A stretch of DNA of 64,000 nt from Alphaproteobacteria bacterium (lineage in GTDB: Bacteria > Pseudomonadota > Alphaproteobacteria > TMED109). Of this stretch, positions 1 through 64,000 are shown piece after piece. The stretch's first letter is position 1. The number at the start of each line of letters is the position of its first letter. The stretch spans positions 1-64,000 of the forward strand of contig JAJEGJ010000081.1 of NCBI GenBank assembly GCA_022819905.1. The letters run 5' to 3'. The notes beneath the pieces were generated by a model. It saw only the letters and a program-made list of their open reading frames with translations, did not search any database and was not told the DNA's origin. A program made the position numbers and the translations under genes.

Positions 1-64
1 GGCGCCCCCCCCCCGGCCCCCCCCCCCCGCCCCCGCTCCCACCCCCCCCCCCGGGGGGGGGGGG
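1..64. other. C/G homopolymer contig end
   Basis: Almost pure runs of C followed by a run of G, with only one t and one a. It joins directly onto the first codons of cas2. This looks like a low-quality assembly end rather than genomic sequence, so anything inferred from it, including the first codons of cas2, should be distrusted. Confidence 0.75.
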
Positions 65-403
65 GTGATAAAATCCAATCCTTGGGGATGGCGTTCAATG
101 TGGGTAATCGCGATGTTTGACTTGCCCACGGATACGCCGAAAGCACGCAGGGCTTATACCCGCTTTCGCAAAGACCTCCTCAAGGACGGCTTCACGATGA
201 TGCAGTACTCCGTGTACATCAGGCACTGCGGCTCTATCGAGAACGCCAAGGTTCATGCGGCACGCATGGGACACTGCGTACCCTCGGCGGGAGAGGTCCG
301 ATTCCTGACGATCACAGACAAGCAGTTCGGCCGGATCGAGACGTATGTCGGAAAAAACCGTCAAGCGCCGCCGAATCCGCCCGCCCAACTGGAGTTTTTT
401 TGA
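65..403 (+). CDS. cas2: CRISPR-associated endonuclease Cas2, type II-C
   Basis: Cas2 is the structural partner of Cas1 in the spacer-integration complex. The protein (up to 112 aa) has the ferredoxin-like Cas2 fold signature: a first strand MWVIAMFDLPTDT with the conserved Asp, then FRKDLLKDGFTMMQYSVYIR and ITDKQFG, which are typical of type II-C Cas2. The GTG at 65 is directly behind the homopolymer, so the true start may be lost; the ATG at 98 is the first internal start but would trim residues before the first strand. Cas1 and Cas9 would be expected upstream and are off the contig. A single repeat-like unit follows 50 bases after the stop. Confidence 0.9.
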   Translation: MIKSNPWGWRSMWVIAMFDLPTDTPKARRAYTRFRKDLLKDGFTMMQYSVYIRHCGSIENAKVHAARMGHCVPSAGEVRFLTITDKQFGRIETYVGKNRQAPPNPPAQLEFF

Positions 404-417
404 CCAGCGGGCGGGCG
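378..417. other. Strong hairpin across the cas2 stop codon
   Basis: CGCCCGCCC (378-386) pairs with GGGCGGGCG (409-417), and CTGG (389-392) pairs with CCAG (404-407). The loop of eleven bases holds a T7 run and the cas2 TGA. The T run sits in the loop rather than after the stem, so it is not a standard intrinsic terminator, but a role in ending or stabilising the cas transcript is possible. Confidence 0.5.
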
Positions 418-452
418 AATCCTCTCACGATTCAATGCCCTACATCGTGGGC

Positions 453-488
453 AGTGTAGCAAATCGAGAAACGGCCGCGATCCGCAGC
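453..488 (-). CRISPR. Single type II-C repeat-like unit
   Basis: Read on the minus strand, this 36-base stretch starts GCTGCGGATCGCGGCC and ends GATTTGCTACACT. The length is that of a type II-C repeat. The TGCTACACT end resembles the extended -10 promoter that II-C repeats carry at their 3' end, as in Neisseria. No second copy lies one repeat-plus-spacer length away on either side, so there is no array. It may be the last repeat of a collapsed array or the anti-repeat of a tracrRNA read on the plus strand. Confidence 0.5.
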
Positions 489-540
489 CGAGACCAAAGG
501 AGAGCAGCAGGGCCGATACCTTTTGGCATCGGAGATGCTT
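453..540 (+). ncRNA. Candidate tracrRNA (alternative reading of the repeat unit)
   Basis: If transcribed on the plus strand, the 36-base unit would act as an anti-repeat. It is followed 24 bases later by a hairpin, CCGATACC-TTTT-GGCATCGG (513-532), where a tracrRNA would carry its nexus or terminal stem. No promoter or T-tail terminator was found, and without the array's repeat sequence the pairing cannot be tested. Confidence 0.22.
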
Positions 541-600
541 GCGCAGTGGTGGTTGTGCGAACAGGATTGACAACCTCGGCGACCGCATAATCGGTCCAAT

Positions 601-3600
601 TTGGACTTTGCCGGTGTTGCTCACGACACAATCGATCGGACCTGGCACTCTTCCGGGTGCCCGTTCCGTGATGCCACGACGCTTTACCCAACTGCGATAT
701 CCGATGTGAACGAGATCGCGGTTACGCGTGTGGAGCCGGGAGAAACGCTGTCGGAGATCGCGGCTCGGCACGGTGTGAGCGTTGAGGAATTGCAGCGCTG
801 GAACGGTATTGACAATCCCGACTTGGTCCAAATCGGACAGCGGATAGTGATGTACCGGGAACCGGACGCGCCCGACTTGTCCGCCTCGGAGGGTGTTTCT
901 TCCCAGCCGGCGCCTTGGACTCATTTGGCAGACGGCTCTTGGAATGCATGGCTCGGGGGCCTTGTCATTGCTGCGTTGCTGGCGTTTCTGCTCCTTCGCA
1001 AGCGCGGAGTCGCAAAGCATGCCTCTGGCAACTCCTTGCGAATGTCCTCATCCGACCGCTTGGTCCTCGCCGAACGCACCGGCTTTCCGTCGTTCCTGTT
1101 CGCCTTCATGCGGCCGTGGCACGCAAGGGCGGCCACGGTAACTACCGATTTCGTGACGTTTCGCTCCGTGTTTGGCTCCGTACAAGTTCCGCTGGGCGAT
1201 GTGACGGGGGTCGATACTCGAATCGGCCGTCGCCTCGCGAGCTTGAGAATTCATCACGGCGCCGGAACAACCGCGATTTCAGGTTTGCCCCCGAAAGACG
1301 CACAGGCACTTGCCGACAAATTGGAAGCCGCAAGCGTAGCCTGGTGGCGACTCGCGCTGGCCCCGCAGATCGAATCGCTCCGCACGATACACGACCGCCT
1401 GACGGAACTCGCCACGTCACCGAAATACGTCCATGTCGAGGCGATTCGAGACCTCGCGAACGATGCTCAAACGGCCCCCGGAGGGTTCATCGGCAGGTGG
1501 CCGGATTACCTGTCCGACACGCGGGAAATCCGGATGCTGAGAGATGTCCTCCTGTTTCTGGAATCCCAGAATGACTTCCGCGCCCGGGCGAACGAGCATT
1601 TTGTCGGGAACGAGCTCGTTCGCTCGCGCGCGTTGTTCGACACGATCGAAGCCCGGCCGCTCACCGACGAGCAGCGCAGGGCGGTGGTTCTCGACGATCG
1701 CCGCAATCTGGTCGTGGCCGCCGCCGGCAGCGGCAAGACTTCGGTCATCGTGGCCAAGGCCGGATGGCTGATTCGCAGAGGCTACCGGCGCCCGTCCGAG
1801 CTCCTGCTGCTGGCCTTCGCACGCGACGCCCGCGACGAGATGTGGGAACGCATCCGAAAGCGCCTCGGTGCTGACACAGCGCGTGCCGCGACGGTTTCCA
1901 CCTTCCACGGTCTGGGCATGGCGATCATCGGCGAGGCCGAGGGCAAGCGCCCCGCACTCGCCGCGGCGGCCGAGACGGACCGGGCGCTGTTCGATCTGCT
2001 CAAGGGAATCCTGGCCGACTTGCTCGCCGACAGCGAATTCTCGACCACCGTGCGGGAGTGGTTCCAGGACCGGTTCGCGCCCTACAGGAACGAGCACGAA
2101 TTCAAGAACTGGGGCCAGTACCACGACTACATCCGCAAATTCGACATCCGGTCGCTGAAAGGCGAGACCGTCCGCAGTTTCGAGGAATGCGAGATCGCCA
2201 ACTTCCTCCATCTCAACGATGTCGCCTATGAATACGAGGCCGCGTACGAGTACGACACCGCGACGTCACAGAAGCGCCAGTACTATCCCGACTTCCATCT
2301 CCCGGAACACGGCATCTACATCGAGCACTTCGGCATCGATGCCGAGGGCAAGACCGCGCCGTTCGTCGATGCCGAGAAGTACCGCAGGGAAATGGACTGG
2401 AAGCGCCGGCTTCACGCCGAACGCGGCACCGTGCTCATCGAGACCTTCAGCCACGAGCACGCCGAAGGCAGACTGCTACGCAACCTGGAGAAAAAACTGG
2501 CCGCTCACGGCGTCGCGCTCTCGCCGATCTCTCGGGACGAGGTGTTTGCCGTACTCCAGGAGCAGGGCAGGGTCGATCCGTTCACCCATCTGCTCGCGAC
2601 GTTTCTACAGCACTTCAAGGGCGCGCAGTTGTCGTTCGACGAAATCGCCGACCGTGCAGCCCGCGCGGCGGACCCAGGCCGGTCCGAAGCTTTCCTGCGC
2701 CTGTTCCGACCGATCTACGAGCGCTATCAGGAAACGCTGGCGGAATCCGGTGCCGTCGACTTCCACGACATGATCAACCGGGCCACCGACCTGGTCGAGT
2801 CTGGCCGCTACCTCAGCTCGTTCGGCTACATCCTCGTCGACGAATTCCAGGACATCTCACCCTCGCGCGCGAGGCTTCTGAAGGCACTGCTCGACGCCGC
2901 GCCCGGTACGCAGCTCTTTGCCGTCGGCGACGACTGGCAGGCGATTTACCGGTTCGGCGGTTCGGATATCGCGATCATGCGCGAATTCGAGTCGCGTTTC
3001 GGGGAATACCGGCGCATCGACCTGGAGACCATGTTCCGCACCTGCAACCGAATCGCCTCCGTCGCCACCGAGTTCGTGTTGCGCAATCCCGCACAGATCC
3101 GAAAGAACATTCGTCCCTTGCATGAGGCCGACGGTCCGGCTGTACATCTCGGCCTGCCCGGAGAGGAAGACGTTTCCTTGCTCGGGGAGGCGCTTGACCG
3201 GATCGCCGGTCACGCCGCGGGGCACAACGGCGCATCCTCCGTCCTGCTGTTGGGCAGGTACCGCCACAACAAGCCGCGCAACTTGAGCCACCTCGCCCGG
3301 CGCTACCCGCGCCTTCGATTCACCTACATGACCGTGCACCGCTCGAAAGGACTGGAGGCCGACTACGCCGTGATCCTCGGCCTGTGCACCGGCAAACACG
3401 GCTTCCCCGCCGAGATCACCGACGATCCTTTGCTCGATCTGGTCCTTGCGGTACCGGAGAGCCATCCGAATGCGGAGGAACGGCGGCTGCTATATGTCGC
3501 CATGACCCGCGCCCGCCGGCAGGTGTATCTGCTCGCCGACGGCGGCCCGCCATCGCCGTTCGTGCGCGAATTGATGCACGGCGGATACGACACCGCCGTA

Positions 3601-3939
3601 TTCGGACGCCTGCCCGAACGCGACGCGCCTTGCCCGCAATGCAAGGAGGGGCGCCTGGAGCGCCGCGAAAACCGTCGCGGCGGCGGCACTTTCTACGGTT
3701 GTTCGAACTGGCCGTACTGCACGTTCACGGCACGTCCCTGTCCGCATTGCGGAATCGGGCTGCCGGTCAGGAAGGGCGACACGCACTCGTGCCGTGACTG
3801 CCATAAAACGCTGGAGTCCTGTCCCGACTGTACGGGCTGGCTGGAAGCCAAGATGGGGCCCTACGGCCGTTTCGTGGGCTGCTCGAATTACCCGGACTGC
3901 GATTACACCCGAAACCTGCAGCGTCCCGGAGCCCGGTAG
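601..3939 (+). CDS. LysM/membrane-anchored UvrD-like (helicase IV-type) helicase with nuclease insertion and zinc ribbons
   Basis: Predicted SF1 ATP-dependent DNA helicase. Order of parts, numbered from the TTG at 601: a LysM-like segment (about residues 40-85, VEPGETLSEIAARHGVSVEE); a hydrophobic membrane segment (about 113-135); a helicase IV-like N-terminal region; Walker A AAGSGKT with Lys379; a PD-(D/E)XK-like insertion (Asp564 in YYPDF, Glu575 in IEHFG); Walker B VDEFQD (Asp747); UvrD C-terminal motifs (VHRSKGLEADY, LLYVAMTRARR). It ends with at least two topoisomerase-type Cys4 zinc ribbons (from about 1011 and 1074). The start is uncertain: the GTG at 706 (VNEIAVTRVEPGE) would also keep the whole LysM. 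The N-terminal LysM plus membrane segment is the odd part. It stands alone on the plus strand between cas2 and the conjugation genes. Confidence 0.85.
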   Translation: MDFAGVAHDTIDRTWHSSGCPFRDATTLYPTAISDVNEIAVTRVEPGETLSEIAARHGVSVEELQRWNGIDNPDLVQIGQRIVMYREPDAPDLSASEGVSSQPAPWTHLADGSWNAWLGGLVIAALLAFLLLRKRGVAKHASGNSLRMSSSDRLVLAERTGFPSFLFAFMRPWHARAATVTTDFVTFRSVFGSVQVPLGDVTGVDTRIGRRLASLRIHHGAGTTAISGLPPKDAQALADKLEAASVAWWRLALAPQIESLRTIHDRLTELATSPKYVHVEAIRDLANDAQTAPGGFIGRWPDYLSDTREIRMLRDVLLFLESQNDFRARANEHFVGNELVRSRALFDTIEARPLTDEQRRAVVLDDRRNLVVAAAGSGKTSVIVAKAGWLIRRGYRRPSELLLLAFARDARDEMWERIRKRLGADTARAATVSTFHGLGMAIIGEAEGKRPALAAAAETDRALFDLLKGILADLLADSEFSTTVREWFQDRFAPYRNEHEFKNWGQYHDYIRKFDIRSLKGETVRSFEECEIANFLHLNDVAYEYEAAYEYDTATSQKRQYYPDFHLPEHGIYIEHFGIDAEGKTAPFVDAEKYRREMDWKRRLHAERGTVLIETFSHEHAEGRLLRNLEKKLAAHGVALSPISRDEVFAVLQEQGRVDPFTHLLATFLQHFKGAQLSFDEIADRAARAADPGRSEAFLRLFRPIYERYQETLAESGAVDFHDMINRATDLVESGRYLSSFGYILVDEFQDISPSRARLLKALLDAAPGTQLFAVGDDWQAIYRFGGSDIAIMREFESRFGEYRRIDLETMFRTCNRIASVATEFVLRNPAQIRKNIRPLHEADGPAVHLGLPGEEDVSLLGEALDRIAGHAAGHNGASSVLLLGRYRHNKPRNLSHLARRYPRLRFTYMTVHRSKGLEADYAVILGLCTGKHGFPAEITDDPLLDLVLAVPESHPNAEERRLLYVAMTRARRQVYLLADGGPPSPFVRELMHGGYDTAVFGRLPERDAPCPQCKEGRLERRENRRGGGTFYGCSNWPYCTFTARPCPHCGIGLPVRKGDTHSCRDCHKTLESCPDCTGWLEAKMGPYGRFVGCSNYPDCDYTRNLQRPGAR

Positions 3940-3988
3940 GGGCTACAGGACGGATCTCGTTGTCGCCACTTGGTGTTTGCCGCCGCGC

Positions 3989-4342
3989 TCATACCGAAGC
4001 GTCGTTCTGAACCTTTTGCTGCAAGTCCCGTGCGTCGGCGAGTATCGCCTCAAGCGCCTCCTGCTCGCCCGCTTCGAACATTTCGCCGCGCAATTTCGAC
4101 GCCAGCAGGTAGGTTCCGCGAAAGGTCCGTTCGATGAGCGGGGCGAGCCGGGCGACCGAGGCACCCCCGTCGGCCATCGCGGACAGCGTCGCAAAACGGA
4201 CGTATTCGGCGGGCGCGAGCCCGCGCGCCTCCGCAAAGCCCTCGATGCGCTTCCATTCGGAGTCGAAGAACCGGATAGTGTGCGGCGACCGCTTGCCCTC
4301 CATGGTGTTCGCTTCGGCTGATTGGGTTCGATTCCTGTTCAT
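3989..4342 (-). CDS. Ribbon-helix-helix-like relaxosome accessory protein (TraY/MobC-like)
   Basis: A 117-residue protein starting MNRNRTQSAEANTMEGKR. The start is set by a good ribosome site (AAGGAGCAACGAA just before the ATG). SPHTIRFFDSEWKRIEGFAEARGLA... is the strand-helix-helix pattern of small DNA-binding proteins that help relaxases at oriT, and the C-terminal half is helical. It lies 168 bases downstream of traI on the same strand, which supports a role in oriT recognition. The name is by context and pattern; the exact family is not certain. Confidence 0.65.
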   Translation of the reverse strand: MNRNRTQSAEANTMEGKRSPHTIRFFDSEWKRIEGFAEARGLAPAEYVRFATLSAMADGGASVARLAPLIERTFRGTYLLASKLRGEMFEAGEQEALEAILADARDLQQKVQNDASV

Positions 4343-4510
4343 TTCGTTGCTCCTTCGGTTTCGCTTTCGATTCTGTAAAGGCCCGCCTAGTGCAGCCGGT
4401 AGGGTCGATTTGCGGTCCGACCCGGGCGGAAGCCATATCGACGTAACGCCCGGCCCGTGAGGCCGCAGGATTGCGGCGCGCGCCGATGCCATGCGATCTC
4501 CACCGGCCCG

Positions 4511-7477
4511 CTACAACCCCAATTCCATGTCGGGACCCTTGCCGCGAGCCGGCGGCGCCGCCCTGCCTGGCGAGACCTCGACCTCGCTCCCTTTGCCCGG
4601 CGGGGACGGTGCAGCGCTCCCCCGCTCAGGCCGTTCGATGTCGACCGACTCTTCGATGACCTTTTCGTGGTGGGGTTGGACGGTCTCGCCGATCCCTTCG
4701 AGCGCAGAGATGCGCTCACCCGTCACCGCCTCAAGCCTCTCCTTCAACGCGTTTGCGTCATCGGTGACCAGTTCCGCCCGATCCCGGGCGCGCGAGATCT
4801 CAACGTAGAACGACTTGGCCGTCGTGAGGTGGGGATGGTTGGCTTCCATCGCTGCGATCACGTTGTCGACCGTGCGTCCTTGGAACGCGTGCACGGTCGA
4901 GGCCCAGGCGTGGTCGAGATGCCGGAGCTGTGCATCCCCTTTGCCGAGGTCGAGCCTGCGACCATCCTCCAGGCGGAACGACACCTGATCTTTCCCCACC
5001 GCCGTTACCTCCGCGACCCCGCTGTTCACGACCCCGAGGCCCGCATCGTTGCGCGTCCAGCGGATACGATCTCCGGCGCGAAGCTCGATAGTCTCGGCCC
5101 GGTAGACTTCCGTGCCGCCCCTGCGCCCGCCGATGTGCGATGGTTTCCAGTCCACGACCGAACCGTTCGGACCTTCCAATTGAACGGTCCTCTCCCGGTG
5201 GTCGACACCGACGACGCGGCGTTCGTCGCCCTTCTCTACGCCGAGCCGCTTGTACGGGCGGTGAAAGGCGACCACGTCGCCGGGCGCATAGTTCGCCGCC
5301 AGCGCCTTCTCCGCCTTGGTATAGCCCTTCGACACGAGCCGCTCGGTCGCCAGTGCGGGACCGGCGATTCGGCCTTCTCGGGCAAGGCGCTCGCGGATGT
5401 GCGCGTTGATCCCCTCGCGCAGCTCGTGGCTCGGCGCCATGACGCCCGTGCGCTCTCTCCCGTCGGGCGACAGCCGGAGCCAGCGCGCCGCGACCGCGCC
5501 TGCGATGTTGTCGGGTTTCACCTCCGCGACGTTGCCGCCGAGTTTCCCGAACGCCTTTTCGATCTCGCCGCTGAGGCTCGCCATGACAGCCGCTTTCAGG
5601 TCGGGATCCCGCTGGCGCATGATCTCGTCCATGACTGCGGTCTTCATGCCCGCCTGCTGCAACTGCGCGAACGGCTTGCCGGCATCGACGGCATCCAGTT
5701 GTTTGGAATCGCCCACCAGCACCAGCTTCGGAATGCGGATTTCGCTCGCGATCCGCAGCAGGTTGCGGGCCTGCGCGGTGGAGGCCAGCGAGCCCTCGTC
5801 GACCACCAGCACGGTATTCGCGAACGCGGCGCGCATCTCCCGCGCCCCCTTTCGTGTGAGCCGGCCCTCCGCAACCCCCGCGTTCCTCGCAAGGAAGCGC
5901 TGCAGGGTCTCCGACTCGATGCCCGATTCCGCCGCCAGCGTTTGCGCCGCGGAGGCCGACGGGGCGAGTCCCACCATGCGCCAGCCCTTTTTCTCCGCGA
6001 GAGCGCGGGCGCGGTTCAGCATCCGCGTCTTGCCGGTGCCGGCGTAACCCTGAACACCGACCGTGCGGTCCTTCTCCGACAGGAGCAACTTCACCGCCTG
6101 CCTCTGTCCGGCCGTGAGCGGCCCCTTTCTCAGGTGGCGGTCGACCATCCAGCCGCGCATTGACGCCTTGCCCCGGCCCGCCCCGGTTCGCATCAGGGAG
6201 ATCGTCTCGCGTTCCTGCGCCACGGCCGTGTCGGTGGTGAGTCCGCCGCCGCCTTCCAGCGCCGGCGCAGGATGTACCCGGCCCTCGCGAACGAGACCGC
6301 CAACGGTCCGCTCGATCTCGCCGACGGAAGCCGCGCCGGGGTTGAACGCCAGGGCGGCGGAGAGCAGTTCGTTATTCGAGAACACGGCATCGCGTTCGGA
6401 CAGATGAGCGAGCGCCCACTTCACCGCTTCGCGGGCAGGTTCCGCCCGTGCGGCATGATCGAACAGACCGCCCTGACGCACGGCCTCGGATGGTCCCTCC
6501 CCATCCACCTGTCGTTCCCGGTCGAGTTCGTTCTGCTCGATCACCGAACACCGCTCCATTGCCGAGGCGACCAGCGCCTTGGCATCGAAGCCGAGATCGG
6601 ACGCCTGCTTTTGCCAGGTGTCTCTCAGCGCCGACTTGTCGACATCGCGCTTGTGCGCGCGCGTCATCAGCGCTGCCCGTCCGGCGAGATGCGGGTTCCG
6701 CGCGGTCGCGCCCAGCCCCCGCGCCTCCATCGCCGCCTCGATTTCGGCCCGGCGCATCGAAAACGCCTCGACGGTCTCCCGGGACACGCCCGCGATCTCG
6801 AACCGCCCGTCGGCGTGGGTCTTCTCTATGGAGTAGCCGAGTTCCCTGAGTTCCCCCGCGAGTTCGCTCCGGTACATGGCGCCCAGGAGCATCTTGGAGG
6901 CGTAGAGCGATTCGTTGGCCATCGTCCGCCACTTGCCGTCCCCGCCCTTGAGCATGTTGGCGATCACCGAATGGGTGTGCAGCGCCGGATCGAGGTTCCT
7001 GGAGGTGTCATGGCGGAACGTGGAGATCACCGCTTTCTGATCGCCCGCGCGGACCATCCGGCCGGTCGCCGGGTCCTGCATCCGGGTCTCGGCGGCGTTT
7101 CTCTCGAACCAGCCGAGCGCCCGAATCACGGCCCGGTCGTGGGCCTCGACGATGCGCCTGTCGCCGCCGACCAGCGCGGCCAGGGAGACGGATTTCGGCG
7201 CGGAGAAGGTCAGGTCGCGACCGGGACGGTGGTGAATCTCCCCGTCCTTGCCGCGCTTGCCGAGCCGGCGCCCGGAACCGTCGGGGACGGCGCCTTCGAG
7301 CACCGCCTTGAAGATGTCGGGATCGACCGGACCTTCAAGCCCCAGTTCGGCCGCGCCCCGGCCCGCCCAGGCGCTCCCGGCGCGATGCTCGGGATCGTCC
7401 CTGGCGTAGTAGCCGTCCCTCTCATAGTAGCTCGCGCCTTGGGATGGGCTTGCCACCGCGCCGATCGACGCGACCAT
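4511..7477 (-). CDS. traI: MobF conjugative relaxase-helicase TraI/TrwC
   Basis: Nicks oriT, stays bound to the 5' end and unwinds the strand to be transferred. The 988-residue protein has the TrwC relaxase domain first: tyrosines 17/18 and 23/24 in ASYYERDGYY, the DLTFSAPKSVS motif (88-98), and the metal-binding histidine triad His156, His167, His169 (LDPALHTHS). The RecD-like helicase follows with Walker A GYAGTGKT (Lys483) and DEGS. It is shorter than F TraI (~1,750 aa), lacking the second helicase-like region, and closer to TrwC. GGAG lies 12 bases before the ATG. The RHH protein is downstream; the coupling protein traD is 9.6 kb away, separated by the cargo block. Confidence 0.95.
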   Translation of the reverse strand: MVASIGAVASPSQGASYYERDGYYARDDPEHRAGSAWAGRGAAELGLEGPVDPDIFKAVLEGAVPDGSGRRLGKRGKDGEIHHRPGRDLTFSAPKSVSLAALVGGDRRIVEAHDRAVIRALGWFERNAAETRMQDPATGRMVRAGDQKAVISTFRHDTSRNLDPALHTHSVIANMLKGGDGKWRTMANESLYASKMLLGAMYRSELAGELRELGYSIEKTHADGRFEIAGVSRETVEAFSMRRAEIEAAMEARGLGATARNPHLAGRAALMTRAHKRDVDKSALRDTWQKQASDLGFDAKALVASAMERCSVIEQNELDRERQVDGEGPSEAVRQGGLFDHAARAEPAREAVKWALAHLSERDAVFSNNELLSAALAFNPGAASVGEIERTVGGLVREGRVHPAPALEGGGGLTTDTAVAQERETISLMRTGAGRGKASMRGWMVDRHLRKGPLTAGQRQAVKLLLSEKDRTVGVQGYAGTGKTRMLNRARALAEKKGWRMVGLAPSASAAQTLAAESGIESETLQRFLARNAGVAEGRLTRKGAREMRAAFANTVLVVDEGSLASTAQARNLLRIASEIRIPKLVLVGDSKQLDAVDAGKPFAQLQQAGMKTAVMDEIMRQRDPDLKAAVMASLSGEIEKAFGKLGGNVAEVKPDNIAGAVAARWLRLSPDGRERTGVMAPSHELREGINAHIRERLAREGRIAGPALATERLVSKGYTKAEKALAANYAPGDVVAFHRPYKRLGVEKGDERRVVGVDHRERTVQLEGPNGSVVDWKPSHIGGRRGGTEVYRAETIELRAGDRIRWTRNDAGLGVVNSGVAEVTAVGKDQVSFRLEDGRRLDLGKGDAQLRHLDHAWASTVHAFQGRTVDNVIAAMEANHPHLTTAKSFYVEISRARDRAELVTDDANALKERLEAVTGERISALEGIGETVQPHHEKVIEESVDIERPERGSAAPSPPGKGSEVEVSPGRAAPPARGKGPDMELGL

Positions 7478-8003
7478 CAGAACCCGGCTCCGCCGTCGTC
7501 CGGTTCCGGGCGCTTGGGCGGCCTTTCACCAATCAGGCCGCCGTTGCGGCCACTCGCCGACCTGCTCGACGATCCGGCGGCTGGAGTCCTTACCGAGACT
7601 GTAGAAAATGCGCACATCCGCCAAGGATAGGCGCGGAACAAGGTTCTGAAACGGGTCTCGGTTTTGGATTTCCTATGGTTATCAGACAGTTACGCGCCAG
7701 TGTGCGCGTATCCGCGCTGGGCTGTGAACGACAGGTTCGATGGATCCGTTGGCGAGGGAAGCCGGTTACGCGCATCCTGCGCGAGATCGAGAGAAGATGC
7801 GTGCCCCTGTGTGCAACGGACTGCGCCCCGACCGTTGAGAGACCTAAGAATCGGGCCGGGGGTCCGACGATCTTCCAAGCCACGCTCGCGGTCACAATTT
7901 CGCACCGATGAGGAAGCAGCGCGGGAACCGATCCACTATACTTGCTTGCATTGCAAGCAACCGATGGTTCGGACATGTCCCGCACCGTCAGGAGGAACGA
8001 CCG
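7478..8003. other. Intergenic region between traI and fitA; candidate oriT
   Basis: A 526-base stretch with no convincing gene. It holds a perfect 7-bp inverted repeat, TACGCGC (7691-7697) and GCGCGTA (7704-7710) with a 6-base loop. A second, GCGCA-TCC-TGCGC, lies at 7770-7782, and the fitAB operator is at 7942-7960. Position upstream of a MobF relaxase gene and the inverted repeats are what an oriT would show, but I cannot recognise a nic site. Confidence 0.3.
7942..7960. promoter_or_regulatory. Palindromic operator of the FitAB pair
   Basis: TTGCTTGCA-T-TGCAAGCAA is a perfect 9-bp inverted repeat with a one-base centre, 43 bases before the antitoxin ATG. A TATACT -10-like box overlaps its left edge (7937-7942). 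RHH antitoxins of this type bind such palindromes to repress their own operon, so this is the probable autoregulatory site. Confidence 0.7.
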
Positions 8004-8249
8004 ATGGCCAATATCACGATCCGAAACCTCGACGAAGACGTGAAGACCCAGCTTCGCGTGCGCGCCGCCGAGCATCGCCGGTCCATGGAGGAAGAAGTCC
8101 GCATCATCCTGCGCGATGCCGTGAACGGCGGGCGAACCGGTCCCCGGGATCTGGCGAAGTTCACCCGCGAGTGCTTCGCGCCCCTTGGCGGCGTCGAACT
8201 CGAACTTCCCCCGCGTGGCCCGATGCGCGAGCCGCCGGATTTCTCCTGA
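8004..8249 (+). CDS. fitA: FitA/VapB-type ribbon-helix-helix antitoxin
   Basis: An 81-residue protein beginning MANITIRNLDEDVKTQLRVR, the typical FitA/StbC RHH strand and helix, followed by a C-terminal tail ending PRGPMREPPDFS that would bind the toxin. The start is fixed by AGGAGGAACGACC before the ATG. The toxin gene follows after 9 bases. A 19-bp palindrome upstream probably serves autoregulation. It is the first gene of the plus-strand cargo block inside the minus-strand conjugation module, where it would help retain the element. Confidence 0.9.
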   Translation: MANITIRNLDEDVKTQLRVRAAEHRRSMEEEVRIILRDAVNGGRTGPRDLAKFTRECFAPLGGVELELPPRGPMREPPDFS

Positions 8250-8258
8250 GGAGCCGGC

Positions 8259-8681
8259 ATGTTTGCCATCGACACCAATGTCGCCTCCGAACTCATGCGT
8301 CCGGAGCCGATGCCCGCCGTGGCGGCCTGGATCGCCGAACGCGACGCGCAGGAGATGTACCTGACGGCGGTGAGCGAAGCGGAATTGCGCTACGGCGTTG
8401 CAATCATACCGGCGGGCAAGCGGCGAAGCGCGCTGGAGGCCGCCATGACCCGTTGGTTCGACCAAGGCTTCATCGGGCGGATTCTCCCGTTCGACAGCGC
8501 CGCGGCCCGGGCCTACGCGGAGATCGCGGTCGGGCGCCGCGACGCAGGCCGGCCGATCGGCGAAGCCGACTGCCAGATTGCCGCCATTTGCCGCTCGCGT
8601 GGCGCAGTCCTGGTCACCCGCAACGTGCGGGACTTCAAGGATACGGGCGTCAAAGTCATCGATCCCTGGGCGGCAGCATGA
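8259..8681 (+). CDS. fitB: FitB/VapC-type PIN-domain toxin ribonuclease
   Basis: A 140-residue PIN-domain protein. The acidic metal-binding residues are visible: Asp5 in MFAIDTNVASELM, Glu in SEAELRYGV, Asp in GEADCQIAA, and Asp in TRNVRDF. FitB/VapC toxins cleave RNA when the antitoxin is lost. The end DTGVKVIDPW is typical of the FitB branch. It is co-transcribed with the antitoxin just upstream. Confidence 0.9.
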   Translation: MFAIDTNVASELMRPEPMPAVAAWIAERDAQEMYLTAVSEAELRYGVAIIPAGKRRSALEAAMTRWFDQGFIGRILPFDSAAARAYAEIAVGRRDAGRPIGEADCQIAAICRSRGAVLVTRNVRDFKDTGVKVIDPWAAA

Positions 8682-8823
8682 ATGTAATGCGCCTGCGCAC
8701 GGACGGCTATGCAAAGCCCTGCCAGGATTGGGATGGAACCGCGCACGACAGGCGGCGGCAATGGTGCTTGCGGGATAATGCCCCGGCCACGAAACAATTG
8801 CCGCACTGGAGAACGCACGCGAG

Positions 8824-10797
8824 ATGAGCAACGGCGACCTCAACTGGATCGCGAACTACATCTGGGGCATCGCCGACGATGTGCTGCGCGATCTCTACGT
8901 GCGCGGCAAGTACCGCGACGTGATCCTGCCGATGACCGTGCTGCGCAGGCTCGATGCCGTGCTCGAAGAGGGCAAGCAGGCCGTCCTGCAAATGAAGGCG
9001 TCGCTCGATGACGCGGGTGTCGTCGAACAGGACGCCGCGCTACGCCGGGCGGCGGGTCAGTCCTTCTACAACGTCTCGCCCTTTACGCTGCGCGACCTGC
9101 GCGCTCGGGCCAGCCGGCAGCAACTCGAAGCCGACTTCCGGGCCTGGCTCGACGGGTTTTCGCCCAACGTGCAGGACATCCTCGACAGCTTCGAGTTCCG
9201 CAACCAGATTCCGCGCCTGTCCAAAGCCGACGCGCTTGGCGCGTTGGTCGAGAAGCTCACCTCGCGCGACATCAACCTGAGTCCCGATCCCGTCATGGAC
9301 ACCCGCGGTGCTGTCCTCCGTCCGGGCCTCGACAACCACGGCATGGGCACGATCTTCGAGGAGCTGGTGCGCCGATTCAACGAAGAGAACAACGAAGAAG
9401 CCGGAGAGCACTGGACTCCGAGGGACGCCGTGCGGCTCATGGCCAACCTGGTCTTCCGGCCTCTGGCCGACGACATCGAATCCGGCACATACTTGCTTTA
9501 TGACGGCGCCTGCGGTACCGGCGGCATGCTGACGGTGGCCGAGGAGACATTGCAGGAACTCGCCGCCGAGCGCGGCAAGCAAGTGTCCACGCACCTGTAT
9601 GGGCAGGAGATCAACGCCGAGACCTACGCCATCTGCAAGGCCGACCTGCTGCTGAAGGGCGAAGGCGAGGCCGCCGACAACATCGTGGGCGGCCCGGAAC
9701 ATTCAACGCTCTCCAACGACGCCTTCCCGGCCCGCGAGTTCGACTTCATGCTTTCCAATCCTCCCTATGGCAAGAGCTGGAAGACTGACCTTGAGCGCAT
9801 GGGGGGCAAAAAAAGCATGCGCGACCCGCGCTTTTTGATCGAGCACCATGGTGATCCGGAGTATTCGCTGGTTACGCGCGTGAGCGATGGCCAGATGCTG
9901 TTCCTCGCGAACAAGCTCTCGAAGATGAAGCAGCAGACAAGACTCGGCAGCCGCATCGCGGAAGTTCACAACGGCTCCTCACTGTTCACCGGCGACGCGG
10001 GGCAGGGCGAGAGCAACATCCGCCGCTGGATCATCGAGAACGACTGGCTGGAGGCGATCGTCGCGCTGCCGCTCAATCTTTTCTACAACACCGGCATTGC
10101 CACGTATGTGTGGGTGCTGACCAACCGCAAGCCGGCGCACCGCCGCGGCAAGGTGCAGTTGATCGACGCCACAGCATGGCACCGGCCGCTGCGCAAGAAC
10201 CTTGGCAAGAAGAACTGCGAACTGGGCGAGGACGACATCGAGCGCATCTGCCAGACCTTCGTGGCCTTCGAGGAAACCGCGCAGAGCAGGATCTTCGACA
10301 ACGAAGCCTTGGGCTACTGGAAGGTGACGGTCGAGCGGCCGCTCCGGATTGAGGGCGCGGAAAAGCGCGTTCACAAGGCGGCCGAAATCAAGAAGCTCAA
10401 GGAAGATCGACGGAGCAGCGAAGACGCGCCGCCCGTCATCAAGCGGATGCACAAGCGCGCCGAGGCCGACCCGCTGCACGGGCGCTTCGAGGACACCATC
10501 AACGGCAAGACCGTCGTGGTCGAGTACGAGACGGATACGGACCTCCGCGACACCGAACAGATCCCGCTACAGGAAGAAGGCGGAATCGACGCCTTCCTGA
10601 AGCGCGAAGTCCTGCCCTACGCCCCGGACGCCTGGTATTGCCCCGATACGGTGAAGATCGGCTACGAAATCAGCTTCAACCGCTACTTCTACAAGCCGCA
10701 GCCGATGCGAACACTGGACGAGATCAGGGCCGACATCCTGGCTCTGGAAGAAGAAACGGAAGGGCTGTTGGCGGAAATTGTCGGAGCCGCCCGCTGA
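8824..10797 (+). CDS. hsdM: Type I restriction-modification methyltransferase subunit HsdM
   Basis: N6-adenine methyltransferase that with HsdS methylates the recognition site and with HsdR forms the restriction enzyme. The 657-residue protein has the HsdM N-terminal helical domain, SAM-binding motif I DGACGTGG (227-234) and catalytic motif IV NPPY (312-315), followed by motif [13 protein letters not shown]-type signatures and a C-terminal extension. The stop overlaps the next start (TGATG). It heads the block hsdM - DUF262 relic - hsdS - DUF433 - DUF5615 - hsdR. Confidence 0.95.
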
Positions 10798-11113
10798 TGT
10801 CGACGCAACGCTGTTCGGTCACTCCGCACCCCATCGTAACGCTACTGACGTGGTTCAAGTCCGATGAAATCGCGATTCCCGAAGTCCGGCGACCCTTCGT
10901 CTGGAGTGCGACCAAGGTCCACAATCTGGCGGATTCCCTCTATCAGGGGTACGCGGTGGGTTGCCTGATCGCCTGGCGCAACCCAACGGCGAGGCTCAAG
11001 GACGGTTCAAAATCCTCGGGCAAATGCTTCCTCATCACTACGACGACTTCCTTGCGGAGCGTCGCCGCCTGTTGTCTCTGAAGACCGAGGCGTGGTTCGA
11101 TGTGCTGTCATGA
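10797..11113 (+). pseudogene. DUF262 (GmrS/ParB-like) gene relic
   Basis: Starting at an ATG that overlaps the hsdM stop, the reading frame gives [18 protein letters not shown] and then [22 protein letters not shown], the start of a DUF262 domain, and then runs out after 94 codons. From about 11009 a different frame reads [20 protein letters not shown] and ends at the TGA at 11111-11113, overlapping the hsdS start. This looks like the two ends of one longer gene joined out of frame by an internal deletion. DUF262 proteins accompany many type I systems as extra restriction factors. Confidence 0.65.
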
Positions 11114-12594
11114 TCGCTGAACTTACGACGTATCCAGCGTACAAGCCTTCCGGTATCGAGTGGCTGGGGGAAGTGCCGGCGCATTGGGAAGCACGACGAC
11201 TCGGCCAAGTCGGAAAGCTACTGAAAGGGCGTGGGGGCAGCAAGGAAGATGAGGTGGATCAGGGCGTTCCCTGCGTCCGGTATGGCGACCTTTATACGAC
11301 ACACAATTGGGTGATTGCCGAGAGCCGCTCATGCGTATCGCGCGAACGTGCTCGGGAATACACGCCCATCCGGTATGGTGACCTGCTGTTCGCAGCATCA
11401 GGGGAAACCGCCGACGAGATAGGCAAGTCAGCCGTCAATCTGATGCGCTCCAGAGCGTGTTGCGGCGGAGACATCATTCTGTTTCGACCGCGCGTCCGGC
11501 TCGATCCTCGCTTCGTCGGGTACGCGGCTGACTGTCGAGCAGCGGCGGCACAAAAGGCCAGGATGGGCCGCGGCTTCACGGTCGTTCACATCTATCCGCA
11601 TCAAATCAAACGAATCGCGTTAGCCATTCCGCCGCTCCCCGAACAAACCGCCATCGCCCGCTTCCTCGACCACGCCACGAACCGCATCGCCTGCTACATC
11701 CGCGCCAAGAAGAAGCTGATCGCGCTGCTGGAAGAGCAGAAGCAGGTCCTCGTCCACGACGCGGTCACCGGCCGGATCGATGTCCGCACCGGCAAACCCT
11801 ACGCCGAATACAAGCCCTCCGGCGTGAAATGGCTGGGGGACATGCCGGCGCATTGGCGAGTAAGGCGACTCAAATCGTTGGTGGCGCGAATTGATCAAGG
11901 CGTGAGCCCGCAGGCGGAAAATCGTCTCTGCGATGGCGACGCTTGGGGCGTACTGAAGGCGGGCTGCGTTAACGGAGGTGTGTTCAAGCAGAATGAGCAC
12001 AAGCGCTTGGGGCCTGATTTCGCATTCGATCCCACACTAGAAGTCGCCAACGGGGACATTCTGGTGTCTCGGGCAAGCGGCTCCCCCCATTACGTCGGCT
12101 CAGTCGGCTGCGTATCGTCACTAAAGTACAAGCTCATACTCTCGGATAAGACCTTTCGCCTCGTCTTCAAACACGAACTTAATGCAGACTTCATGGTTCT
12201 GGCGATGAACAGCCGCTACTACCGCGAGCAAGTGGGTCGCGCCATCAGTGGTGCGGAAGGATTGGCGAGTAACCTGCCTCTATCGTCGTTGCGAGCGTTT
12301 TTCCTTATTGTTCCCCCGACTCATGAGCAAAACGACATTGTCCTGAAACTCAGAGAAGCAACCAGTCGACTCAATGCCGCGGTCAAGCGGACCAAGCAAG
12401 AAATCTCGCTCCTACACGAGTACCGTGCCCGCCTGATCGCGGACGTGGTCACCGGCAAGCTCGATGTCCGGGAGGTGGCCGCGAGACTACCGGAACCGAA
12501 CCCGGCTGCAGCCAAAGACGGACGAGAGACGGTCCAACCCAAACCAAATCCACGACTTTCCGACAAAACGTCGGGAAAGGAGGCGAACCCATGA
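11110..12594 (+). CDS. hsdS: Type I restriction-modification specificity subunit HsdS
   Basis: The 494-residue subunit chooses the bipartite DNA target. It has two target-recognition domains, each opening with the same signature (YKPSGIEWLGEVPAHWE near residue 10; YKPSGVKWLGDMPAHWR near 234). Each is followed by the conserved spacer helix (LPEQTAIARFLDHATNRI... near 176-227; the second ends VVTGKLDVRE). The ATG at 11110 is chosen because it overlaps the upstream relic's stop and begins just before the first conserved block. The stop overlaps the DUF433 start by ATGA. Confidence 0.93.
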   Translation: MIAELTTYPAYKPSGIEWLGEVPAHWEARRLGQVGKLLKGRGGSKEDEVDQGVPCVRYGDLYTTHNWVIAESRSCVSRERAREYTPIRYGDLLFAASGETADEIGKSAVNLMRSRACCGGDIILFRPRVRLDPRFVGYAADCRAAAAQKARMGRGFTVVHIYPHQIKRIALAIPPLPEQTAIARFLDHATNRIACYIRAKKKLIALLEEQKQVLVHDAVTGRIDVRTGKPYAEYKPSGVKWLGDMPAHWRVRRLKSLVARIDQGVSPQAENRLCDGDAWGVLKAGCVNGGVFKQNEHKRLGPDFAFDPTLEVANGDILVSRASGSPHYVGSVGCVSSLKYKLILSDKTFRLVFKHELNADFMVLAMNSRYYREQVGRAISGAEGLASNLPLSSLRAFFLIVPPTHEQNDIVLKLREATSRLNAAVKRTKQEISLLHEYRARLIADVVTGKLDVREVAARLPEPNPAAAKDGRETVQPKPNPRLSDKTSGKEANP

Positions 12595-12818
12595 CCAACT
12601 GGACGAACTGCCCGGCGGTGGAACGCAATCCCCGCAAGATCAGCGGCGACTGGGCCTTTACGGGCACCCGGGTGCCGGTGTATGCCCTGTTCGAGAACCT
12701 CGAAAGCGGAGCCACCGTGAAGGAGTTTCTCGAGTGGTATCCCGAGGTTCAGGCGTGGCAGGTGGCCGCTGTCCTGAAGCACGAAACGGAATCCCTCAAG
12801 ACGCCCGTCGAAGTGTGA
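12591..12818 (+). CDS. DUF433 putative antitoxin
   Basis: 75 residues with the DUF433 pattern: a start near RNPRKISGDWAFTGTRVPVY and a helix-turn-helix-like end (ATVKEFLEWYPEVQAWQVAAVL). DUF433 proteins commonly precede DUF5615 PIN-like proteins as predicted antitoxins. It has a strong ribosome site (AAAGGAGGCGAACCC) and overlaps both hsdS and the next gene. Confidence 0.8.
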   Translation: MTNWTNCPAVERNPRKISGDWAFTGTRVPVYALFENLESGATVKEFLEWYPEVQAWQVAAVLKHETESLKTPVEV

Positions 12819-13132
12819 AAATCCTGTTCGACCACGGGACTCCGGCGCCCCTTCGGAGGCACCTCGCGGAGCATTCCGTAGACCGGTCCGCGGAGAGGGG
12901 ATGGGAGTTGCTCGAGAACGGTGAACTGATCCGCAAAGCCGAAGATGACGGCTACGAGGTCATCGTCACCACGGACCAGAACATGCGCTACCAGCAGAAC
13001 CTGACTGGCAGCCGTCTGGCCATCGTCGTGCTGATGGCCACGGCGTGGCCGCGCGTGCAGCATCGAACGAAAGAGATTCGCGCGGCCATCGAGGAGGTGC
13101 GTCCGGGACAAGTTCGAGAAGTCCCGATCTGA
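12815..13132 (+). CDS. DUF5615 PIN-like putative toxin
   Basis: 105 residues from the GTG that overlaps the DUF433 stop (GTGTGA). VKILFDHGTPAPLRRHL and GYEVIVTTDQNMRYQQNL are DUF5615 signatures: the first-strand Asp and the Thr-Thr-Asp of a PIN-like nuclease fold. With DUF433 it forms a predicted toxin-antitoxin module embedded between hsdS and hsdR, which would penalise loss of the restriction locus. Activity is inferred from the family only. Confidence 0.78.
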   Translation: MKILFDHGTPAPLRRHLAEHSVDRSAERGWELLENGELIRKAEDDGYEVIVTTDQNMRYQQNLTGSRLAIVVLMATAWPRVQHRTKEIRAAIEEVRPGQVREVPI

Positions 13133-13148
13133 AAATCGAGCACGAGTC

Positions 13149-16100
13149 ATGACGACCGACACATCCGAGTATGGCCTCGAAAGCCTGATCTGCACGGCTT
13201 TGGCGGGCGAGACCTGCGCCCCGCTCGCCGCGGGAGAGGTTCGGGAACCCAGAGCCGGCTACGGCGGCGTCGGCTGGAGTTGCGGCAGCTACCGGGATTA
13301 CGACCGAGAACACTGCGTGGATCTGGTTCAACTCGCCGTGTTCCTTCGCGCGACCCAGCCCGCGGCTGCCGAGACCCTGGCTTTGGACGATGACGGCCCG
13401 ACCCGGCGCAAGTTCCTGGCGCGCCTGCAGGGCTCGATTGCGAAGCGGGGCGTGATCGACGTGCTGCGGCACGGCATCCGCCACGGAGCCCACGATCTCC
13501 CGCTTTTTTACGGCACGCCCTCGGCCGCCAACATTGAATCCCGCGAACGATTCGAGCGGAACCGCTTCACCGTCACCCGCCAGCTCCGCTATAGCCGCGA
13601 CGAGGCGCAGCGGGCGCTGGACATCGCGCTGTTCGTCAACGGCCTTCCGGTCATCACTTTCGAGCTCAAGAACAACCTCACCAAGCAGACCGTCGCCGAC
13701 GCGGTCGAGCAATACAAGAGAGACCGCAATCCGCGTGAGAAACTGTTCGCGTTCGGCCGCTGCGTCGCCCACTTCGCGGTGGACGAGTCCGAGGTGCGTT
13801 TCTGCACCGAACTGAAGGGCAAGGCGTCGTGGTTCCTGCCGTTCAACCGGGGCTGGAACGACGGCGCCGGCAATCCGCCCAATCCGAACGGGATCAAGTC
13901 CGACTACCTGTGGCGCGACGTGCTGACCCGCGAGAACCTGACCGACATCCTGGAAAACTATGCGCAGATCGTCGAGACCAAGGATGCGAAGACGGGACGC
14001 AGGACGCGCAAGCAGATCTGGCCGCGCTTCCATCAGCGCGACGCCGTGCGCCGCCTGCTCGCGGACGCCGCCGAGCATGGGGCGGGGCAACGCTACCTGA
14101 TCCAGCATTCCGCCGGCAGCGGCAAGAGCAACTCCATCGCTTGGCTGGCACACCAGTTGATCGGGCTGGGCCGGATCAAGGGCGGCCAAGGCGGTATGAT
14201 TGCCGAGGGCAGCGACGGCGGCTCGACCGTCTTCGACTCCATCATCGTCGTCACCGACCGCCGCATCCTCGACAAGCAAATCAACGACACCATTCGGCAG
14301 TACGCCCAGGTCGGAGCGACCGTCGGCCATGCCGACCGTTCGGGCGACCTCCGCAAGTTCATCGAAGACGGCAAGAAGATCATCATCTCGACGGTGCAGA
14401 AGTTCCCCTTCATTCTCGACGAGATCGGCAACGAGCAGCGCTCACGAAGCTTCGCAATCATCATCGACGAGGCCCATTCCAGCCAGGGCGGGAGAACCAG
14501 CGCCGCGATGGCGCAGGCGCTGTCCGAAGCCGGCGAGGAAGGCGAGGACGAGACCTTCGAAGACCGGATCAACCGGCTGATGGAATCGCGCAAGCTCCTC
14601 CCGAACGCCAGCTACTTCGCCTTCACCGCCACTCCGAAGAACAAGACGCTGGAGATCTTCGGCGCGCCCGAGCCGCAGCCCGACGGCGCCATCAGGCACC
14701 GGGCCTTCCACAGCTACACGATGAAGCAGGCGATCCAGGAAGGGTTCATTCTGGACGTACTGGCGCACTACACGCCCGTGCAAAGCTACTACAAGCTCGC
14801 CAAGACCGTCGAGGACGATCCCGAATTCGACACGAAAAAGGCGCAGAAGAAGCTGCGCCGCTTCGTCGAGGGCCACGACCACGCCATCCGCCTGAAGGCC
14901 GAGATCATGGTGGATCACTTCCATGACCAGGTGCTTGCCAAGGGCAAGATCGGCGGCGAGGCGCGGGCCATGGTGGTGACCAACGGAATCGAGCGCGCCA
15001 TCCAGTACTACCAGGCCATTCGCGACTACCTTGGCGAGCGCAAGAGCCGCCACCGGGCCATCGTCGCGTTCTCGGGCGAGCATGAGTTCGGTGGCGCAAA
15101 GGTGAGCGAGGCCACGCTCAACGGCTTTCCGTCCCGCTTCATCGCCGAGAAGTTCCAGGAGGCCCCCTACCGATTTCTGGTCTGCGCCGACAAGTTCCAG
15201 ACCGGCTACGACGAGCCGCTGCTGCACACCATGTACGTGGACAAGACGCTGGCCGGCGTCAAGGCGGTGCAGGCCCTCTCGCGCCTGAACCGGGCGCATC
15301 CGAAGAAGCACGACGTCTTCGTGCTGGACTTTCTCAACGACGTGGACACCATCCGCGACGCGTTCGCGGACTACTACCGCGCGACCATCCTCGCGGACGA
15401 AACGGACCCGAATAAGCTGCACGACTTGCAGGCCGAGCTCGACGGAGCACAGGTGTATTCGCCCACGCAGGTCGGGAACTTCGTCCGGCTGTACCTCGAT
15501 GGCGCCGAGCGTGAGTTGCTCGATCCGATCCTGGACGTTTGCGTGGCCAACTACAAGACCGACCTCGACGAGGACAGCCAGGTCGATTTCAAGGGCAAGG
15601 CCAAGGGCTTCGTGCGTACGTACAACTTTCTTTCCTGCGTCCTGCCCTGGACCGACGCCGCGTGGGAGCAGCGGTCGGTCTTTCTCAATTTTCTGATTCT
15701 CAAGCTTCCGGCCCCGAAGGAGGAGGATCTGTCCAAGGGCATTCTCGACGCCATCGACATGGACAGCTACCGGGTCGAGAAGCGGGCGATGCAGAAGATA
15801 CTGCTGCCCGACGAGGACGCCGAGGTCGATCCGGTGCCGCCGGCCGGCGGCGGCCACCGGCCCGAGCCGGAACTCGACCGGCTATCGAACATCATCAACC
15901 AGTTCAACGACCTGTTCGGCGACATCGCTTGGGAAGACGGCGACCGCATACACCGTCTCGTCACGGAGGAAATCCCCTCGCGCGTGGCACGGGACAAAGC
16001 GTACCGGAACGCCCTGCGGCACTCGGACCGGCAAAACACGCGCATCGAGCACGACAAGGCTCTCGAGCGCGTCATGACGTCAATGACGAAGGATGACATG

Positions 16101-16196
16101 CAGCTATTCAAACAGTTCATCGACAACGACGGTTTCAGGCGCTGGATGACGGACACGGTGTTCGCATTGACATCGGCGCGACGGGGTCCGCCTTAG
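13149..16196 (+). CDS. hsdR: Type I restriction endonuclease motor subunit HsdR
   Basis: The 1,015-residue subunit carries translocation and cleavage activity. The N-terminal PD-(D/E)XK nuclease site is Asp158...Glu172-Leu-Lys174 (ALDIALFVNGLPVITFELK). The SF2 motor has Walker A HSAGSGKS (Lys326), DEAH box IDEAHSSQGG (440-443) and motif III FTATPKNKTL, with VQALSRLNRAHP as motif VI. A C-terminal helical domain binds HsdM. No frameshift or missing key residue is seen, so the system looks functional. Confidence 0.95.
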   Translation: MTTDTSEYGLESLICTALAGETCAPLAAGEVREPRAGYGGVGWSCGSYRDYDREHCVDLVQLAVFLRATQPAAAETLALDDDGPTRRKFLARLQGSIAKRGVIDVLRHGIRHGAHDLPLFYGTPSAANIESRERFERNRFTVTRQLRYSRDEAQRALDIALFVNGLPVITFELKNNLTKQTVADAVEQYKRDRNPREKLFAFGRCVAHFAVDESEVRFCTELKGKASWFLPFNRGWNDGAGNPPNPNGIKSDYLWRDVLTRENLTDILENYAQIVETKDAKTGRRTRKQIWPRFHQRDAVRRLLADAAEHGAGQRYLIQHSAGSGKSNSIAWLAHQLIGLGRIKGGQGGMIAEGSDGGSTVFDSIIVVTDRRILDKQINDTIRQYAQVGATVGHADRSGDLRKFIEDGKKIIISTVQKFPFILDEIGNEQRSRSFAIIIDEAHSSQGGRTSAAMAQALSEAGEEGEDETFEDRINRLMESRKLLPNASYFAFTATPKNKTLEIFGAPEPQPDGAIRHRAFHSYTMKQAIQEGFILDVLAHYTPVQSYYKLAKTVEDDPEFDTKKAQKKLRRFVEGHDHAIRLKAEIMVDHFHDQVLAKGKIGGEARAMVVTNGIERAIQYYQAIRDYLGERKSRHRAIVAFSGEHEFGGAKVSEATLNGFPSRFIAEKFQEAPYRFLVCADKFQTGYDEPLLHTMYVDKTLAGVKAVQALSRLNRAHPKKHDVFVLDFLNDVDTIRDAFADYYRATILADETDPNKLHDLQAELDGAQVYSPTQVGNFVRLYLDGAERELLDPILDVCVANYKTDLDEDSQVDFKGKAKGFVRTYNFLSCVLPWTDAAWEQRSVFLNFLILKLPAPKEEDLSKGILDAIDMDSYRVEKRAMQKILLPDEDAEVDPVPPAGGGHRPEPELDRLSNIINQFNDLFGDIAWEDGDRIHRLVTEEIPSRVARDKAYRNALRHSDRQNTRIEHDKALERVMTSMTKDDMQLFKQFIDNDGFRRWMTDTVFALTSARRGPP

Positions 16197-16264
16197 CCTT
16201 TCCGTGGTCGAATATCTATCAGTATCGAAATGCCTCGCGGTCGCGGCAATAGGGGCCACGAAAA

Positions 16265-16930
16265 ATGAACCCGTTCGAATCCTTGGCGCCTGAAATGCTT
16301 CTGAGCGTGTCGCAAATTGCTGCCGCATTTCTCACTGCTTTCGCGACGATCGCATTGGTCGCCGTCACGGTAGTTCTGGCGAGGGCCACCAAGCGAATGG
16401 CACGCGCCTCTTCTCAAGCGTTTGTGACGGCGACAATCGAGCCGAACATCTGGTCAATGGTCCACTGCGACATCGTGCTGCAGAATACCGGTAATGCCCC
16501 TGCGTTTGATGTCAAGGTGACGGTTCGTCCAGACCTCCCTGAGAGCGACCTGAGAGGGGATGGAGCACTACCTCTCCAGAATGTCAGTGTGCTACGCCCG
16601 GGGCAGGAGATGAAATCGTTCCTAACGGACGCAAAGGACGTTCTCAATCAGATTTACAGAATCGAAGTCACTTGGAAGCGTAGTCCTCTTGATAAGTCCA
16701 TTGAAAAAATCGAATACGACCACTACCTGCCCAAGAACCTCAGCAGGCTTGGTGCGTGGAGTCCAGAAATTCAAATTGCGGACCAGATTAAGAAATTGCG
16801 AGAAGATTGGAAAGAAATTGCATCTGGAACGCGAAAGTTGTCGGTGAATTCCTTTGGGCGAACCGATAGGGACGAAGAACGGAAGCGATCGGAAAAGGTG
16901 CGCGAAGCGCGACGAAGTAAAGAGAAATAG
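16265..16930 (+). CDS. Membrane-anchored protein of unknown function
   Basis: 221 residues: one hydrophobic N-terminal segment (about 13-40, LLSVSQIAAAFLTAFATIAL...), then a soluble region with a beta-rich stretch (VHCDIVLQNTGNAPAFDVKVTV) like small immunoglobulin-type folds, and a very charged C-terminus (RTDRDEERKRSEKVREARRSKEK). Not recognised. It starts 68 bases after hsdR with an AGGGG site upstream and is the last gene of the cargo block. A/T content is higher than its neighbours, as often seen in acquired genes. Confidence 0.65.
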   Translation: MNPFESLAPEMLLSVSQIAAAFLTAFATIALVAVTVVLARATKRMARASSQAFVTATIEPNIWSMVHCDIVLQNTGNAPAFDVKVTVRPDLPESDLRGDGALPLQNVSVLRPGQEMKSFLTDAKDVLNQIYRIEVTWKRSPLDKSIEKIEYDHYLPKNLSRLGAWSPEIQIADQIKKLREDWKEIASGTRKLSVNSFGRTDRDEERKRSEKVREARRSKEK

Positions 16931-17092
16931 GGATTGCACTCAAAGAGGGTGTTCCGCTCTCGCTCGCCGACGTTTGAATTCCGGCGCAGAGTCTGAACGC
17001 GAATCCAATGTAGGCTTGCCGCTTGGACATCCCTCAAGCCGGACGTGACGCCGATCCCGAAGGCGATGCGACGGTGCCTACAGAGACGACCA

Positions 17093-19234
17093 TTACATCC
17101 AGTCGCTGCCGGTCGTCGCGCTGTTACCTTCGCCAACCGGCACGGCGCTCCCCGCGTCAGGCCGTGGAACGGGCCCCTCGGTCGCCGTCACGTTGTCTTC
17201 GCGCCTGGGCTGCGGCGGCGCTTCGGCATTGCGGGCTTTCCTGTCCCGGCCCGACCCGGCGTTTTGCGCCGCAGCCTTATTCGGTTTCCGGCCCTTGCCA
17301 CGCCGGGTCTTGCCGGATGGTCTCGATCCGGTGTCCGGCTCCAACGGCGGAAGCAGCAGAAGCTCGCCGCGCGGCACCACCGCGTCGTCCTTCGCCTCCG
17401 CAGGCCGCTTCGACGGCGGCGCGGATTTCGAATCTGCGCTCGCTTTCGCCGCTTCCTCCGGCGCAGCCGGCCGCCTCGGCACGAACCGCTCGGCCGCCTT
17501 CGGGCGCTTGACGTAGTCGAGCCGGATGCGGGCGACCGGGAGCGGGCCGGGGAACCGCAGCCAGCCGTGGAGGCTTTCGAGCTGCATGATCTCGGAGGCC
17601 AGCGCGAGCGGGCGCAGCTCGCGCTTGGGCGTCAGAGAGACTCCGTCGCGGATGGTGTTGGCCCCATAGGAAAACCCCTCGGCGATCTCCTCGACCTCGG
17701 CGCGCCCCAAGCTGTCGGCGGACCACTGCGCGGTGTCGCGGTCCGGAGCGGCGAGCACCACGCGCGTGCCGCACAGCCCCGAGATCGTTTCGGCGCCGTT
17801 GCGCCCATACAGGTCGCGCAGTGCGGAGACCACCTGGATGCCGAGCACGAAGCAGCCGCCGAACTGGCGAGACTCTGCCAGTCCCGGCTGGAGACTCGGC
17901 ACCTGGTGCAGGGTCGGCAGCTCGTCGAGCACCACCCAGATGCGCCGCTCGTCGTCCTGCTCCAGCGACAGCATCGCGTTGACCGCGATCTCGAGCCAGG
18001 TGGAGATCAGCCCGCGCAGCGAGGCGTGCTGGTCCCCGCGCGAGGTCAGGAACAGGAACCCGTCGCCCTTGCGGGCGTGCGCGTCCCGGGCGCGCCCGTC
18101 GTCGGAGATCCAGTCGCGGATCGAGAAGGGCTCGCCGGTGTCCGGGAGGTATTCGAGCGCGCCGATGTTCGCGGTCAGCATGGCGCGCACCGACAGCGCG
18201 GTCTTGGGATTGTCGGGGTCTACGATGGACTGCGCCACGGTCCCCTCCATGGCCTCGGCGAGCTTGGTGAGATCGGTCTTGAGCAGGTGCTCGACCAGGA
18301 CGCGGTTCTCGGTCACGCCGCGCTCGCGCAGCACGCCCGCGCCGTTGGCGAACAGTTGCCTCGCCGCCGTGACCCAGAACGGATCAACCGTGTCCTTCTG
18401 CTGCGGGATCAGCGCGGCGGCCATCGTGTCGAAGTCGCGCGGGCTGCGCGCCTCGTAGAACGGCGACCAGCGCGGGCTGCGCGCGTCGAGCGGGTTGAGC
18501 AGCACGTCGCGTTTCGGGTCGAAGAACGCGCGGGTGTAGCTGCCCATCTTGTCGTAGACGACGCAGCGCTCGCCGCGTTGGCGGATCTGCGCGACCAGAT
18601 CGGAGATCAGCACGGTCTTGCCCGATCCGGTGGTGCCCGAAACGATGGTGTGCTGGGTCTCGGCCCGCTCGGGGTAGGGAACGCCCGCCAGCCTGTAAGG
18701 CGGTCCTGCGGACGGCAGAACGAGATCCAGCGCCCGCCGCGGCAGCGGCCGGATGCGGCGCCGCAGTTCGCCGACGGTGGCCGTTTCCGCCCCGCGGATG
18801 CGGCGGTTGCGCCCGAGCTGCCGGCCCCGCAGCCAGAACAGCGCGAGCAGCCCGGCGATCGCGCCCGCCGAGAGTTTTGCGCCCAGCGCCGCGCCTTCGA
18901 ACACCTCGCGCCTGACCTTCTCGCGCATGGCGAGCGCCTGCGGGGAGGACGCGATCTCGGGCAGCGTGAGCACGACCGTGCGCCCGTCGGGCTGGCGCAC
19001 CTCCTGGCGCGCGGTGCGCCGGTAGCCGATGCCGAGCTTCGCCTCGGCCACGGTCACGATCGCCGCGGCGTACCACTCGTAGCCGGTGGTGCGGTCCCAG
19101 ACCCGCCAGGCGGGCGTCGCGACGATTCCGGCGGCGGCGAGCAGCACGGCCGCCCGCAGAAGCTGGCTCCACATGTGCAGGCCGTGGAACACGGTCTGCC
19201 CGCCCCGCAGCGTGCTGCCGCCAAAGGTTCTCAC
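17093..19234 (-). CDS. traD: Type IV coupling protein TraD (VirD4 family)
   Basis: Inner-membrane ATPase that links the relaxosome to the type IV secretion channel. The 713-residue protein has two N-terminal membrane segments, Walker A SGTTGSGKT (Lys206), and Walker B RIWVVLDELPTLHQVPSL. The acidic/Pro-rich C-terminal tail is low complexity. It starts at GTG. It is the last gene of the long tra operon, separated from traG by a plus-strand gene. Confidence 0.95.
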   Translation of the reverse strand: MRTFGGSTLRGGQTVFHGLHMWSQLLRAAVLLAAAGIVATPAWRVWDRTTGYEWYAAAIVTVAEAKLGIGYRRTARQEVRQPDGRTVVLTLPEIASSPQALAMREKVRREVFEGAALGAKLSAGAIAGLLALFWLRGRQLGRNRRIRGAETATVGELRRRIRPLPRRALDLVLPSAGPPYRLAGVPYPERAETQHTIVSGTTGSGKTVLISDLVAQIRQRGERCVVYDKMGSYTRAFFDPKRDVLLNPLDARSPRWSPFYEARSPRDFDTMAAALIPQQKDTVDPFWVTAARQLFANGAGVLRERGVTENRVLVEHLLKTDLTKLAEAMEGTVAQSIVDPDNPKTALSVRAMLTANIGALEYLPDTGEPFSIRDWISDDGRARDAHARKGDGFLFLTSRGDQHASLRGLISTWLEIAVNAMLSLEQDDERRIWVVLDELPTLHQVPSLQPGLAESRQFGGCFVLGIQVVSALRDLYGRNGAETISGLCGTRVVLAAPDRDTAQWSADSLGRAEVEEIAEGFSYGANTIRDGVSLTPKRELRPLALASEIMQLESLHGWLRFPGPLPVARIRLDYVKRPKAAERFVPRRPAAPEEAAKASADSKSAPPSKRPAEAKDDAVVPRGELLLLPPLEPDTGSRPSGKTRRGKGRKPNKAAAQNAGSGRDRKARNAEAPPQPRREDNVTATEGPVPRPDAGSAVPVGEGNSATTGSDWM

Positions 19235-19353
19235 GGGCGGCGCCCCCCGGCATCGGGCGTCGCCGCGAGGCGGAGCCGAGCGGTGGAGGGGACGAAGGCG
19301 GCAGGCCGGGCGAGACTGGCCCTGCCACCACCCGTCTTCCGGAGATAAAGACC

Positions 19354-19749
19354 ATGAACGTCAATTCGCCACCCCCGCAATCGCCAACCTCCGGCTGTCC
19401 CTCGTGCGAGCTCGACCGGTCCCGCCGCCGCTGCGAGCGCCTTCTCGTACTCGGGCCGCTCGGCCTCGCGATCGTCGCCACCGCCGTCGGCGCGGAGCCG
19501 GACTTCCTCGCGCCGCTGTGGCTTGCGGCCATCGCCTGGACGGTGCTGGCGAGTTTCGCGCTGGTGCTTGCCGCGGGCCTGCGCTACGGGGACTGGTCGG
19601 CTTTCCGCGACGACGAGCGCGAGGAGGATCGGGAGGAGGAGATGGACCTCGACACCCGCACCGGGGGCTACAGGTTCCTGCGCGAACGCGACGAGCGGGT
19701 CCTTGCGGACCGCAGCTTCCCGGGGGACGGCACCGACCGTCTTCACTGA
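19354..19749 (+). CDS. Small two-helix membrane protein of unknown function, antisense in the tra operon
   Basis: 131 residues: a Cys/Pro N-terminus (SPTSGCPSCELDRSRRRC), two hydrophobic segments (about 30-47 and 52-76), and an acidic cytoplasmic-looking tail (DDEREEDREEEMDL). CGGAGATAAAGACC before the ATG and strong G/C preference at third codon positions support it as real. It is the only plus-strand gene between traA and traD, and its end overlaps the 3' end of traG. Not recognised. Confidence 0.7.
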   Translation: MNVNSPPPQSPTSGCPSCELDRSRRRCERLLVLGPLGLAIVATAVGAEPDFLAPLWLAAIAWTVLASFALVLAAGLRYGDWSAFRDDEREEDREEEMDLDTRTGGYRFLRERDERVLADRSFPGDGTDRLH

Positions 19750-22622
19750 TCCGCCTGCCGCGAGCCATCCGCCGGCCGCAGGGCCCCGTCCGGCGCCTCG
19801 TTCCCGGCCGTGCCGAACAGCTTTCCGGCAAGCCAGCCGCCGACGCCCGGCACGCTCTCGGTGGCGTGGCGCGCCATCGGCTTGTCGAGCTCGGCCTGCA
19901 CGCCGGCCTGTCCGCCGCCGACCCCGGCTTCCGTCTCGCCCCGCCGGGCCTCGCGTTCCACTTGTCCGGCGGCCATCTGCCCCTGTGTTTCCACTTGGGC
20001 GCGCCGGGCATCGTCATCCACCGTGCCCGGTTGCGGCGCTCCCACCGCTTGCGCCCGATCCCGCACGCCCGCCGACCACCCGGCGTGAGCCGCTACGGTC
20101 TCCCGCGCGTGCGCCTCACCCAGCCTTCCGCTCGCCGCGTCGTAATCGTCCCGCCCGGCCACCGAAGCCGGGTCCGGTCCAACGGGTTCCGGAAAACGCT
20201 CGGCCACGAACGCGGCGGCGTGTTCCCGCAACGTCTCGGCCTCCTCGGGCGTCTGCGGCGAGGCCAGCCGGATCGCGCCCGCCGCGCCCAGCGGCCGTCC
20301 GCCCGCGCCGGGGCGCTCGGAGAGCCACGCGAAGAACGGCTGGCCGAGTTCCCGGTCGATGGCCTGCGCCTCCGAACGCACGCTCGACGCCTGTTCCGCC
20401 CAGCTTTCCGATTCCCGGTGGGCGAGCGCGGCGCGCTCCTCAAACCGCTTGAGGTCCGACAGGTTGGCCGCCAGGCTCTCCTCCAGCCCCGCGTGCCGGC
20501 TGTCGCCGGTCTGGGTGGCGTAGCGCCGGGAGGCTTCGGAGACGCGCGAGGCCAGGTCCAGCACCTGGTGGCTGTCGGCGTACTCCCTGAGCCGGTTCCA
20601 CGCCTCCGATTCCATCGTCTGGCCGCGCCAGCGCGCCGATCCCTCGGCGCTCACTTTCACGATCTTGTTCCAGCCCCCGCCGATGCGCGCCTCCGCCGCC
20701 AGCACCGCCATCTGGTCCTTGGTCATTCCCGCGGTCTCGGCCATCCGGTCGTAGTGGTTCTGCAGTTCCTGGACCTGGGCGCTTTCGGATTCGGTCACGC
20801 CCCGGGTGTGCGCCACTCCGGTGGAGACGTCCCTTGCATACCGCTCCGCGAGCCGCGTGGCGTCGGTGACCGCGGCGGTCCGCGCCGTGCCGGCCTCCGC
20901 CGAGAATTGCCGGGAAGTGTCCCGCGCCTGTGCGGCCCGCCGCTCGTGCGAGACCGCGAGCGACTCGGACAACCGCACGCCCGCCGCCGGGATGCGGCTG
21001 GTGGCGGCGGCCGCGTCGGCGACGACGGTGCCGTCGCCGGTGACGGTGAACGCCGCGCCGCCCGCCGCGTAGCCGGTGTGGCGGTGATCGTCGACATGCG
21101 CCGAGGTGCGGATCTGGCGGCCCTCCAGCGTCGCATAGCGGTGAGTATCGAGTTGCGTGGAGCCGAGCGCGAGATTGCCGGTCGAGCTCTCCCGTGCCGC
21201 CGCGCCGGCGGCCTCCTGACCGACGTGCAGCACCGATGTCGCGAGCGACGTCATCCGGGACACTCCGAACGCGAGCGCGGCGGCGAGGAACGGCACCGAC
21301 ATCGAGAGATACCCGGACATCACCGCCACGTCGGCGGCCACCGCCCGGATGCCGGCCTGCGCGACCAGCGAGATGCCGATGTCGCCCCCGGGCATGAGCG
21401 CGGCGGCGCCCATGCGCTCGGCGGCCTCGCCCATGGCGATGCGGTGCAGCACCGCGTAGAGCGGTCCCCAGGATTGCAGCCACACCAGCCCGGTCACGTA
21501 GGATTTGAAGATCGCCGCGCCCGCGGGCGTGAGCATCAGCAGCGCCGCCATCGGGAACGCGCCGACGTACAAACACTCGAACACGATGCGCAGCAGCGGC
21601 ACCCAGGTCTCGGCCTGGCGGCCGATGGCCCGGTAGGCGGAGACGGTCTGGGCCTCGGCGCGGGCCTCGGTGTAGGCGGAGAGCGCCGCGGCGTTGCCGG
21701 CTTCCGCCGCCCACTGCCCGCCGGCGTCGTGCACGGCGTTCAGCAGCATTTGCTGGCGGATGATCTCCGCCGCCGAGCGCGAGGCGCCGACCAGGAAGTC
21801 GTGCGCGGCCGGCAGCGCCGCCATTAGCTCCGCGCGCGCCAGCGCGTCGGTGGCCGCGCCGGGGAACAGCCGGCGCCCGAACACGGCGCCGGCGCGCCCG
21901 GTCTCCGCGGCCCACTGCGCGTTCAGCCTCCCCGCCGCGTCCCGGCAGGTCGCGATCGAGCGGTCGACGCCGGAGGCGGCGTTGCGTTCGGCGAACTCCA
22001 CCATGCGCGCGGGCGAGGCTCCTGCGGAGGGCGAACGGGCGGTCGAGGTCACCAGCGCCCACAGGTCCGTGGACTCGCGCAGCTCATCGGCGGAGACGTG
22101 CCCGAGCAGCAGCGCGTAGAACACGCACTGGCGGGCGTAGCTTCTCAGGTTGCGGGCGAACACCGCGTCGGTCACCTCGAGCCGGGTCGTGGCGGCGGCG
22201 AGCCGCGCCCCGAAGATCATCCCGTGGCGCTGGTAGGACAAGTCGTTCGGCAGCGCGAACGCCTGTTCGGTCAACCGTGTCAGCCCGTCGCCGATCTCCG
22301 AGGTCGCCGAGGCGAACAGCGCCAGTCCGATCGGCACGTTGGCCACCACCGCCGGGGCCAGCGCCGGATCGAGCCGGTCGACGACCCGCACCGTGGCTTT
22401 CGGCACGATCATCGCGCCCCACACGGCCACGAACATCAGGATCCACTTGCCGTTGTCCTTCCAGGAGCCGCCGAAGGCGGTGCGGAACAGGACCCAGGCC
22501 AGACCCGCCGCGCCGGCGAGCTGCGCGAGCGTCACGTACGCGCCCCCGCCGGTGATGGCGGCCACCGCGTTGAGCAGATCGACCAGGTAGGTGCCCCCGC
22601 CGAGGGTGTAGAGCTCGTACAT
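19743..22622 (-). CDS. traG: Mating-pair stabilisation protein TraG
   Basis: 959 residues from the ATG at 22622 (MYELYTLGGGTYLVDLLNAV), a typical TraG start. Membrane segments lie in the N-terminal ~100 residues and again near 350-460; the long C-terminal part is helical and hydrophilic, as in F TraG (938 aa). TraG acts in pilus assembly through its N-terminus and in mating-pair stabilisation through its C-terminus. An in-frame extension upstream of 22622 is not plausible because it overlaps traH. Confidence 0.92.
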   Translation of the reverse strand: MYELYTLGGGTYLVDLLNAVAAITGGGAYVTLAQLAGAAGLAWVLFRTAFGGSWKDNGKWILMFVAVWGAMIVPKATVRVVDRLDPALAPAVVANVPIGLALFASATSEIGDGLTRLTEQAFALPNDLSYQRHGMIFGARLAAATTRLEVTDAVFARNLRSYARQCVFYALLLGHVSADELRESTDLWALVTSTARSPSAGASPARMVEFAERNAASGVDRSIATCRDAAGRLNAQWAAETGRAGAVFGRRLFPGAATDALARAELMAALPAAHDFLVGASRSAAEIIRQQMLLNAVHDAGGQWAAEAGNAAALSAYTEARAEAQTVSAYRAIGRQAETWVPLLRIVFECLYVGAFPMAALLMLTPAGAAIFKSYVTGLVWLQSWGPLYAVLHRIAMGEAAERMGAAALMPGGDIGISLVAQAGIRAVAADVAVMSGYLSMSVPFLAAALAFGVSRMTSLATSVLHVGQEAAGAAARESSTGNLALGSTQLDTHRYATLEGRQIRTSAHVDDHRHTGYAAGGAAFTVTGDGTVVADAAAATSRIPAAGVRLSESLAVSHERRAAQARDTSRQFSAEAGTARTAAVTDATRLAERYARDVSTGVAHTRGVTESESAQVQELQNHYDRMAETAGMTKDQMAVLAAEARIGGGWNKIVKVSAEGSARWRGQTMESEAWNRLREYADSHQVLDLASRVSEASRRYATQTGDSRHAGLEESLAANLSDLKRFEERAALAHRESESWAEQASSVRSEAQAIDRELGQPFFAWLSERPGAGGRPLGAAGAIRLASPQTPEEAETLREHAAAFVAERFPEPVGPDPASVAGRDDYDAASGRLGEAHARETVAAHAGWSAGVRDRAQAVGAPQPGTVDDDARRAQVETQGQMAAGQVEREARRGETEAGVGGGQAGVQAELDKPMARHATESVPGVGGWLAGKLFGTAGNEAPDGALRPADGSRQADQ

Positions 22623-22690
22623 CCGCGCCGTTCCCGTTGCTTGCCGCCCGCCCTGACCGGGTTCTCTCCGCGCTGCGTTGCCGCCCCGCG

Positions 22691-24154
22691 CTAGCGGACG
22701 CCGCGGGCGAACGCGAGCGCGGCGCGCAGATCCGCCGACAGCGCCCCGGCGAGTTCGGTCTCGATCAGCCGGAGTTTTTCGACCACCGCGAGCGCGGTGT
22801 TGAACCGCGCCAGGCCCTCGTTGCGGTGCTGCGCCAGCGCCGCGCGGTTGGCCCTGAGCCCCTCGCGCCAACGCTCGAGCTGCTCGCCGTCGGCGATGTC
22901 GAGCGTCCCGGCGCGCTCCTCGACCGTCCGGTGCAGGTCGGTAATCCACACCTGCAGCAGGTCCAGCGCCACGGCCTCGGCGAGCGCGTCGATCTCGCTG
23001 TCGATGACCGCGCCGCGGTAGGCGGCGGCCGCGTTGATGACCCGGTACACCGGGATGGTGGTGAGGTTCACCAGCCCCAGTGCATCCGCTGGTGGGGCGG
23101 TGTCGTTGCGCACGGCTTCGGCGAGGCGGCGCAGCAGGTCGGCGACCCGCGCCCGGAACCCCCGGTCGGCCGGGACGGCCACCTGGCCCAGGGTCGGGCC
23201 GAGGCAGTCGGCCGTGGTGTCGCAGCGGTACACCGGCAGGTTGCCGCCGCCCTCCATGAGCACCTCGGTCACGCGGCGGTCGAGGATAAGCGGCTGCAGC
23301 ACCCGCACCTGCGGGCCGGAGGCGTCGCCGTCCGAAGTCGGCGCGGTGACTATCACGGTGCCGGACACCGACATCGCGAACTCGGCGAGATCGGTGTCGG
23401 CGGCCAGGAACGCCGACGCCTGCACCGCCCGCCAGGCGTAGTTGACGTTCACCGGCACCTGGGCGGCCATCGCCCCGGTGGCCGAGGCGAGGGTCGAGTT
23501 GCGCCGCCCGCCCGCGCCGCAGCCGTGCCTGGCGGCGGCGTAGTCCGAGAAGATCCCCTGCGATGTACCGATGGCGGCGCAGACCGCCTCGCTCGCGCGG
23601 TCGTTCTTCGCCCATGCCGCCCCGACCAGCGCCTGGGCGGTCTCGCAGGAGTTGAGGTTCTGGTTGTTCACCCACTGCGACAACGCCCGCAGCTTGGACA
23701 TCGTCTCGGCGATCACCGGCGAGATGGTCTCCAGCGCCAGCTCGAACGCGAACCCGGCGGCGTTCTGCGCCACCGCGCGCCCGAACGCGATCAACTGGTC
23801 GGAGTCGATGAACGAGAACGCCCCGGCGAAGGCGTCGATGCCGCCGCAGCCCGCGCGGAAAGATGGTAGGCTGAGCGTCGCGATCTGCTCGGTGCGCACC
23901 GGGGCGCGCAGGTACAGGTTGCCGAGCGTCCAGTGGCCGGAGGCCTGCCCGTCGAACGCCGTCGGCCCGGTGGTGTTGACCGCCGCGCCCCGCCAGAACG
24001 ACTCCATCTCCGTGAGCACATCTGCGCGGGCGGGCGCGGCGGCGAATGGTGAAAGAACGAACGCCGCCGTGGCGAACAGGACGGCCGTCCGCCTGGCTGC
24101 CGCCTGCAAGGCCGCCGCCTGCATGCCCGCCGTCCGCAGGACCCTAATAGTCAT
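22691..24154 (-). CDS. traH: Conjugative pilus assembly protein TraH
   Basis: 487 residues with a signal peptide ending near FAAAPARA and the TraH pattern (GHWTLGNLYLRAPV, SLPSFRAGCGGIDAFAGAFSF). Works in the periplasm with TraF, TraU, TraW and TrbC in pilus extension and retraction. The length matches F TraH (458). The start overlaps traF by 11 bases. A hairpin motif shared with trbC and traA lies at codons 5-9. Confidence 0.95.
   Translation of the reverse strand: MTIRVLRTAGMQAAALQAAARRTAVLFATAAFVLSPFAAAPARADVLTEMESFWRGAAVNTTGPTAFDGQASGHWTLGNLYLRAPVRTEQIATLSLPSFRAGCGGIDAFAGAFSFIDSDQLIAFGRAVAQNAAGFAFELALETISPVIAETMSKLRALSQWVNNQNLNSCETAQALVGAAWAKNDRASEAVCAAIGTSQGIFSDYAAARHGCGAGGRRNSTLASATGAMAAQVPVNVNYAWRAVQASAFLAADTDLAEFAMSVSGTVIVTAPTSDGDASGPQVRVLQPLILDRRVTEVLMEGGGNLPVYRCDTTADCLGPTLGQVAVPADRGFRARVADLLRRLAEAVRNDTAPPADALGLVNLTTIPVYRVINAAAAYRGAVIDSEIDALAEAVALDLLQVWITDLHRTVEERAGTLDIADGEQLERWREGLRANRAALAQHRNEGLARFNTALAVVEKLRLIETELAGALSADLRAALAFARGVR
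24129..24142 (-). repeat. 5'-hairpin motif, copy in traH
   Basis: Minus strand GTCCTGCGGACGGC: a 4-bp stem GTCC/GGAC with loop TGC, starting 12 bases after the traH start codon. It differs from the traA and trbC copies at two positions that pair with each other, so the stem is kept. Confidence 0.5.
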
Positions 24155-24956
24155 GGCCGGTCTCCCGTTGGGTGAGGACGAAGATGCGCTCGGCGAGCTG
24201 GTCCTCGGCGAGCACGCCGAACCCGACGGGAAGGACCTCGCGGGTTTCGGCGTCGAACAGCACGACCGCGGGCGTGGGCGCGCCGTCGAGGCCGAGCGCC
24301 GCGGCGCGGCCGTTGTCGGGCACCGCCTCCGGCCAGCCCTCCAGCGCCTCGCCGGTCATCGACACGGCCAGCACGTCGAGCCCGTGGCGCAGGGAGAACG
24401 CGCGCAGCAGCGGCCCGAACACCTGGCATTCGGAGCAGGCGGTATGGCCGAGGTAGATCAGCCCGTAGCGTTGGGCGAGGTTTTCGAGCGCCGCGTCCCG
24501 CTCCTCGCGGCGCGCGTCGGACCAGAGCCGCTTGGCGAGCGCGCCCACCGGGCGGGCCAGGCTGTAGTCCACCTCCGGCGTCGCCCAGACCGTGCGCCGG
24601 AACGCGTCGGAGAACGCGGCGGCGCGCTGCAGGGTGGCCTGTTGCAGGCGCAGATAATGCGTGACGTTGTCCGGCGAGGGATCGAGGATCGCCGCCGCGC
24701 GGGATTCCTCCAGCGCACGGCGGATGGACTCGATTCGCTCCGTCGGGCTCGGCGACGCCACGGAACCCGGTTCGAACGCGTCGTCGAAGCCCTCGTCCTC
24801 CCGGTCGCAGTAGAAGTGCCAGCCCAGGCTCGGCTCGCCGCCGGGCGCGCCGCACCAGCCGCGCCACTCCGCGGCCGCGGCCGCGGTGGGCGCCGCCAGG
24901 ATCGCCACCAGACAAAGCACCCGGACCCGACTGGCCTTGAAACGCTTCGCCGTCAT
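24144..24956 (-). CDS. traF: Conjugative pilus assembly protein TraF (thioredoxin-like)
   Basis: 270 residues with a signal peptide ending near APTAAAAA. The C-terminal half is thioredoxin-like with a CxxC motif, Cys174-Ser-Glu-Cys177 in LGHTACSECQVFGPLL. F TraF itself lacks this motif, while many relatives have it, so this copy may be an active disulfide enzyme that matures the Cys-rich TraN, TraU and TraH. Length is close to F TraF (247). Overlaps traN (ATGA) and traH. Confidence 0.92.
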   Translation of the reverse strand: MTAKRFKASRVRVLCLVAILAAPTAAAAAEWRGWCGAPGGEPSLGWHFYCDREDEGFDDAFEPGSVASPSPTERIESIRRALEESRAAAILDPSPDNVTHYLRLQQATLQRAAAFSDAFRRTVWATPEVDYSLARPVGALAKRLWSDARREERDAALENLAQRYGLIYLGHTACSECQVFGPLLRAFSLRHGLDVLAVSMTGEALEGWPEAVPDNGRAAALGLDGAPTPAVVLFDAETREVLPVGFGVLAEDQLAERIFVLTQRETGHDY

Positions 24957-26092
24957 GGGCTGCCCCCGCGCAGGCGGCGAACCCGGTCGGCCATGTCGGT
25001 CTGCGTGCCGCCTCGGTCAGGCAGAACAACGGCGGGCTCGCGCGCGCCGCTTTCGAGATTCTCGGTGAACTCGGTCAGATCCAGCCGGTCGAAGTCGATC
25101 CGCTCGATCTCGGCGACCGTGAACCCGCGGCAATGTCCCCAGCCGATCCCGAGCTGCGGACGCGCCTGCTGGTGCAGGATGCGCCCGAGCTTCGAGCCGA
25201 ACAGGCACCAGACCCGCTCGCGCTTGACGCACACGCCCAACACGCGCTTCGCGCAGCGGCGCCCCAGATAGTGGGTGTTGCCGGCGTGGCGCTCCTCGGC
25301 GAGTTCCCTCTCCTCCGCCGAGCAGTTCGCGAGCCCCACCAGCAGCCCGGAGTCCTTGCAGCAGTTGGCCAGCCCGGCGTACTTGATTTCGCAGGTCCGG
25401 CGCTGGCCCGCAAAAAACCGCAGGTCGTTGCGGTCGAACTCGTCGCCGCCCATCTCCAGCACCATGTTCAGCATGGCCGCGGATCGGGCGAAGCCCGTGT
25501 TGCCTTCCGACGCGACCGTCTCGCAGCCCGCGCCGACGCAGTACGATGCGCTGCCGCAGGCTCCCCCACGTCCGGCCTCGGTGACGCCCGCTCCGCAATC
25601 CGCCGAGCCGCCCGAGGCGAGGCCGTCCGCGCGATGGCTCGCGGCCAGCGGATCGGTTTGCACGGTCCGGCTTCGCGCGACCAGCGGATCGTCGGCCGGA
25701 ACCGGGACGTCGGGCCGCACGGCCGCCCCGTCGATCACCGCGCGCCCGGCCGAGCCGCCGGGGTCGTTCGGATCGGCCAGCCGCAACCGCGCCGCGTTCT
25801 CCATTCCGGCGCCGGTCAGGTTGCGTTCGGGCAGGTTTGTCCCGGCGAAGCCGGGCACGGCCTGCGCCTCCGACGCGTCGCGGGCGATGGTGCCGGCCGC
25901 GGTCGCGCCGGCCTGTCCGATCCGCCGGGCGGCGTCCTTCGGGTCGTCGGCATGGGCCTCCGCAGCCAGAATCCAGAGCATCAGGCAGCAAGCGGCGAAC
26001 ATCGCCGTCCAGGCGAGCAGCCGGACGACGCGGGTCGCGAGATCGACGAGCGGGACCAGCCGGTGCGGCTCGGGCTCGCGCATCGCGGTCAT
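24953..26092 (-). CDS. traN: Mating-pair stabilisation outer-membrane protein TraN (short form)
   Basis: 379 residues. A signal/membrane segment near residue 24-47 ends at AEAHA. A low-complexity Ala/Gly/Asp-rich stretch follows, and from about 165 there is the conserved Cys-rich region with a dozen or so cysteines (LANCCKDSGLLVGLANC, RRCAKRVLGVC, VWCLFGSKLGRI, GWGHCRGF). F TraN has 602 residues; the missing part corresponds to the receptor-binding region, so contact with the recipient may differ. The ATG overlaps the preceding stop. Confidence 0.9.
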   Translation of the reverse strand: MTAMREPEPHRLVPLVDLATRVVRLLAWTAMFAACCLMLWILAAEAHADDPKDAARRIGQAGATAAGTIARDASEAQAVPGFAGTNLPERNLTGAGMENAARLRLADPNDPGGSAGRAVIDGAAVRPDVPVPADDPLVARSRTVQTDPLAASHRADGLASGGSADCGAGVTEAGRGGACGSASYCVGAGCETVASEGNTGFARSAAMLNMVLEMGGDEFDRNDLRFFAGQRRTCEIKYAGLANCCKDSGLLVGLANCSAEERELAEERHAGNTHYLGRRCAKRVLGVCVKRERVWCLFGSKLGRILHQQARPQLGIGWGHCRGFTVAEIERIDFDRLDLTEFTENLESGAREPAVVLPDRGGTQTDMADRVRRLRGGSP

Positions 26093-26334
26093 GGCCGCGC
26101 CTCCCCGTGTTCGGGATGCCGGGCGGCAGTCCCGTGCAGGGAGGTTTGGACGAGAGTGGCCGTCGGAACCGACGCGGCCGCCGGATCGCCAGCGTAGGCG
26201 GAACCCGAGAGCGCCCAGAGCATGAGGCCGTACCCGCCGACCATCGCGGCCCAGGCGAGCAGCCGGACGAAGCCCGCCACGCGCTCCATGCCGGCGCCGG
26301 TCCGGCCGTCCCGGGCGTGCGCCGCCGCCCTCAC
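26089..26334 (-). CDS. Small secreted/membrane protein resembling the TraN N-terminus
   Basis: 81 residues from a GTG that overlaps the trbC stop; its own stop overlaps the traN start, so it is translationally coupled on both sides. FVRLLAWAAMVGGYGLMLWA followed by SGSAYAGDP matches the signal region of TraN (VVRLLAWTAMFAACCLMLWI, AEAHADDP). The rest is a short Ala/Thr/His tail. It looks like a partial tandem duplication of the 5' end of traN. Function unknown. Confidence 0.6.
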   Translation of the reverse strand: MRAAAHARDGRTGAGMERVAGFVRLLAWAAMVGGYGLMLWALSGSAYAGDPAAASVPTATLVQTSLHGTAARHPEHGEARP

Positions 26335-27104
26335 GGCCGCCTCCCGAGGCGTTCGAGGTGAGCGACCGCGGTCTCCCGGGCCGTGTCGCCCTCTGCGGCG
26401 ATGGCTTCGAGCGCGGCCGCGAGGCCGATGTTCCCGGTGATCGCGTCGAACCGCGGCGGGGCGTCGTCCGCGCAGCCGCGGCTCGCGCAGGCCGGGACGC
26501 CGCCCGGCACGGCGACGACGGCCGGGACGCGTTCGACGCCGAACAGCCGAAACAGCCGGGGATCGACGGCGACGCCAGTATCGTGGCCGCCGAGTCGTCG
26601 GCCGACCTCGAGCGCCGTGGCCCGCAGCCCCCCGGGCAGCACGCCCCGCAGCACCAGCGGCGCGCCGGCCCGGGCGGCTTGCCCGACCCACTGCGCCCAA
26701 CTCGGCTCCGGTATCGCCAAGCTCATGAACACGAGCACCTCGGTGGTCTCCGAGGCCGCCGACCCGGCGCGCCCGAGCGCCTCGGCAACCGCGGAGCGGG
26801 CCCAGCCGCCGAGATCGCCGGATTCGAGCGATTCGCTGGCCTCGGCCTGGACCTCGTCGATCAAATCGCGGATGTCCGCAAACTCGTCAGGGGCGGCGGC
26901 TTCCTCGACAACGGCTTCCGCCCGGTCCTCCGCCGACGGCGGATCCTGGGCCAGGGCCGTTCCCGCGCACAGGGCCAGAGCCGCTGCGGCGATTCCCCGA
27001 CCGATGTTCCGCCACGCGCAAGCGTGCCGTGCGCCTGTCCGCCGTGCGCAGCACCGCCCGGCTCGGGGGAGAGCTCCGGCGCGCTGTCCGAGGCTTTGTT
27101 TCAC
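26331..27104 (-). CDS. trbC: Conjugative pilus assembly protein TrbC (F-type)
   Basis: 257 residues from a GTG overlapping the traU stop (GTGA). F-type TrbC pattern: VLVFMSLAIPEPSWAQWV and a thioredoxin-like fold with RLFGVERVPAVVAVPGG. Periplasmic, partner of TraW. The signal peptide core (AAAALALCAGTALAQ) is preceded by an unusually long, Arg/Cys-rich stretch of about 33 residues that carries the shared hairpin motif, so the leader may have been extended by an insertion. Confidence 0.9.
   Translation of the reverse strand: MKQSLGQRAGALPRAGRCCARRTGARHACAWRNIGRGIAAAALALCAGTALAQDPPSAEDRAEAVVEEAAAPDEFADIRDLIDEVQAEASESLESGDLGGWARSAVAEALGRAGSAASETTEVLVFMSLAIPEPSWAQWVGQAARAGAPLVLRGVLPGGLRATALEVGRRLGGHDTGVAVDPRLFRLFGVERVPAVVAVPGGVPACASRGCADDAPPRFDAITGNIGLAAALEAIAAEGDTARETAVAHLERLGRRP
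27041..27054 (-). repeat. 5'-hairpin motif, copy in trbC
   Basis: Minus strand GTGCTGCGCACGGC, identical to the traA copy; stem GTGC/GCAC, loop TGC. It lies about 50 bases after the trbC start, in the extended leader. Confidence 0.5.
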
Positions 27105-28105
27105 AATAGACAGCAATTCCGTTTCCTCCACAGCAGGTAGCCGAAGCTCTCGCCCGAGACGGGCAGTTCGCGCAGCGATTCCCACAGCACCGAGGTCCGG
27201 CCCGTGGGGTTGCAGCCGGCGGCCGGGGACGTCGCCGGCACCGGCTGGGTCATCTGCCAGCGGTACTGGCTTTTCCTCATGATCGGCATCGGGTAGGTCC
27301 CGCACAGCGCAGCCGTCCCCGACGTGCCCCGGGCCAGTCCCGCCCGGTGCAGCCGGTAGACCAGCCGCTGGGCGGCGAGCAGCGACGCCTGCACCCCGCC
27401 GACGTGCGCGGCCACGTTGCCGGTCAGCGGGTACATGCCGCCCTGGCAGCCGGCGCACCAGAACATCCCGTCGAGCGGCAGCCCCGCCGAGGCCGCGGCG
27501 CAGTCCGCCGCGCAGGCCGCCTGCGCGAGCAGGTTGGCGAACAGCGCCGCCTCCGGGTTCAGCAGGAACGACAGCTCGTCGTCGAGCCAGGCCGGATCGA
27601 GCTCCGAGACCCAGGCGATGTCGAGGCTCCCGCCCTCCAGGCACCCAAGGTCGAGCAGCGCGCCGATCCACGACAGCAGCGGGTAGACGTAGTAGTGCGC
27701 GTGCCACACCGAACCCGACGCGCCGTCGCCGCCCGACGAGCCGGTGCGCCCGCGCGCCGCGGGCAGTCCGGGATCGAGGTCGAGCCCGCCGAGGTTCGGA
27801 AAACACCAGGGCGTGCGCGTGACGTCCACCAGCCGGGCCGGCTCCCACACCCCGAGCGAGAGCCCGATGCGCGGGATCGGCGAGCCACAGAAGCAGATCG
27901 GCGAGGACGGGTTGGGCGTGTCCGGCGCGCCCGAGGCCTCGCCGATGTCGACCGGACCGATCGAGATCGGGAACAGGCACTCCCAGCACACGTCGGCGAT
28001 GGGGTTGACGAACCGTCCCGTGCAGGTCTGCGCCGGTGCGCCCGCGGCCCACACGCCGATCCCCACGGCCAGACACGCGGCGACGATCCGCGACGGGCGC
28101 CTCAC
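27101..28105 (-). CDS. traU: Conjugative pilus assembly protein TraU
   Basis: 334 residues (F TraU 330) from a GTG overlapping the ssb stop. Signal peptide ends near AAGAPAQ. Typical TraU features: CTGRFVNPIADVCWECLFPI, ICFCGSP, GLDLDPG, CAGCQGGMYPLTG, TYPMPIMRKSQYRWQ, and paired cysteines throughout. Periplasmic factor needed for DNA transfer. Confidence 0.95.
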   Translation of the reverse strand: MRRPSRIVAACLAVGIGVWAAGAPAQTCTGRFVNPIADVCWECLFPISIGPVDIGEASGAPDTPNPSSPICFCGSPIPRIGLSLGVWEPARLVDVTRTPWCFPNLGGLDLDPGLPAARGRTGSSGGDGASGSVWHAHYYVYPLLSWIGALLDLGCLEGGSLDIAWVSELDPAWLDDELSFLLNPEAALFANLLAQAACAADCAAASAGLPLDGMFWCAGCQGGMYPLTGNVAAHVGGVQASLLAAQRLVYRLHRAGLARGTSGTAALCGTYPMPIMRKSQYRWQMTQPVPATSPAAGCNPTGRTSVLWESLRELPVSGESFGYLLWRKRNCCLL

Positions 28106-28527
28106 GACCCGTCCGCCGGGTCGGGCGACCGCTTCGCGGCCGATGTTTCCGCGCCGGCGGGAGCGCCGTCCGCAGATTGCCGTCCGCCAGGACCGAGCAC
28201 GTTGAGGACGCCCCGGGGGCCGGCGACGACGATCTCGGTGACGGTTCGCTCGTGGCCGTCGCGGTCGTGGTACTGGCGCGTCGCCAGCCGCCCTTCGATC
28301 AGCGCGGCGGCGCCCTTGCGGAGCAGTTTGTCGGCGGCCGCGGCCGCGGCCCCATAGGCCACGACGCGGTGCCATTCCGTGCTCTCGGCCGGCTGGCCGT
28401 CGCGGTCCTTCCAGCGCTCGGTGGTGGCGAGCGCGAACGACGCGGCCTTGTTGCCGTTGTTCAGCGTGCGGATCTCGGGGTCGCGCCCGGCGCGGCCGAG
28501 CAGGGTGACCCGGTTCATGTTCAGCAT
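28102..28527 (-). CDS. ssb: Single-stranded DNA-binding protein
   Basis: 141 residues with the SSB OB-fold: MNRVTLLGRAGRDPEIRTLN, AASFALATTERWKD, EWHRVVAYGAAA, LIEGRLATRQYHD. The C-terminal tail is short and ends in DPADGS, not the DDDIPF-like tip that recruits host proteins. CGGAGACAACCGCC precedes the ATG. Encoded inside the tra operon between traW and traU; it likely coats transferred DNA in the recipient. Confidence 0.93.
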   Translation of the reverse strand: MLNMNRVTLLGRAGRDPEIRTLNNGNKAASFALATTERWKDRDGQPAESTEWHRVVAYGAAAAAADKLLRKGAAALIEGRLATRQYHDRDGHERTVTEIVVAGPRGVLNVLGPGGRQSADGAPAGAETSAAKRSPDPADGS

Positions 28528-29276
28528 GGCGGTTGTCTCCGTTGGTTGGTTCGGGGGGTGGATTCGGGTTGCGGGACACAGCCGGCCGATGGCCGGTCCC
28601 GCACCGGAACCTCGATCAGAAACAGGCGGTTCCCGTCACGGCCATGCTCCCCGCCAGGGGATTGCCCCCCGCCAGGGAATGCCGCCCCGCGTGGGGTCAG
28701 CACCGTGGGCGTGGCGCGGATTGCGAACCGCTCGGCGAGCCGGCCGCCGAGGTCGAAGTAAAACGGCCGCCCGTGTTGGCGCATCAGGTCGAGCGGGCGT
28801 CCGGCGAGCAGCACGATCTTCGCGGGGCGCTCGCGGGCCAGCGCCCAGGCGATTTCGGTCTCGCGCCGCCCGTCGACGAACAGCACGTCGGCGGTGAGTG
28901 TCATGTGCTCGAACGGGTCGATCCGCGTGCCCGCCGCTACGACAACCTCTCCGTCCGGACCCGCGATGTCCTCGACCGCCACGATGGCGGGATCGAACGG
29001 GCGGGCGCCGTGCTCCGTCGCCGGCACGATGCCGGGCACCGGCTCCGGCTCCTCGAGCGAGCGCCGGGCGCGCGCCCGCGCCTCGTCCTCGAGACGCGCC
29101 AGTTCGTCGGAGCGCTCCATGCCGGTCAACCGCGCCTCGATCCCCGCCAGCAGGTCGGGCTCGGCCACCGGCCAGGTCGCGCCGCGAACGCCGAGATCGC
29201 GGGCCGAAGCGGTCGCGGCGGCCATAAGCAGAACGACCGCGGCCGACGCCGCAAATCGGTGGTTGGGCCGCCTCAT
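28521..29276 (-). CDS. traW: Conjugative pilus assembly protein TraW
   Basis: 251 residues (F TraW 210), signal peptide ending near AATASA. Conserved TraW blocks: DLGVRGATWPVAEPDLL, GTRIDPFEHMTLTADVLFVDG, and FYFDLGGRLAERFAIRATPTVLT. The C-terminus is longer than usual, with a Gly/Pro repeat (FPGGGQSPGG) encoded by an imperfect CCCCGCCAGGG repeat. Overlaps ssb by seven bases. Confidence 0.93.
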   Translation of the reverse strand: MRRPNHRFAASAAVVLLMAAATASARDLGVRGATWPVAEPDLLAGIEARLTGMERSDELARLEDEARARARRSLEEPEPVPGIVPATEHGARPFDPAIVAVEDIAGPDGEVVVAAGTRIDPFEHMTLTADVLFVDGRRETEIAWALARERPAKIVLLAGRPLDLMRQHGRPFYFDLGGRLAERFAIRATPTVLTPRGAAFPGGGQSPGGEHGRDGNRLFLIEVPVRDRPSAGCVPQPESTPRTNQRRQPPC

Positions 29277-29869
29277 GGTTGCCTCTCCCTATCCGCACCG
29301 TCCGCGGCCGCTTCCTCGCGGATGTCCTGCGGGCCCACCAGCGGCCCGTCGAGGCCCAGCCAGGGGATGTCCGGCAGGGGCACGGCGCGCCCGAGGATGC
29401 GCGAGCGCGGAACCAGCCCGATCTCCGCGTAGCGGCTGTCGTGGCTGTCGGGATGATCCGCGTGCAGGTAGTAGCGGCCCGCCGGGATCGTGCCCGGCGC
29501 GATCGGCGCAAGCCGCCGGCCGTCGAGCGCGCGCGGCTTGGCCCGGCCGGCGGCAACGCCGTCGATCCGCACCGTGCCGTCGGCGTCCACGGCGATGTCC
29601 GCGCCCGGCAGTCCCCGGACCGCCTTGAGATACGGCGCCGGGGCGTTCAGGCCGTCCGGCGGCTCGAACATCACCTCCGCGCCCAGCGCGGGCTCACCGA
29701 ACAGGGGCAGCCGCAGGTAGCCCCAGGCGTCGTCGGACCAGCTCGCGTTGAAATGCACCAGCGAGAGCAGCATCAGCCACAACGCCAGCAAACCGAGCAG
29801 CAACACCAGCGTGGCATGGCCGCGTTCGCGCTCCGGCCGCGCGCGCCCCGGGGTTCTCCGCGCCGTCAT
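29273..29869 (-). CDS. S26-family signal peptidase-like protein (TraF/TrhF type)
   Basis: 198 residues: one N-terminal membrane segment (TLVLLLGLLALWLMLLSLV), a Ser region (NASWSDDAWGYL), the S26 Lys motif PYLKAVRGLPG, and a C-terminal block GRYYLHADHPDSHDSRY matching the conserved S26 box. TrhF-like peptidases in some IncHI/SXT-type systems process pilin or other secreted proteins; classical F relies on host LepB. Overlaps trbI and traW by ATGA. Probably matures TraA. Confidence 0.82.
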   Translation of the reverse strand: MTARRTPGRARPERERGHATLVLLLGLLALWLMLLSLVHFNASWSDDAWGYLRLPLFGEPALGAEVMFEPPDGLNAPAPYLKAVRGLPGADIAVDADGTVRIDGVAAGRAKPRALDGRRLAPIAPGTIPAGRYYLHADHPDSHDSRYAEIGLVPRSRILGRAVPLPDIPWLGLDGPLVGPQDIREEAAADGADRERQP

Positions 29870-30294
29870 GGCCGGGGCTCCGCATCCGCCCCTCGGACAC
29901 CCGCCGGATGGTCGTGCGTCCCGGTGCTGCCGCCCGCCAGGGTGCCGCCGCCCGCCAGGGTCTGCGCGATCTCCGCCCGCACCTCGGCCGTCAGGTCGGG
30001 CGCGCCGGCGGCCACGCCGCGGATCGGCAGCAGCACCGCGCCGTGGCGCTTCGCGACCGTTGCGAGCGCGTCCTCCAGCGCCTGCGCCCAGGCGCGCGTC
30101 GCCGCCGCCGTCGCCTCGGCGCTTCCGCCGGCGTTGGCCGCGATCCCGGCGTGCTCGGCCACGAGCTCCGTCAATCCCACGGTGGCGATCCGCGGGACCG
30201 CCTCGACCATGTGCCGGGCGATCCCCGCGCCCACCGCGGCCGCCACGCCGAGGTTCAGCAGCACGGCGCAGCCGAGCAGGCGCAGCTCGCTCAC
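29866..30294 (-). CDS. trbI: F-type TrbI pilus-length protein
   Basis: 142 residues (F TrbI 128): one N-terminal membrane segment (LRLLGCAVLLNLGVAAAVG) and helical periplasmic part with AEHAG and ALEDALATVAKRHGAVLLPI. Assigned by that pattern and its place between traC and traW, where F carries trbI. The C-terminal tail is Gly/Thr-rich (AGGGTLAGGSTGT). Confidence 0.78.
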   Translation of the reverse strand: MSELRLLGCAVLLNLGVAAAVGAGIARHMVEAVPRIATVGLTELVAEHAGIAANAGGSAEATAAATRAWAQALEDALATVAKRHGAVLLPIRGVAAGAPDLTAEVRAEIAQTLAGGGTLAGGSTGTHDHPAGVRGADAEPRP

Positions 30295-30647
30295 GTCCCG
30301 AACTCCCCGGCGGCGTGGCCGCTCATCTGGCGCCGCGCCGCCGCCTCGCGGCGGCTGGACATCGACAGGTACGCGCGCGTGTCCCGGTGCTTGAACCAGG
30401 CCGTTCCGTCCTCGTCGTGGAACATGTAGAAGTAGTGCCCGGCCCAGCGGGGATCGGCGCGCTCGGCGGACAGCAGCCCGGCGAGGATGGCCGCGCGGAA
30501 CACCTCCTCGGCGTCGCGGACCACCGTCCGCTTCGGGGCGCGCCGCCGGTCACGCCGCCGGTCACGCGGCGAGCGGCCGGCCTTCGTTTTCCGGGTGCGT
30601 TTCATGTTGCGGTGGCTCCGCGGCGGTCTTCGCCAGGTGTGCGGCAT
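30291..30647 (-). CDS. Small basic protein of unknown function
   Basis: 118 residues from the ATG at 30647, chosen because AACAGGAG lies just before it. The N-terminal third is strongly basic (RRRDRRRAPKR); the C-terminal part has the compact stretch HYFYMFHDEDGTAWFKHRD. Not recognised. It overlaps trbI by ATGA and follows the HD-like gene, so it is part of the tra operon. Confidence 0.65.
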   Translation of the reverse strand: MPHTWRRPPRSHRNMKRTRKTKAGRSPRDRRRDRRRAPKRTVVRDAEEVFRAAILAGLLSAERADPRWAGHYFYMFHDEDGTAWFKHRDTRAYLSMSSRREAAARRQMSGHAAGEFGT

Positions 30648-30687
30648 CGCGGTTCTCCTGTTTATCGGTTGGGTTCGCGCCGGCGTC

Positions 30688-31359
30688 TTACGGGCCGGTC
30701 GGGCTTGCGGGTTTCGCGCCCGCGCCGTCGTTGGCGGGCGGGCGGGTCAGATCCCCGAAGCGCTTCAGCCACCCCCGCGCGGCCTTGCCCGGCTCGACCG
30801 GGCGGATGCGGCGCTTGAGCGGCGGGAACGCGACGCCGGCGCTCGGGGTAAATCCAGCATCCGGGAGATCGCGGCGCTCGGCCGCGTCGGTCATGCGCGC
30901 GACGAAGCGCAGGAGATCCTCCTGTTCGGCCGTCGGCGCGCCTTCGAGTCCGGCGGCTTCGAGCACCGCCCGGTCGATGGCCGCCCCGTCGCGCCGGTGA
31001 CGCTCGGCGGCCCGGGCCGAGATGGAGCCTCCGGCTTCGGCATCGCCGAGCCAGGCGATCCGCGCGTCGGCGAGCAGCGCCCGCAGCGCGAGCGTGCGGC
31101 GCTCGTCGCCGTCCAGCCCGTCGAGCGCCTCGACGGCCTCGCTGGCCACCGCCGCGCGCTGCGCGACGGAGTAGAACCGGCGGGCGCGCCCGCTCCAGCG
31201 GCAGGTGTTCGCCAGCACGTGCGCCAGCGCCTCGAAGTCGATGCCGGCGGCCGTCAGCCCGGCCGGGTCCCCCGGCCACCGCTGCGCGGAGCGGGCCTGT
31301 GCGGAGCCGCTCCGTGCCTTGGCTTCGCCGCGGGCGTGTCTCGTTCTGGATGCGCTCAT
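30688..31359 (-). CDS. Degenerate HD-domain phosphohydrolase homologue (YfbR-like), predicted inactive
   Basis: 223 residues whose pattern follows small HD-domain nucleotide phosphohydrolases block by block: IDFEALAHVLANTCRWSG, FYSVAQ, an ALLHDAxEAYLGD-like stretch and a C-terminal VEPGKAARGWLKRFGDL. The metal-binding residues are lost: the His after FYSVAQ is Arg (AQRAAV), and the HD dyad reads LLADARIAWLGD. A later Asp (RMTDAAERRDL) is retained. It overlaps traC (ATGA). A binding or regulatory rather than catalytic role is inferred. Confidence 0.65.
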   Translation of the reverse strand: MSASRTRHARGEAKARSGSAQARSAQRWPGDPAGLTAAGIDFEALAHVLANTCRWSGRARRFYSVAQRAAVASEAVEALDGLDGDERRTLALRALLADARIAWLGDAEAGGSISARAAERHRRDGAAIDRAVLEAAGLEGAPTAEQEDLLRFVARMTDAAERRDLPDAGFTPSAGVAFPPLKRRIRPVEPGKAARGWLKRFGDLTRPPANDGAGAKPASPTGP

Positions 31360-33950
31360 GCGCGTCCTCCTTTATCGTTCGTTTGATGCGTTGCGGATTC
31401 GGGTTGCGGACGGCCGCCTTCTCCGGGCCCGGTGTCGGCCCGCGCCACCGTCGGCCGCTCCGCGCCGACGACGCGGTCGATGGCCTCGACGGTGGACAGC
31501 CCCCCGGCCTTGAGCCGCTCGACCTCGGCGAACGCCGGGCCGCGCGAGGAGTAGAGCGCCACCGACCACGGATCGAGCACCAGCCTCGCCACGCGCCAGC
31601 CGTCCGGGCCGTGCAGCACCAGTTCGGCGAACCGCCCGTCGGCGGTGGTCAGGCTTTTCAGCGCCTGCTCCATGCCCGGGTCGCAATGGATGCGCTTTTC
31701 GGACTTGAGCAGCTCCACCGACTCGTCCTTCTGGGCCAAAAAAATCACCCAGTCGGAGTTCTCCCAGGCGGCGCGCGCGGCGGGGTTGGCGTAGTAGTCG
31801 TTCACCGACTGCGTGCCGGTGACGAGCGCGCCCCGGTACTTCCTCGCGCGCCGCGCCGCGCCCTCCAGGAACGCCCGGCTGTCCTCGCCGGAGAGCAGGT
31901 CCCAGGCCTCGTCGATGACGATGGCCTTCGCGCGCGTTCTCTCGCCGTGGTACATGCGCTGGGTGGCGAGGAACACCACCAGCATCAGCACCACCGCCTG
32001 CAGGTCGCCCCGGCCCTTCAACTCGGCCAGTTCGAACACGGTGATCGCCTGCCCCAGGTCCGGCACCGCCGATCCCTCGAACAGCCGCCCCATCGAACCG
32101 CCCTGGCACCAGGGGCCGAGCGCGGTGGCCATGTCGTTCGCGCGGCGGTCTCCGCGTTCCGCAAGATGGCGGCGGACGGTGGCGAGGTCGGCGCCGTTGC
32201 CGGCCTCGTCCCAGGCGCCCGCGATCGCCTCGTTGATGAGCGCCGCCTCGATGTCGTCGATCGCGCCCCTTCTGCGGCACATGCGCGAGAGCACGCCCGC
32301 GAGCATCGCGAAGCACTCCTCGCGGTAGTCGCCGTCCGCTTGCGCCGCGGCGGCGTCGATCATCGCGAACGGGTTCAGCCGCGCGGCGTCCTTGCCGAAC
32401 GCGATGAACGTCCCGCCGAGCGCCTCCGCGGCGTGCTGGAACGAGCGCCCGTCGTCGATGACCACCGCCTCGCCGCCCGCGCCGACGATGCCGGCCACCA
32501 GTTCCTGCATCAGCACCGACTTGCCGGAACCGGACTTGCCGGTGACCGCGACGTTGTAGTTGCCGGCGGTGTTCGCGAACGGCGACCAACCGGCGGGCTG
32601 CCCGCGCCTCCCGATGAGCAGGAGCGCCGGCGGCGTTTCCGGATCGCCGGGCTGGCCGCGCCACTCGCCGTGCACCGGGGCGAGGTTGACCGCCGCGGAG
32701 GTGAGCAGGGTCCTCATGCGGCCCATGCGCTCCAGGTCATCGGCCAGGCCGCCCGCCGGGACCATCGGCAGCCCGGCGAGCCAGGAGGGCAATTGCACGT
32801 AGCGCTCGGCGGCGACTCTCCAACCCTGGCCGTGGTAGATGGCGCGCACCGCCTGCTCGGCCTCGTCGATGGCGTCGAGCGGGGCGTAGACCGCCACCGT
32901 GTAACAGGCGCGCACCAGCCGTTCGCCGTCCTTGAGCCGCTCGGTCACGAACTGCCAGTCGCGGGCTTTTTCGGGGAGGCCCGGCAGGTATCTTGCGATG
33001 CCCGTGCCGGCCTGCTGCGTGGCCCGCGCGGCCTTCAGGAACGCGCGCTCCCCCGCCGCCTCGTCGCCGGTCAGGACCGTGAGGCAGGTCAGCGCCGGAC
33101 AGCCCGGCTGCAGGAACTCGCGGTGGAAGTCGCCGATCAGCGCGTTGCCGCGCCAGCCCGGCCAGACCTCCGGGAACGCCGCCGCTGTGAGCACCCGCAC
33201 CGCCACGTCCGCGCCGTCGGCATGGTGGAACACCAGGCCCGTCGGGGCGACGGTGAGCGCGCGCCCGGGGGCGGCGCACTGCAGGTGCAGCGGATCGCGG
33301 GGCGACCAGCGACGATCCGGGCGGGCGAGCCCGCCGTCATCGGCGTCGGCCAGGTCGGGAGCGATCAGCTCAGCGGCCAGGGACAGCAGATCGTCGGGGT
33401 TGAGACGATGGGCCGTGGCGCCGGCGGAGGCCAGCGTGCCCTCCAACGCGCGGCGAAAGCCGCCGAGCGCGGTCTCGGGCGCCGGGCCCGGCGGCCCCGC
33501 CAGGGACGCGCAGACGAACACCCGGTAGTCGGAAAGCGTGAACGGCGGGCCGCCAGGGTGCAGCGCTCGCCAGCCAGCGTGCGACAGCAGCCGCTCGCGG
33601 CGCTCCCGCATCGCGGCCTGCACTTCGCCGGCCCCGCGCCGCGGCGCGCCCCAGGCATCGAGCGCCGCGCCGAACCGGGGGCTCGCCCAATGGATGACCT
33701 GCACGATGCAATGCTCCGGCGCGGCGTCGGCCAGCGTACCCGAGAGCGCGCTCAGGGTCTCGGCGTCGATGCCCGCGAACGGCGGGATCTCGATCGCGAA
33801 TCCGACGCCGGAGGCGTTGACGTAGAGTTCGGCGGCCTCGTCGAAGGCGCGCCAGGGCAACAGTCCGTGCAGCGCGGCCGGAACGTCCGGCGGGGACCAC
33901 GGCTCCAGCCCCGCCGGGCCCTCGAACAGGTCCGCGAAGCGATGCAGCAT
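31356..33950 (-). CDS. traC: Type IV secretion ATPase TraC (VirB4 family)
   Basis: 864 residues (F TraC 876) from the ATG overlapping the traV stop (TGATG). Walker A TGKSGSGKSVLMQEL (Lys477), Walker B AIVIDEAWDLLSG, and SVNDYYANPAARAAWENSD as in other TraC proteins. Cytoplasmic, membrane-associated ATPase that energises pilus assembly. A longer in-frame start upstream would overrun traV and is rejected. Confidence 0.95.
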   Translation of the reverse strand: MLHRFADLFEGPAGLEPWSPPDVPAALHGLLPWRAFDEAAELYVNASGVGFAIEIPPFAGIDAETLSALSGTLADAAPEHCIVQVIHWASPRFGAALDAWGAPRRGAGEVQAAMRERRERLLSHAGWRALHPGGPPFTLSDYRVFVCASLAGPPGPAPETALGGFRRALEGTLASAGATAHRLNPDDLLSLAAELIAPDLADADDGGLARPDRRWSPRDPLHLQCAAPGRALTVAPTGLVFHHADGADVAVRVLTAAAFPEVWPGWRGNALIGDFHREFLQPGCPALTCLTVLTGDEAAGERAFLKAARATQQAGTGIARYLPGLPEKARDWQFVTERLKDGERLVRACYTVAVYAPLDAIDEAEQAVRAIYHGQGWRVAAERYVQLPSWLAGLPMVPAGGLADDLERMGRMRTLLTSAAVNLAPVHGEWRGQPGDPETPPALLLIGRRGQPAGWSPFANTAGNYNVAVTGKSGSGKSVLMQELVAGIVGAGGEAVVIDDGRSFQHAAEALGGTFIAFGKDAARLNPFAMIDAAAAQADGDYREECFAMLAGVLSRMCRRRGAIDDIEAALINEAIAGAWDEAGNGADLATVRRHLAERGDRRANDMATALGPWCQGGSMGRLFEGSAVPDLGQAITVFELAELKGRGDLQAVVLMLVVFLATQRMYHGERTRAKAIVIDEAWDLLSGEDSRAFLEGAARRARKYRGALVTGTQSVNDYYANPAARAAWENSDWVIFLAQKDESVELLKSEKRIHCDPGMEQALKSLTTADGRFAELVLHGPDGWRVARLVLDPWSVALYSSRGPAFAEVERLKAGGLSTVEAIDRVVGAERPTVARADTGPGEGGRPQPESATHQTNDKGGRA

Positions 33951-34510
33951 CAGGGCGTCCTCCAGGCCGTGTGCGCGATCACGACGCGCACCCACGACGC
34001 CTCGCGGTAGACGCCAGCCTCGTCCACGTACGGCGCGATCCAGATGCGGCCGACGGTCTCGGGAAGCCGAACGTCGGCCGCGGGGTTCGCCGCGCTCGCC
34101 GCGGGTTCCGGTGCATCGCGCGGCGGAGCGGAGGCATCGGACGGTTCGCGGCCGCCATCGGCTTCCAGCAGCCGGGCGAACCACTGGAACGGACGGCAGA
34201 ACGCAGGACAGTCGCGGGCGGCCTCGGGCTCTGTGACCTCAATGGTCATGCCGGGCGCGCTGGCGGACGTCCGCGTATCGGCGCGCCTCGCGACCGGCGG
34301 TTGCGCCACGGGTTCGGCACCCGGCACCGCGGGGTCGGCGTCCCGCACGGCGGGATCCGCGGAGGCGACGCTCACGCAGCGCGCGCCCTGCGCGAGCGGG
34401 CACTGCCAGTCCTCGCCGATGTGGGTCGCGGCGCAGCCCGCCAGCGTCAGGGCGGCCACGGCCGCCATCGCCGGCGCCATTGCGCGCCGGAGCGTGTTCT
34501 CAACCGTCAT
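33950..34510 (-). CDS. traV: Lipoprotein TraV, outer-membrane core component
   Basis: 186 residues (F TraV 171) with a lipobox LTLAGC (Cys26) and a CxxxxxxxxC pattern soon after (WQCPLAQGARC), characteristic of TraV. It is the VirB7-like part of the TraV-TraK-TraB core complex. The C-terminus contains VGRIWIAPYVDEAGVYREASWVRVV, also typical. Pro/Ala/Asp-rich middle section. Confidence 0.92.
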   Translation of the reverse strand: MTVENTLRRAMAPAMAAVAALTLAGCAATHIGEDWQCPLAQGARCVSVASADPAVRDADPAVPGAEPVAQPPVARRADTRTSASAPGMTIEVTEPEAARDCPAFCRPFQWFARLLEADGGREPSDASAPPRDAPEPAASAANPAADVRLPETVGRIWIAPYVDEAGVYREASWVRVVIAHTAWRTP

Positions 34511-35813
34511 TGTTCATTCTCCGTGAAGGTTGGGTGTCGGGCCGCCCGTCGAGCCGCGTGCCTTCCAGGAACACCACGGTCACTGCGGTGCCCGCCTGGA
34601 GCTGGATCACCGGTTGGTACTGCTCGGCGCGGCGAATCAGGTAGTCGGAGACCCGCCGGCCCGCCGAGGCGGCGCCTGAGCCGAGACCGGCGCGGCCGAT
34701 CTCGTCGAGCCCGGTGTTGGCGACGGCCGCGGAGTTCGATCCGGTCGCCATCGCCTGGGGCGCGAACGCGCTGGAGACGCCCTGGCCGACGCCGGAGACC
34801 AGTCCCGCGAAAAACGCCTTCTCGACCAGCGCGCCCTCGCGGCTCACGACCGGGCCGCGCACGCCGGCCTTGCCGGTGCCCGCGACGAACCCGGCCACCT
34901 CCGTCTCCACCACCGTGCCGGGCTCGTCGCCCGCGCAGGTCAGCGTGCGCAGCCGCGCGTAGACCTTTTCGGACGAGAGATCCCCGTAGGCCGCGCCGGT
35001 GACGGTGCAGCCGTCGAGATCGACCGCTTGCGCGGCGCCGTCCTCGGCCGCCGTGAACGCCGGACCCGCGATGCGCAGCAGCACCGGGCGCGGATCGCCC
35101 TGGGAGGCGATGCCGGCGGAGGCGTCCACTCCGGCGATCACCACCGCCTCCGCATGGCTCCCGGCCGGCAGCCACAGCGACAGCGGTCGGGCGTCCTCGC
35201 CGCCGATCTCCCGGAACCCCGGCTCGTCCAGCGAAAACCGTTCGATGAGCGGCGGCGCCGACGGTACGGCAGGGTTGTTTGTGTCGGCCTCAGAAGTCGA
35301 TGCGGTGCCCGTGCGTGCGCCACTGTCCGGCGCGAACACGTCGGTGCCGCCAAATGGACTGTTAACTCCGGGATCGTTGGCGGAATGGCCGCTCGCGGCC
35401 TCGCCCAGGGCCGCGGTAAGGCGGTCGATGATCCCCTTGGCCTCGTCGGCGTTGCCGCGGATCTCCTCCAGCAGCCGCCGATTCTCGTCCGCGAGCTGCC
35501 GGTTGTCGTTGCGCACATCGCGCAGATCCGCCTCCAGCCGCCCCATGCGCGCCTCCGAGCGCCGCGTCCAGGTGTCTTCGGCCGTGTCCGGCCCGGCCAC
35601 CTCCGCCGCGATGCGCGCGCCGGGCGCCGGCGAACCTCCGCCGGAGCCGGACAGCCAGAAGGCGAGCGCGATCAGCGCCAGCGCCGCGATCGCCGAGAAC
35701 AGCACAAGCTGGCGGTTGCGCACCTGCCGCGCGCCGCCGTCCGGCGCGTCGTGCCCTTTCGGGCTGGAAACGGTCGGGCGCGTTCCCCGGGCATTGGGCG
35801 ACCCGTTGCTCAT
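34500..35813 (-). CDS. traB: Envelope-spanning core protein TraB (VirB10-like)
   Basis: 437 residues (F TraB 475): cytoplasmic N-terminus, membrane helix (VLFSAIAALALIALAFWLS), coiled coil (RMGRLEADLRDVRNDNRQLA...), and a C-terminal VirB10 fold (RPLSLWLPAGSHAEAVVIAG, PVVSREGALVEKAFFAG, VIQLQAGTAVTVVFLEG). It links the inner membrane to the TraV/TraK outer ring. Confidence 0.94.
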   Translation of the reverse strand: MSNGSPNARGTRPTVSSPKGHDAPDGGARQVRNRQLVLFSAIAALALIALAFWLSGSGGGSPAPGARIAAEVAGPDTAEDTWTRRSEARMGRLEADLRDVRNDNRQLADENRRLLEEIRGNADEAKGIIDRLTAALGEAASGHSANDPGVNSPFGGTDVFAPDSGARTGTASTSEADTNNPAVPSAPPLIERFSLDEPGFREIGGEDARPLSLWLPAGSHAEAVVIAGVDASAGIASQGDPRPVLLRIAGPAFTAAEDGAAQAVDLDGCTVTGAAYGDLSSEKVYARLRTLTCAGDEPGTVVETEVAGFVAGTGKAGVRGPVVSREGALVEKAFFAGLVSGVGQGVSSAFAPQAMATGSNSAAVANTGLDEIGRAGLGSGAASAGRRVSDYLIRRAEQYQPVIQLQAGTAVTVVFLEGTRLDGRPDTQPSRRMNNDG

Positions 35814-36658
35814 CGCCCCCGCGCCTCGCGCACGACGACCGTCAAACGGGCCATGGAGAAACGTCTCGACGCCGCACCGCCGGCCGCGGACCGGTCGGCC
35901 GAAGGCCTGCTGGCCGCAGGCCCGATCCAGACCGCGGCGACGCCCGGACCCAGCCGCCCGGCCAGTTCCGGAGCTTCAACGGGAGCGGCGGCGTCCAGCG
36001 CCAGCACCAATGCCTCGAAGCGCGGCCCGCGCCAGATCTCGAGCGTGACGATGCCGCCCAGGGCGGAATCGCTGTCGGACGGCTCCAGGACATGGCCTGC
36101 AGGCGGCGTGCCCCTGGCGACGCCCCGGATCAGTTCGGCGATGGCCGCCACGCGGTCGTTCTTGGGCGCGGCCGTCCCCGCGTTCGCGGATTCCGCGGGT
36201 TCCGGCCGCACGCCTCGTATCAGTATCTGCGCCGGACCGCCGGCAACCGGGGTCAGCGTCAGCCGGTAGGTTGAACCCTTTTCCGAGCCGACGAACAGCG
36301 CGACGGGCCCCTGCGGGGCGGCAGGCCCTTGTGCGGCAGTGGATGCCGGGGGTGCGCCGGGCGCCCGCTGCGCAGTTTCCGCGACGGGCCGCAGGTACAG
36401 GTCCCCCGCCGCCGGGTCGTGCTCCACAGCGAACCCGGTTTCCGGGAGGCGGATCACCCGCGCGATCCGGTCGTCCAGGAGCGCCACGCGGACCACCCCG
36501 TGCGCCGACATCTCGGCGGCGACCTCGGCGTGGTCGGAAGCGTCCAGTATGCGAGTGCCCGCCAGCGGTTTCGCCGCCGCGAGACCCGCGTGCAATGTCA
36601 AAAGAAACGCAACGGCCAGCGCGCCCATGCGCGGCCATCCCGATGAGTTCGTTTTCAT
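35810..36658 (-). CDS. traK: Secretin-like core protein TraK (VirB9-like)
   Basis: 282 residues (F TraK 242) from the ATG that overlaps the traE stop. Signal peptide ends near HAGLAAA. The N-terminal block AEMSAHGVVRVALLDDRIARVIRLPETGF and GSTYRLTLTP are typical. A Pro/Ala linker and the C-terminal FEALVLALDAAAPVEAPEL follow. It interacts with TraB and lipoprotein TraV. Confidence 0.9.
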   Translation of the reverse strand: MKTNSSGWPRMGALAVAFLLTLHAGLAAAKPLAGTRILDASDHAEVAAEMSAHGVVRVALLDDRIARVIRLPETGFAVEHDPAAGDLYLRPVAETAQRAPGAPPASTAAQGPAAPQGPVALFVGSEKGSTYRLTLTPVAGGPAQILIRGVRPEPAESANAGTAAPKNDRVAAIAELIRGVARGTPPAGHVLEPSDSDSALGGIVTLEIWRGPRFEALVLALDAAAPVEAPELAGRLGPGVAAVWIGPAASRPSADRSAAGGAASRRFSMARLTVVVREARGR

Positions 36659-37212
36659 TACTCGTCCTCCAGGTCCTCGAACCGCACGAGTCCCAATCGC
36701 CCGCCATCGACGCGGAAGGCGAGCCGGTAGGTCTTGCGCTCGCGCGAGGATTCCTCGCGCCCGATCCAGGTCACGAGTTCGCCCCGCACCTCGACCGCGA
36801 GCGTTTCCGGGTCGGCGTCGACGCCCCACGGATAAAACGCGCTCGCCAGGTCGCGCCGCGCCATGCGCTCGGCCTCCGAGGCCACCCAGGCGCCGATGGC
36901 GCCCCGGGCCGAGGCGTGGCTCAGCCGCGTGGCGGCCTCGCGCACGTGCCCGGCGTTCTCCGGGGTGAGCGTCAGCAGCGTCACCGCCGCGGTGCGGGCC
37001 GCGTCCTCCAGGTACCGCTGGCCCGCCCAGGTCCCGCCGACCTCCCACACCGGCCCGGACACCGCCGGCACCAGCACGGTCACGGCCTCGCGTCCGGCCA
37101 GCCCCACCGAGAGCGCGAGATTGGCGAGGAGCGACAGCCCGAGCAGGGCCGCCAGCGCGAGGCGCGTGTCGCGGGCCTTCCGGCCCGCCGCTTCCCGAAC
37201 CTCCCGGCGCAC
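36658..37212 (-). CDS. traE: Conjugation core protein TraE (VirB8-like)
   Basis: 184 residues (F TraE 188): one N-terminal membrane helix (ALAALLGLSLLANLALSVGLAG) and a periplasmic domain with RYLEDAARTAAVTLLTLTPENAGH, DLASAFYPWGVDADPETLAVEVRGELVTWIG and YRLAFRVDGGRL, matching TraE. The stop overlaps the traK start. Confidence 0.93.
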   Translation of the reverse strand: MRREVREAAGRKARDTRLALAALLGLSLLANLALSVGLAGREAVTVLVPAVSGPVWEVGGTWAGQRYLEDAARTAAVTLLTLTPENAGHVREAATRLSHASARGAIGAWVASEAERMARRDLASAFYPWGVDADPETLAVEVRGELVTWIGREESSRERKTYRLAFRVDGGRLGLVRFEDLEDE

Positions 37213-37226
37213 GTGCGTCGCCCCTC

Positions 37227-37520
37227 TCAGCCCAGGTAGCGGCGGACATGGCTCGGCGGCGTGCTTTTCAGGCGCAGCGCGAAGTCCGGCAGGAACCAGT
37301 ACAGCGCGCAGTGCACGACGTTCGCCCCGCCGCCGCGCTTGATGCGGCGCAGCACCAGCCAGCCGCCGAGGCCGGCTACCAGGCCCGTGACGAAGGCGTT
37401 GGCGGCGAGCCCGAGCAACGCCGGGCCCAGCAGGGCCGCGGCCTCGTCCACGGTCCAGAACAGCCAGCGCTCCGGATCGTCGAGACGGCGGGGGATGGCG
37501 TGGCGCGCGGTGTCGTTCAT
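37227..37520 (-). CDS. traL: Conjugation protein TraL (VirB3-like)
   Basis: 97 residues (F TraL 91): RRLDDPERWLFWTVDEAA, two close membrane helices, then the short C-terminal part with ALYWFLP and LKSTPPSHVRRYLG, all typical of TraL. Sits between traA and traE as in F. Confidence 0.93.
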   Translation of the reverse strand: MNDTARHAIPRRLDDPERWLFWTVDEAAALLGPALLGLAANAFVTGLVAGLGGWLVLRRIKRGGGANVVHCALYWFLPDFALRLKSTPPSHVRRYLG

Positions 37521-37537
37521 GACGGTGGCCCGCGGGT

Positions 37538-37909
37538 TCAGACGATCGCGGTGCCGACCAGGCCGGTGACGATGCCGACGCCCGCCCCGGCGGCCACGCC
37601 GACGCCGACCGCGCCGAGCAACTGCTGGGTGTTGAACCGCATCACCGAGCCGACCAGCGCCGCGCCCACGGCCAGCGCGGCCGCGAGCTGCCCGCCGGTG
37701 CCCCCGACGATGCCGGTCACCGTGTCGAGCGGTCCCTGGAAGGTCGTGTCCGTCGAGGCGAACGCGGGGTCGCCCCCGAAGAGCAGCGCGAGCGCGCTGA
37801 GCGCGAAGATCGCCAGTGTCCGGACGTCTTTCCGATCCGCCGCATTCGCCGGCGTGCCCGCAGCGATCCCTATTTGCCGTGCGCAGCACTGTCGTGCGGA
37901 GCACCGCAT
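37538..37909 (-). CDS. traA: F-type pilin precursor TraA
   Basis: 123 residues (F propilin 121) from the ATG overlapping the regulator stop (TGATG). A long leader of about 51 residues ends at GGDPAFA, giving a mature pilin of about 72 residues with two hydrophobic helices (TGGQLAAALAVGAALVGSV and GAVGVGVAAGAGVGIVTGL) around a short basic turn (MRFN). The first dozen codons (MRCSARQCCARQ) are Cys/Arg-rich and consist of two hairpin motifs. Confidence 0.9.
   Translation of the reverse strand: MRCSARQCCARQIGIAAGTPANAADRKDVRTLAIFALSALALLFGGDPAFASTDTTFQGPLDTVTGIVGGTGGQLAAALAVGAALVGSVMRFNTQQLLGAVGVGVAAGAGVGIVTGLVGTAIV
37876..37889 (-). repeat. 5'-hairpin motif, copy in traA
   Basis: Minus strand GTGCTGCGCACGGC, stem GTGC/GCAC, identical to the trbC copy. 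A second hairpin with the same stem but loop TCC (GTGCTCCGCAC, 37893-37903) lies next to it, closer to the start codon. Confidence 0.5.
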
Positions 37910-38625
37910 CACGCCACCCTCCGGCCGGCGGCGCGGTCGTCGGAGGTCGAGGTCATGCGCCTCGCCGCCGCCCATTCCTCGAGATCCGCCCGCGCGTAGA
38001 GGATGCGCGCGCCGAACTTGTGGAACGCCGGCCCCTCGCCGGTGACCCGGTAGCGGTCCAGCGTGCGGGGCGAAAGCCCCAGAAAGGCCGCGGCCTCGCG
38101 CGTGCCGAGATATCGGGTGGATTGCCCGCTCATGGAAATGCCTCCTTCGTTGTTGTTGGTCGGGGACCCGTCCCCGTCGGTGGTGTTGGTTCTGCGCGGC
38201 GGGCGTGGCTCCCCGGCCGCCAGGGCCCGGATCGCCGCCAACTCGGCGGCATTGCATCGGGCCGCCATCCAGCCCCGCACCCTTGAAACCGTGTCGAGCC
38301 GGGGCGAGACGCCCCGGCGCAGCCGCGCGACGAACGAGGGATCGCCCGCCGCATCCAGGCCGAGCACGTAGGGCTTGGTGCGCGTGATCTCGATGAACGC
38401 CTCGATCTCGGCCCGGAACGCCGGACCGAGCGGTTGCTCGCCGATGAAGGCGAGCACCTTGTCGGCCGTGTCCAGCCGCGGAATCCGCCCGCGCCTCAGC
38501 CGCAGCACAAAGGACGGATCGCCCAGGGCCTGCTGTCCGAGGCGCGCCGGCGGGGTGCCGGTGCGCTCGATATAGGCCTGCACGGCGTCGCGGAATTGGG
38601 CGGCAAGGTTGTTCATGGCGGACAA
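37909..38625 (-). CDS. Regulator with two XRE-like repeats and a C-terminal excisionase-type HTH; probable internal start at 38133
   Basis: 238 residues. Two similar N-terminal units each contain a run like LGDPSFVLRLRRGRIPRLDT (the second: AGDPSFVARLRRGVSPRLDT), which looks like a helix-turn-helix pair. A low-complexity linker (TTDGDGSPTNNNEGG) follows, then an HTH_17/AlpA-type domain (STRYLGTREAAAFLGLSPRT, RYRVTGEGPAFHKFG). AAGGAGGCATTTCC directly before the in-frame ATG at 38133 would also yield the 74-residue C-terminal domain alone. First gene of the tra operon and divergent from the S24 repressor, so probably an activator or directionality factor. Confidence 0.75.
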   Translation of the reverse strand: MSAMNNLAAQFRDAVQAYIERTGTPPARLGQQALGDPSFVLRLRRGRIPRLDTADKVLAFIGEQPLGPAFRAEIEAFIEITRTKPYVLGLDAAGDPSFVARLRRGVSPRLDTVSRVRGWMAARCNAAELAAIRALAAGEPRPPRRTNTTDGDGSPTNNNEGGISMSGQSTRYLGTREAAAFLGLSPRTLDRYRVTGEGPAFHKFGARILYARADLEEWAAARRMTSTSDDRAAGRRVA

Positions 38626-38640
38626 CCTTACGGACGTGAA

Positions 38641-38680
38641 ATATCGTTGACAATAGTGTCTGTTAGTGAATAAGCTATCG
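38641..38680 (+). promoter_or_regulatory. Divergent promoter/operator region of the element's control genes
   Basis: TTGACA at 38647-38652 and TAAGCT at 38671-38676 (18-base spacer) make a plausible promoter towards the S24 repressor. Inside the spacer TAGTG occurs twice, 10 bases apart (38654-38658, 38664-38668), on the same helix face, a likely repressor site. The region is A/T-rich compared with its surroundings and separates the two divergent regulators. Confidence 0.5.
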
Positions 38681-38708
38681 TGCAGCGACTCCCGCGCGAG
38701 GTTCCGCG

Positions 38709-39410
38709 ATGCAAAACGACCCGGTGCGACAGAAAATCCGCGACCTGCTCTGGGAGCGCGGGCTCAACATGCGCGAGGCGTCGCTCGCCATCGGCCGCAA
38801 CGTCAGCTACGTGCACGGGTTCCTGGAGCGCGGCACGCCCAAGGTGCTGTCGCACCGCGACGCGGAGAAGCTCGCGGAGGTACTCGGATGCGAGGCGGAG
38901 GATCTGCGCCACGCCCAACGCCCGCCGACCCGCAAGGGGCGGGGCCGCAAGCCACGCCGCGACAACGCGCCGGAAGGCTCCCCTGTGCCGCTCACCGGCA
39001 TCCCGGAGGTCGAGGTGGAAGCCTCCGCCGGGCCGGGGGCGCTGGCCGGGGAGTACGTGGCCGAAAAAGCCCGCTGGTTCCTGCCGGAAGGGATGATCCG
39101 CTACGAGGGCGGCGCGGTGCCCGGCGGCATCCGCGTGCTGCGGGTGCGGGGGGAATCCATGGAGCCGGAGTTGTCCGAGGGCGACCGGCTGCTGGTGGAC
39201 ACCTCCCGGCGGGTGCCGGCCACCGGGGAGATGTTCGTGCTTTGGGACGGCAACGGGCTCGTCGTCAAGCGCGTGGAGCGCGTAGGCGGAACCGGGAGCG
39301 ACCCCGGGTTGCGGCTGAAGTCATCGAACGCGGAGTACGCCGACTACACCGCGCCGGCCGGGGACGTGCACGTCGTCGGCAAGGTGCTGTGGACCGTCAG
39401 ACGGGTGTGA
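38709..39410 (+). CDS. XRE/S24 (LexA/CI-like) repressor
   Basis: 233 residues: an N-terminal helix-turn-helix (LNMREASLAIGRNVSYVHGF and RDAEKLAEVLGC), a basic hinge, then an S24 peptidase domain with Ser150 (RGESMEPELSEGDRLLVD) and Lys187 (GLVVKRVER). This is the arrangement of self-cleaving phage and ICE repressors relieved by RecA during DNA damage. It is divergent from the tra operon, so it probably keeps conjugation silent until SOS. The cleavage site, normally Ala-Gly or Cys-Gly before the catalytic domain, could be the AG in GALAGEYVAEKARWF. Confidence 0.9.
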   Translation: MQNDPVRQKIRDLLWERGLNMREASLAIGRNVSYVHGFLERGTPKVLSHRDAEKLAEVLGCEAEDLRHAQRPPTRKGRGRKPRRDNAPEGSPVPLTGIPEVEVEASAGPGALAGEYVAEKARWFLPEGMIRYEGGAVPGGIRVLRVRGESMEPELSEGDRLLVDTSRRVPATGEMFVLWDGNGLVVKRVERVGGTGSDPGLRLKSSNAEYADYTAPAGDVHVVGKVLWTVRRV

Positions 39411-39566
39411 GTTCCGTGGAGTGAACCGTCGATCGTCACGCGCAAGGCCGCAGTAACAGACCGCAACCGAACCGCCTCTCCTTCGACCTTCCCCGGCACT
39501 TGACGCTTGCACCGCCTTTCCCGAGCATCGCCAATTCAGCCTCGCACCACAAAGGATCCCGTGCCG

Positions 39567-40619
39567 ATGAGTAACCAGCCAGGCGACGCCTTTGCGGTGG
39601 CGGACCGCCATTACAGGAGGGCAATTTCCAATCGCAGCCAGCCTTGGCGGCTCATTGACCCTTCCCATCCAACCAACCTCGATGCCCTTCTCGCGTGCAT
39701 GACCGAGATCGCCCTCGCGTTCCGTGCGATGACGGACCTCATGGCAAGGGGAGACAGATTGGCCCAGGAGGGAGGAGGTGAAATCGCCCAGTCCGCCGTT
39801 CGCCAAATGTCGGTGTCTATACGCAAGCTGTGCATAGACCACCAAGGAGCGGCTCTGATGCGGGCGATTGACAGTCCTGGCTTTCATCCGTTGGGAGGCG
39901 AAAAGGGCAAGTTTGGGCAGGTTTCAATAGCGTGGACGGCCGAACGCCAGGAATGGGGCCTGGAGTTCGAAGACGGACGGCACGAGAAGATCGTAGTCCC
40001 CGACAGAACCTTCGAAATTCAAGTCGGGCGGTTGTACGGCATCGTATTCCTGGGCGACGAGTTGTGCGCGCTCCACTCTCCGTTCGACCTCGCAGCCGAA
40101 CCCATATGCCTGAACGCCTGGCTCGACCTCGGCGTGCTGCAAGTCAACTCCGTTTCTTACACCGTTTGCGACCTGCTCAAACTGATTGCCAACGCCGAAG
40201 GCGCGCATTACACCGATGCGCTACCGGCTTTGATCGGAAGGGGCGTCAATCCGGAAGACATCCGCACGGGAGGAGAAATGAAGTACAGCTTGGCGAATGC
40301 CGTGCGGTTCGGGTTCTTCACGTATCCACAGATCATCGTCTTCTTCACCGGTCTCTATCTGATCCGCAGGGTCCAAGAACTTGTACAGTCACTTCAGGCG
40401 GATAGAAGGGTCAAGACCAGCCGCGTGCTGGACGCTCTGCAACTCCAGATGGCTGAACTGAACACCAACTTCTTCGCTCGATTACCGCTTAGAAGAAACG
40501 TCCACGAGTTACTGATCTACGGGAAGCCCGACGGTTCCGGCAACCGCCGAACACGTCAGGTTGCCTACCGCGTGTGGTCGGGATCCAACCATTGGGATGC
40601 GCCCCCTGTGAACTTATGA
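39567..40619 (+). CDS. Protein of unknown function
   Basis: 350 residues from the ATG preceded by AAAGGATCCCG. Not recognised. It is mostly soluble with a repetitive helical start and a beta-rich middle (IAWTAERQEWGLEFEDG, LNAWLDLGVLQVNSVSY). One hydrophobic stretch (FGFFTYPQIIVFFTGLYLI, about residue 250) is too short to be sure of a membrane helix. The C-terminal segment is basic. Base composition is less GC-rich than the tra genes. It follows the repressor, as accessory genes at ICE ends often do. Confidence 0.65.
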   Translation: MSNQPGDAFAVADRHYRRAISNRSQPWRLIDPSHPTNLDALLACMTEIALAFRAMTDLMARGDRLAQEGGGEIAQSAVRQMSVSIRKLCIDHQGAALMRAIDSPGFHPLGGEKGKFGQVSIAWTAERQEWGLEFEDGRHEKIVVPDRTFEIQVGRLYGIVFLGDELCALHSPFDLAAEPICLNAWLDLGVLQVNSVSYTVCDLLKLIANAEGAHYTDALPALIGRGVNPEDIRTGGEMKYSLANAVRFGFFTYPQIIVFFTGLYLIRRVQELVQSLQADRRVKTSRVLDALQLQMAELNTNFFARLPLRRNVHELLIYGKPDGSGNRRTRQVAYRVWSGSNHWDAPPVNL

Positions 40620-40893
40620 TCGAGTGTCCCGGATCTTGTCGATCCCGTCGGTCGAGAACTCCCTGCGTGTGTTTGCCGATGTGGACGACCGCACCGACCA
40701 GCCTCGGCGTCACCTTGGTAAGCGGAAGTTTCCGAGCGCGGACGCGGGCGCTCCGCAATTCATTCTGGTCGGGTGGGCACGGGTCGATGGCGCCTTGGCA
40801 GTCGCGTACCCGGCTGTTGCGGATCGAAGTCGGCATCCTTGGACCTTATCGTACACTCCGGCGAAGCGGCCGGTTTACGGCAAGCCGGTTGAC

Positions 40894-41191
40894 GCAGTAA
40901 CAACGGGCCTTGCGGTCGACGGCGCTTGGGTCGTCAAGAGACTGCTTGGACCGACCCTTGATGCAATCGGCGACGATCTGAACAAAAGAACTCTACGACG
41001 AGCGCCTCAAGATCAAAGGTCGCGCCGCCGAAAAGGTGGACGACCTGAAAGACGGCAAAAGCACGAACTTGCGCGTGGCCCAGGACGTTTTATGGAACGG
41101 CGCGTTCTCGGAAAGCGAATTCTGCATGGAGTGTTACGCGAGCCTACTGGCGGCTTCGCGTAGCGCGGATGGGCTGGACGACAAGGCAGCG
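40894..41191 (+). pseudogene. DUF4393 (Abi-alpha-like) fragment, frameshifted
   Basis: One frame gives VVKRLLGPTLDAIGDDLNKR up to about 40985; a second frame continues KELYDERLKIKGRAAEKVDD, WNGAFSESEFCMECYASLLA, ASRSADGLDDKAAPFV to about 41190. Together these resemble the N-terminal half of DUF4393 proteins (GPTLDAIGEDL... LASSRSGDGRDD). A one-base frameshift near 40980-40990 breaks it, and the sequence then runs directly into an unrelated FadE fragment. Confidence 0.5.
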
Positions 41192-41197
41192 CCCTTC

Positions 41198-41650
41198 GTG
41201 GGTCGCCAACGACGTCGCGATGCTGGTCCTGGTTGGCAAGCTCAAACGCCGCGAAGCGCTGTCCGCGCGTCTCGGCGATGTCCTGAGCTACTTGTACCAC
41301 GGCTCGGCCGTCGTCAAGCAGCATTCCGACGACGGCGAACGGGCGGGCGACCGGGCCGTTGTCGAATGGGCCTTGGAGGACTCGCTCGCCGGTGCCGAAG
41401 AAGCGTTCGCAGAGTTTATCCACAACTTTCCGCGCAAGGTCGCGAGCAAGCTGATAAAACGGCTGTTGATGCGCTCCGGTCGGGCGCCTGGATCTCGCAC
41501 TCGAGGCGGCGGTTGCCGCTGAGCCGGCGGAGCAGCGGATGCGCGCGGCCTACGGCAGCATCGTCAACGTTGCAACCCTCGACCAGTGCCTGACCCTCGG
41601 CGTCGGGAGCGGGGTAATCGGCGACTTCGATGCGGGAGGGCAGAGCCATG
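41198..41650 (+). pseudogene. Acyl-CoA dehydrogenase FadE C-terminal fragment
   Basis: WVANDVAMLVLVGKLKRREALSARLG followed by DVLSYLYHGSAVVKQHSDDG and WALEDSLAGAEEAFAEFIHNFPRK match the FadE C-terminal domain (DUF1974). After a frameshift near 41480 the family's last part resumes (LDLALEAAVAAEPAEQRMR). No start or catalytic dehydrogenase domain is present. Confidence 0.65.
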
Positions 41651-41838
41651 GCGCTCACCGCGTGCGTCGTGGCTGTGGATGAGCGCCATCGCGAGGAAAG
41701 GGCACGATTGGCCATTGTCCGCGATCCACCCGATGATCGGGCCGGCGTTCGGGCCGATTCACGGTAGCGTAAAATGAGCTTGGCAAACGCAACGGGCAGG
41801 GACAGGTAGTTGCAAGGACTAGGAGGACTGGCCAGGCT

Positions 41839-43026
41839 ATGGCCGCATTGAGAGCTTTCCTCCGGCTGGAGGCGGCGGGCGGCATACTGTTGTTCTTTGC
41901 GGCGGTGGTCGGGCTGGCTGCCGCGAACGCCCCGCTTTCGAACTGGTATGACGCTCTGCTCGGCACAACGGTGGCTGTCCAAGTCGGCGCCCTGTCGGTC
42001 AGCAAGCCGCTGCTATTGTGGATCAATGACGGCCTGATGGCCGTGTTCTTCTTTCTCATCGGGCTCGAGGTCAAGCGCGAAGTCCTGGAGGGCGACCTGT
42101 CGTCGCCCGAACAGATTGTCCTTCCCGGTCTGGGGGCCGTCGGAGGAATAGCCGTGCCTGCCGCGATCTACAGCGTGCTGAACTGGGGCGATGCCGTGGC
42201 GATGAGCGGCTGGGCGGTTCCGTCGGCAACCGACATCGCGTTTGCGCTTGCGGTCCTGAGCCTTTTCGGTTCCCGCGTGCCAGCGGCGCTGAAGGTCTTC
42301 CTGCTGACCCTGGCAATCTTCGATGATCTTGCGGCGATCGTCATAATCGCTCTGTTCTACGCGGGCGATCTGTCCGTACTGACGCTTGCGCTCGCAGCCG
42401 CGATCCTCGTGTGCGCGGTCGCGGCCAACGCGTTGGGCGTCCGGAGTGTGTCCGTGTACGTATTGATCGGCATCGTGTTGTGGGTGGCGGTGCTCAAATC
42501 CGGAGTCCATGCGACGCTGGCCGGCGTGCTCATCGCCTGGTGCATCCCTTTGAAGGTCTCGGAAGGAACTTCGCCGCTCACAGGGTTGGAACGGGACCTT
42601 CACGCGCCCGTGGCGCTGGTAATCCTGCCGCTGTTTGCGTTTGGAAACGCGGGCCTGACACTGACCGGAATCGGCCTGGAGGAGCTGACACACCCGGTCA
42701 CGCTGGGCGTGATCGGCGGGCTGGTGATCGGCAACCCGGTGGGCATTCTGCTGTTCACGGGTCTCGGCGTGGCGCTCGGTGTTACGCGCCTCCCGCCTGG
42801 CGTGAACTGGCTGCAGATGGCGGGCGTGGCGTTCATCTGCGGCATCGGCTTCACGATGAGCCTGTTCATCGCGGGACTGGCTTTCGAACACACTGGCGGA
42901 GCGTACTACGAAGTCGTTCGGCTCGGGGTCTTGTGTGGTTCCGCGGCGGCTGGAGTTGTAGGCTGCACCGTGCTCACGCTCGGCGTAAAGGCACAGAAGT
43001 CGGTAGGTACCCGCCGTCAGACGTGA
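41839..43026 (+). CDS. nhaA: Na+/H+ antiporter NhaA
   Basis: 395 residues, about twelve membrane helices. The paired aspartates of the ion site are Asp162-Asp163 (LAIFDDLAAIVIIALFYAG), equal to Asp163/164 of the Escherichia coli protein. Other signatures: FFLIGLEVKREVLEGDLS, WAVPSATDIAFALAVLSL, GIGFTMSLFIAGLAF. Exports Na+ in exchange for protons. AGGAGG is 12 bases before the ATG. Full length and intact, marking the return to chromosome-like genes after the debris region. Confidence 0.97.
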   Translation: MAALRAFLRLEAAGGILLFFAAVVGLAAANAPLSNWYDALLGTTVAVQVGALSVSKPLLLWINDGLMAVFFFLIGLEVKREVLEGDLSSPEQIVLPGLGAVGGIAVPAAIYSVLNWGDAVAMSGWAVPSATDIAFALAVLSLFGSRVPAALKVFLLTLAIFDDLAAIVIIALFYAGDLSVLTLALAAAILVCAVAANALGVRSVSVYVLIGIVLWVAVLKSGVHATLAGVLIAWCIPLKVSEGTSPLTGLERDLHAPVALVILPLFAFGNAGLTLTGIGLEELTHPVTLGVIGGLVIGNPVGILLFTGLGVALGVTRLPPGVNWLQMAGVAFICGIGFTMSLFIAGLAFEHTGGAYYEVVRLGVLCGSAAAGVVGCTVLTLGVKAQKSVGTRRQT

Positions 43027-43377
43027 TCTCCCAGCCGTCAAAACGCGCCCCCCACGCGCCGACACACCCACCCGTGGAAACTCGCACCCGTTACGGTAGC
43101 ATTCTGCCGCGGCAGGGTTACCTTCGATTTCGGCTTAAGCAGCTGAATATATATGCAATTGTGGGAGCCTTACCTCCTTACTGGTGCAATATTCGGACGC
43201 ATTGAAGGCCGTTGCCATCGAGCCAATTCCTACGTGCGGGAATTCCGGTACGCGTCCACCGGGGCTCGCGTGGTTGTCATCAATCGGCCATCCCCAACGG
43301 CACTGCACGGTCTTGCGCGTCGACGCTATTGCCGCGATCTGGTTCAGGCTGGTGACACCTTGCTCGCGTCCGCCCCG
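43027..43377. other. Intergenic region between nhaA and the outer-membrane gene
   Basis: 351 bases, between convergent genes. No gene, repeat or terminator is evident; an A/T-rich patch (GAATATATATGCAATTG) lies at 43145-43161. Confidence 0.5.
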
Positions 43378-44406
43378 TTACCGCAGCGCGAAGCGCATCG
43401 TCAGCATGACGGAGTACCGATCCGTGTCATCGGTCCTTGTCCAGTTAATGACGGGTTCGCTGCCGTCCAGACGCAGATTCGGTGGATGGCTGCGCAGCAG
43501 ACCGCCTCCATAGGCCCCGGACTCGAACGTATCCGAGCGTTTCCACTGAATCTTGAACCCCACGGAGACAGTGTCCGTAAGAGGACGCGAGGCGCCGGCA
43601 AGCACGAGGAATCCGGCCATCGTGTCCTTGAGCGCCCACCGGCCTGCGCTTACCGTCCCGGACAGATTACGGAGTATCTCGTCCGCATTGGGCTGGTCGC
43701 GCCCGGTCAGGATGTCTTCGGGATCGGCGCTTCGGGCCCAGACCCAGGAGAAGTCCTTCCGCACCCGTGTCAGGCCCACGCCCACGCCCGCGAAGGGCGT
43801 CCACCGGCTGCGGTTCGGCCAGTCCCGATAAGCGACGGCGAACACTTCGTGGGAACTGGCGGTCCCCAGCGATTCCTCGCCTATGGACAGTTCGTTGCCG
43901 ATCTTGTCGAAATCCACGCCCGAGGCGTCGGTGGAGGATACCGTCTGATGGAAATCCGTCGTGTTGTAACCATAGACCGCGGCAACCCTGAATCGCGGCG
44001 AAAAACGATACCCGAGTTCCGCTTCCGCGGAAAAACCCCGGCCACCATCGAACGGCGCGGCCCAGCCGTCCCCCGCGCCGCGGTCGGGCGAGGTGCAGCC
44101 GGGTACCGACCGGGCGCGCGGGTTGATGTACTCGTCGCAGATGCTCGCGCGATCGTTGCTTCGGCTGCGCATGGTTACGTCGCCGGAGCCGTTGCCGCCA
44201 AGCGAAACGCTCGCATACAACGGGTCGGCTCGCCCGTGGGCGCACAGCAGCAGCATCGAGCCGACAACTCCGAGCAGCACGGGAACGCGCGCACACAGGG
44301 ACCGCCGGTTGCCAATGGGCCGTAGAACACGTGTTTCGTTCCGACAGTACGCAAAGCTCGCACTCCGCGCGGAGGCATGTTCCATCCTCAAGCTGTTTGC
44401 TTTCAT
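43378..44406 (-). CDS. Outer-membrane beta-barrel protein
   Basis: 342 residues with CGGAGAATCG before the ATG, a long N-region and signal core (VPVLLGVVGSMLLLCAHGRADP), then alternating strands typical of OmpA/OmpW-like barrels (FSAEAELGYRFSPRFRVAAVYGYN, WTPFAGVGVGLTRVRKDF, DRYSVMLTMRFALR). It lacks the usual terminal aromatic residue (ends ALR). It follows the DUF3365 gene by 54 bases on the same strand, so it may be the last gene of the redox cluster. Confidence 0.75.
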   Translation of the reverse strand: MKANSLRMEHASARSASFAYCRNETRVLRPIGNRRSLCARVPVLLGVVGSMLLLCAHGRADPLYASVSLGGNGSGDVTMRSRSNDRASICDEYINPRARSVPGCTSPDRGAGDGWAAPFDGGRGFSAEAELGYRFSPRFRVAAVYGYNTTDFHQTVSSTDASGVDFDKIGNELSIGEESLGTASSHEVFAVAYRDWPNRSRWTPFAGVGVGLTRVRKDFSWVWARSADPEDILTGRDQPNADEILRNLSGTVSAGRWALKDTMAGFLVLAGASRPLTDTVSVGFKIQWKRSDTFESGAYGGGLLRSHPPNLRLDGSEPVINWTRTDDTDRYSVMLTMRFALR

Positions 44407-44460
44407 CGATTCTCCGGAGCCGAAACGCTCACCGCTGTACTCACCGGCCTCGGCGGCACC

Positions 44461-45024
44461 TCAGTCGATGGGGATGCGGATGACCACGCCACCCATCACG
44501 TCGCCCACCGCAAGGTCGGTTCGCGGCGAATCCCTGTGGTTGTTGTGACAGTTGACGCAGGCTTCGACGATTGCGCGATCCGGGTACACCGCCGCGAAAT
44601 ACCGCTCCCCGCCCAGTTCCTCCTCGCCGTAGAAGTTCTCGTCCGGGTTATCGGCCACGAATTCCAGGCCTGCTTGCTCCAGCTCCGTTGCCGGTCCGTT
44701 GTTCCTGTTGATCGGATCGAGCGAGAGCAGGGCGTAGGAGAAGTCCTCGGAGTTGTCCATCACCGTTTCGGCGCCGAAACGGAACATCTGCGCCGGCAGC
44801 GGCAGCGCCGCCTCGTCTTCGAAGTGCTCCGATGCGGTAAGAATCTCCTCGTCGACCGTGAGCCGTTGCACCACCATGCGGGTATAGACCTCGCGATCGG
44901 CCGACATGACCCGGTAGAGCATGTCGGCGACTTGCGGGTAGGGGATTCCTTGGGCCACGGCATCCATCACGATCCCGGCGGCGACCGCGAGCGCGGCAGC
45001 GGTCCTGAGTGTCCTGAATTTCAT
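44461..45024 (-). CDS. DUF3365 monohaem c-type cytochrome-like protein
   Basis: 187 residues starting MKFRTLRTA, chosen because GGAG lies about 10 bases before that ATG. Signal peptide ends near IVMDAVAQ. The Tll0287-like/DUF3365 core includes NRNNGPATELEQAGLEFV and a single haem-binding CVNCHN followed by FxxGDVMGGVVI. Such domains sense or carry electrons in the periplasm. It sits 58 bases downstream of the 11-haem cytochrome. Confidence 0.85.
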   Translation of the reverse strand: MKFRTLRTAAALAVAAGIVMDAVAQGIPYPQVADMLYRVMSADREVYTRMVVQRLTVDEEILTASEHFEDEAALPLPAQMFRFGAETVMDNSEDFSYALLSLDPINRNNGPATELEQAGLEFVADNPDENFYGEEELGGERYFAAVYPDRAIVEACVNCHNNHRDSPRTDLAVGDVMGGVVIRIPID

Positions 45025-45082
45025 TTTGTACGGCTCCATTGCCTGATTCTAAAGCCGGGTTGCCGGGAGGTCACTCCCGCAG

Positions 45083-46570
45083 TCAACGGGCCGCGTCGCC
45101 CTCATCCGCGCCTGAGCGCCGCACGGCCCATTCCATGCTCTCGACGTGGACGGCGGGCGTTCCGCTGAAGTTGCGGTCAACCAGGTCGCCATCGGCCAGC
45201 GCGTCGAGCGAGAACTCCAGACCGTGGCAGTCGAGACAGACGGGCCGGATCATCTTGTCGTTCGGACGCAGGGTGTCGTTCTGGTTGTGATTGGCCGCGA
45301 TCGTTTCGCGGTTTTCGGTCATGGGCATGTGGCAGGTCGCGCAACTCACCCCGGCGCCGGGCGGCGCTTCGCCGGACAGCTCCGCTTGCCAAAGTCGGTG
45401 GTGCGGGCTGTCGGCATAGGCCCGCGTATGGCGATCGTCGTGGCAGGATGCGCAGGCTTCGACGGCCGCCCGTGCCGTGTCCGCATCGTGGGGCCGGTGA
45501 CAGGCGCCGCAATCGAGCGCCCGGTGCGTCGCGGCGTCGGCGCGCATCGGCAGGCGCGCTTCGCCGACAGTCATGTGCGCGCGCGGGACGGGATCGGCGA
45601 GCCAGTCGGCCACGACTCCGGGGACCACGCGCGACAGGCCGATCCTCTCGAGTCCCGCTGCCGGGTCGCGGGGCGGTGCGATTTCGGGATGTTCGCGCAT
45701 GCCGTGCCGGCCCTTGGCGAACGACCGTGCCTGCGGTTCGTGACAGGACCGGCACGCCCCGGTCGACGGCGCCTCGACCCAGTGGGCCGTCACATCGGCC
45801 GGCCCGGAGCCGGCGGCGAGACCCTCCGCATGACACGCGGTGCAATTGACTCCCGCCGCCGCATGGCCGGAACCTGCCCACTGCATGAGAATGTCCGTGT
45901 CGGCGAATGCGGCGTCGGGCGCGACCGCCTCGTCGCGCCCGAGTGCCGTCCCCGAGGTCCGTTCCAGTGCGCGGAAACGCGCGGTCGCTCCGTGGATCGA
46001 CTCGGGCCGCAGCGCCGGTCCGCCGGTGTGCTCGGCCAGGAAGTCCTCGTACAGCGCCCGGTTGTCGTGGTAATTGTGGCAACCCGCCGTTGCACAGGTG
46101 TCGAAGGCGAGGCCCGCGTGGCTCGGACGGTCCAGCCGGACATCCTCGTCGTCTTCCGAGTGGCACGCGACGCAGAAGTCCATGGCGACCGTGACGGCGC
46201 CCGTTCGGGTGATCTCGGGCCGGTGCTCGGCATGACAGCTCGTGCACAGGCGCGCATCGAGCCTTTCCCAATAGGCCGCCATTCTCGGGTTGCGGAACAG
46301 CGAGCGGGGATGGCTGTCGGCCGCGGCATCCAATTCATCCTCGTGGCAGTTTCGGCAGGTCTCGTTCAGCGCCCGCTCGGCCGCGGCCTCCGCGGCGAAG
46401 GGAGTTGCCGCATGGCAGGTTTCGCAGGCCATCTCGATCTGATGGTGGGCATCCGTGGTCCTGCCGATGAGCAGCGGGCGGCGGTCGCCTCCCACAAGCA
46501 TCGTGGCCGCAACGTACGCCGCAGCGAGCAGCGTCGTCCCCGTCAACCACAAGACAACCCTCCGCGACAC
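45083..46570 (-). CDS. Periplasmic 11-haem cytochrome c
   Basis: 495 residues from the GTG at 46570, which gives one N-terminal membrane anchor or signal (VVLWLTGTTLLAAAYVAATML). Ten CxxCH haem sites (CETCH, CRNCH, CTSCH, CVACH, CTACH, CRSCH, CGACH, CASCH, CATCH, CLDCH) and one CATAGCH (C-x4-CH) are visible. The number and spacing suggest a cytochrome c3/NapC-NrfB-like electron carrier; I do not recognise a catalytic motif. It starts eight bases after the GPP34-cytochrome gene, so the two are likely translated together. Confidence 0.88.
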   Translation of the reverse strand: MSRRVVLWLTGTTLLAAAYVAATMLVGGDRRPLLIGRTTDAHHQIEMACETCHAATPFAAEAAAERALNETCRNCHEDELDAAADSHPRSLFRNPRMAAYWERLDARLCTSCHAEHRPEITRTGAVTVAMDFCVACHSEDDEDVRLDRPSHAGLAFDTCATAGCHNYHDNRALYEDFLAEHTGGPALRPESIHGATARFRALERTSGTALGRDEAVAPDAAFADTDILMQWAGSGHAAAGVNCTACHAEGLAAGSGPADVTAHWVEAPSTGACRSCHEPQARSFAKGRHGMREHPEIAPPRDPAAGLERIGLSRVVPGVVADWLADPVPRAHMTVGEARLPMRADAATHRALDCGACHRPHDADTARAAVEACASCHDDRHTRAYADSPHHRLWQAELSGEAPPGAGVSCATCHMPMTENRETIAANHNQNDTLRPNDKMIRPVCLDCHGLEFSLDALADGDLVDRNFSGTPAVHVESMEWAVRRSGADEGDAAR

Positions 46571-46577
46571 CGCCGAC

Positions 46578-47753
46578 TCAGTACAGGTACGCCGCGAGAA
46601 TGTGCACGACCAACAGGGCCGGCAGCGGACAGATGGCCGCGACATGCACCCACAGGAGAATACGGCGCGGTTGGCCGGTCCGGCCGACCCCCAACTGCCG
46701 GACGCGGTGGACGGCGCCGATCGCGATGCCGGCGAGCGCACCGGAAAGCAGCGTCGCGAGGTAGAAGCCCATGAGCGCCGCGTTGAAGTTGGAGCCGATA
46801 CGAAAGCCGGTATGGGCGAACAGTGCGAGGACGCAGGCGAGCCCGATGGCGACATGGGCGAAACGCCACCGGCGCAGACTGGCGATACGGGAGACAAGCC
46901 GCTTCCGGACAGCCACGCCGATGACCAGTCCGGCGACGCTAAGCGCCAGCAACAGGTAGCCGCTCCACTGCTGCCAGAACCCGTCGAACCAGAGACTCGA
47001 CCAAACGCTGGGGCCGAACCGGTCCGGAACCGGGATGCGGGGGACCAGCAGCACGGCGCCGGTTCCCGCGACCGCGGCGGCGGAGAGGGACAGCAGCAGT
47101 TTCTGGGAGCGTTCCGCCTGCGCCCTGGCCGCGGACACGATCGTCTGCTGGATGTCCGCAATGGTGCCGGCGACCTCGCGGCCGATCAGGTCCATCCGGC
47201 GCAACAGCGCGATCCGGGATGGCTCGATTTCCCGGTCGGGAAAAACGTCCGGCAGGATCTGGCAGGCGTCGGCCAGCGAGATCAGCGCGATGTCGCGAGG
47301 GTCGGGGACGGGGTCGGCCAGCACACGCTCGATGCGCGCCCTGATCTCCCGTTCCGCGCCGTCATCGCGCGTGGGATGGCGTACGGAGCCGAGCGCCCAA
47401 AGAAACCGCTCCTCGCGCCGTTCCAGGATGCCGCGCTCGACGAGGCTCGCGAGCGCCTGCTCGCGAATCGTGGCGCTGTCCTCGGTAGACAGCACGCGGA
47501 TCCAGGTCTGCGTGTCCGCCGTATCCGTCCGCGAAGCGATCCTGGCGAGAACCGCGTCGAGCATCGGATTGCCGGTCGGATCTTCGGTGATGACAACCAG
47601 AGCCTCAAGGTCGGTGTCGATGCGGTACGCGAAGGCCAGATCCATCAGAATCGCACCGGCCAGCGCGCACTCAAAGGCGTGTTGCCGGATCGGCAGGAAC
47701 GCGCCGTCTTCGTCGCCGAGCAGCAGCAGGATCTCTTCGGTGAATGTCAGCAT
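46578..47753 (-). CDS. GPP34 domain fused to a cytochrome-b-like membrane domain
   Basis: 391 residues. The N-terminal ~200 residues read as a GPP34 (GOLPH3/Vps74-like) domain: LTFTEEILLLLGDEDGAFLP, HAFECALAGAILMDLAF and a Glu/Arg-rich helical end. From about 220 there are five hydrophobic segments with histidines at the helix ends (RFAHVAIGLACVLALFAHTGF, LLWVHVAAICPLPALLVVHIL) that could bind b haem. Nothing like this fusion is familiar to me. It heads the redox cluster on the minus strand, directly before the 11-haem cytochrome. Confidence 0.75.
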   Translation of the reverse strand: MLTFTEEILLLLGDEDGAFLPIRQHAFECALAGAILMDLAFAYRIDTDLEALVVITEDPTGNPMLDAVLARIASRTDTADTQTWIRVLSTEDSATIREQALASLVERGILERREERFLWALGSVRHPTRDDGAEREIRARIERVLADPVPDPRDIALISLADACQILPDVFPDREIEPSRIALLRRMDLIGREVAGTIADIQQTIVSAARAQAERSQKLLLSLSAAAVAGTGAVLLVPRIPVPDRFGPSVWSSLWFDGFWQQWSGYLLLALSVAGLVIGVAVRKRLVSRIASLRRWRFAHVAIGLACVLALFAHTGFRIGSNFNAALMGFYLATLLSGALAGIAIGAVHRVRQLGVGRTGQPRRILLWVHVAAICPLPALLVVHILAAYLY

Positions 47754-47842
47754 GCGCGCCTGCGCAACCGCCTTTACGAACCGCGTTCAGTGATCGGCGC
47801 TTCGTCCTGATAATTCGCTTGCCTGGACAGCGATGGCCTGCA

Positions 47843-48136
47843 TCACTTGGTTGCCGACGCAATTTCACGACGGCAGTCCCGTTTCAGTATCGTCAAATCA
47901 TGCTCCACCTGCTTGAGGCTCGCGACAACGGCGACGCGGTGGTCGTCGACCTGTTGCATGGCGTCGGATACCGCGCTCATCCGGGACGCGATCTCGTCAA
48001 CACGGCGGACAAGCTCGACGCTCCGATGTGGGTCGTCCAGTTGTCCGAGTTCGGTTCGCAAATGTTTGAGGGATTCGAGTGCGACAGCGAGATCGGTCTT
48101 GTCGCTCTTCGACCAGGTCGTCGGAAACGCCCCCAT
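47843..48136 (-). CDS. Short coiled-coil protein of unknown function
   Basis: 97 residues, almost entirely helical with heptad-like spacing (LESLKHLRTELGQLDD, VDEIASRMSAVSDAMQQVDD, VAVVASLKQVEHDLTIL). The ATG overlaps the stop of a small upstream frame (TGATG). Not recognised. No strong ribosome site. Moderately likely to be a real gene. Confidence 0.5.
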   Translation of the reverse strand: MGAFPTTWSKSDKTDLAVALESLKHLRTELGQLDDPHRSVELVRRVDEIASRMSAVSDAMQQVDDHRVAVVASLKQVEHDLTILKRDCRREIASATK

Positions 48137-48255
48137 CAGGCGCGGCCTTGGCCTACGCGGTAAACGGCTCTACCGGCGATCGCGGCGTCGCTGGCGATCC
48201 GGAACATCGTCCTGGCCAGAACATCGACGCTTCCTTTCATCTTGCGTTTACCCAT
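48136..48255 (-). CDS. Possible small basic protein, coupled to the coiled-coil gene
   Basis: 39 residues (MGKRKMKGSVDVLARTMFRI... VGQGRA) whose TGA overlaps the ATG of the next gene. The overlap is the main support; the start codon has only a weak site (GGGGCCA). Could be spurious. Confidence 0.3.
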   Translation of the reverse strand: MGKRKMKGSVDVLARTMFRIASDAAIAGRAVYRVGQGRA

Positions 48256-48526
48256 TGGCCCCAATGTTGCGCCGATTTCCGGCCGAAGCCGTGTTGAGTC
48301 CGAGAGAGATGGACGTCGCTGCCAGCATTTTTGAGTTTGCACATTTCGACAATACCGAGCAAGACTAGCAGAAACGCCCGTTCACCGCGACGAACAGCAC
48401 GATCGTGCGGAACACGCGATCGACAGCAGTAGCGCGCATGCTCAAGCGTGCTCAGAATGTCGTGCGTTGCACCGCGTTCCGAACGGCCGACGGCGCACGG
48501 GTAGCGTCCAGGCAATCATTATCGGA

Positions 48527-51500
48527 TCAGTGTGCGGAACAGCAACGGAATCCGATCCGGAAACGGCTGTCGTCATGCGACTGACCGTAGCCCCCGAACC
48601 AGACCAGGACGCCGCCTCCGGAAAGACGCTTGCCGTAACCCAGATTCGCCTCCAGCGACCACATGTCCAGAGCAGTTCCGGGATGCCGGAGGCGATCGAT
48701 CTCCTCCCGCCAAAGCGCGCCAGTTCCGGTCGGCGCGACGTTGCCCCAGCGGGGCGAAACGTGCAGCGACAAGCCCAGGGCGTCCGGCTCACCCAGCGTG
48801 AACGTCACCCCGGCGCCTCGCTCCCGGTAGCCCGCGGCCGAATGCACCGCCAGCGCCCGTCCCTGTGCGTCGATCCGGACATTGCCCTGCTGTACCCGCA
48901 GACCAAGAGCGACCTCTACACCGGATCCGGTCTGTCCGTCCCCGCCGTCGCGGCGCAGATGCACTTCGCCGAAGGGCTCGAATGTCATACCGCCGACACG
49001 GATCGGCCCCGACATCTCGGCGCCCAGCCGTTGCTGATCGACGGCCGCCGACAGTCTGTCGACCGACTCCTCGCCGTCCCCGGTTTCCAGTTCGGCCCAA
49101 GCGGCGTCGGCCCGCAGCGCGAACCTGACCTTGCCGGCGTCCCCGCCAATCCTCCGCCGATATTCGATCAAGCTCATTCGCAGACCGAGATCGGCGGTCC
49201 CGACCAGCCCGGCCGCGTCCCGCACATTTTCCGCCGTGCCCGAGCCGCCGCCGAACATGGTCCACACCGACGCGGTCCCGTCGGACCAGCGCATATACGG
49301 TTGCAGCGCCGTCAGCCTCGTCGTCAGCCTGCCGCTCGATGCGCCCACCTGCCAATCGCCCGTCCCGGAACTGCGCGCCACCGCCACGCCGGCCAGCCAA
49401 CGGTCGCCCAACTCGGCATCGACGCCCAGGTAAGCGGTTCGCAGATCGCCATCGTGCCCGGCATCGTAGCCCAGCACGGTCGGCGCGCCCTCGAAAGTCT
49501 GAAAGTCGCCCTGACCCCAGACGGCCCAGCGACGGCCCGCCGGTTCGCTATCAGCATCGCCTGCGGCGCCGGTATCGTCCACTCCCGGCACCCACTCGAA
49601 CTCCACGTCCCTGAGCGAGGCATCCCAAGCGCCACTCAAGCTGCCCAGGATGCCCAGGACGCCGAAGCTGCCAAAGCCGTTCGGAAGTCCCGATGCGCCA
49701 GGCGGCGATTCACCCGCCATCGGCTGGCCAAAGGCCGATGCGCCGAATTCCCCGGAGGGATACCCCCTGGATTCTGGCGTTGAGCCTGCCGCGCCGTTTA
49801 GCACGCCTGCCGTCAGCCCATCCACGATCTGCCGCCACTCGGCCTTGTCCAGCGGTATGCGCCGCCCGGCGACCGACAACAGCGACTGTTCTCCGACGCC
49901 GGACACCGCCCGCCGGCCCAGCGTCATGCGCGCACTCGACAGATGCGAGCGGGCCATGGCTGCCAGGGCGTTGCCGAGCACGCCGCGCACCAGCCGGTCG
50001 TCCACGCCCGCTGCGAACGTCTGCGTGGCCTTCAGTCCGTCGGCGTCCTCCGCCGTGACCGATACGGCGGCCGACCCGTACACGACCGGTGTCAGCGTGA
50101 GCTGCGATTCCAGCACCTCGACCGTGACCACGTCCGTGTCGGAGGACTCCGCGCGGTAGCTCAGCACGCCGCCGTCGACATCGGAAAAGTACGGCGACAA
50201 ATCCAGACTGACCGGGTTCCCGCCTTCATCGAGCAGCTGTTCGGGAATCGTCCCGGTCGCGGCCGGTGCGTCGTTGACAGGCGACACGGTCACCGTCACC
50301 GTGGCTGAATCCATCAGTCCATCGCCATCGGAGGCGATGTAGGTAAATCGGTCCGTGCCGTGGAAGTTCTGCGCAGGGACATAGATCACGCCGCCGTCGG
50401 CGGCAACGGCGGCCGTCCCGTGGGCCGGCGCCATCACGCTTGCGACGCGCAGGGAGTCGACGTCAGGGTCCGAGTCGTTGGCCAGAACATTCACCGCAAC
50501 GGCTTCGTCCTCGTTCGTTTGTACCTCGTCGTCCGCCGCGGCGGGCTGTTCGTTCAGGTCGATGATCGTCACGACTGCCTGCACGTCGGCTTCCGCTCCC
50601 GGGGCATCGCGCGCGCGCACGGAAAGCGTGTGCTGGCGGGGTTCCGCCTCGTAGTCGTCCCCCGGGCCAACGTACCGCACCGTGCCGTCGCGGGCGTTTA
50701 CGGTGAAACGCTTCCCATCGCCGGAGACCAACTCATGGGTCAGTGGGTCGCCGTCGGGATCCGACGCTGTCAGGCGGCCGAGCTCGACCGGAAGCCTGCT
50801 GCCATCCAGGTTCTCCTTCAGCTTGAAGCGGTAGATCGGCCGGTCGAACGACGGCGCCCGGTTGACCACCTCCACCGTCGCCGTCGCCGAGGCCGCGCCC
50901 CCGGACCCGTCCGAAACCTCCACCCGGATATCCACCGAACCCAACTCGTGCGGCGCCGTCCATCTCGCTTGCGCCCCCCCCCCGGTCCGCCGGCGAAAGC
51001 GCCCGATGGCGCGCTCCACTCATATTCCAGAACGTCGCCGTCCGGGTCCGCCGCCAGCGCCGTCAAGCCAACCTCGCCTCCGCGCGGTACCGCGCAGGGA
51101 TCGCAGCTCGCCGATACCGTAGGCGGGATGTTCGGCGGCGGGGGCGGTGGAGGCGGTGGAGGCGGTGGGTCGTCGTTGTCCGTTATCTTGATCGTGTCCC
51201 CGGTCACGGTGAGGCCGGCCGCCGTGCCGGCGACCTCGACGGTCTCGGCCGGTTCGTCCGCCGCGTCGTCCACCGGCGTCAGGGTGAACGTCCCGCTGCC
51301 GCTGGCGGCGCCGGCCGCGATGACGATCGAGAAGCTGGGCACCGCCGCGTAGTCGGCGGGCGCGGTCGCCGTGCCGTCGCCGACGCTCACCGTGACAGCC
51401 GTCGCCTCGGTGAAGCGGGCCGCGCCGTCGATGGCCGCCGTGACCTCGATGGTCCTGGCGCCGCCGCCCTCGGCCACCGAGTCCGGGCTCGCCGTGAGCG

Positions 51501-54500
51501 TGACCGCCGTCGTCGCAGTTTCGTCGTCGGTCACCGTCACCGGCAGGTCCGCCGTCTGCCCGCCGTAGGTGCCGCCCGACGCCGCATGCGTCAGCGTCTC
51601 CGTGTCGTCGTCCGCATCGTCGTCGTGATCGGCCTCCACCGTAACCGTCTGCGCCGTGCTCCATGTCGAGGTCGTGAACGTCAGGCTGTCGGTGTCCAGG
51701 CTGAGGTCCGTGTCCGCATGCCCCGTGATCGCCACGGTCACCGTGCTGCTCGGTTTGGTCGCAAGTTTCACCGTGTAGGTCGCCTCGTCCCCCTCGGCGA
51801 CGCTCAGCGAATCGGGCGCGATCACGATCCCCGGCGTGTCGTCGTCGCGGATGATCACGCCGAGCTGCTGCGACACCGAGTCGTAGCCTCCTCCCTCGGC
51901 GGTGTGGTCCAGCGTGGCCGAGTCGACAATCCCGTCCTCGTCGTGGGTGCCGGTGACGGTCACCGTCTGCGTCTGGCGCCAGTTCGTGGGCGTGAAGGTG
52001 AGCCGCGACTTGTCGTGCGTCAGGACCGAGTCCAGGACGCCGGAGATGTGCACGGTCACATTGCCCGTCGGCTCGCTGGCGAGCCGGACGGTATAGGGTG
52101 CGGACTCGCCCTCCTTGAGCTCCAGCGGAGACGGCGCGATCACGATCCCGAGCGTGGCGTCGTCGATGGTGTTGACGGTGACCGTGCCGCTCACGCCGGC
52201 GTAGTCGCCGCCCGCGGCCGTGTGCACCAGCGTCGCCGTGTCGTTGCTCGCGTCGGCGTCGGTCCCGGCGGTCACCGTGACCGTTTGCGCCGTGCTCCAG
52301 TTCAAGGTGGTAAACGTCAGGCTGCTGGCGCCGAGCGTCAGGTCCGTGTCCGCGGTGCCGGTGATGGCCACCGTCACCCGGGCCGTCGGCTCGGAAGAGA
52401 GCGCGACCGTGTAGCTGCTGCCGCCGCCCTCGGCCACCGTCACGGCGACCGGGTCAAGCACCAGGCCGGCCGTATCGTCGTCGGTCACCGTCACCGACAG
52501 GTTCGCCGTCTTCCCGGCGTAGTCGCCGCCCGCGGCCGTGTGCACCAGCGTCGCCGTGTCGTTGCTCGCGTCGGTGTCATCATCGGCGGTGACCGTGACG
52601 GTCTGAGCCGTATTCCAGGTCGACGTAGTGAAGGTCAGGCGGTTGGCGCCGAGCGTCAGGTCGGTGCCACCGTCGCCGGTGATGGCCACCATCACCTGGG
52701 CCGTCGGTTCGGAGGCGAGCTTGACCGTGTAGCTGCCGCTGGCGCCCTCGGCCACCGTGACGGTGTTGGCGCTGAAAACGAGGCCGACCGCGTCGTTGTC
52801 GGTGATGGAGATCTCGTCGCCGGTCACCGTGAGGTCCGTCGATGTGCCGGTGACGTCGATGGTCTCGGTGGACTCGGCTATCGAGTCGTTGGCCGGCGTC
52901 AGGGTGAAGCTCCCCGTGCCGCTGGCCGCGCCGGCGGCGATGTTGATGTCGAAGTTCGACACCGCCGCGTAGTCGGCGGGCGCGGTGGCCGTGCCGTCCA
53001 CCACGCTGACCGTGACCGTCTTGGCCTCGGCGAACACCACCGAGCCGTCGATCTCGGCGGTGACCGTGACCGTCCTGGCGCCGCCGTTCTCCGTCACCGA
53101 GTCCGGGCTGGCCGTCAGCGTGACCCCCGTGGGCGCCGTCTCGTCGTCGATTACGGTGACGTCGAGGTCCGCCGACACGTCCGCGTAGTTGCCGCCCGCA
53201 GCCGTCAGCGTGAGCGTCACCTCGTCGTTCATGGCGTCGTCGTCATCGTCCGCCGAGACCGTCACCGACTGCAACGTGTCCCAGGTCGTCGTGGTGAAGG
53301 TGAAAACGGTCTTGTCGAGCGTCAGGTCCGTGCCGGAGTGGCCGGTAATCGTCACCGTCACGTCGGTCGTCGGCAGGGCCGCGAGTTTGAAGGAGTGGGT
53401 ACTGCTGCCGCCCTCCGCCACGGTCAACGTGGAATCGCCCAACGTCCCGCCCCCGTCTTTCAACCCATTCGTTTCGTCATCGTTCGTGGTGACCTCCAGG
53501 CTGGCTACCTTTCCGCTGTAAAGGGAATCGTCGCTCGTGGCGGTGTGCACCAGCGTCGCCGTATCGTCCTGGGCGTCGTTGTCACCGCCGGCCTCCACCG
53601 TGACCATCTGCGCGTCGTTCCAGTTGGCGGTGGTGAAGGTGAGCGACGTCTTGTCGAGCGTCAGGTCCGTGCCGGAGTGGCCGGTGATGGCCACGGCCAC
53701 CGCCTCCGTCGGCTCGCTGTCGAGCTGCACCGTGTAGGTCGCTTCGTCGTCCTCGTCGATGTCCAGCATGTCCGGCGAGACGGAGACGCCGGCAACGTCA
53801 TTGTTGTAGATGTTGATGGTGAAGGTCGGCACAACCAGTCCGTCGTAGTCCGATCCTGTCCCGCTGACCGTGACGTCGAAGCGTATCTGGGGTAGGCGAA
53901 ACGCGCGGCCACCCTCGTCGACGTCATTGTCGGTAACCGCGACATCGATGGCCACCGGTTCGTTCCAGTTCTGCGGCGTGAAGGTGACGGTCGCCTTGCC
54001 GAGCGTCACCGGACCGGGATCCGAGCTCTCGAACGTGACCGTGGTGTTCGCCGTCGGTTCCGTAGCCAGCGCCACGAAGAACCCCATGGAATCCGGGGCC
54101 ACCTCGCCCTGGTGCTCCCAGAAGCCCGCGGCCCAGCGCGGGGAACCGAGCGTCCCGTCCAGCTTCATCGTGTAGCCCCGGGTATCAGCTCTGTCAGGGT
54201 CTAACACGTGAACGGGCAAATCGACGGACAGGCCGGCGTAGTCTCCGCCGCTCGCCTGGTGCGAGATCCTGCCGTACTTGAATATACCCGCCATGTCTTC
54301 ATCGCCCGCCGTCACCATCACCGTTTGGGCCATGCTGTAGTTCTGCCGCGTAAAGGTCAGGCTCGTCTTGTCGAGCGTCAGCATTGCGGATTTCCGCGTG
54401 CACGAGACCCCGTCCTTCTCTAGACACGCGGCGACGTCGTCATGAGCCTGAAGCGCGATCGTGACGGTCGTTGATGGTTCCGCATCCAGCACGACGGTAT

Positions 54501-54627
54501 AGCTGCCGGTCATGCCCTCCGTTACCGTCAATGGGCTTGGCGATACCGTAATGCTGGGAGACTGCGCCAAGGCTGGCACTGCCGCCAGGAGGTTGGCCAC
54601 GAAAATGCCGAACGCGCTTCTTTTCAC
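48527..54627 (-). CDS. Giant repeat autotransporter adhesin, interrupted by a G10 tract
   Basis: GTG start at 54627 with GGAGATAGCC before it; signal peptide ends at AVPALAQ. In order: eight ~100-residue repeats with the signature LTFTxxxWxxAQTVTV; two Calx-beta-like units (TLTASPDSVTENGGARTV, TLTASPDSVAEGGGARTI); a polyproline linker; cadherin-like and Big_17/VCBS-type domains; and an autotransporter barrel (WAVWGQGDFQTFEG, TALQPYMRWSDGTAS, GFGGYGQ-like end). The frame breaks near residue 1215 in a run of ten Gs; one extra G (or two fewer) joins both parts into about 2,033 residues. The very end (FRIGFRCCSAH) lacks the usual terminal aromatic. Surface adhesin inferred. Confidence 0.85.
50974..50983. 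repeat. C10 (G10 on the coding strand) homopolymer in the adhesin gene
   Basis: Ten identical bases. G11 or G8 gives one continuous adhesin frame; G10 truncates it after the repeats and polyproline linker, before the barrel. Consistent with slipped-strand phase variation, a sequencing undercall, or a -1 ribosomal shift. Confidence 0.9.
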
Positions 54628-55229
54628 GGCTATCTCCAGCGCGGCGTGACCGTCGAGCCGCACTTCGGGCTCTCCGCGCCGGCGACCACCCTACCCCGCC
54701 GGGGAGACAACGGATGCCTACGGCGCCGACGCCCGGTCGTGGTGGGCGGCGCCGGGGATAGGTTTGCGGTCAACGAGCGGAGCATTCGCATCGTACGTTC
54801 CGATGTTCGCGCCAAGCCGCCGGTAGCCTCGCAGGCGACCCTGCATGCAGTGCCAGAGCCAACCGCCGACTATCGGGCTGCCGGAGACACTGACGGGACA
54901 TGGCGCAGACAAGTCTCAAAATTTGCGTATCCTCGTGGACTGGATTGCCAAGCGGAAGGTAGGATCGGGGAAAAACAGCGGTATGCGACTTCGTCGCCGT
55001 CGCCTTGCCAAAAACTACCCCCCCCCGCCCCGCGGGAGTCATAAGAGGTAGGCAAGGGCAAGGATCGTCCGGTAGCCTGAATCCCTGAGAGCGCAACGTC
55101 GCGCGCAAGGCTGCGCGAACCCGTCAGCGGCGCCTCAGCAGCGCTTCGACACCGGCGGCCACCGGCATGAACCGGACCGCGAGCAGCGGCGCGAGACGTT
55201 AATGCAGGATGGCTGGTGGTGTTAGAGGC
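54628..55229. other. Intergenic region upstream of the adhesin
   Basis: 602 bases without a convincing gene. Likely contains the adhesin promoter and the end of the LuxR transcript, but I see no clear -35/-10 pair or T-tailed hairpin. A C-rich run (CCCCCCCCGCCCC) lies near 55019-55031. Confidence 0.45.
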
Positions 55230-57995
55230 TCAGAACCGGGGGTCCATCGCCGCAGCGCGGCGCACGACCTCGTCCCGGTCGTTCGTGCTCGTCTTCCGGT
55301 AGATGTTCTTGAGGTGGTAGCGCACGCCGTCCTCGCTGACGCCAAGCCGCTCCGCGATCTCGCGGTTGCGGAGGCCTTTGTCCAACCCTGCGAGCACATC
55401 CTGCTCGCGTGGCGAGAAGACCGGGGCATCAGGTGAAGGCCGCGCGTCCAGGCGCGCGAGCGCAGATCCGGCTGTCTCGTGAAGCTCCGGTTCAGGGTTC
55501 CCGTCGAGCAGCCGAGTCAGGAGGGCGCGGCTGACGTCGCGATGGCGGACAAGGGGCCGCAGATAGTCCGTGTGGCGCGTCAATCCGAGGAACTCGACGA
55601 GCGGCTTGATGGCTCGATCCGTGTCGTCCGCGTCGATAGCCATCGACAGTCCCAGAGCTCGCATCAGAGTGCGCCTCAGGCCGCGCTCCGATGCGAGCGC
55701 ACGGAGGCGCTGCGCCAGGTCGCCGGCTGCGTCACGCTTCCCCAACGCGGTCAGCAGCCGGATGCGAGCGCAGGACAGCGCTTCCATCTCACGCCACGAT
55801 TGGCCATCGAGATCGAGCAGGCCGGCAGGGTCGGTCGGCAGCTCCTCGTCCCGCCACACCTGTTCGGCCCGACTGGCATGCCTCGCCTCGGCCAGAGTTT
55901 GCGAGCGCAGCGCCGAAGCGTAGCGCTCGATGGTTTCGAGACCCGCGGCGCGAGCCTTCGCAACCTCCTCGGCAAGAAACTCGACTCCGACTTCCGGACC
56001 GTGTCGCGTGCATTTCAATTCGGTGGCTACGGAAATCGCGGCTTCCTGGATGTCTATCCATGATGAGCGCAGTGAAGTCAGTCCGTTCACGGTCCGCTGG
56101 TCGATGGGTTTCTCACGGCCCAGTTCGATGTCGAGCTCGATCGCCAGCACATCGATGATCGTCGCCAGGACGGGATCGGAGGCGAAGAAGACCTTCGCAA
56201 CCTGCCGCGCGTCGGCGTACCGGCTGGCGGCTTCCTTCACGTTCCCCTGGGCCATGGCGGCCATGCCGAGGCACAGGCTGACGAAGATCTCGCCGTGCCG
56301 GTAGCCGTCCCGCCTGGTGCAGGAGAGCGCTTCCAGCCCGTGCCGGCGGCTCATCTCCAACGAACCTCCGTTGTAGCTGGAAATCGTCCTGATCATCAGC
56401 GTTCCACACCGGACCAGCGCAGCTTGTTCGGCCGTTGCGGCGGGCTCGGACTCGGCGTTGCGCAACGCCTGCAACAAGCTGTCGTCTACCAACCGTGCCT
56501 GCGAACCGGTCAACGCGACGTTCGTGCAGACGCGGTCGAGGAGCAGTGCCGAGGCGTCAACATCGGGGCGGCGAGCCGCGCGGTCCAGCTTGGGCGTGAC
56601 CGTCTGGAACAGCTCACGTGCCCCGACGAACTCCTGCCCAAAGTAGAGGGTCACGCAGCGGATGAGGGCCAGCCGCGGAAACTCCTCCAGCAACGCGGGC
56701 GTCAGGAACCGGTCGGCGGCGGCCAGGCACGTCATGCCTTCGCGCAACCAAATTTGGAACACGCCCACGCGTTCCATCATCTCGCCGAGGCACCGGAGGT
56801 CGCCCGTCTCGCCCGCATGGCGCCATGCGGGAACCAGATGACCGCGCGTCGCCAGGGCCTCCGCGAGCCTTTGGTGAAGTCGCCGCTTGCGCGCGGGATC
56901 CTCACTGGCGAGCACACGGTGGCAGTGTTCCCTGACCAGCGGGTGCAGGCGCCGCAGGGCGCCGTCCGACTCGAATGGCATCATGAGTCCATCCAGCGCC
57001 ACGAGCGCCTCCACTCGCGGGCGCGTGTCGTTGGATTCGAGCACCTCGTCCGCAAGGTCCATGTCGATCCAGTCGAAGACCGCCAGGTCGAGAAGCAGAG
57101 CGCGACCCTGGTCCGGGAGACGCCGCAGCAGACGCGTGTCGATGAAGTTCCGGGTGAGCGCCTTGCCCAGCTCGACGTTCTTGGCCGCGCCGGCGACCCG
57201 GATCGCGCGGTCGATGCGAAGAGCCACAGGCCATCCTTCCGTGCGGGCCAATACGTCGGCCAGCTCGCGCCGCGTCAGATTGCCGTCGAAGAACCGGTGG
57301 ATCTCGGATTTCGAGAAACGGAGCTGTTCGGTGGTCACGACGACCCCCGAGCCTTCCAGCACAATGCTCGCCAGATCCAGCCCCGGATTGCTGCGAAACG
57401 ACAGGGCGAAATGGAGATTGCGGGGACCTTGCCGCAGCAACCGGTCGAGCAGCTCGACCGATTGCTGCGGGAGCCGCTCAAGCTCGTCCAGTACGAGCAG
57501 GCATGGAACCGGCTGCGTCTCGATGGCGCGCACGAGCATCCCGATCTGATGCGTGAGCGGAGTCGAGGTCCAGGCGTCCTCGCTGGCTGTCTGCGCCGCC
57601 AGATCCAGTCCCGCGTGAGTGAACGCGTAGGCGAGATGAGCGCCGAACAGGCCCAGCGCGTCGTCCTCGTCCACCGTGAGCCAGGGGACGAGCATGCCCC
57701 GCTTCCTGGCACGGCGACCGATCTCGCCGAGCGTCGTGGTCTTGCCGAATCCTCCAGGCGCCCGCAGCACCGAAATCCGCCGAGCCGCTACCGAATCGAG
57801 CTGTTTGATCAGCGAGGGCCGATGAAGGTAGCCGTCCGTGGGCTCGGGTACGGTCACCTTGGCCGTCACCAGCCAAGGCGCGGCGTGTTCAACGGAAAGA
57901 GCGGCTTTCCTTGCGTCAATGTTCCGCACAACCCCAGTCCGGGAATCGGAGTCGTTTGCGAATCGAGGCACGGCGACAACCGACTTCGTCAGCAA
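55230..57995 (-). CDS. MalT-type LuxR-family transcriptional regulator
   Basis: 921 residues: N-terminal STAND ATPase with Walker A RAPGGFGKTTT (Lys85) and LLVLDELERLP, a helical repeat middle (TPR/MalT-like), and a C-terminal LuxR helix-turn-helix (FSPREQDVLAGLDKGLRNRE, IAERLGVSEDGVRYHLKNIY). Such proteins switch on transcription after binding a small ligand and ATP. It lies upstream of the adhesin and downstream of a TonB receptor, all on the same strand, so it may control either. Confidence 0.9.
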   Translation of the reverse strand: MLTKSVVAVPRFANDSDSRTGVVRNIDARKAALSVEHAAPWLVTAKVTVPEPTDGYLHRPSLIKQLDSVAARRISVLRAPGGFGKTTTLGEIGRRARKRGMLVPWLTVDEDDALGLFGAHLAYAFTHAGLDLAAQTASEDAWTSTPLTHQIGMLVRAIETQPVPCLLVLDELERLPQQSVELLDRLLRQGPRNLHFALSFRSNPGLDLASIVLEGSGVVVTTEQLRFSKSEIHRFFDGNLTRRELADVLARTEGWPVALRIDRAIRVAGAAKNVELGKALTRNFIDTRLLRRLPDQGRALLLDLAVFDWIDMDLADEVLESNDTRPRVEALVALDGLMMPFESDGALRRLHPLVREHCHRVLASEDPARKRRLHQRLAEALATRGHLVPAWRHAGETGDLRCLGEMMERVGVFQIWLREGMTCLAAADRFLTPALLEEFPRLALIRCVTLYFGQEFVGARELFQTVTPKLDRAARRPDVDASALLLDRVCTNVALTGSQARLVDDSLLQALRNAESEPAATAEQAALVRCGTLMIRTISSYNGGSLEMSRRHGLEALSCTRRDGYRHGEIFVSLCLGMAAMAQGNVKEAASRYADARQVAKVFFASDPVLATIIDVLAIELDIELGREKPIDQRTVNGLTSLRSSWIDIQEAAISVATELKCTRHGPEVGVEFLAEEVAKARAAGLETIERYASALRSQTLAEARHASRAEQVWRDEELPTDPAGLLDLDGQSWREMEALSCARIRLLTALGKRDAAGDLAQRLRALASERGLRRTLMRALGLSMAIDADDTDRAIKPLVEFLGLTRHTDYLRPLVRHRDVSRALLTRLLDGNPEPELHETAGSALARLDARPSPDAPVFSPREQDVLAGLDKGLRNREIAERLGVSEDGVRYHLKNIYRKTSTNDRDEVVRRAAAMDPRF

Positions 57996-58386
57996 CTTCT
58001 GTTGGCTGCTGCGGATCGATCAATACCGGAAGGCGCGTCCATGGTCCCAGGCGCCGTCGCCCCGGGGACCGCAACGACCGGCGACTGGCCGCGATCGTAC
58101 CTCGTTTTCTCTGGCTTGCGGGATGTGGCCATAAGGGGCCGCGTCGTGCGATACGACAGGCTCGGTTCCGGGACGGTGGCGCCGGAGTCCATGCGCACCT
58201 TCGACAATACCTCATCGTCCGATAGTTGGTGAAGAATACAATAGGGGGAACATGGGCGCTAATGAAGACCCCCGGCAACAATCGGTCAAGGGAGTGCCGC
58301 GGTTGTCAGCCCATCGAAATACGGGCCCGGACTGGGCGCGGCCTCCGGTCCTTGTCTGAGTCAAGCTCGCAAGGGGAAATTCTTTC
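57996..58386. other. Intergenic region upstream of the LuxR-type regulator
   Basis: 391 bases, no gene seen. Probably holds the regulator's promoter; an A/T-rich patch with GAAGAATACAATAGGGGG (58231-58248) stands out. Confidence 0.4.
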
Positions 58387-61300
58387 TCAGAAGCTGACCC
58401 CGAGATTGACGAACACATAACGGCCAAGCGCATCGAAGAACGCGGGGAACGTATTGCCGTTGCCGGGCGCCGTACCTGCGTCGGAACTGACTTGCGGGTC
58501 CGTATCGAGCAGGTTGCCGATGCCTCCGGTCACCAGGTAGTTCCCGTTTGCGCTCCATTCCGCTGTCAGATCCCAATAAGTCTCGGCGTCGAAGTCGATC
58601 TCGTTGGAACCCAGATCGTCGGTACTTCCGAGATACCGCAGGCCAAGGGACACCCGCAGATCGTACGGCGTGTACAGGGTCGCCTTGAAATTGCCGCTCC
58701 ATTTCGGCTGAGGATTCTTGCCGCAGTAACTGCCCCAGAAACCCGCGCACTCGAGCGCCGCCTCGCCGGGCAACTCGATCAGATCCGAGGTCAACAGGTA
58801 CGTGGAGATGCCCTGCAGCTCCACCGGACCCGCCAGCGTGTCGAAATCGTAATCGAAGATGATGTCGATGCCTTCAACGTTCTCCTCGCTGAGATTGGTG
58901 ATCCGGGCCGAGATGTATCCACCCTGGATCCACAGCGAACCGTTGACCGGATGACGGTGGATCAGGTTGCAGAACGTCGCAAGGCCGGTATCCAGGCACT
59001 TGTTCAGCGCGGTGGCGGCGGGGATCGTGCCGATACCCTGGTCCACATGGATGTTGAAGTAATCCAGCGTCAGCGTCAGGCCTTCAATGAACGCGGGCGT
59101 GGCGACCAGACCGGCGGTAATCGACTGCGCTTGCTCGGGCGCCACCGTCTCATTGCCGCTTCGCAGGATGTAGTATTGATCCGCTGGCGATTTCAGATCG
59201 GTTCCGTACAGGTGGGCCTCCAATCCGGAATTGGCGCAGGCCGACCGGCTCGCGGTCATGGACAGGCCGCAGGGATCGTCCGGAAGGTCGACCAGGCCGA
59301 AGCCCGTGGCGCGGAACAACTCGAACAGGCTGGCGTGACGGATCGCGGACTGGTACGAAGCGCGCAGCGCCACATCGTCCGAGACCTGCCAGAATGCGCC
59401 CAGCTTGTACGTATTTGTGGAGTGATCGGTAGAGTAGTCAGCGTAACGATAACCGGCATCGAAGCTGAGGTTATCCAGCACGGGGATGCCGAGTTCGACG
59501 AAATACTCATTCACATCGTATCCGCCCGCCAGCGGCAAGGTGGCGCCGCCGGAACCGGAGCGGTCGCCGGTGCGGCTGGGCCGGTCGGGACGAAAGTCCG
59601 TGCTCAGGTCCTTGTTCTCGAAACCCAACGCGACCGAAACCGGGCCCGGGGCGCCGGGCAGGGCAAACGGAAACTCGCCCGAAACCAACGCCTGGACGAT
59701 GCTCTGTTTGCCTGTGCCGCGAACAAAGGTTGAACTCGCGATGTACCGCTGCAGTTCCTCGCCACCGTCAATCACGCCCTGGATGCCGCCGTCGCCGGGC
59801 AAGCCGCCCTGGAACAGGTTGTAGGGAATACAGTCAGGATCGGTACCGTTCAGGGCGGCAACGCACATCGGCGTTCCGTTGACGCGGATCACGTCGATCG
59901 CGCGGTTGATCGCGGTCACCGAAAGGTCGTTGCGGTACTCACTGGTGTACTCGATATCGGACAACTGGTAGGACACGTCATAGATCCAACCATTGGCGAT
60001 GTCTCCGCGCAGACCGTAGATCGAGACCGTGTTGGCGTAGGTTGTGATGTTCTGACGGGGGTCGCCTTCGACATTGCGCTTCAGGGAGGTTACCGGCGCG
60101 CTGTAGCTGATGATGTCTCCGGCGCCGACCGCGAGATCCAGCGAGGAGATGTAGGCGAGGGCTTCGGCCGCGCTGGCGAAGTCGGGCGCGTGATCGCCGC
60201 CCATCAGGGTCCAGTCGCCGCAGACCGTATCGTACTGCTGCCTTGACAGCAGGGGGTTGTAGCAAGGAATCGCCGTAATGTTGCCGAACGTTCCGGAATA
60301 GGCGATCTGCGCATTGGATCCGGATTGCATCGAGCGGGCATGGGCGTACGCCTCGATGTTGTCGTTGATTTCGAATCGGCCGAAAAACCCGGCGTTCAGG
60401 CGTTCGTCCGGCCGCTGGAAGAAATTGGTCGGATTGTAGTTGAAGGTCTGTCCGTCCCGGGGCACGAATTCATCGCCCTGGACCTTCAGATCGAGTCGGG
60501 TGATCGATGGGTCGGCGGCGTTTACGTGGCCGTCTGCGGCATAGCGGCCGAAATCCGCCCACCGACCGGGCGGAATGGTCGAAGAACCGCCGCAGGCGCT
60601 TTTCCCTCTCGTCAGGGCGCAGGCGGAAATATCGTAGTCGCCTTGAAGGATCGGGGACGTGTCCGTTTTCTCGATGAAACCGGCGATGTGTCCACGCCCA
60701 TCCAATATCGAGCCGCCGAAGGCGGCGGCGAGCTTGTCGGTTTCTCCGGTGGTCACCGTTTCATCCGCCAACTGATAATCGTACCAACTCACCAAGTCCC
60801 GCAACTCGCCGTTGTCGTTGTTGTGACTGTAGAAGCTGTGCATGTAGTTGGCCTTGAAACCTTCGAAATCCTCGTCGAGGATGAAATTGACGACGCCGCC
60901 CACCGCATCGGAACCGTATACCGAGGAGGCGCCGCCGGTCAGCACTTCGACCCGCTCCAGCAACAGCGTGGGTATGGAATTGAGATCGGCACAGTTGCCG
61001 CCGCCCGTCGTGCCGGGGGCCAGCCGTTGACCGTTGATGAGCACCAAGGTCCGCGCACAGCCGAGGTTGCGAACGTTTACCGTTGCTGTGCCCGACGAAC
61101 CGCTGGATGCCGTGATGGCCTGACCGGGCGAAATCTGCGGCAGATCGTTCAGATAGTCCTCGACACGGGTGATGCCGCGGTCGGATATGTCTTCAATTCC
61201 TACAGTGGTGATTTGCGAAGAACTGATCACGTTCGAGTCCCGCAGGCGCGTACCCGTTACCACCACTTCCTCGATTTCCTGGGCCCGGGCCTGGGCCCCT

Positions 61301-61410
61301 TGGGCCAGCGCACTTTGCATGGCGGCTGGCGCCATGGCCAGTACGGTGCAAAGCAGCACGGCCCGGCGTTCATCGGGCACGCTCGGCGCCCGGTCTTCGT
61401 CATTACTCAT
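58387..61410 (-). CDS. TonB-dependent outer-membrane receptor
   Basis: 1,007 residues from the ATG at 61410 (GGTGGATTGTTC before it). Signal peptide ends near QSALAQ; TonB box EIEEVVVTGTRLRDSN; plug domain with ITRVEDYLNDLPQISPG, CARTLVLINGQRLAPG and VEVLTGGASSVYGSDAVGGV; barrel ending YVFVNLGVSF with terminal Phe. The EEVVVTGTR start and YGSDAVGGVVN are typical of a receptor class common in marine gammaproteobacteria for organic substrates. A longer in-frame start lies in non-coding-looking sequence and is not used. Confidence 0.95.
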   Translation of the reverse strand: MSNDEDRAPSVPDERRAVLLCTVLAMAPAAMQSALAQGAQARAQEIEEVVVTGTRLRDSNVISSSQITTVGIEDISDRGITRVEDYLNDLPQISPGQAITASSGSSGTATVNVRNLGCARTLVLINGQRLAPGTTGGGNCADLNSIPTLLLERVEVLTGGASSVYGSDAVGGVVNFILDEDFEGFKANYMHSFYSHNNDNGELRDLVSWYDYQLADETVTTGETDKLAAAFGGSILDGRGHIAGFIEKTDTSPILQGDYDISACALTRGKSACGGSSTIPPGRWADFGRYAADGHVNAADPSITRLDLKVQGDEFVPRDGQTFNYNPTNFFQRPDERLNAGFFGRFEINDNIEAYAHARSMQSGSNAQIAYSGTFGNITAIPCYNPLLSRQQYDTVCGDWTLMGGDHAPDFASAAEALAYISSLDLAVGAGDIISYSAPVTSLKRNVEGDPRQNITTYANTVSIYGLRGDIANGWIYDVSYQLSDIEYTSEYRNDLSVTAINRAIDVIRVNGTPMCVAALNGTDPDCIPYNLFQGGLPGDGGIQGVIDGGEELQRYIASSTFVRGTGKQSIVQALVSGEFPFALPGAPGPVSVALGFENKDLSTDFRPDRPSRTGDRSGSGGATLPLAGGYDVNEYFVELGIPVLDNLSFDAGYRYADYSTDHSTNTYKLGAFWQVSDDVALRASYQSAIRHASLFELFRATGFGLVDLPDDPCGLSMTASRSACANSGLEAHLYGTDLKSPADQYYILRSGNETVAPEQAQSITAGLVATPAFIEGLTLTLDYFNIHVDQGIGTIPAATALNKCLDTGLATFCNLIHRHPVNGSLWIQGGYISARITNLSEENVEGIDIIFDYDFDTLAGPVELQGISTYLLTSDLIELPGEAALECAGFWGSYCGKNPQPKWSGNFKATLYTPYDLRVSLGLRYLGSTDDLGSNEIDFDAETYWDLTAEWSANGNYLVTGGIGNLLDTDPQVSSDAGTAPGNGNTFPAFFDALGRYVFVNLGVSF

Positions 61411-61682
61411 GAACAATCCACCGATGCGGACACCTGACCGACGGTCCCTGCATCGTAGACAAAGCGCAAGACCCCGGACAAGCCTCGTGACGAATGCCGT
61501 ATGGGAACCGGGGGATTCGGCAGTTGCGTACATGGCAATGCCGCATGCCGTTGCCCGTAGTCCGTGCTGTCGTTGTGTTCGAGCAACTTCCCAATGTAGG
61601 CTTTGTGAACGCCCATTCGGAACATCCTCATGCCGCGACTGTGCCGCAACGCCCGATCCGCCGGCACGTTGATCGACCGCAG

Positions 61683-61958
61683 ATGAAGCCCCTCCCTTCC
61701 ACCATCGAGTTCTACCGAAGGACACCCGAGTTCACGGAAGTCACGGTCCCGGACGGGCTAAGAAAGGCGCATCGGACCCGGGCCGGCGTCTGGGGCCGGA
61801 TCGTGGTCCTGGAGGGCGGGCTCCTCTATCGAATCCACGCATCGCCCGCTGAGGAGTTCAGACTGGACCGAGACAATCCTGGCGTCATCGAGCCCGGCGT
61901 CGAGCACGAGGTTGAACCGCTGGGGCAAGTGCGGTTCCTCATTGAGTTCTACCGTTGA
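61683..61958 (+). CDS. DUF1971 cupin-like protein (TehB N-terminal-like)
   Basis: 91 residues with FYRRTPEFTEVTVPDGLRK, KAGVWGRI-like (RAGVWGRIVVLEGGLLYRI) and PGVIEPGVEHEVEPLGQV, all DUF1971 signatures. This small cupin fold occurs alone or in front of tellurite-resistance methyltransferase TehB; its activity is unknown to me. The ATG is the last one before the conserved core. Confidence 0.88.
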   Translation: MKPLPSTIEFYRRTPEFTEVTVPDGLRKAHRTRAGVWGRIVVLEGGLLYRIHASPAEEFRLDRDNPGVIEPGVEHEVEPLGQVRFLIEFYR

Positions 61959-62146
61959 ACTCCGGCGAAAGGTCAGAGTCGGCTGCAGCGGACCTTGCGC
62001 TGCGCGCGGCATTGAGCGCTAGCAGCCGCCGAAACGCAACATCCCAGCATGTGTCGGCATTCCCTCCGTAGGCGGCGGGGACTGCAGCAGCGAGTTCCGC
62101 ATGGGCGGCGTCTGGACCACGGAATCGCGGCTCGGGACGCAGATCG

Positions 62147-63349
62147 CTAAAACCGCCCGAGCACCCGCACGCCGACGGAATCCGTGACGTTGGAATCGGG
62201 CGCGTATCCGCGCCCGGAGTCGCTGCGCATCAGTTCGATCGCGACCGCCGCGTTTCGAACGAAGAACCAGGTCGCCGACAGACCCACCCGGTCGCCGGTT
62301 CCGTACGCATCGTGGTCCGATGTCGACAGGGTCAGGCGCACGCCCAGGGTCTCGTCGGGAAAAAGCGCCCCCGACAGCCGGATTTCATGTTCGCGTTCGG
62401 ACCAGCCGCCCTCGAAGGCCGGTCCCCCGACGACGTCGATCAAGTCGCGATCCGGCGGGTCGAACGGGTTGGAGGCTGCGACGAAGTCTACCGCAAGCGG
62501 AACGGACACTCGGGCATCCGCGCGGCTGGCGCGCACGCTCACCGAGAACTCGAACGTCGATCCGCCCACCTCGCCCACATGCCGGACGGATAACCGCGCG
62601 CTCTCCGTCTCCTCATCCGTAACGATGCGAAACCCGACCGGCGCCAACCGCACAACGCCGGACATCCCGTCCGGCACGGGAAGGCCGAGCAAGGGATTGG
62701 CGAACGAACCCGCACGCTCAAACTGGCTCATGGATTCGGACCCGAGCCCCACTTCCACGGTGCTGCGCGGTCCGAAATACCACCCGGCAAACAGTCCCGT
62801 GCGCCCGAACTCCGCGGTCGTGCGAAAGAACGGCAGTTGCGGCAACACGTCGGCGTCGCTCCGTCGGGCCCGAGCGCCTGCGTACCAGCCCGACTCGGGC
62901 CACACGTATCGCCCGCCCACTTCGTACTCCGAAGCGTCGATGCCCGACTCGAAGGGAAAGGCCGAACCCCACACGTTCACGGGGCCGAACATGCCAATTC
63001 CGCCGCCAGTCGCGATGCTGTTCTCGAGCAAATCGGGCGTAGCGAAGCTCGGATACGCTTTCTCGCGCAGTTTCGTCCTTCCCGCACCGACCGCCACGTA
63101 GCTGCTGCGGTTGAGGAACGGTGCCAGTTCATACGGTCCGACCCCGTCGTCGACCCCCGAGAGATAGTACGTGGCGCGCAACAACCGGCTATTCCGACTA
63201 TGGGCCTGTAACGAGTTTGCCGCATTCTCATCGCGATAGCTGCCCGAAACCTGCCACGAATACTCCTCCGCTGCCGCCATTGACAGGACCAGGCAACCCG
63301 CGCAGAGTTCGGCGGCCCATCTGGCGATATTGCGTACGGCGGGATTCAT
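62147..63349 (-). CDS. Predicted outer-membrane beta-barrel protein
   Basis: 400 residues. Signal peptide ends near SMAAAEE; then many amphipathic strands (WYAGARARRSDADVLPQL, GRTGLFAGWYFGPRSTVEVG, FEFSVSVRASRADARVSVPL, ETLGVRLTLSTSDHDAYG) and a terminal phenylalanine (VRVLGRF), the usual outer-membrane sorting end. Family not recognised. Confidence 0.75.
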   Translation of the reverse strand: MNPAVRNIARWAAELCAGCLVLSMAAAEEYSWQVSGSYRDENAANSLQAHSRNSRLLRATYYLSGVDDGVGPYELAPFLNRSSYVAVGAGRTKLREKAYPSFATPDLLENSIATGGGIGMFGPVNVWGSAFPFESGIDASEYEVGGRYVWPESGWYAGARARRSDADVLPQLPFFRTTAEFGRTGLFAGWYFGPRSTVEVGLGSESMSQFERAGSFANPLLGLPVPDGMSGVVRLAPVGFRIVTDEETESARLSVRHVGEVGGSTFEFSVSVRASRADARVSVPLAVDFVAASNPFDPPDRDLIDVVGGPAFEGGWSEREHEIRLSGALFPDETLGVRLTLSTSDHDAYGTGDRVGLSATWFFVRNAAVAIELMRSDSGRGYAPDSNVTDSVGVRVLGRF

Positions 63350-63518
63350 TTTCCGGCGGCGGTATTCCGTTCCGGTTCGGCAGTGACGGCCAGTCGCATC
63401 GCGACCGCCGTTTTCCGATCAGGTTCCGTCGCTGCTCTGCGAACCGATGGGTAACGATCGTCCGGATTATACCGGTGCGCCGCCGCTCCGACGCCGATGT
63501 TGATGCCGTCTCCGGTTG

Positions 63519-64000
63519 CTATGGATGCTCACCGTAATAGATTCGCAGCCGCCAGCCCGTAAGGCGGCCCGTGTCGCCGCTGGCGATGTCCGCCACATGA
63601 ACGGTCCAGGTTCCGTTGGGATTCTCGCCGTAGAACGCGTTGCTCAGCAAGCGCCAGTCCGTCAACCCCGGATACCCGTTGAGAATCTCGTTCAGGGGCG
63701 GATTGACCACGCTGCTCATGCCCGAGGGCGACGTCAGCGTGACGCCGAGGTCCAGTGCATTGCCATGTTCGACGGCAATCTCGAGCGCCACCGCCTCGAT
63801 GTTCGCACTCTCGGGCAGGCCGGTGACTACAATGGTATCGCTCACCCCGGCGCCATCCGCATCCGGAATGTCCAACCCGGTATCGGGCGAGCCTGAAGCG
63901 TCCGGCGACGATGTCGGGGCAGGTGTTCCGAACCAGTCCGACTCGACGAATTCTCCGAGGCTGTCCGGCGTATAGCTTTGCGCCATCGCGACCGCGGCAT
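63519..64000 (-). CDS. Partial protein with C-terminal P (proprotein convertase) domain
   Basis: The last ~155 residues of a gene continuing past the right edge. The P-domain pattern is clear: DTIVVTGLPESANIEAVALE, NALDLGVTLTSPSGMSSVV, FYGENPNGTWTVHVADIASGDTGRLTGWRLRIYYG. Such domains end subtilisin-like (S8) proteases and other secreted proteins; the catalytic part, if any, lies outside the window. Confidence 0.85.
   Translation of the reverse strand, partial: AAVAMAQSYTPDSLGEFVESDWFGTPAPTSSPDASGSPDTGLDIPDADGAGVSDTIVVTGLPESANIEAVALEIAVEHGNALDLGVTLTSPSGMSSVVNPPLNEILNGYPGLTDWRLLSNAFYGENPNGTWTVHVADIASGDTGRLTGWRLRIYYGEHP

Follow-up and report, generated by a model that had tools for sequence, protein, structure and literature searches.

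The GPP34 domain is otherwise known from the eukaryotic Golgi, as part of GOLPH3 and Vps74, and the question raised by this locus is what such a domain does in a bacterium, where it is joined to a membrane protein and followed by genes for c-type cytochromes. The window, by which we mean the whole 64,000-nucleotide stretch that was analysed, comes from a marine alphaproteobacterium that is probably sponge-associated, as bin names hint at sponge hosts. A sequence-only reading had described four genes here, for a GPP34-cytochrome b fusion, an 11-haem cytochrome, a monohaem DUF3365 protein and an outer-membrane barrel, and had proposed that together they carry electrons from the inner membrane to the periplasm or the cell surface. 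We find that the operon consists of three genes, not four, and probably encodes an inner-membrane electron module. The features are as follows:

46578..47753, minus strand: GPP34-cytochrome b fusion protein, 391 aa (PF05719, E 3.1e-41; 19 distinct loci)
47163..47738, minus strand: GPP34 domain, residues 6-197, predicted to be cytosolic (profile, GOLPH3 fold of the AlphaFold model, positive-inside topology)
46581..47099, minus strand: five-helix membrane domain, with haem-ligand candidates H300 and H314 (helix 3) and H370 and H384 (helix 5) (four His invariant in 15 homologues with three heads)
45083..46570, minus strand: 11-haem c-type cytochrome, 495 aa, GTG start, N-terminal membrane anchor at residues 3-26 (11 motifs, 34 sequences)
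46076..46096, minus strand: CxxxxCH haem site C159-H165 (CATAGCH) of the 11-haem cytochrome (both Cys and the His 100% conserved in 34 sequences)
44461..45039, minus strand: stand-alone haem-Cache (Tll0287-like/DUF3365) protein, 192 aa, exported, monohaem (PF11845, E 3.8e-18)
43378..44406, minus strand: small outer-membrane-barrel-like protein, 342 aa, a neighbour outside the conserved module (sub-threshold OMP_b-brl match)

The first two genes are closely spaced, the gap being 7 nt (46571-46577) rather than the eight bases given before. The assignment of the GPP34 domain stands on two lines of evidence. Specifically, the Pfam profile matches residues 6-197 of 391 at 142.1 bits against a curated cut-off of 29.1, and the AlphaFold model of this part, with pLDDT mostly 70-90, has the GOLPH3 fold (Foldseek matches 9qpq and 3kn1, E 2.8e-08 and 4.4e-08, target TM 0.62-0.64). 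By sequence as well as fold, GOLPH3/Vps74 are its sole clear relatives in the PDB, the one further sequence match being weak (CorC, E 0.08). The window protein thus has a domain in common with GOLPH3/Vps74 by profile and fold, but differs in that the domain is joined to a membrane cytochrome and that three of four PI4P positions are changed. These positions, which we take to be W81, R90, R171 and R174 in human GOLPH3, align with R23 (a variable position), A32, A94 and R97 in the window, where R97, the one residue kept, is not found in all homologues. Because one of four is retained, a phosphoinositide role is unsupported, as is inheritance of PI4P binding from GOLPH3. The GPP34 domains of the cytochrome b fusions form one clade (support 99/77), whose nearest group is stand-alone GPP34. 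We note that the literature found under the name GPP34 is dominated by the insecticidal Gpp34 proteins of Bt, to which the name is unrelated.

The remainder of the fusion protein is, as the earlier reading had it, a five-helix membrane domain, and the positive-inside loops between its hydrophobic helices place GPP34 in the cytosol. Bis-His dihaem cytochromes b typically have a pair of His on each of two helices, with a spacing of about 14 residues, and here H300/H314 and H370/H384, each 14 residues apart, are invariant in all 15 homologues of an alignment that took in three different cytosolic heads. The four residues fit two stacked bis-His haems b, which the domain would bind if the pattern holds. 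The domain weakly resembles cytochrome b561/DUF4405 below the Pfam cut-off, with prokaryotic cytochrome b561 (PF01292) reaching 9.8-12 bits against 30.1; none of the Pfam cytochrome b families matched above cut-off, and no chain was matched in a PDB profile search. AlphaFold, which recovered the GOLPH3 fold in the first half of the protein, gave the membrane domain low confidence (pLDDT ~44-63), and the His pairs are taken from the alignment.

The second gene encodes an 11-haem cytochrome with one C-x4-CH site, as had been noticed at the outset, and all 11 motifs, the unusual one included, are 100% conserved in 34 relatives. A further 11 His are at least 97% conserved in the same sequences, which suffices to give all the haems bis-His ligation. 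The protein therefore resembles a wire or store of electrons more than an enzyme with an open haem. AlphaFold predicts its N-terminal helix (residues 3-26) with pLDDT ~80, the mean over the whole protein being 39.9. It scores below the NCBIfam cut-offs for the DmsE and GSU2203 decahaem cytochromes (48.9 against 192.2 bits and 38.9 against 325 bits), and no copy of its gene was found in the plasmid records searched.

The third gene encodes the monohaem DUF3365 protein, also correctly named before, which matches PF11845 (Tll0287-like) at 66.8 bits against a cut-off of 24.1; CxxCH is present in the complete homologues, and a PDB phmmer search found no relative. In the window protein every Cys belongs to CxxCH, and the aligned homologues share no other Cys, which means that the axial Cys ligand is absent. 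A haem-Cache that lacks the axial Cys and is fused to a signalling module binds NO tightly, while stand-alone, Cys-ligated haem-Cache looks redox-related, and stand-alone members are assigned redox rather than NO-sensing roles (PMC12889525). The window protein is like these stand-alone proteins in its PF11845 domain with CxxCH, but differs from them in its setting, third in a cytochrome operon, and in lacking the axial Cys (Tll0287; PMC12889525).

The absence of that ligand, as in the NO-sensing members (PMC12889525), is one point in favour of reading the operon as a redox or NO sensing device, in which the haem-Cache senses, the cytochromes keep it reduced and GPP34 relays its state to the cytosol. 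Rrf2 regulators lie near three GPP34 loci (L002, L006 and L008), NsrR/RirA-like but below cut-offs (the L002 copy scores 122 bits for NsrR and 121 bits for RirA), and NnrS lies near L006. However, eleven haems far exceed what a sensor needs, and neither an output domain nor a regulator accompanies the operon in a conserved way, so that we hold this reading to be quite improbable.

If the three genes form one unit they should travel together, and a survey of gene neighbourhoods shows that they do. GPP34 loci were collected by scanning the genome collection and by searching both relatives and the order to which genome G511 belongs. At every one of the 19 distinct loci so obtained the 11-haem gene lies directly downstream of the GPP34-cytochrome b gene, and the Tll0287 gene is third wherever there is enough sequence (16/16); the same is true of 19/19 loci with flavoprotein or FNR-type heads, which are described below. 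Given the gene order at 19/19 and 16/16 loci, the association is not due to chance. The metagenome-assembled genomes that carry the GPP34 operon are labelled Alpha- and Gammaproteobacteria, and most GPP34-type genomes are metagenome assemblies. Within the class of the window the 11-haem cytochrome is rare, being present in 3 of 385 genomes, one of which (G367) is flavoprotein-headed. In the genome from which the window comes the operon occurs a second time (C29). A second copy is also seen in G002, of the same genus, at L044:7654-10098, where the GPP34-cytochrome b and 11-haem genes are both frame-broken, by decay or assembly error.

The barrel, the fourth part of the conduit as first proposed, behaves differently. 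Its match to OMP_b-brl is sub-threshold (18.5 bits against a cut-off of 28.7), and it adjoins the operon at 2/19 loci, namely the window and L001, a 91%-identical relative, while relatives of the barrel at 78-81% lie away from the operon in G000, G001, G002 and G006. It is on account of this distribution, with paralogues elsewhere in the genus, that we rejected the barrel as a component and count three genes. The same evidence bears on the idea that the barrel lets electrons out to an acceptor outside the cell. In the window a multihaem cytochrome and a barrel-like gene do lie adjacent on one strand, as that idea requires, but the lack of a conserved barrel largely refutes it, no outer-surface or extracellular cytochrome is conserved beside the operon, and we consider an exit to the surface very improbable indeed. 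Known porin-cytochrome barrels are also much larger than 342 aa, and a conduit of the Mtr, Pcc or Uet type was rejected as there is no conserved large barrel. In the Uet system there is a porin along with cytochromes of extracellular and of trihaem type, and UndA resides in the outer membrane. The undecahaem Uet system of Tenderiales (PMC5371394, PMC10734462) and Shewanella UndA resemble the window in having an 11-haem cytochrome, whereas no porin, extracellular or trihaem cytochrome is conserved around operons of the window type, which are set apart from Uet by gene content.

Two observations on surface-type genes were made in passing. On the minus strand of the window a long repeat-rich surface-type protein (48527-54663) is apparently split over overlapping frames, 48527-51019 and 50818-54663, possibly by a frameshift. 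In G002 the ~4 kb that follow the operon include, on the opposite strand, genes for a 9-haem MtrC/F-like cytochrome and for an NAD/FAD/2Fe-2S reductase (L040:3763-6887).

The neighbourhood survey also showed that GPP34 is one of several heads on this operon, and a wider module thus came into view than the earlier reading had seen. The cytochrome b/11-haem/Tll0287 operon occurs with a NirB-like NADH/FAD plus BFD [2Fe-2S] head at 18 loci and with an FNR-type head at one, and for operons of this type heads other than GPP34 are the commoner. The head joined to the membrane domain in G367 and G511 is NirB-like (Pyr_redox_2, Rubredoxin_C and Fer2_BFD), in G527 a BFD and FNR-type head sits on the homologous membrane domain, and in all three genomes homologous 11-haem and Tll0287 genes come next. 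The NirB match of these heads ends at position 459-467 of 794, so the sirohaem part is absent; nor is full-length NirB nitrite reductase with its sirohaem part present in the window protein. The 11-haem gene is present in 21 of the 195 genomes of the G511 order, and 17 further loci inspected there comprise 16 with a NirB-like head and one (L133) with GPP34. The GPP34 operons fall on one side of a 100/99 branch in the 11-haem tree, which is unrooted and holds three flavoprotein/FNR-type sequences on long branches. As they form one clade, a single head replacement is the simplest reading, and the wider spread of the flavoprotein type suggests that it ran from flavoprotein to GPP34.

The surroundings of the flavoprotein type suggest what the module originally served. 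Several of these loci adjoin nitrate ABC transporters, NarK, a NasT-like ANTAR regulator and a single-domain globin. Counted over the flavoprotein/FNR-type loci, a globin lies 1.6-2.2 kb downstream in 13/19, single-domain in eight cases and truncated in five, and 8/19 have NarK or a nitrate ABC transporter within ~8 kb. Across L118-L132, single-domain and truncated globins swap at one position downstream of the operon. In the nitrate cluster of Bradyrhizobium, a flavoprotein and a single-domain haemoglobin make up an NO-detoxification system (PMC4724949). The flavoprotein-type relatives resemble this narK-bjgb-flp-nasC cluster in their NirB-like head and in the nitrate genes and globin nearby, but differ from the Flp/NirB-type flavoproteins in that the head is joined to a membrane cytochrome b predicted to feed an 11-haem c; the window differs further, with a GPP34 head and no nitrogen genes nearby (PMC4724949). 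Among the GPP34-type loci examined, none has a globin or nitrate transporter, and in the host genus (G000, G001, G002 and G006) there is neither a separate NirB-like reductase nor, in its GPP34-type genomes, NarK above cut-off, so a nitrogen-oxide role may have been lost. No FNR- or NsrR-like operator patterns were found upstream of the operons.

We propose, with somewhat better than even confidence, that the module most likely moves electrons across the inner membrane, between the cytosol or quinone pool and an 11-haem wire in the periplasm, that this function was linked to nitrogen-oxide metabolism in the ancestor, and that the head was replaced once by GPP34. Two b haems would be stacked in the membrane domain, at H300/H370 near the cytosol and at H314/H384 near the periplasm, and would exchange electrons with the membrane-anchored 11-haem cytochrome acting as a multi-electron wire or store, with the haem-Cache protein as a periplasmic partner, either an acceptor or an NO/redox-reactive subunit. 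In the relatives the NirB-like NADH/FAD-[2Fe-2S] head would supply the electrons, with NAD(P)H the likely donor, and because this head goes with globins and nitrate transporters the ancestral job was probably NAD(P)H-driven electron supply to periplasmic handling of NO or nitrite. After the NADH head was swapped for GPP34, which has no known cofactor, electrons would have to enter from the quinone pool or a separate reductase, GPP34 acting as a cytosolic docking or membrane-surface module. With NADH entry absent, and with no NirB-like reductase in the host genus, quinol or a docked partner is the donor that we infer. The path from the inner membrane to the periplasm that was first suggested is supported by the invariant His, the anchored 11-haem cytochrome, the gene conservation and the NADH-headed homologues.

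The features that leave the donor of the GPP34 variant to be inferred, namely a head with no known redox cofactor, the absence of the NADH-oxidising head from its clade and that of a NirB-like reductase from the four genomes, would also suit flow in reverse, from a periplasmic donor through the 11-haem cytochrome and dihaem b to quinone, with GPP34 regulating or positioning and head loss reflecting the changed direction. No periplasmic donor enzyme is conserved beside GPP34-type operons, however, and the flavoprotein relatives point to an ancestor in which electrons flowed outwards; we regard reversal as distinctly unlikely. Returning to outward transfer, inner-membrane modules of cytochrome b with multihaem c are known, for example CbcL and those of Hmc/Qrc type, in which membrane b haems pass electrons to periplasmic multihaem c. 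The window set is like these in the predicted b haems and their periplasmic multihaem partner, but differs in its gene set, its 11-haem family and its interchangeable cytosolic heads. In the literature searched, which covered few subscription papers, we found no description of this recurrent three-gene module, whose cytosolic head is either an NADH-oxidising flavoprotein or, by exchange, a Golgi-type domain. The earlier statement that no such system had been described holds to that extent, the GPP34 version being one variant. With this module bacterial GPP34 can be put to the test in a functional setting, and the module ties 11-haem cytochromes and haem-Cache proteins to nitrate/NO gene clusters in possibly culturable organisms.

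GPP34 is also found on other bacterial proteins. N-terminal GPP34 is joined to cytochrome P450 at L042:6462-8546 (C7 of the window's own genome, G000) and at L082, L083, L086 and L096, in several genomes; eight such copies are in the GPP34 tree, their GPP34 domains forming one clade. A GPP34-Rieske [2Fe-2S] fusion has a PepSY_TM gene directly downstream (L045:5729-6673), and a further fusion is to an MFS transporter (L087:5334-7295). At L088, L089, L090, L091 and L092 GPP34 is followed by a C-terminal part of ~200 aa that has no Pfam match and is probably a membrane half, the next gene in L088 and L091 being a Chromate_transp half. The presence of GPP34 on P450, Rieske and MFS proteins and on a membrane part adjacent to a chromate transporter argues for a general docking or membrane-surface role that is not redox-specific. 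One could go further and see in bacterial GPP34 a plug-in adaptor of general use: as a cytosolic module at the N-terminus, it would bring redox enzymes (dihaem cytochrome b, P450, Rieske), and certain transporters as well, to a specific partner or site on the membrane. In the window operon it would functionally take the place of an NADH dehydrogenase head, enlisting a separate donor of electrons. We offer this as a tentative and rather unlikely reading; if true, it would represent a PI4P-independent, possibly ancestral, role of the GOLPH3 fold. Stand-alone GPP34 genes at L097:3760-4936 and L098:4289-5459 lie beside short genes whose starts look, by eye, like STAS/anti-sigma antagonists.
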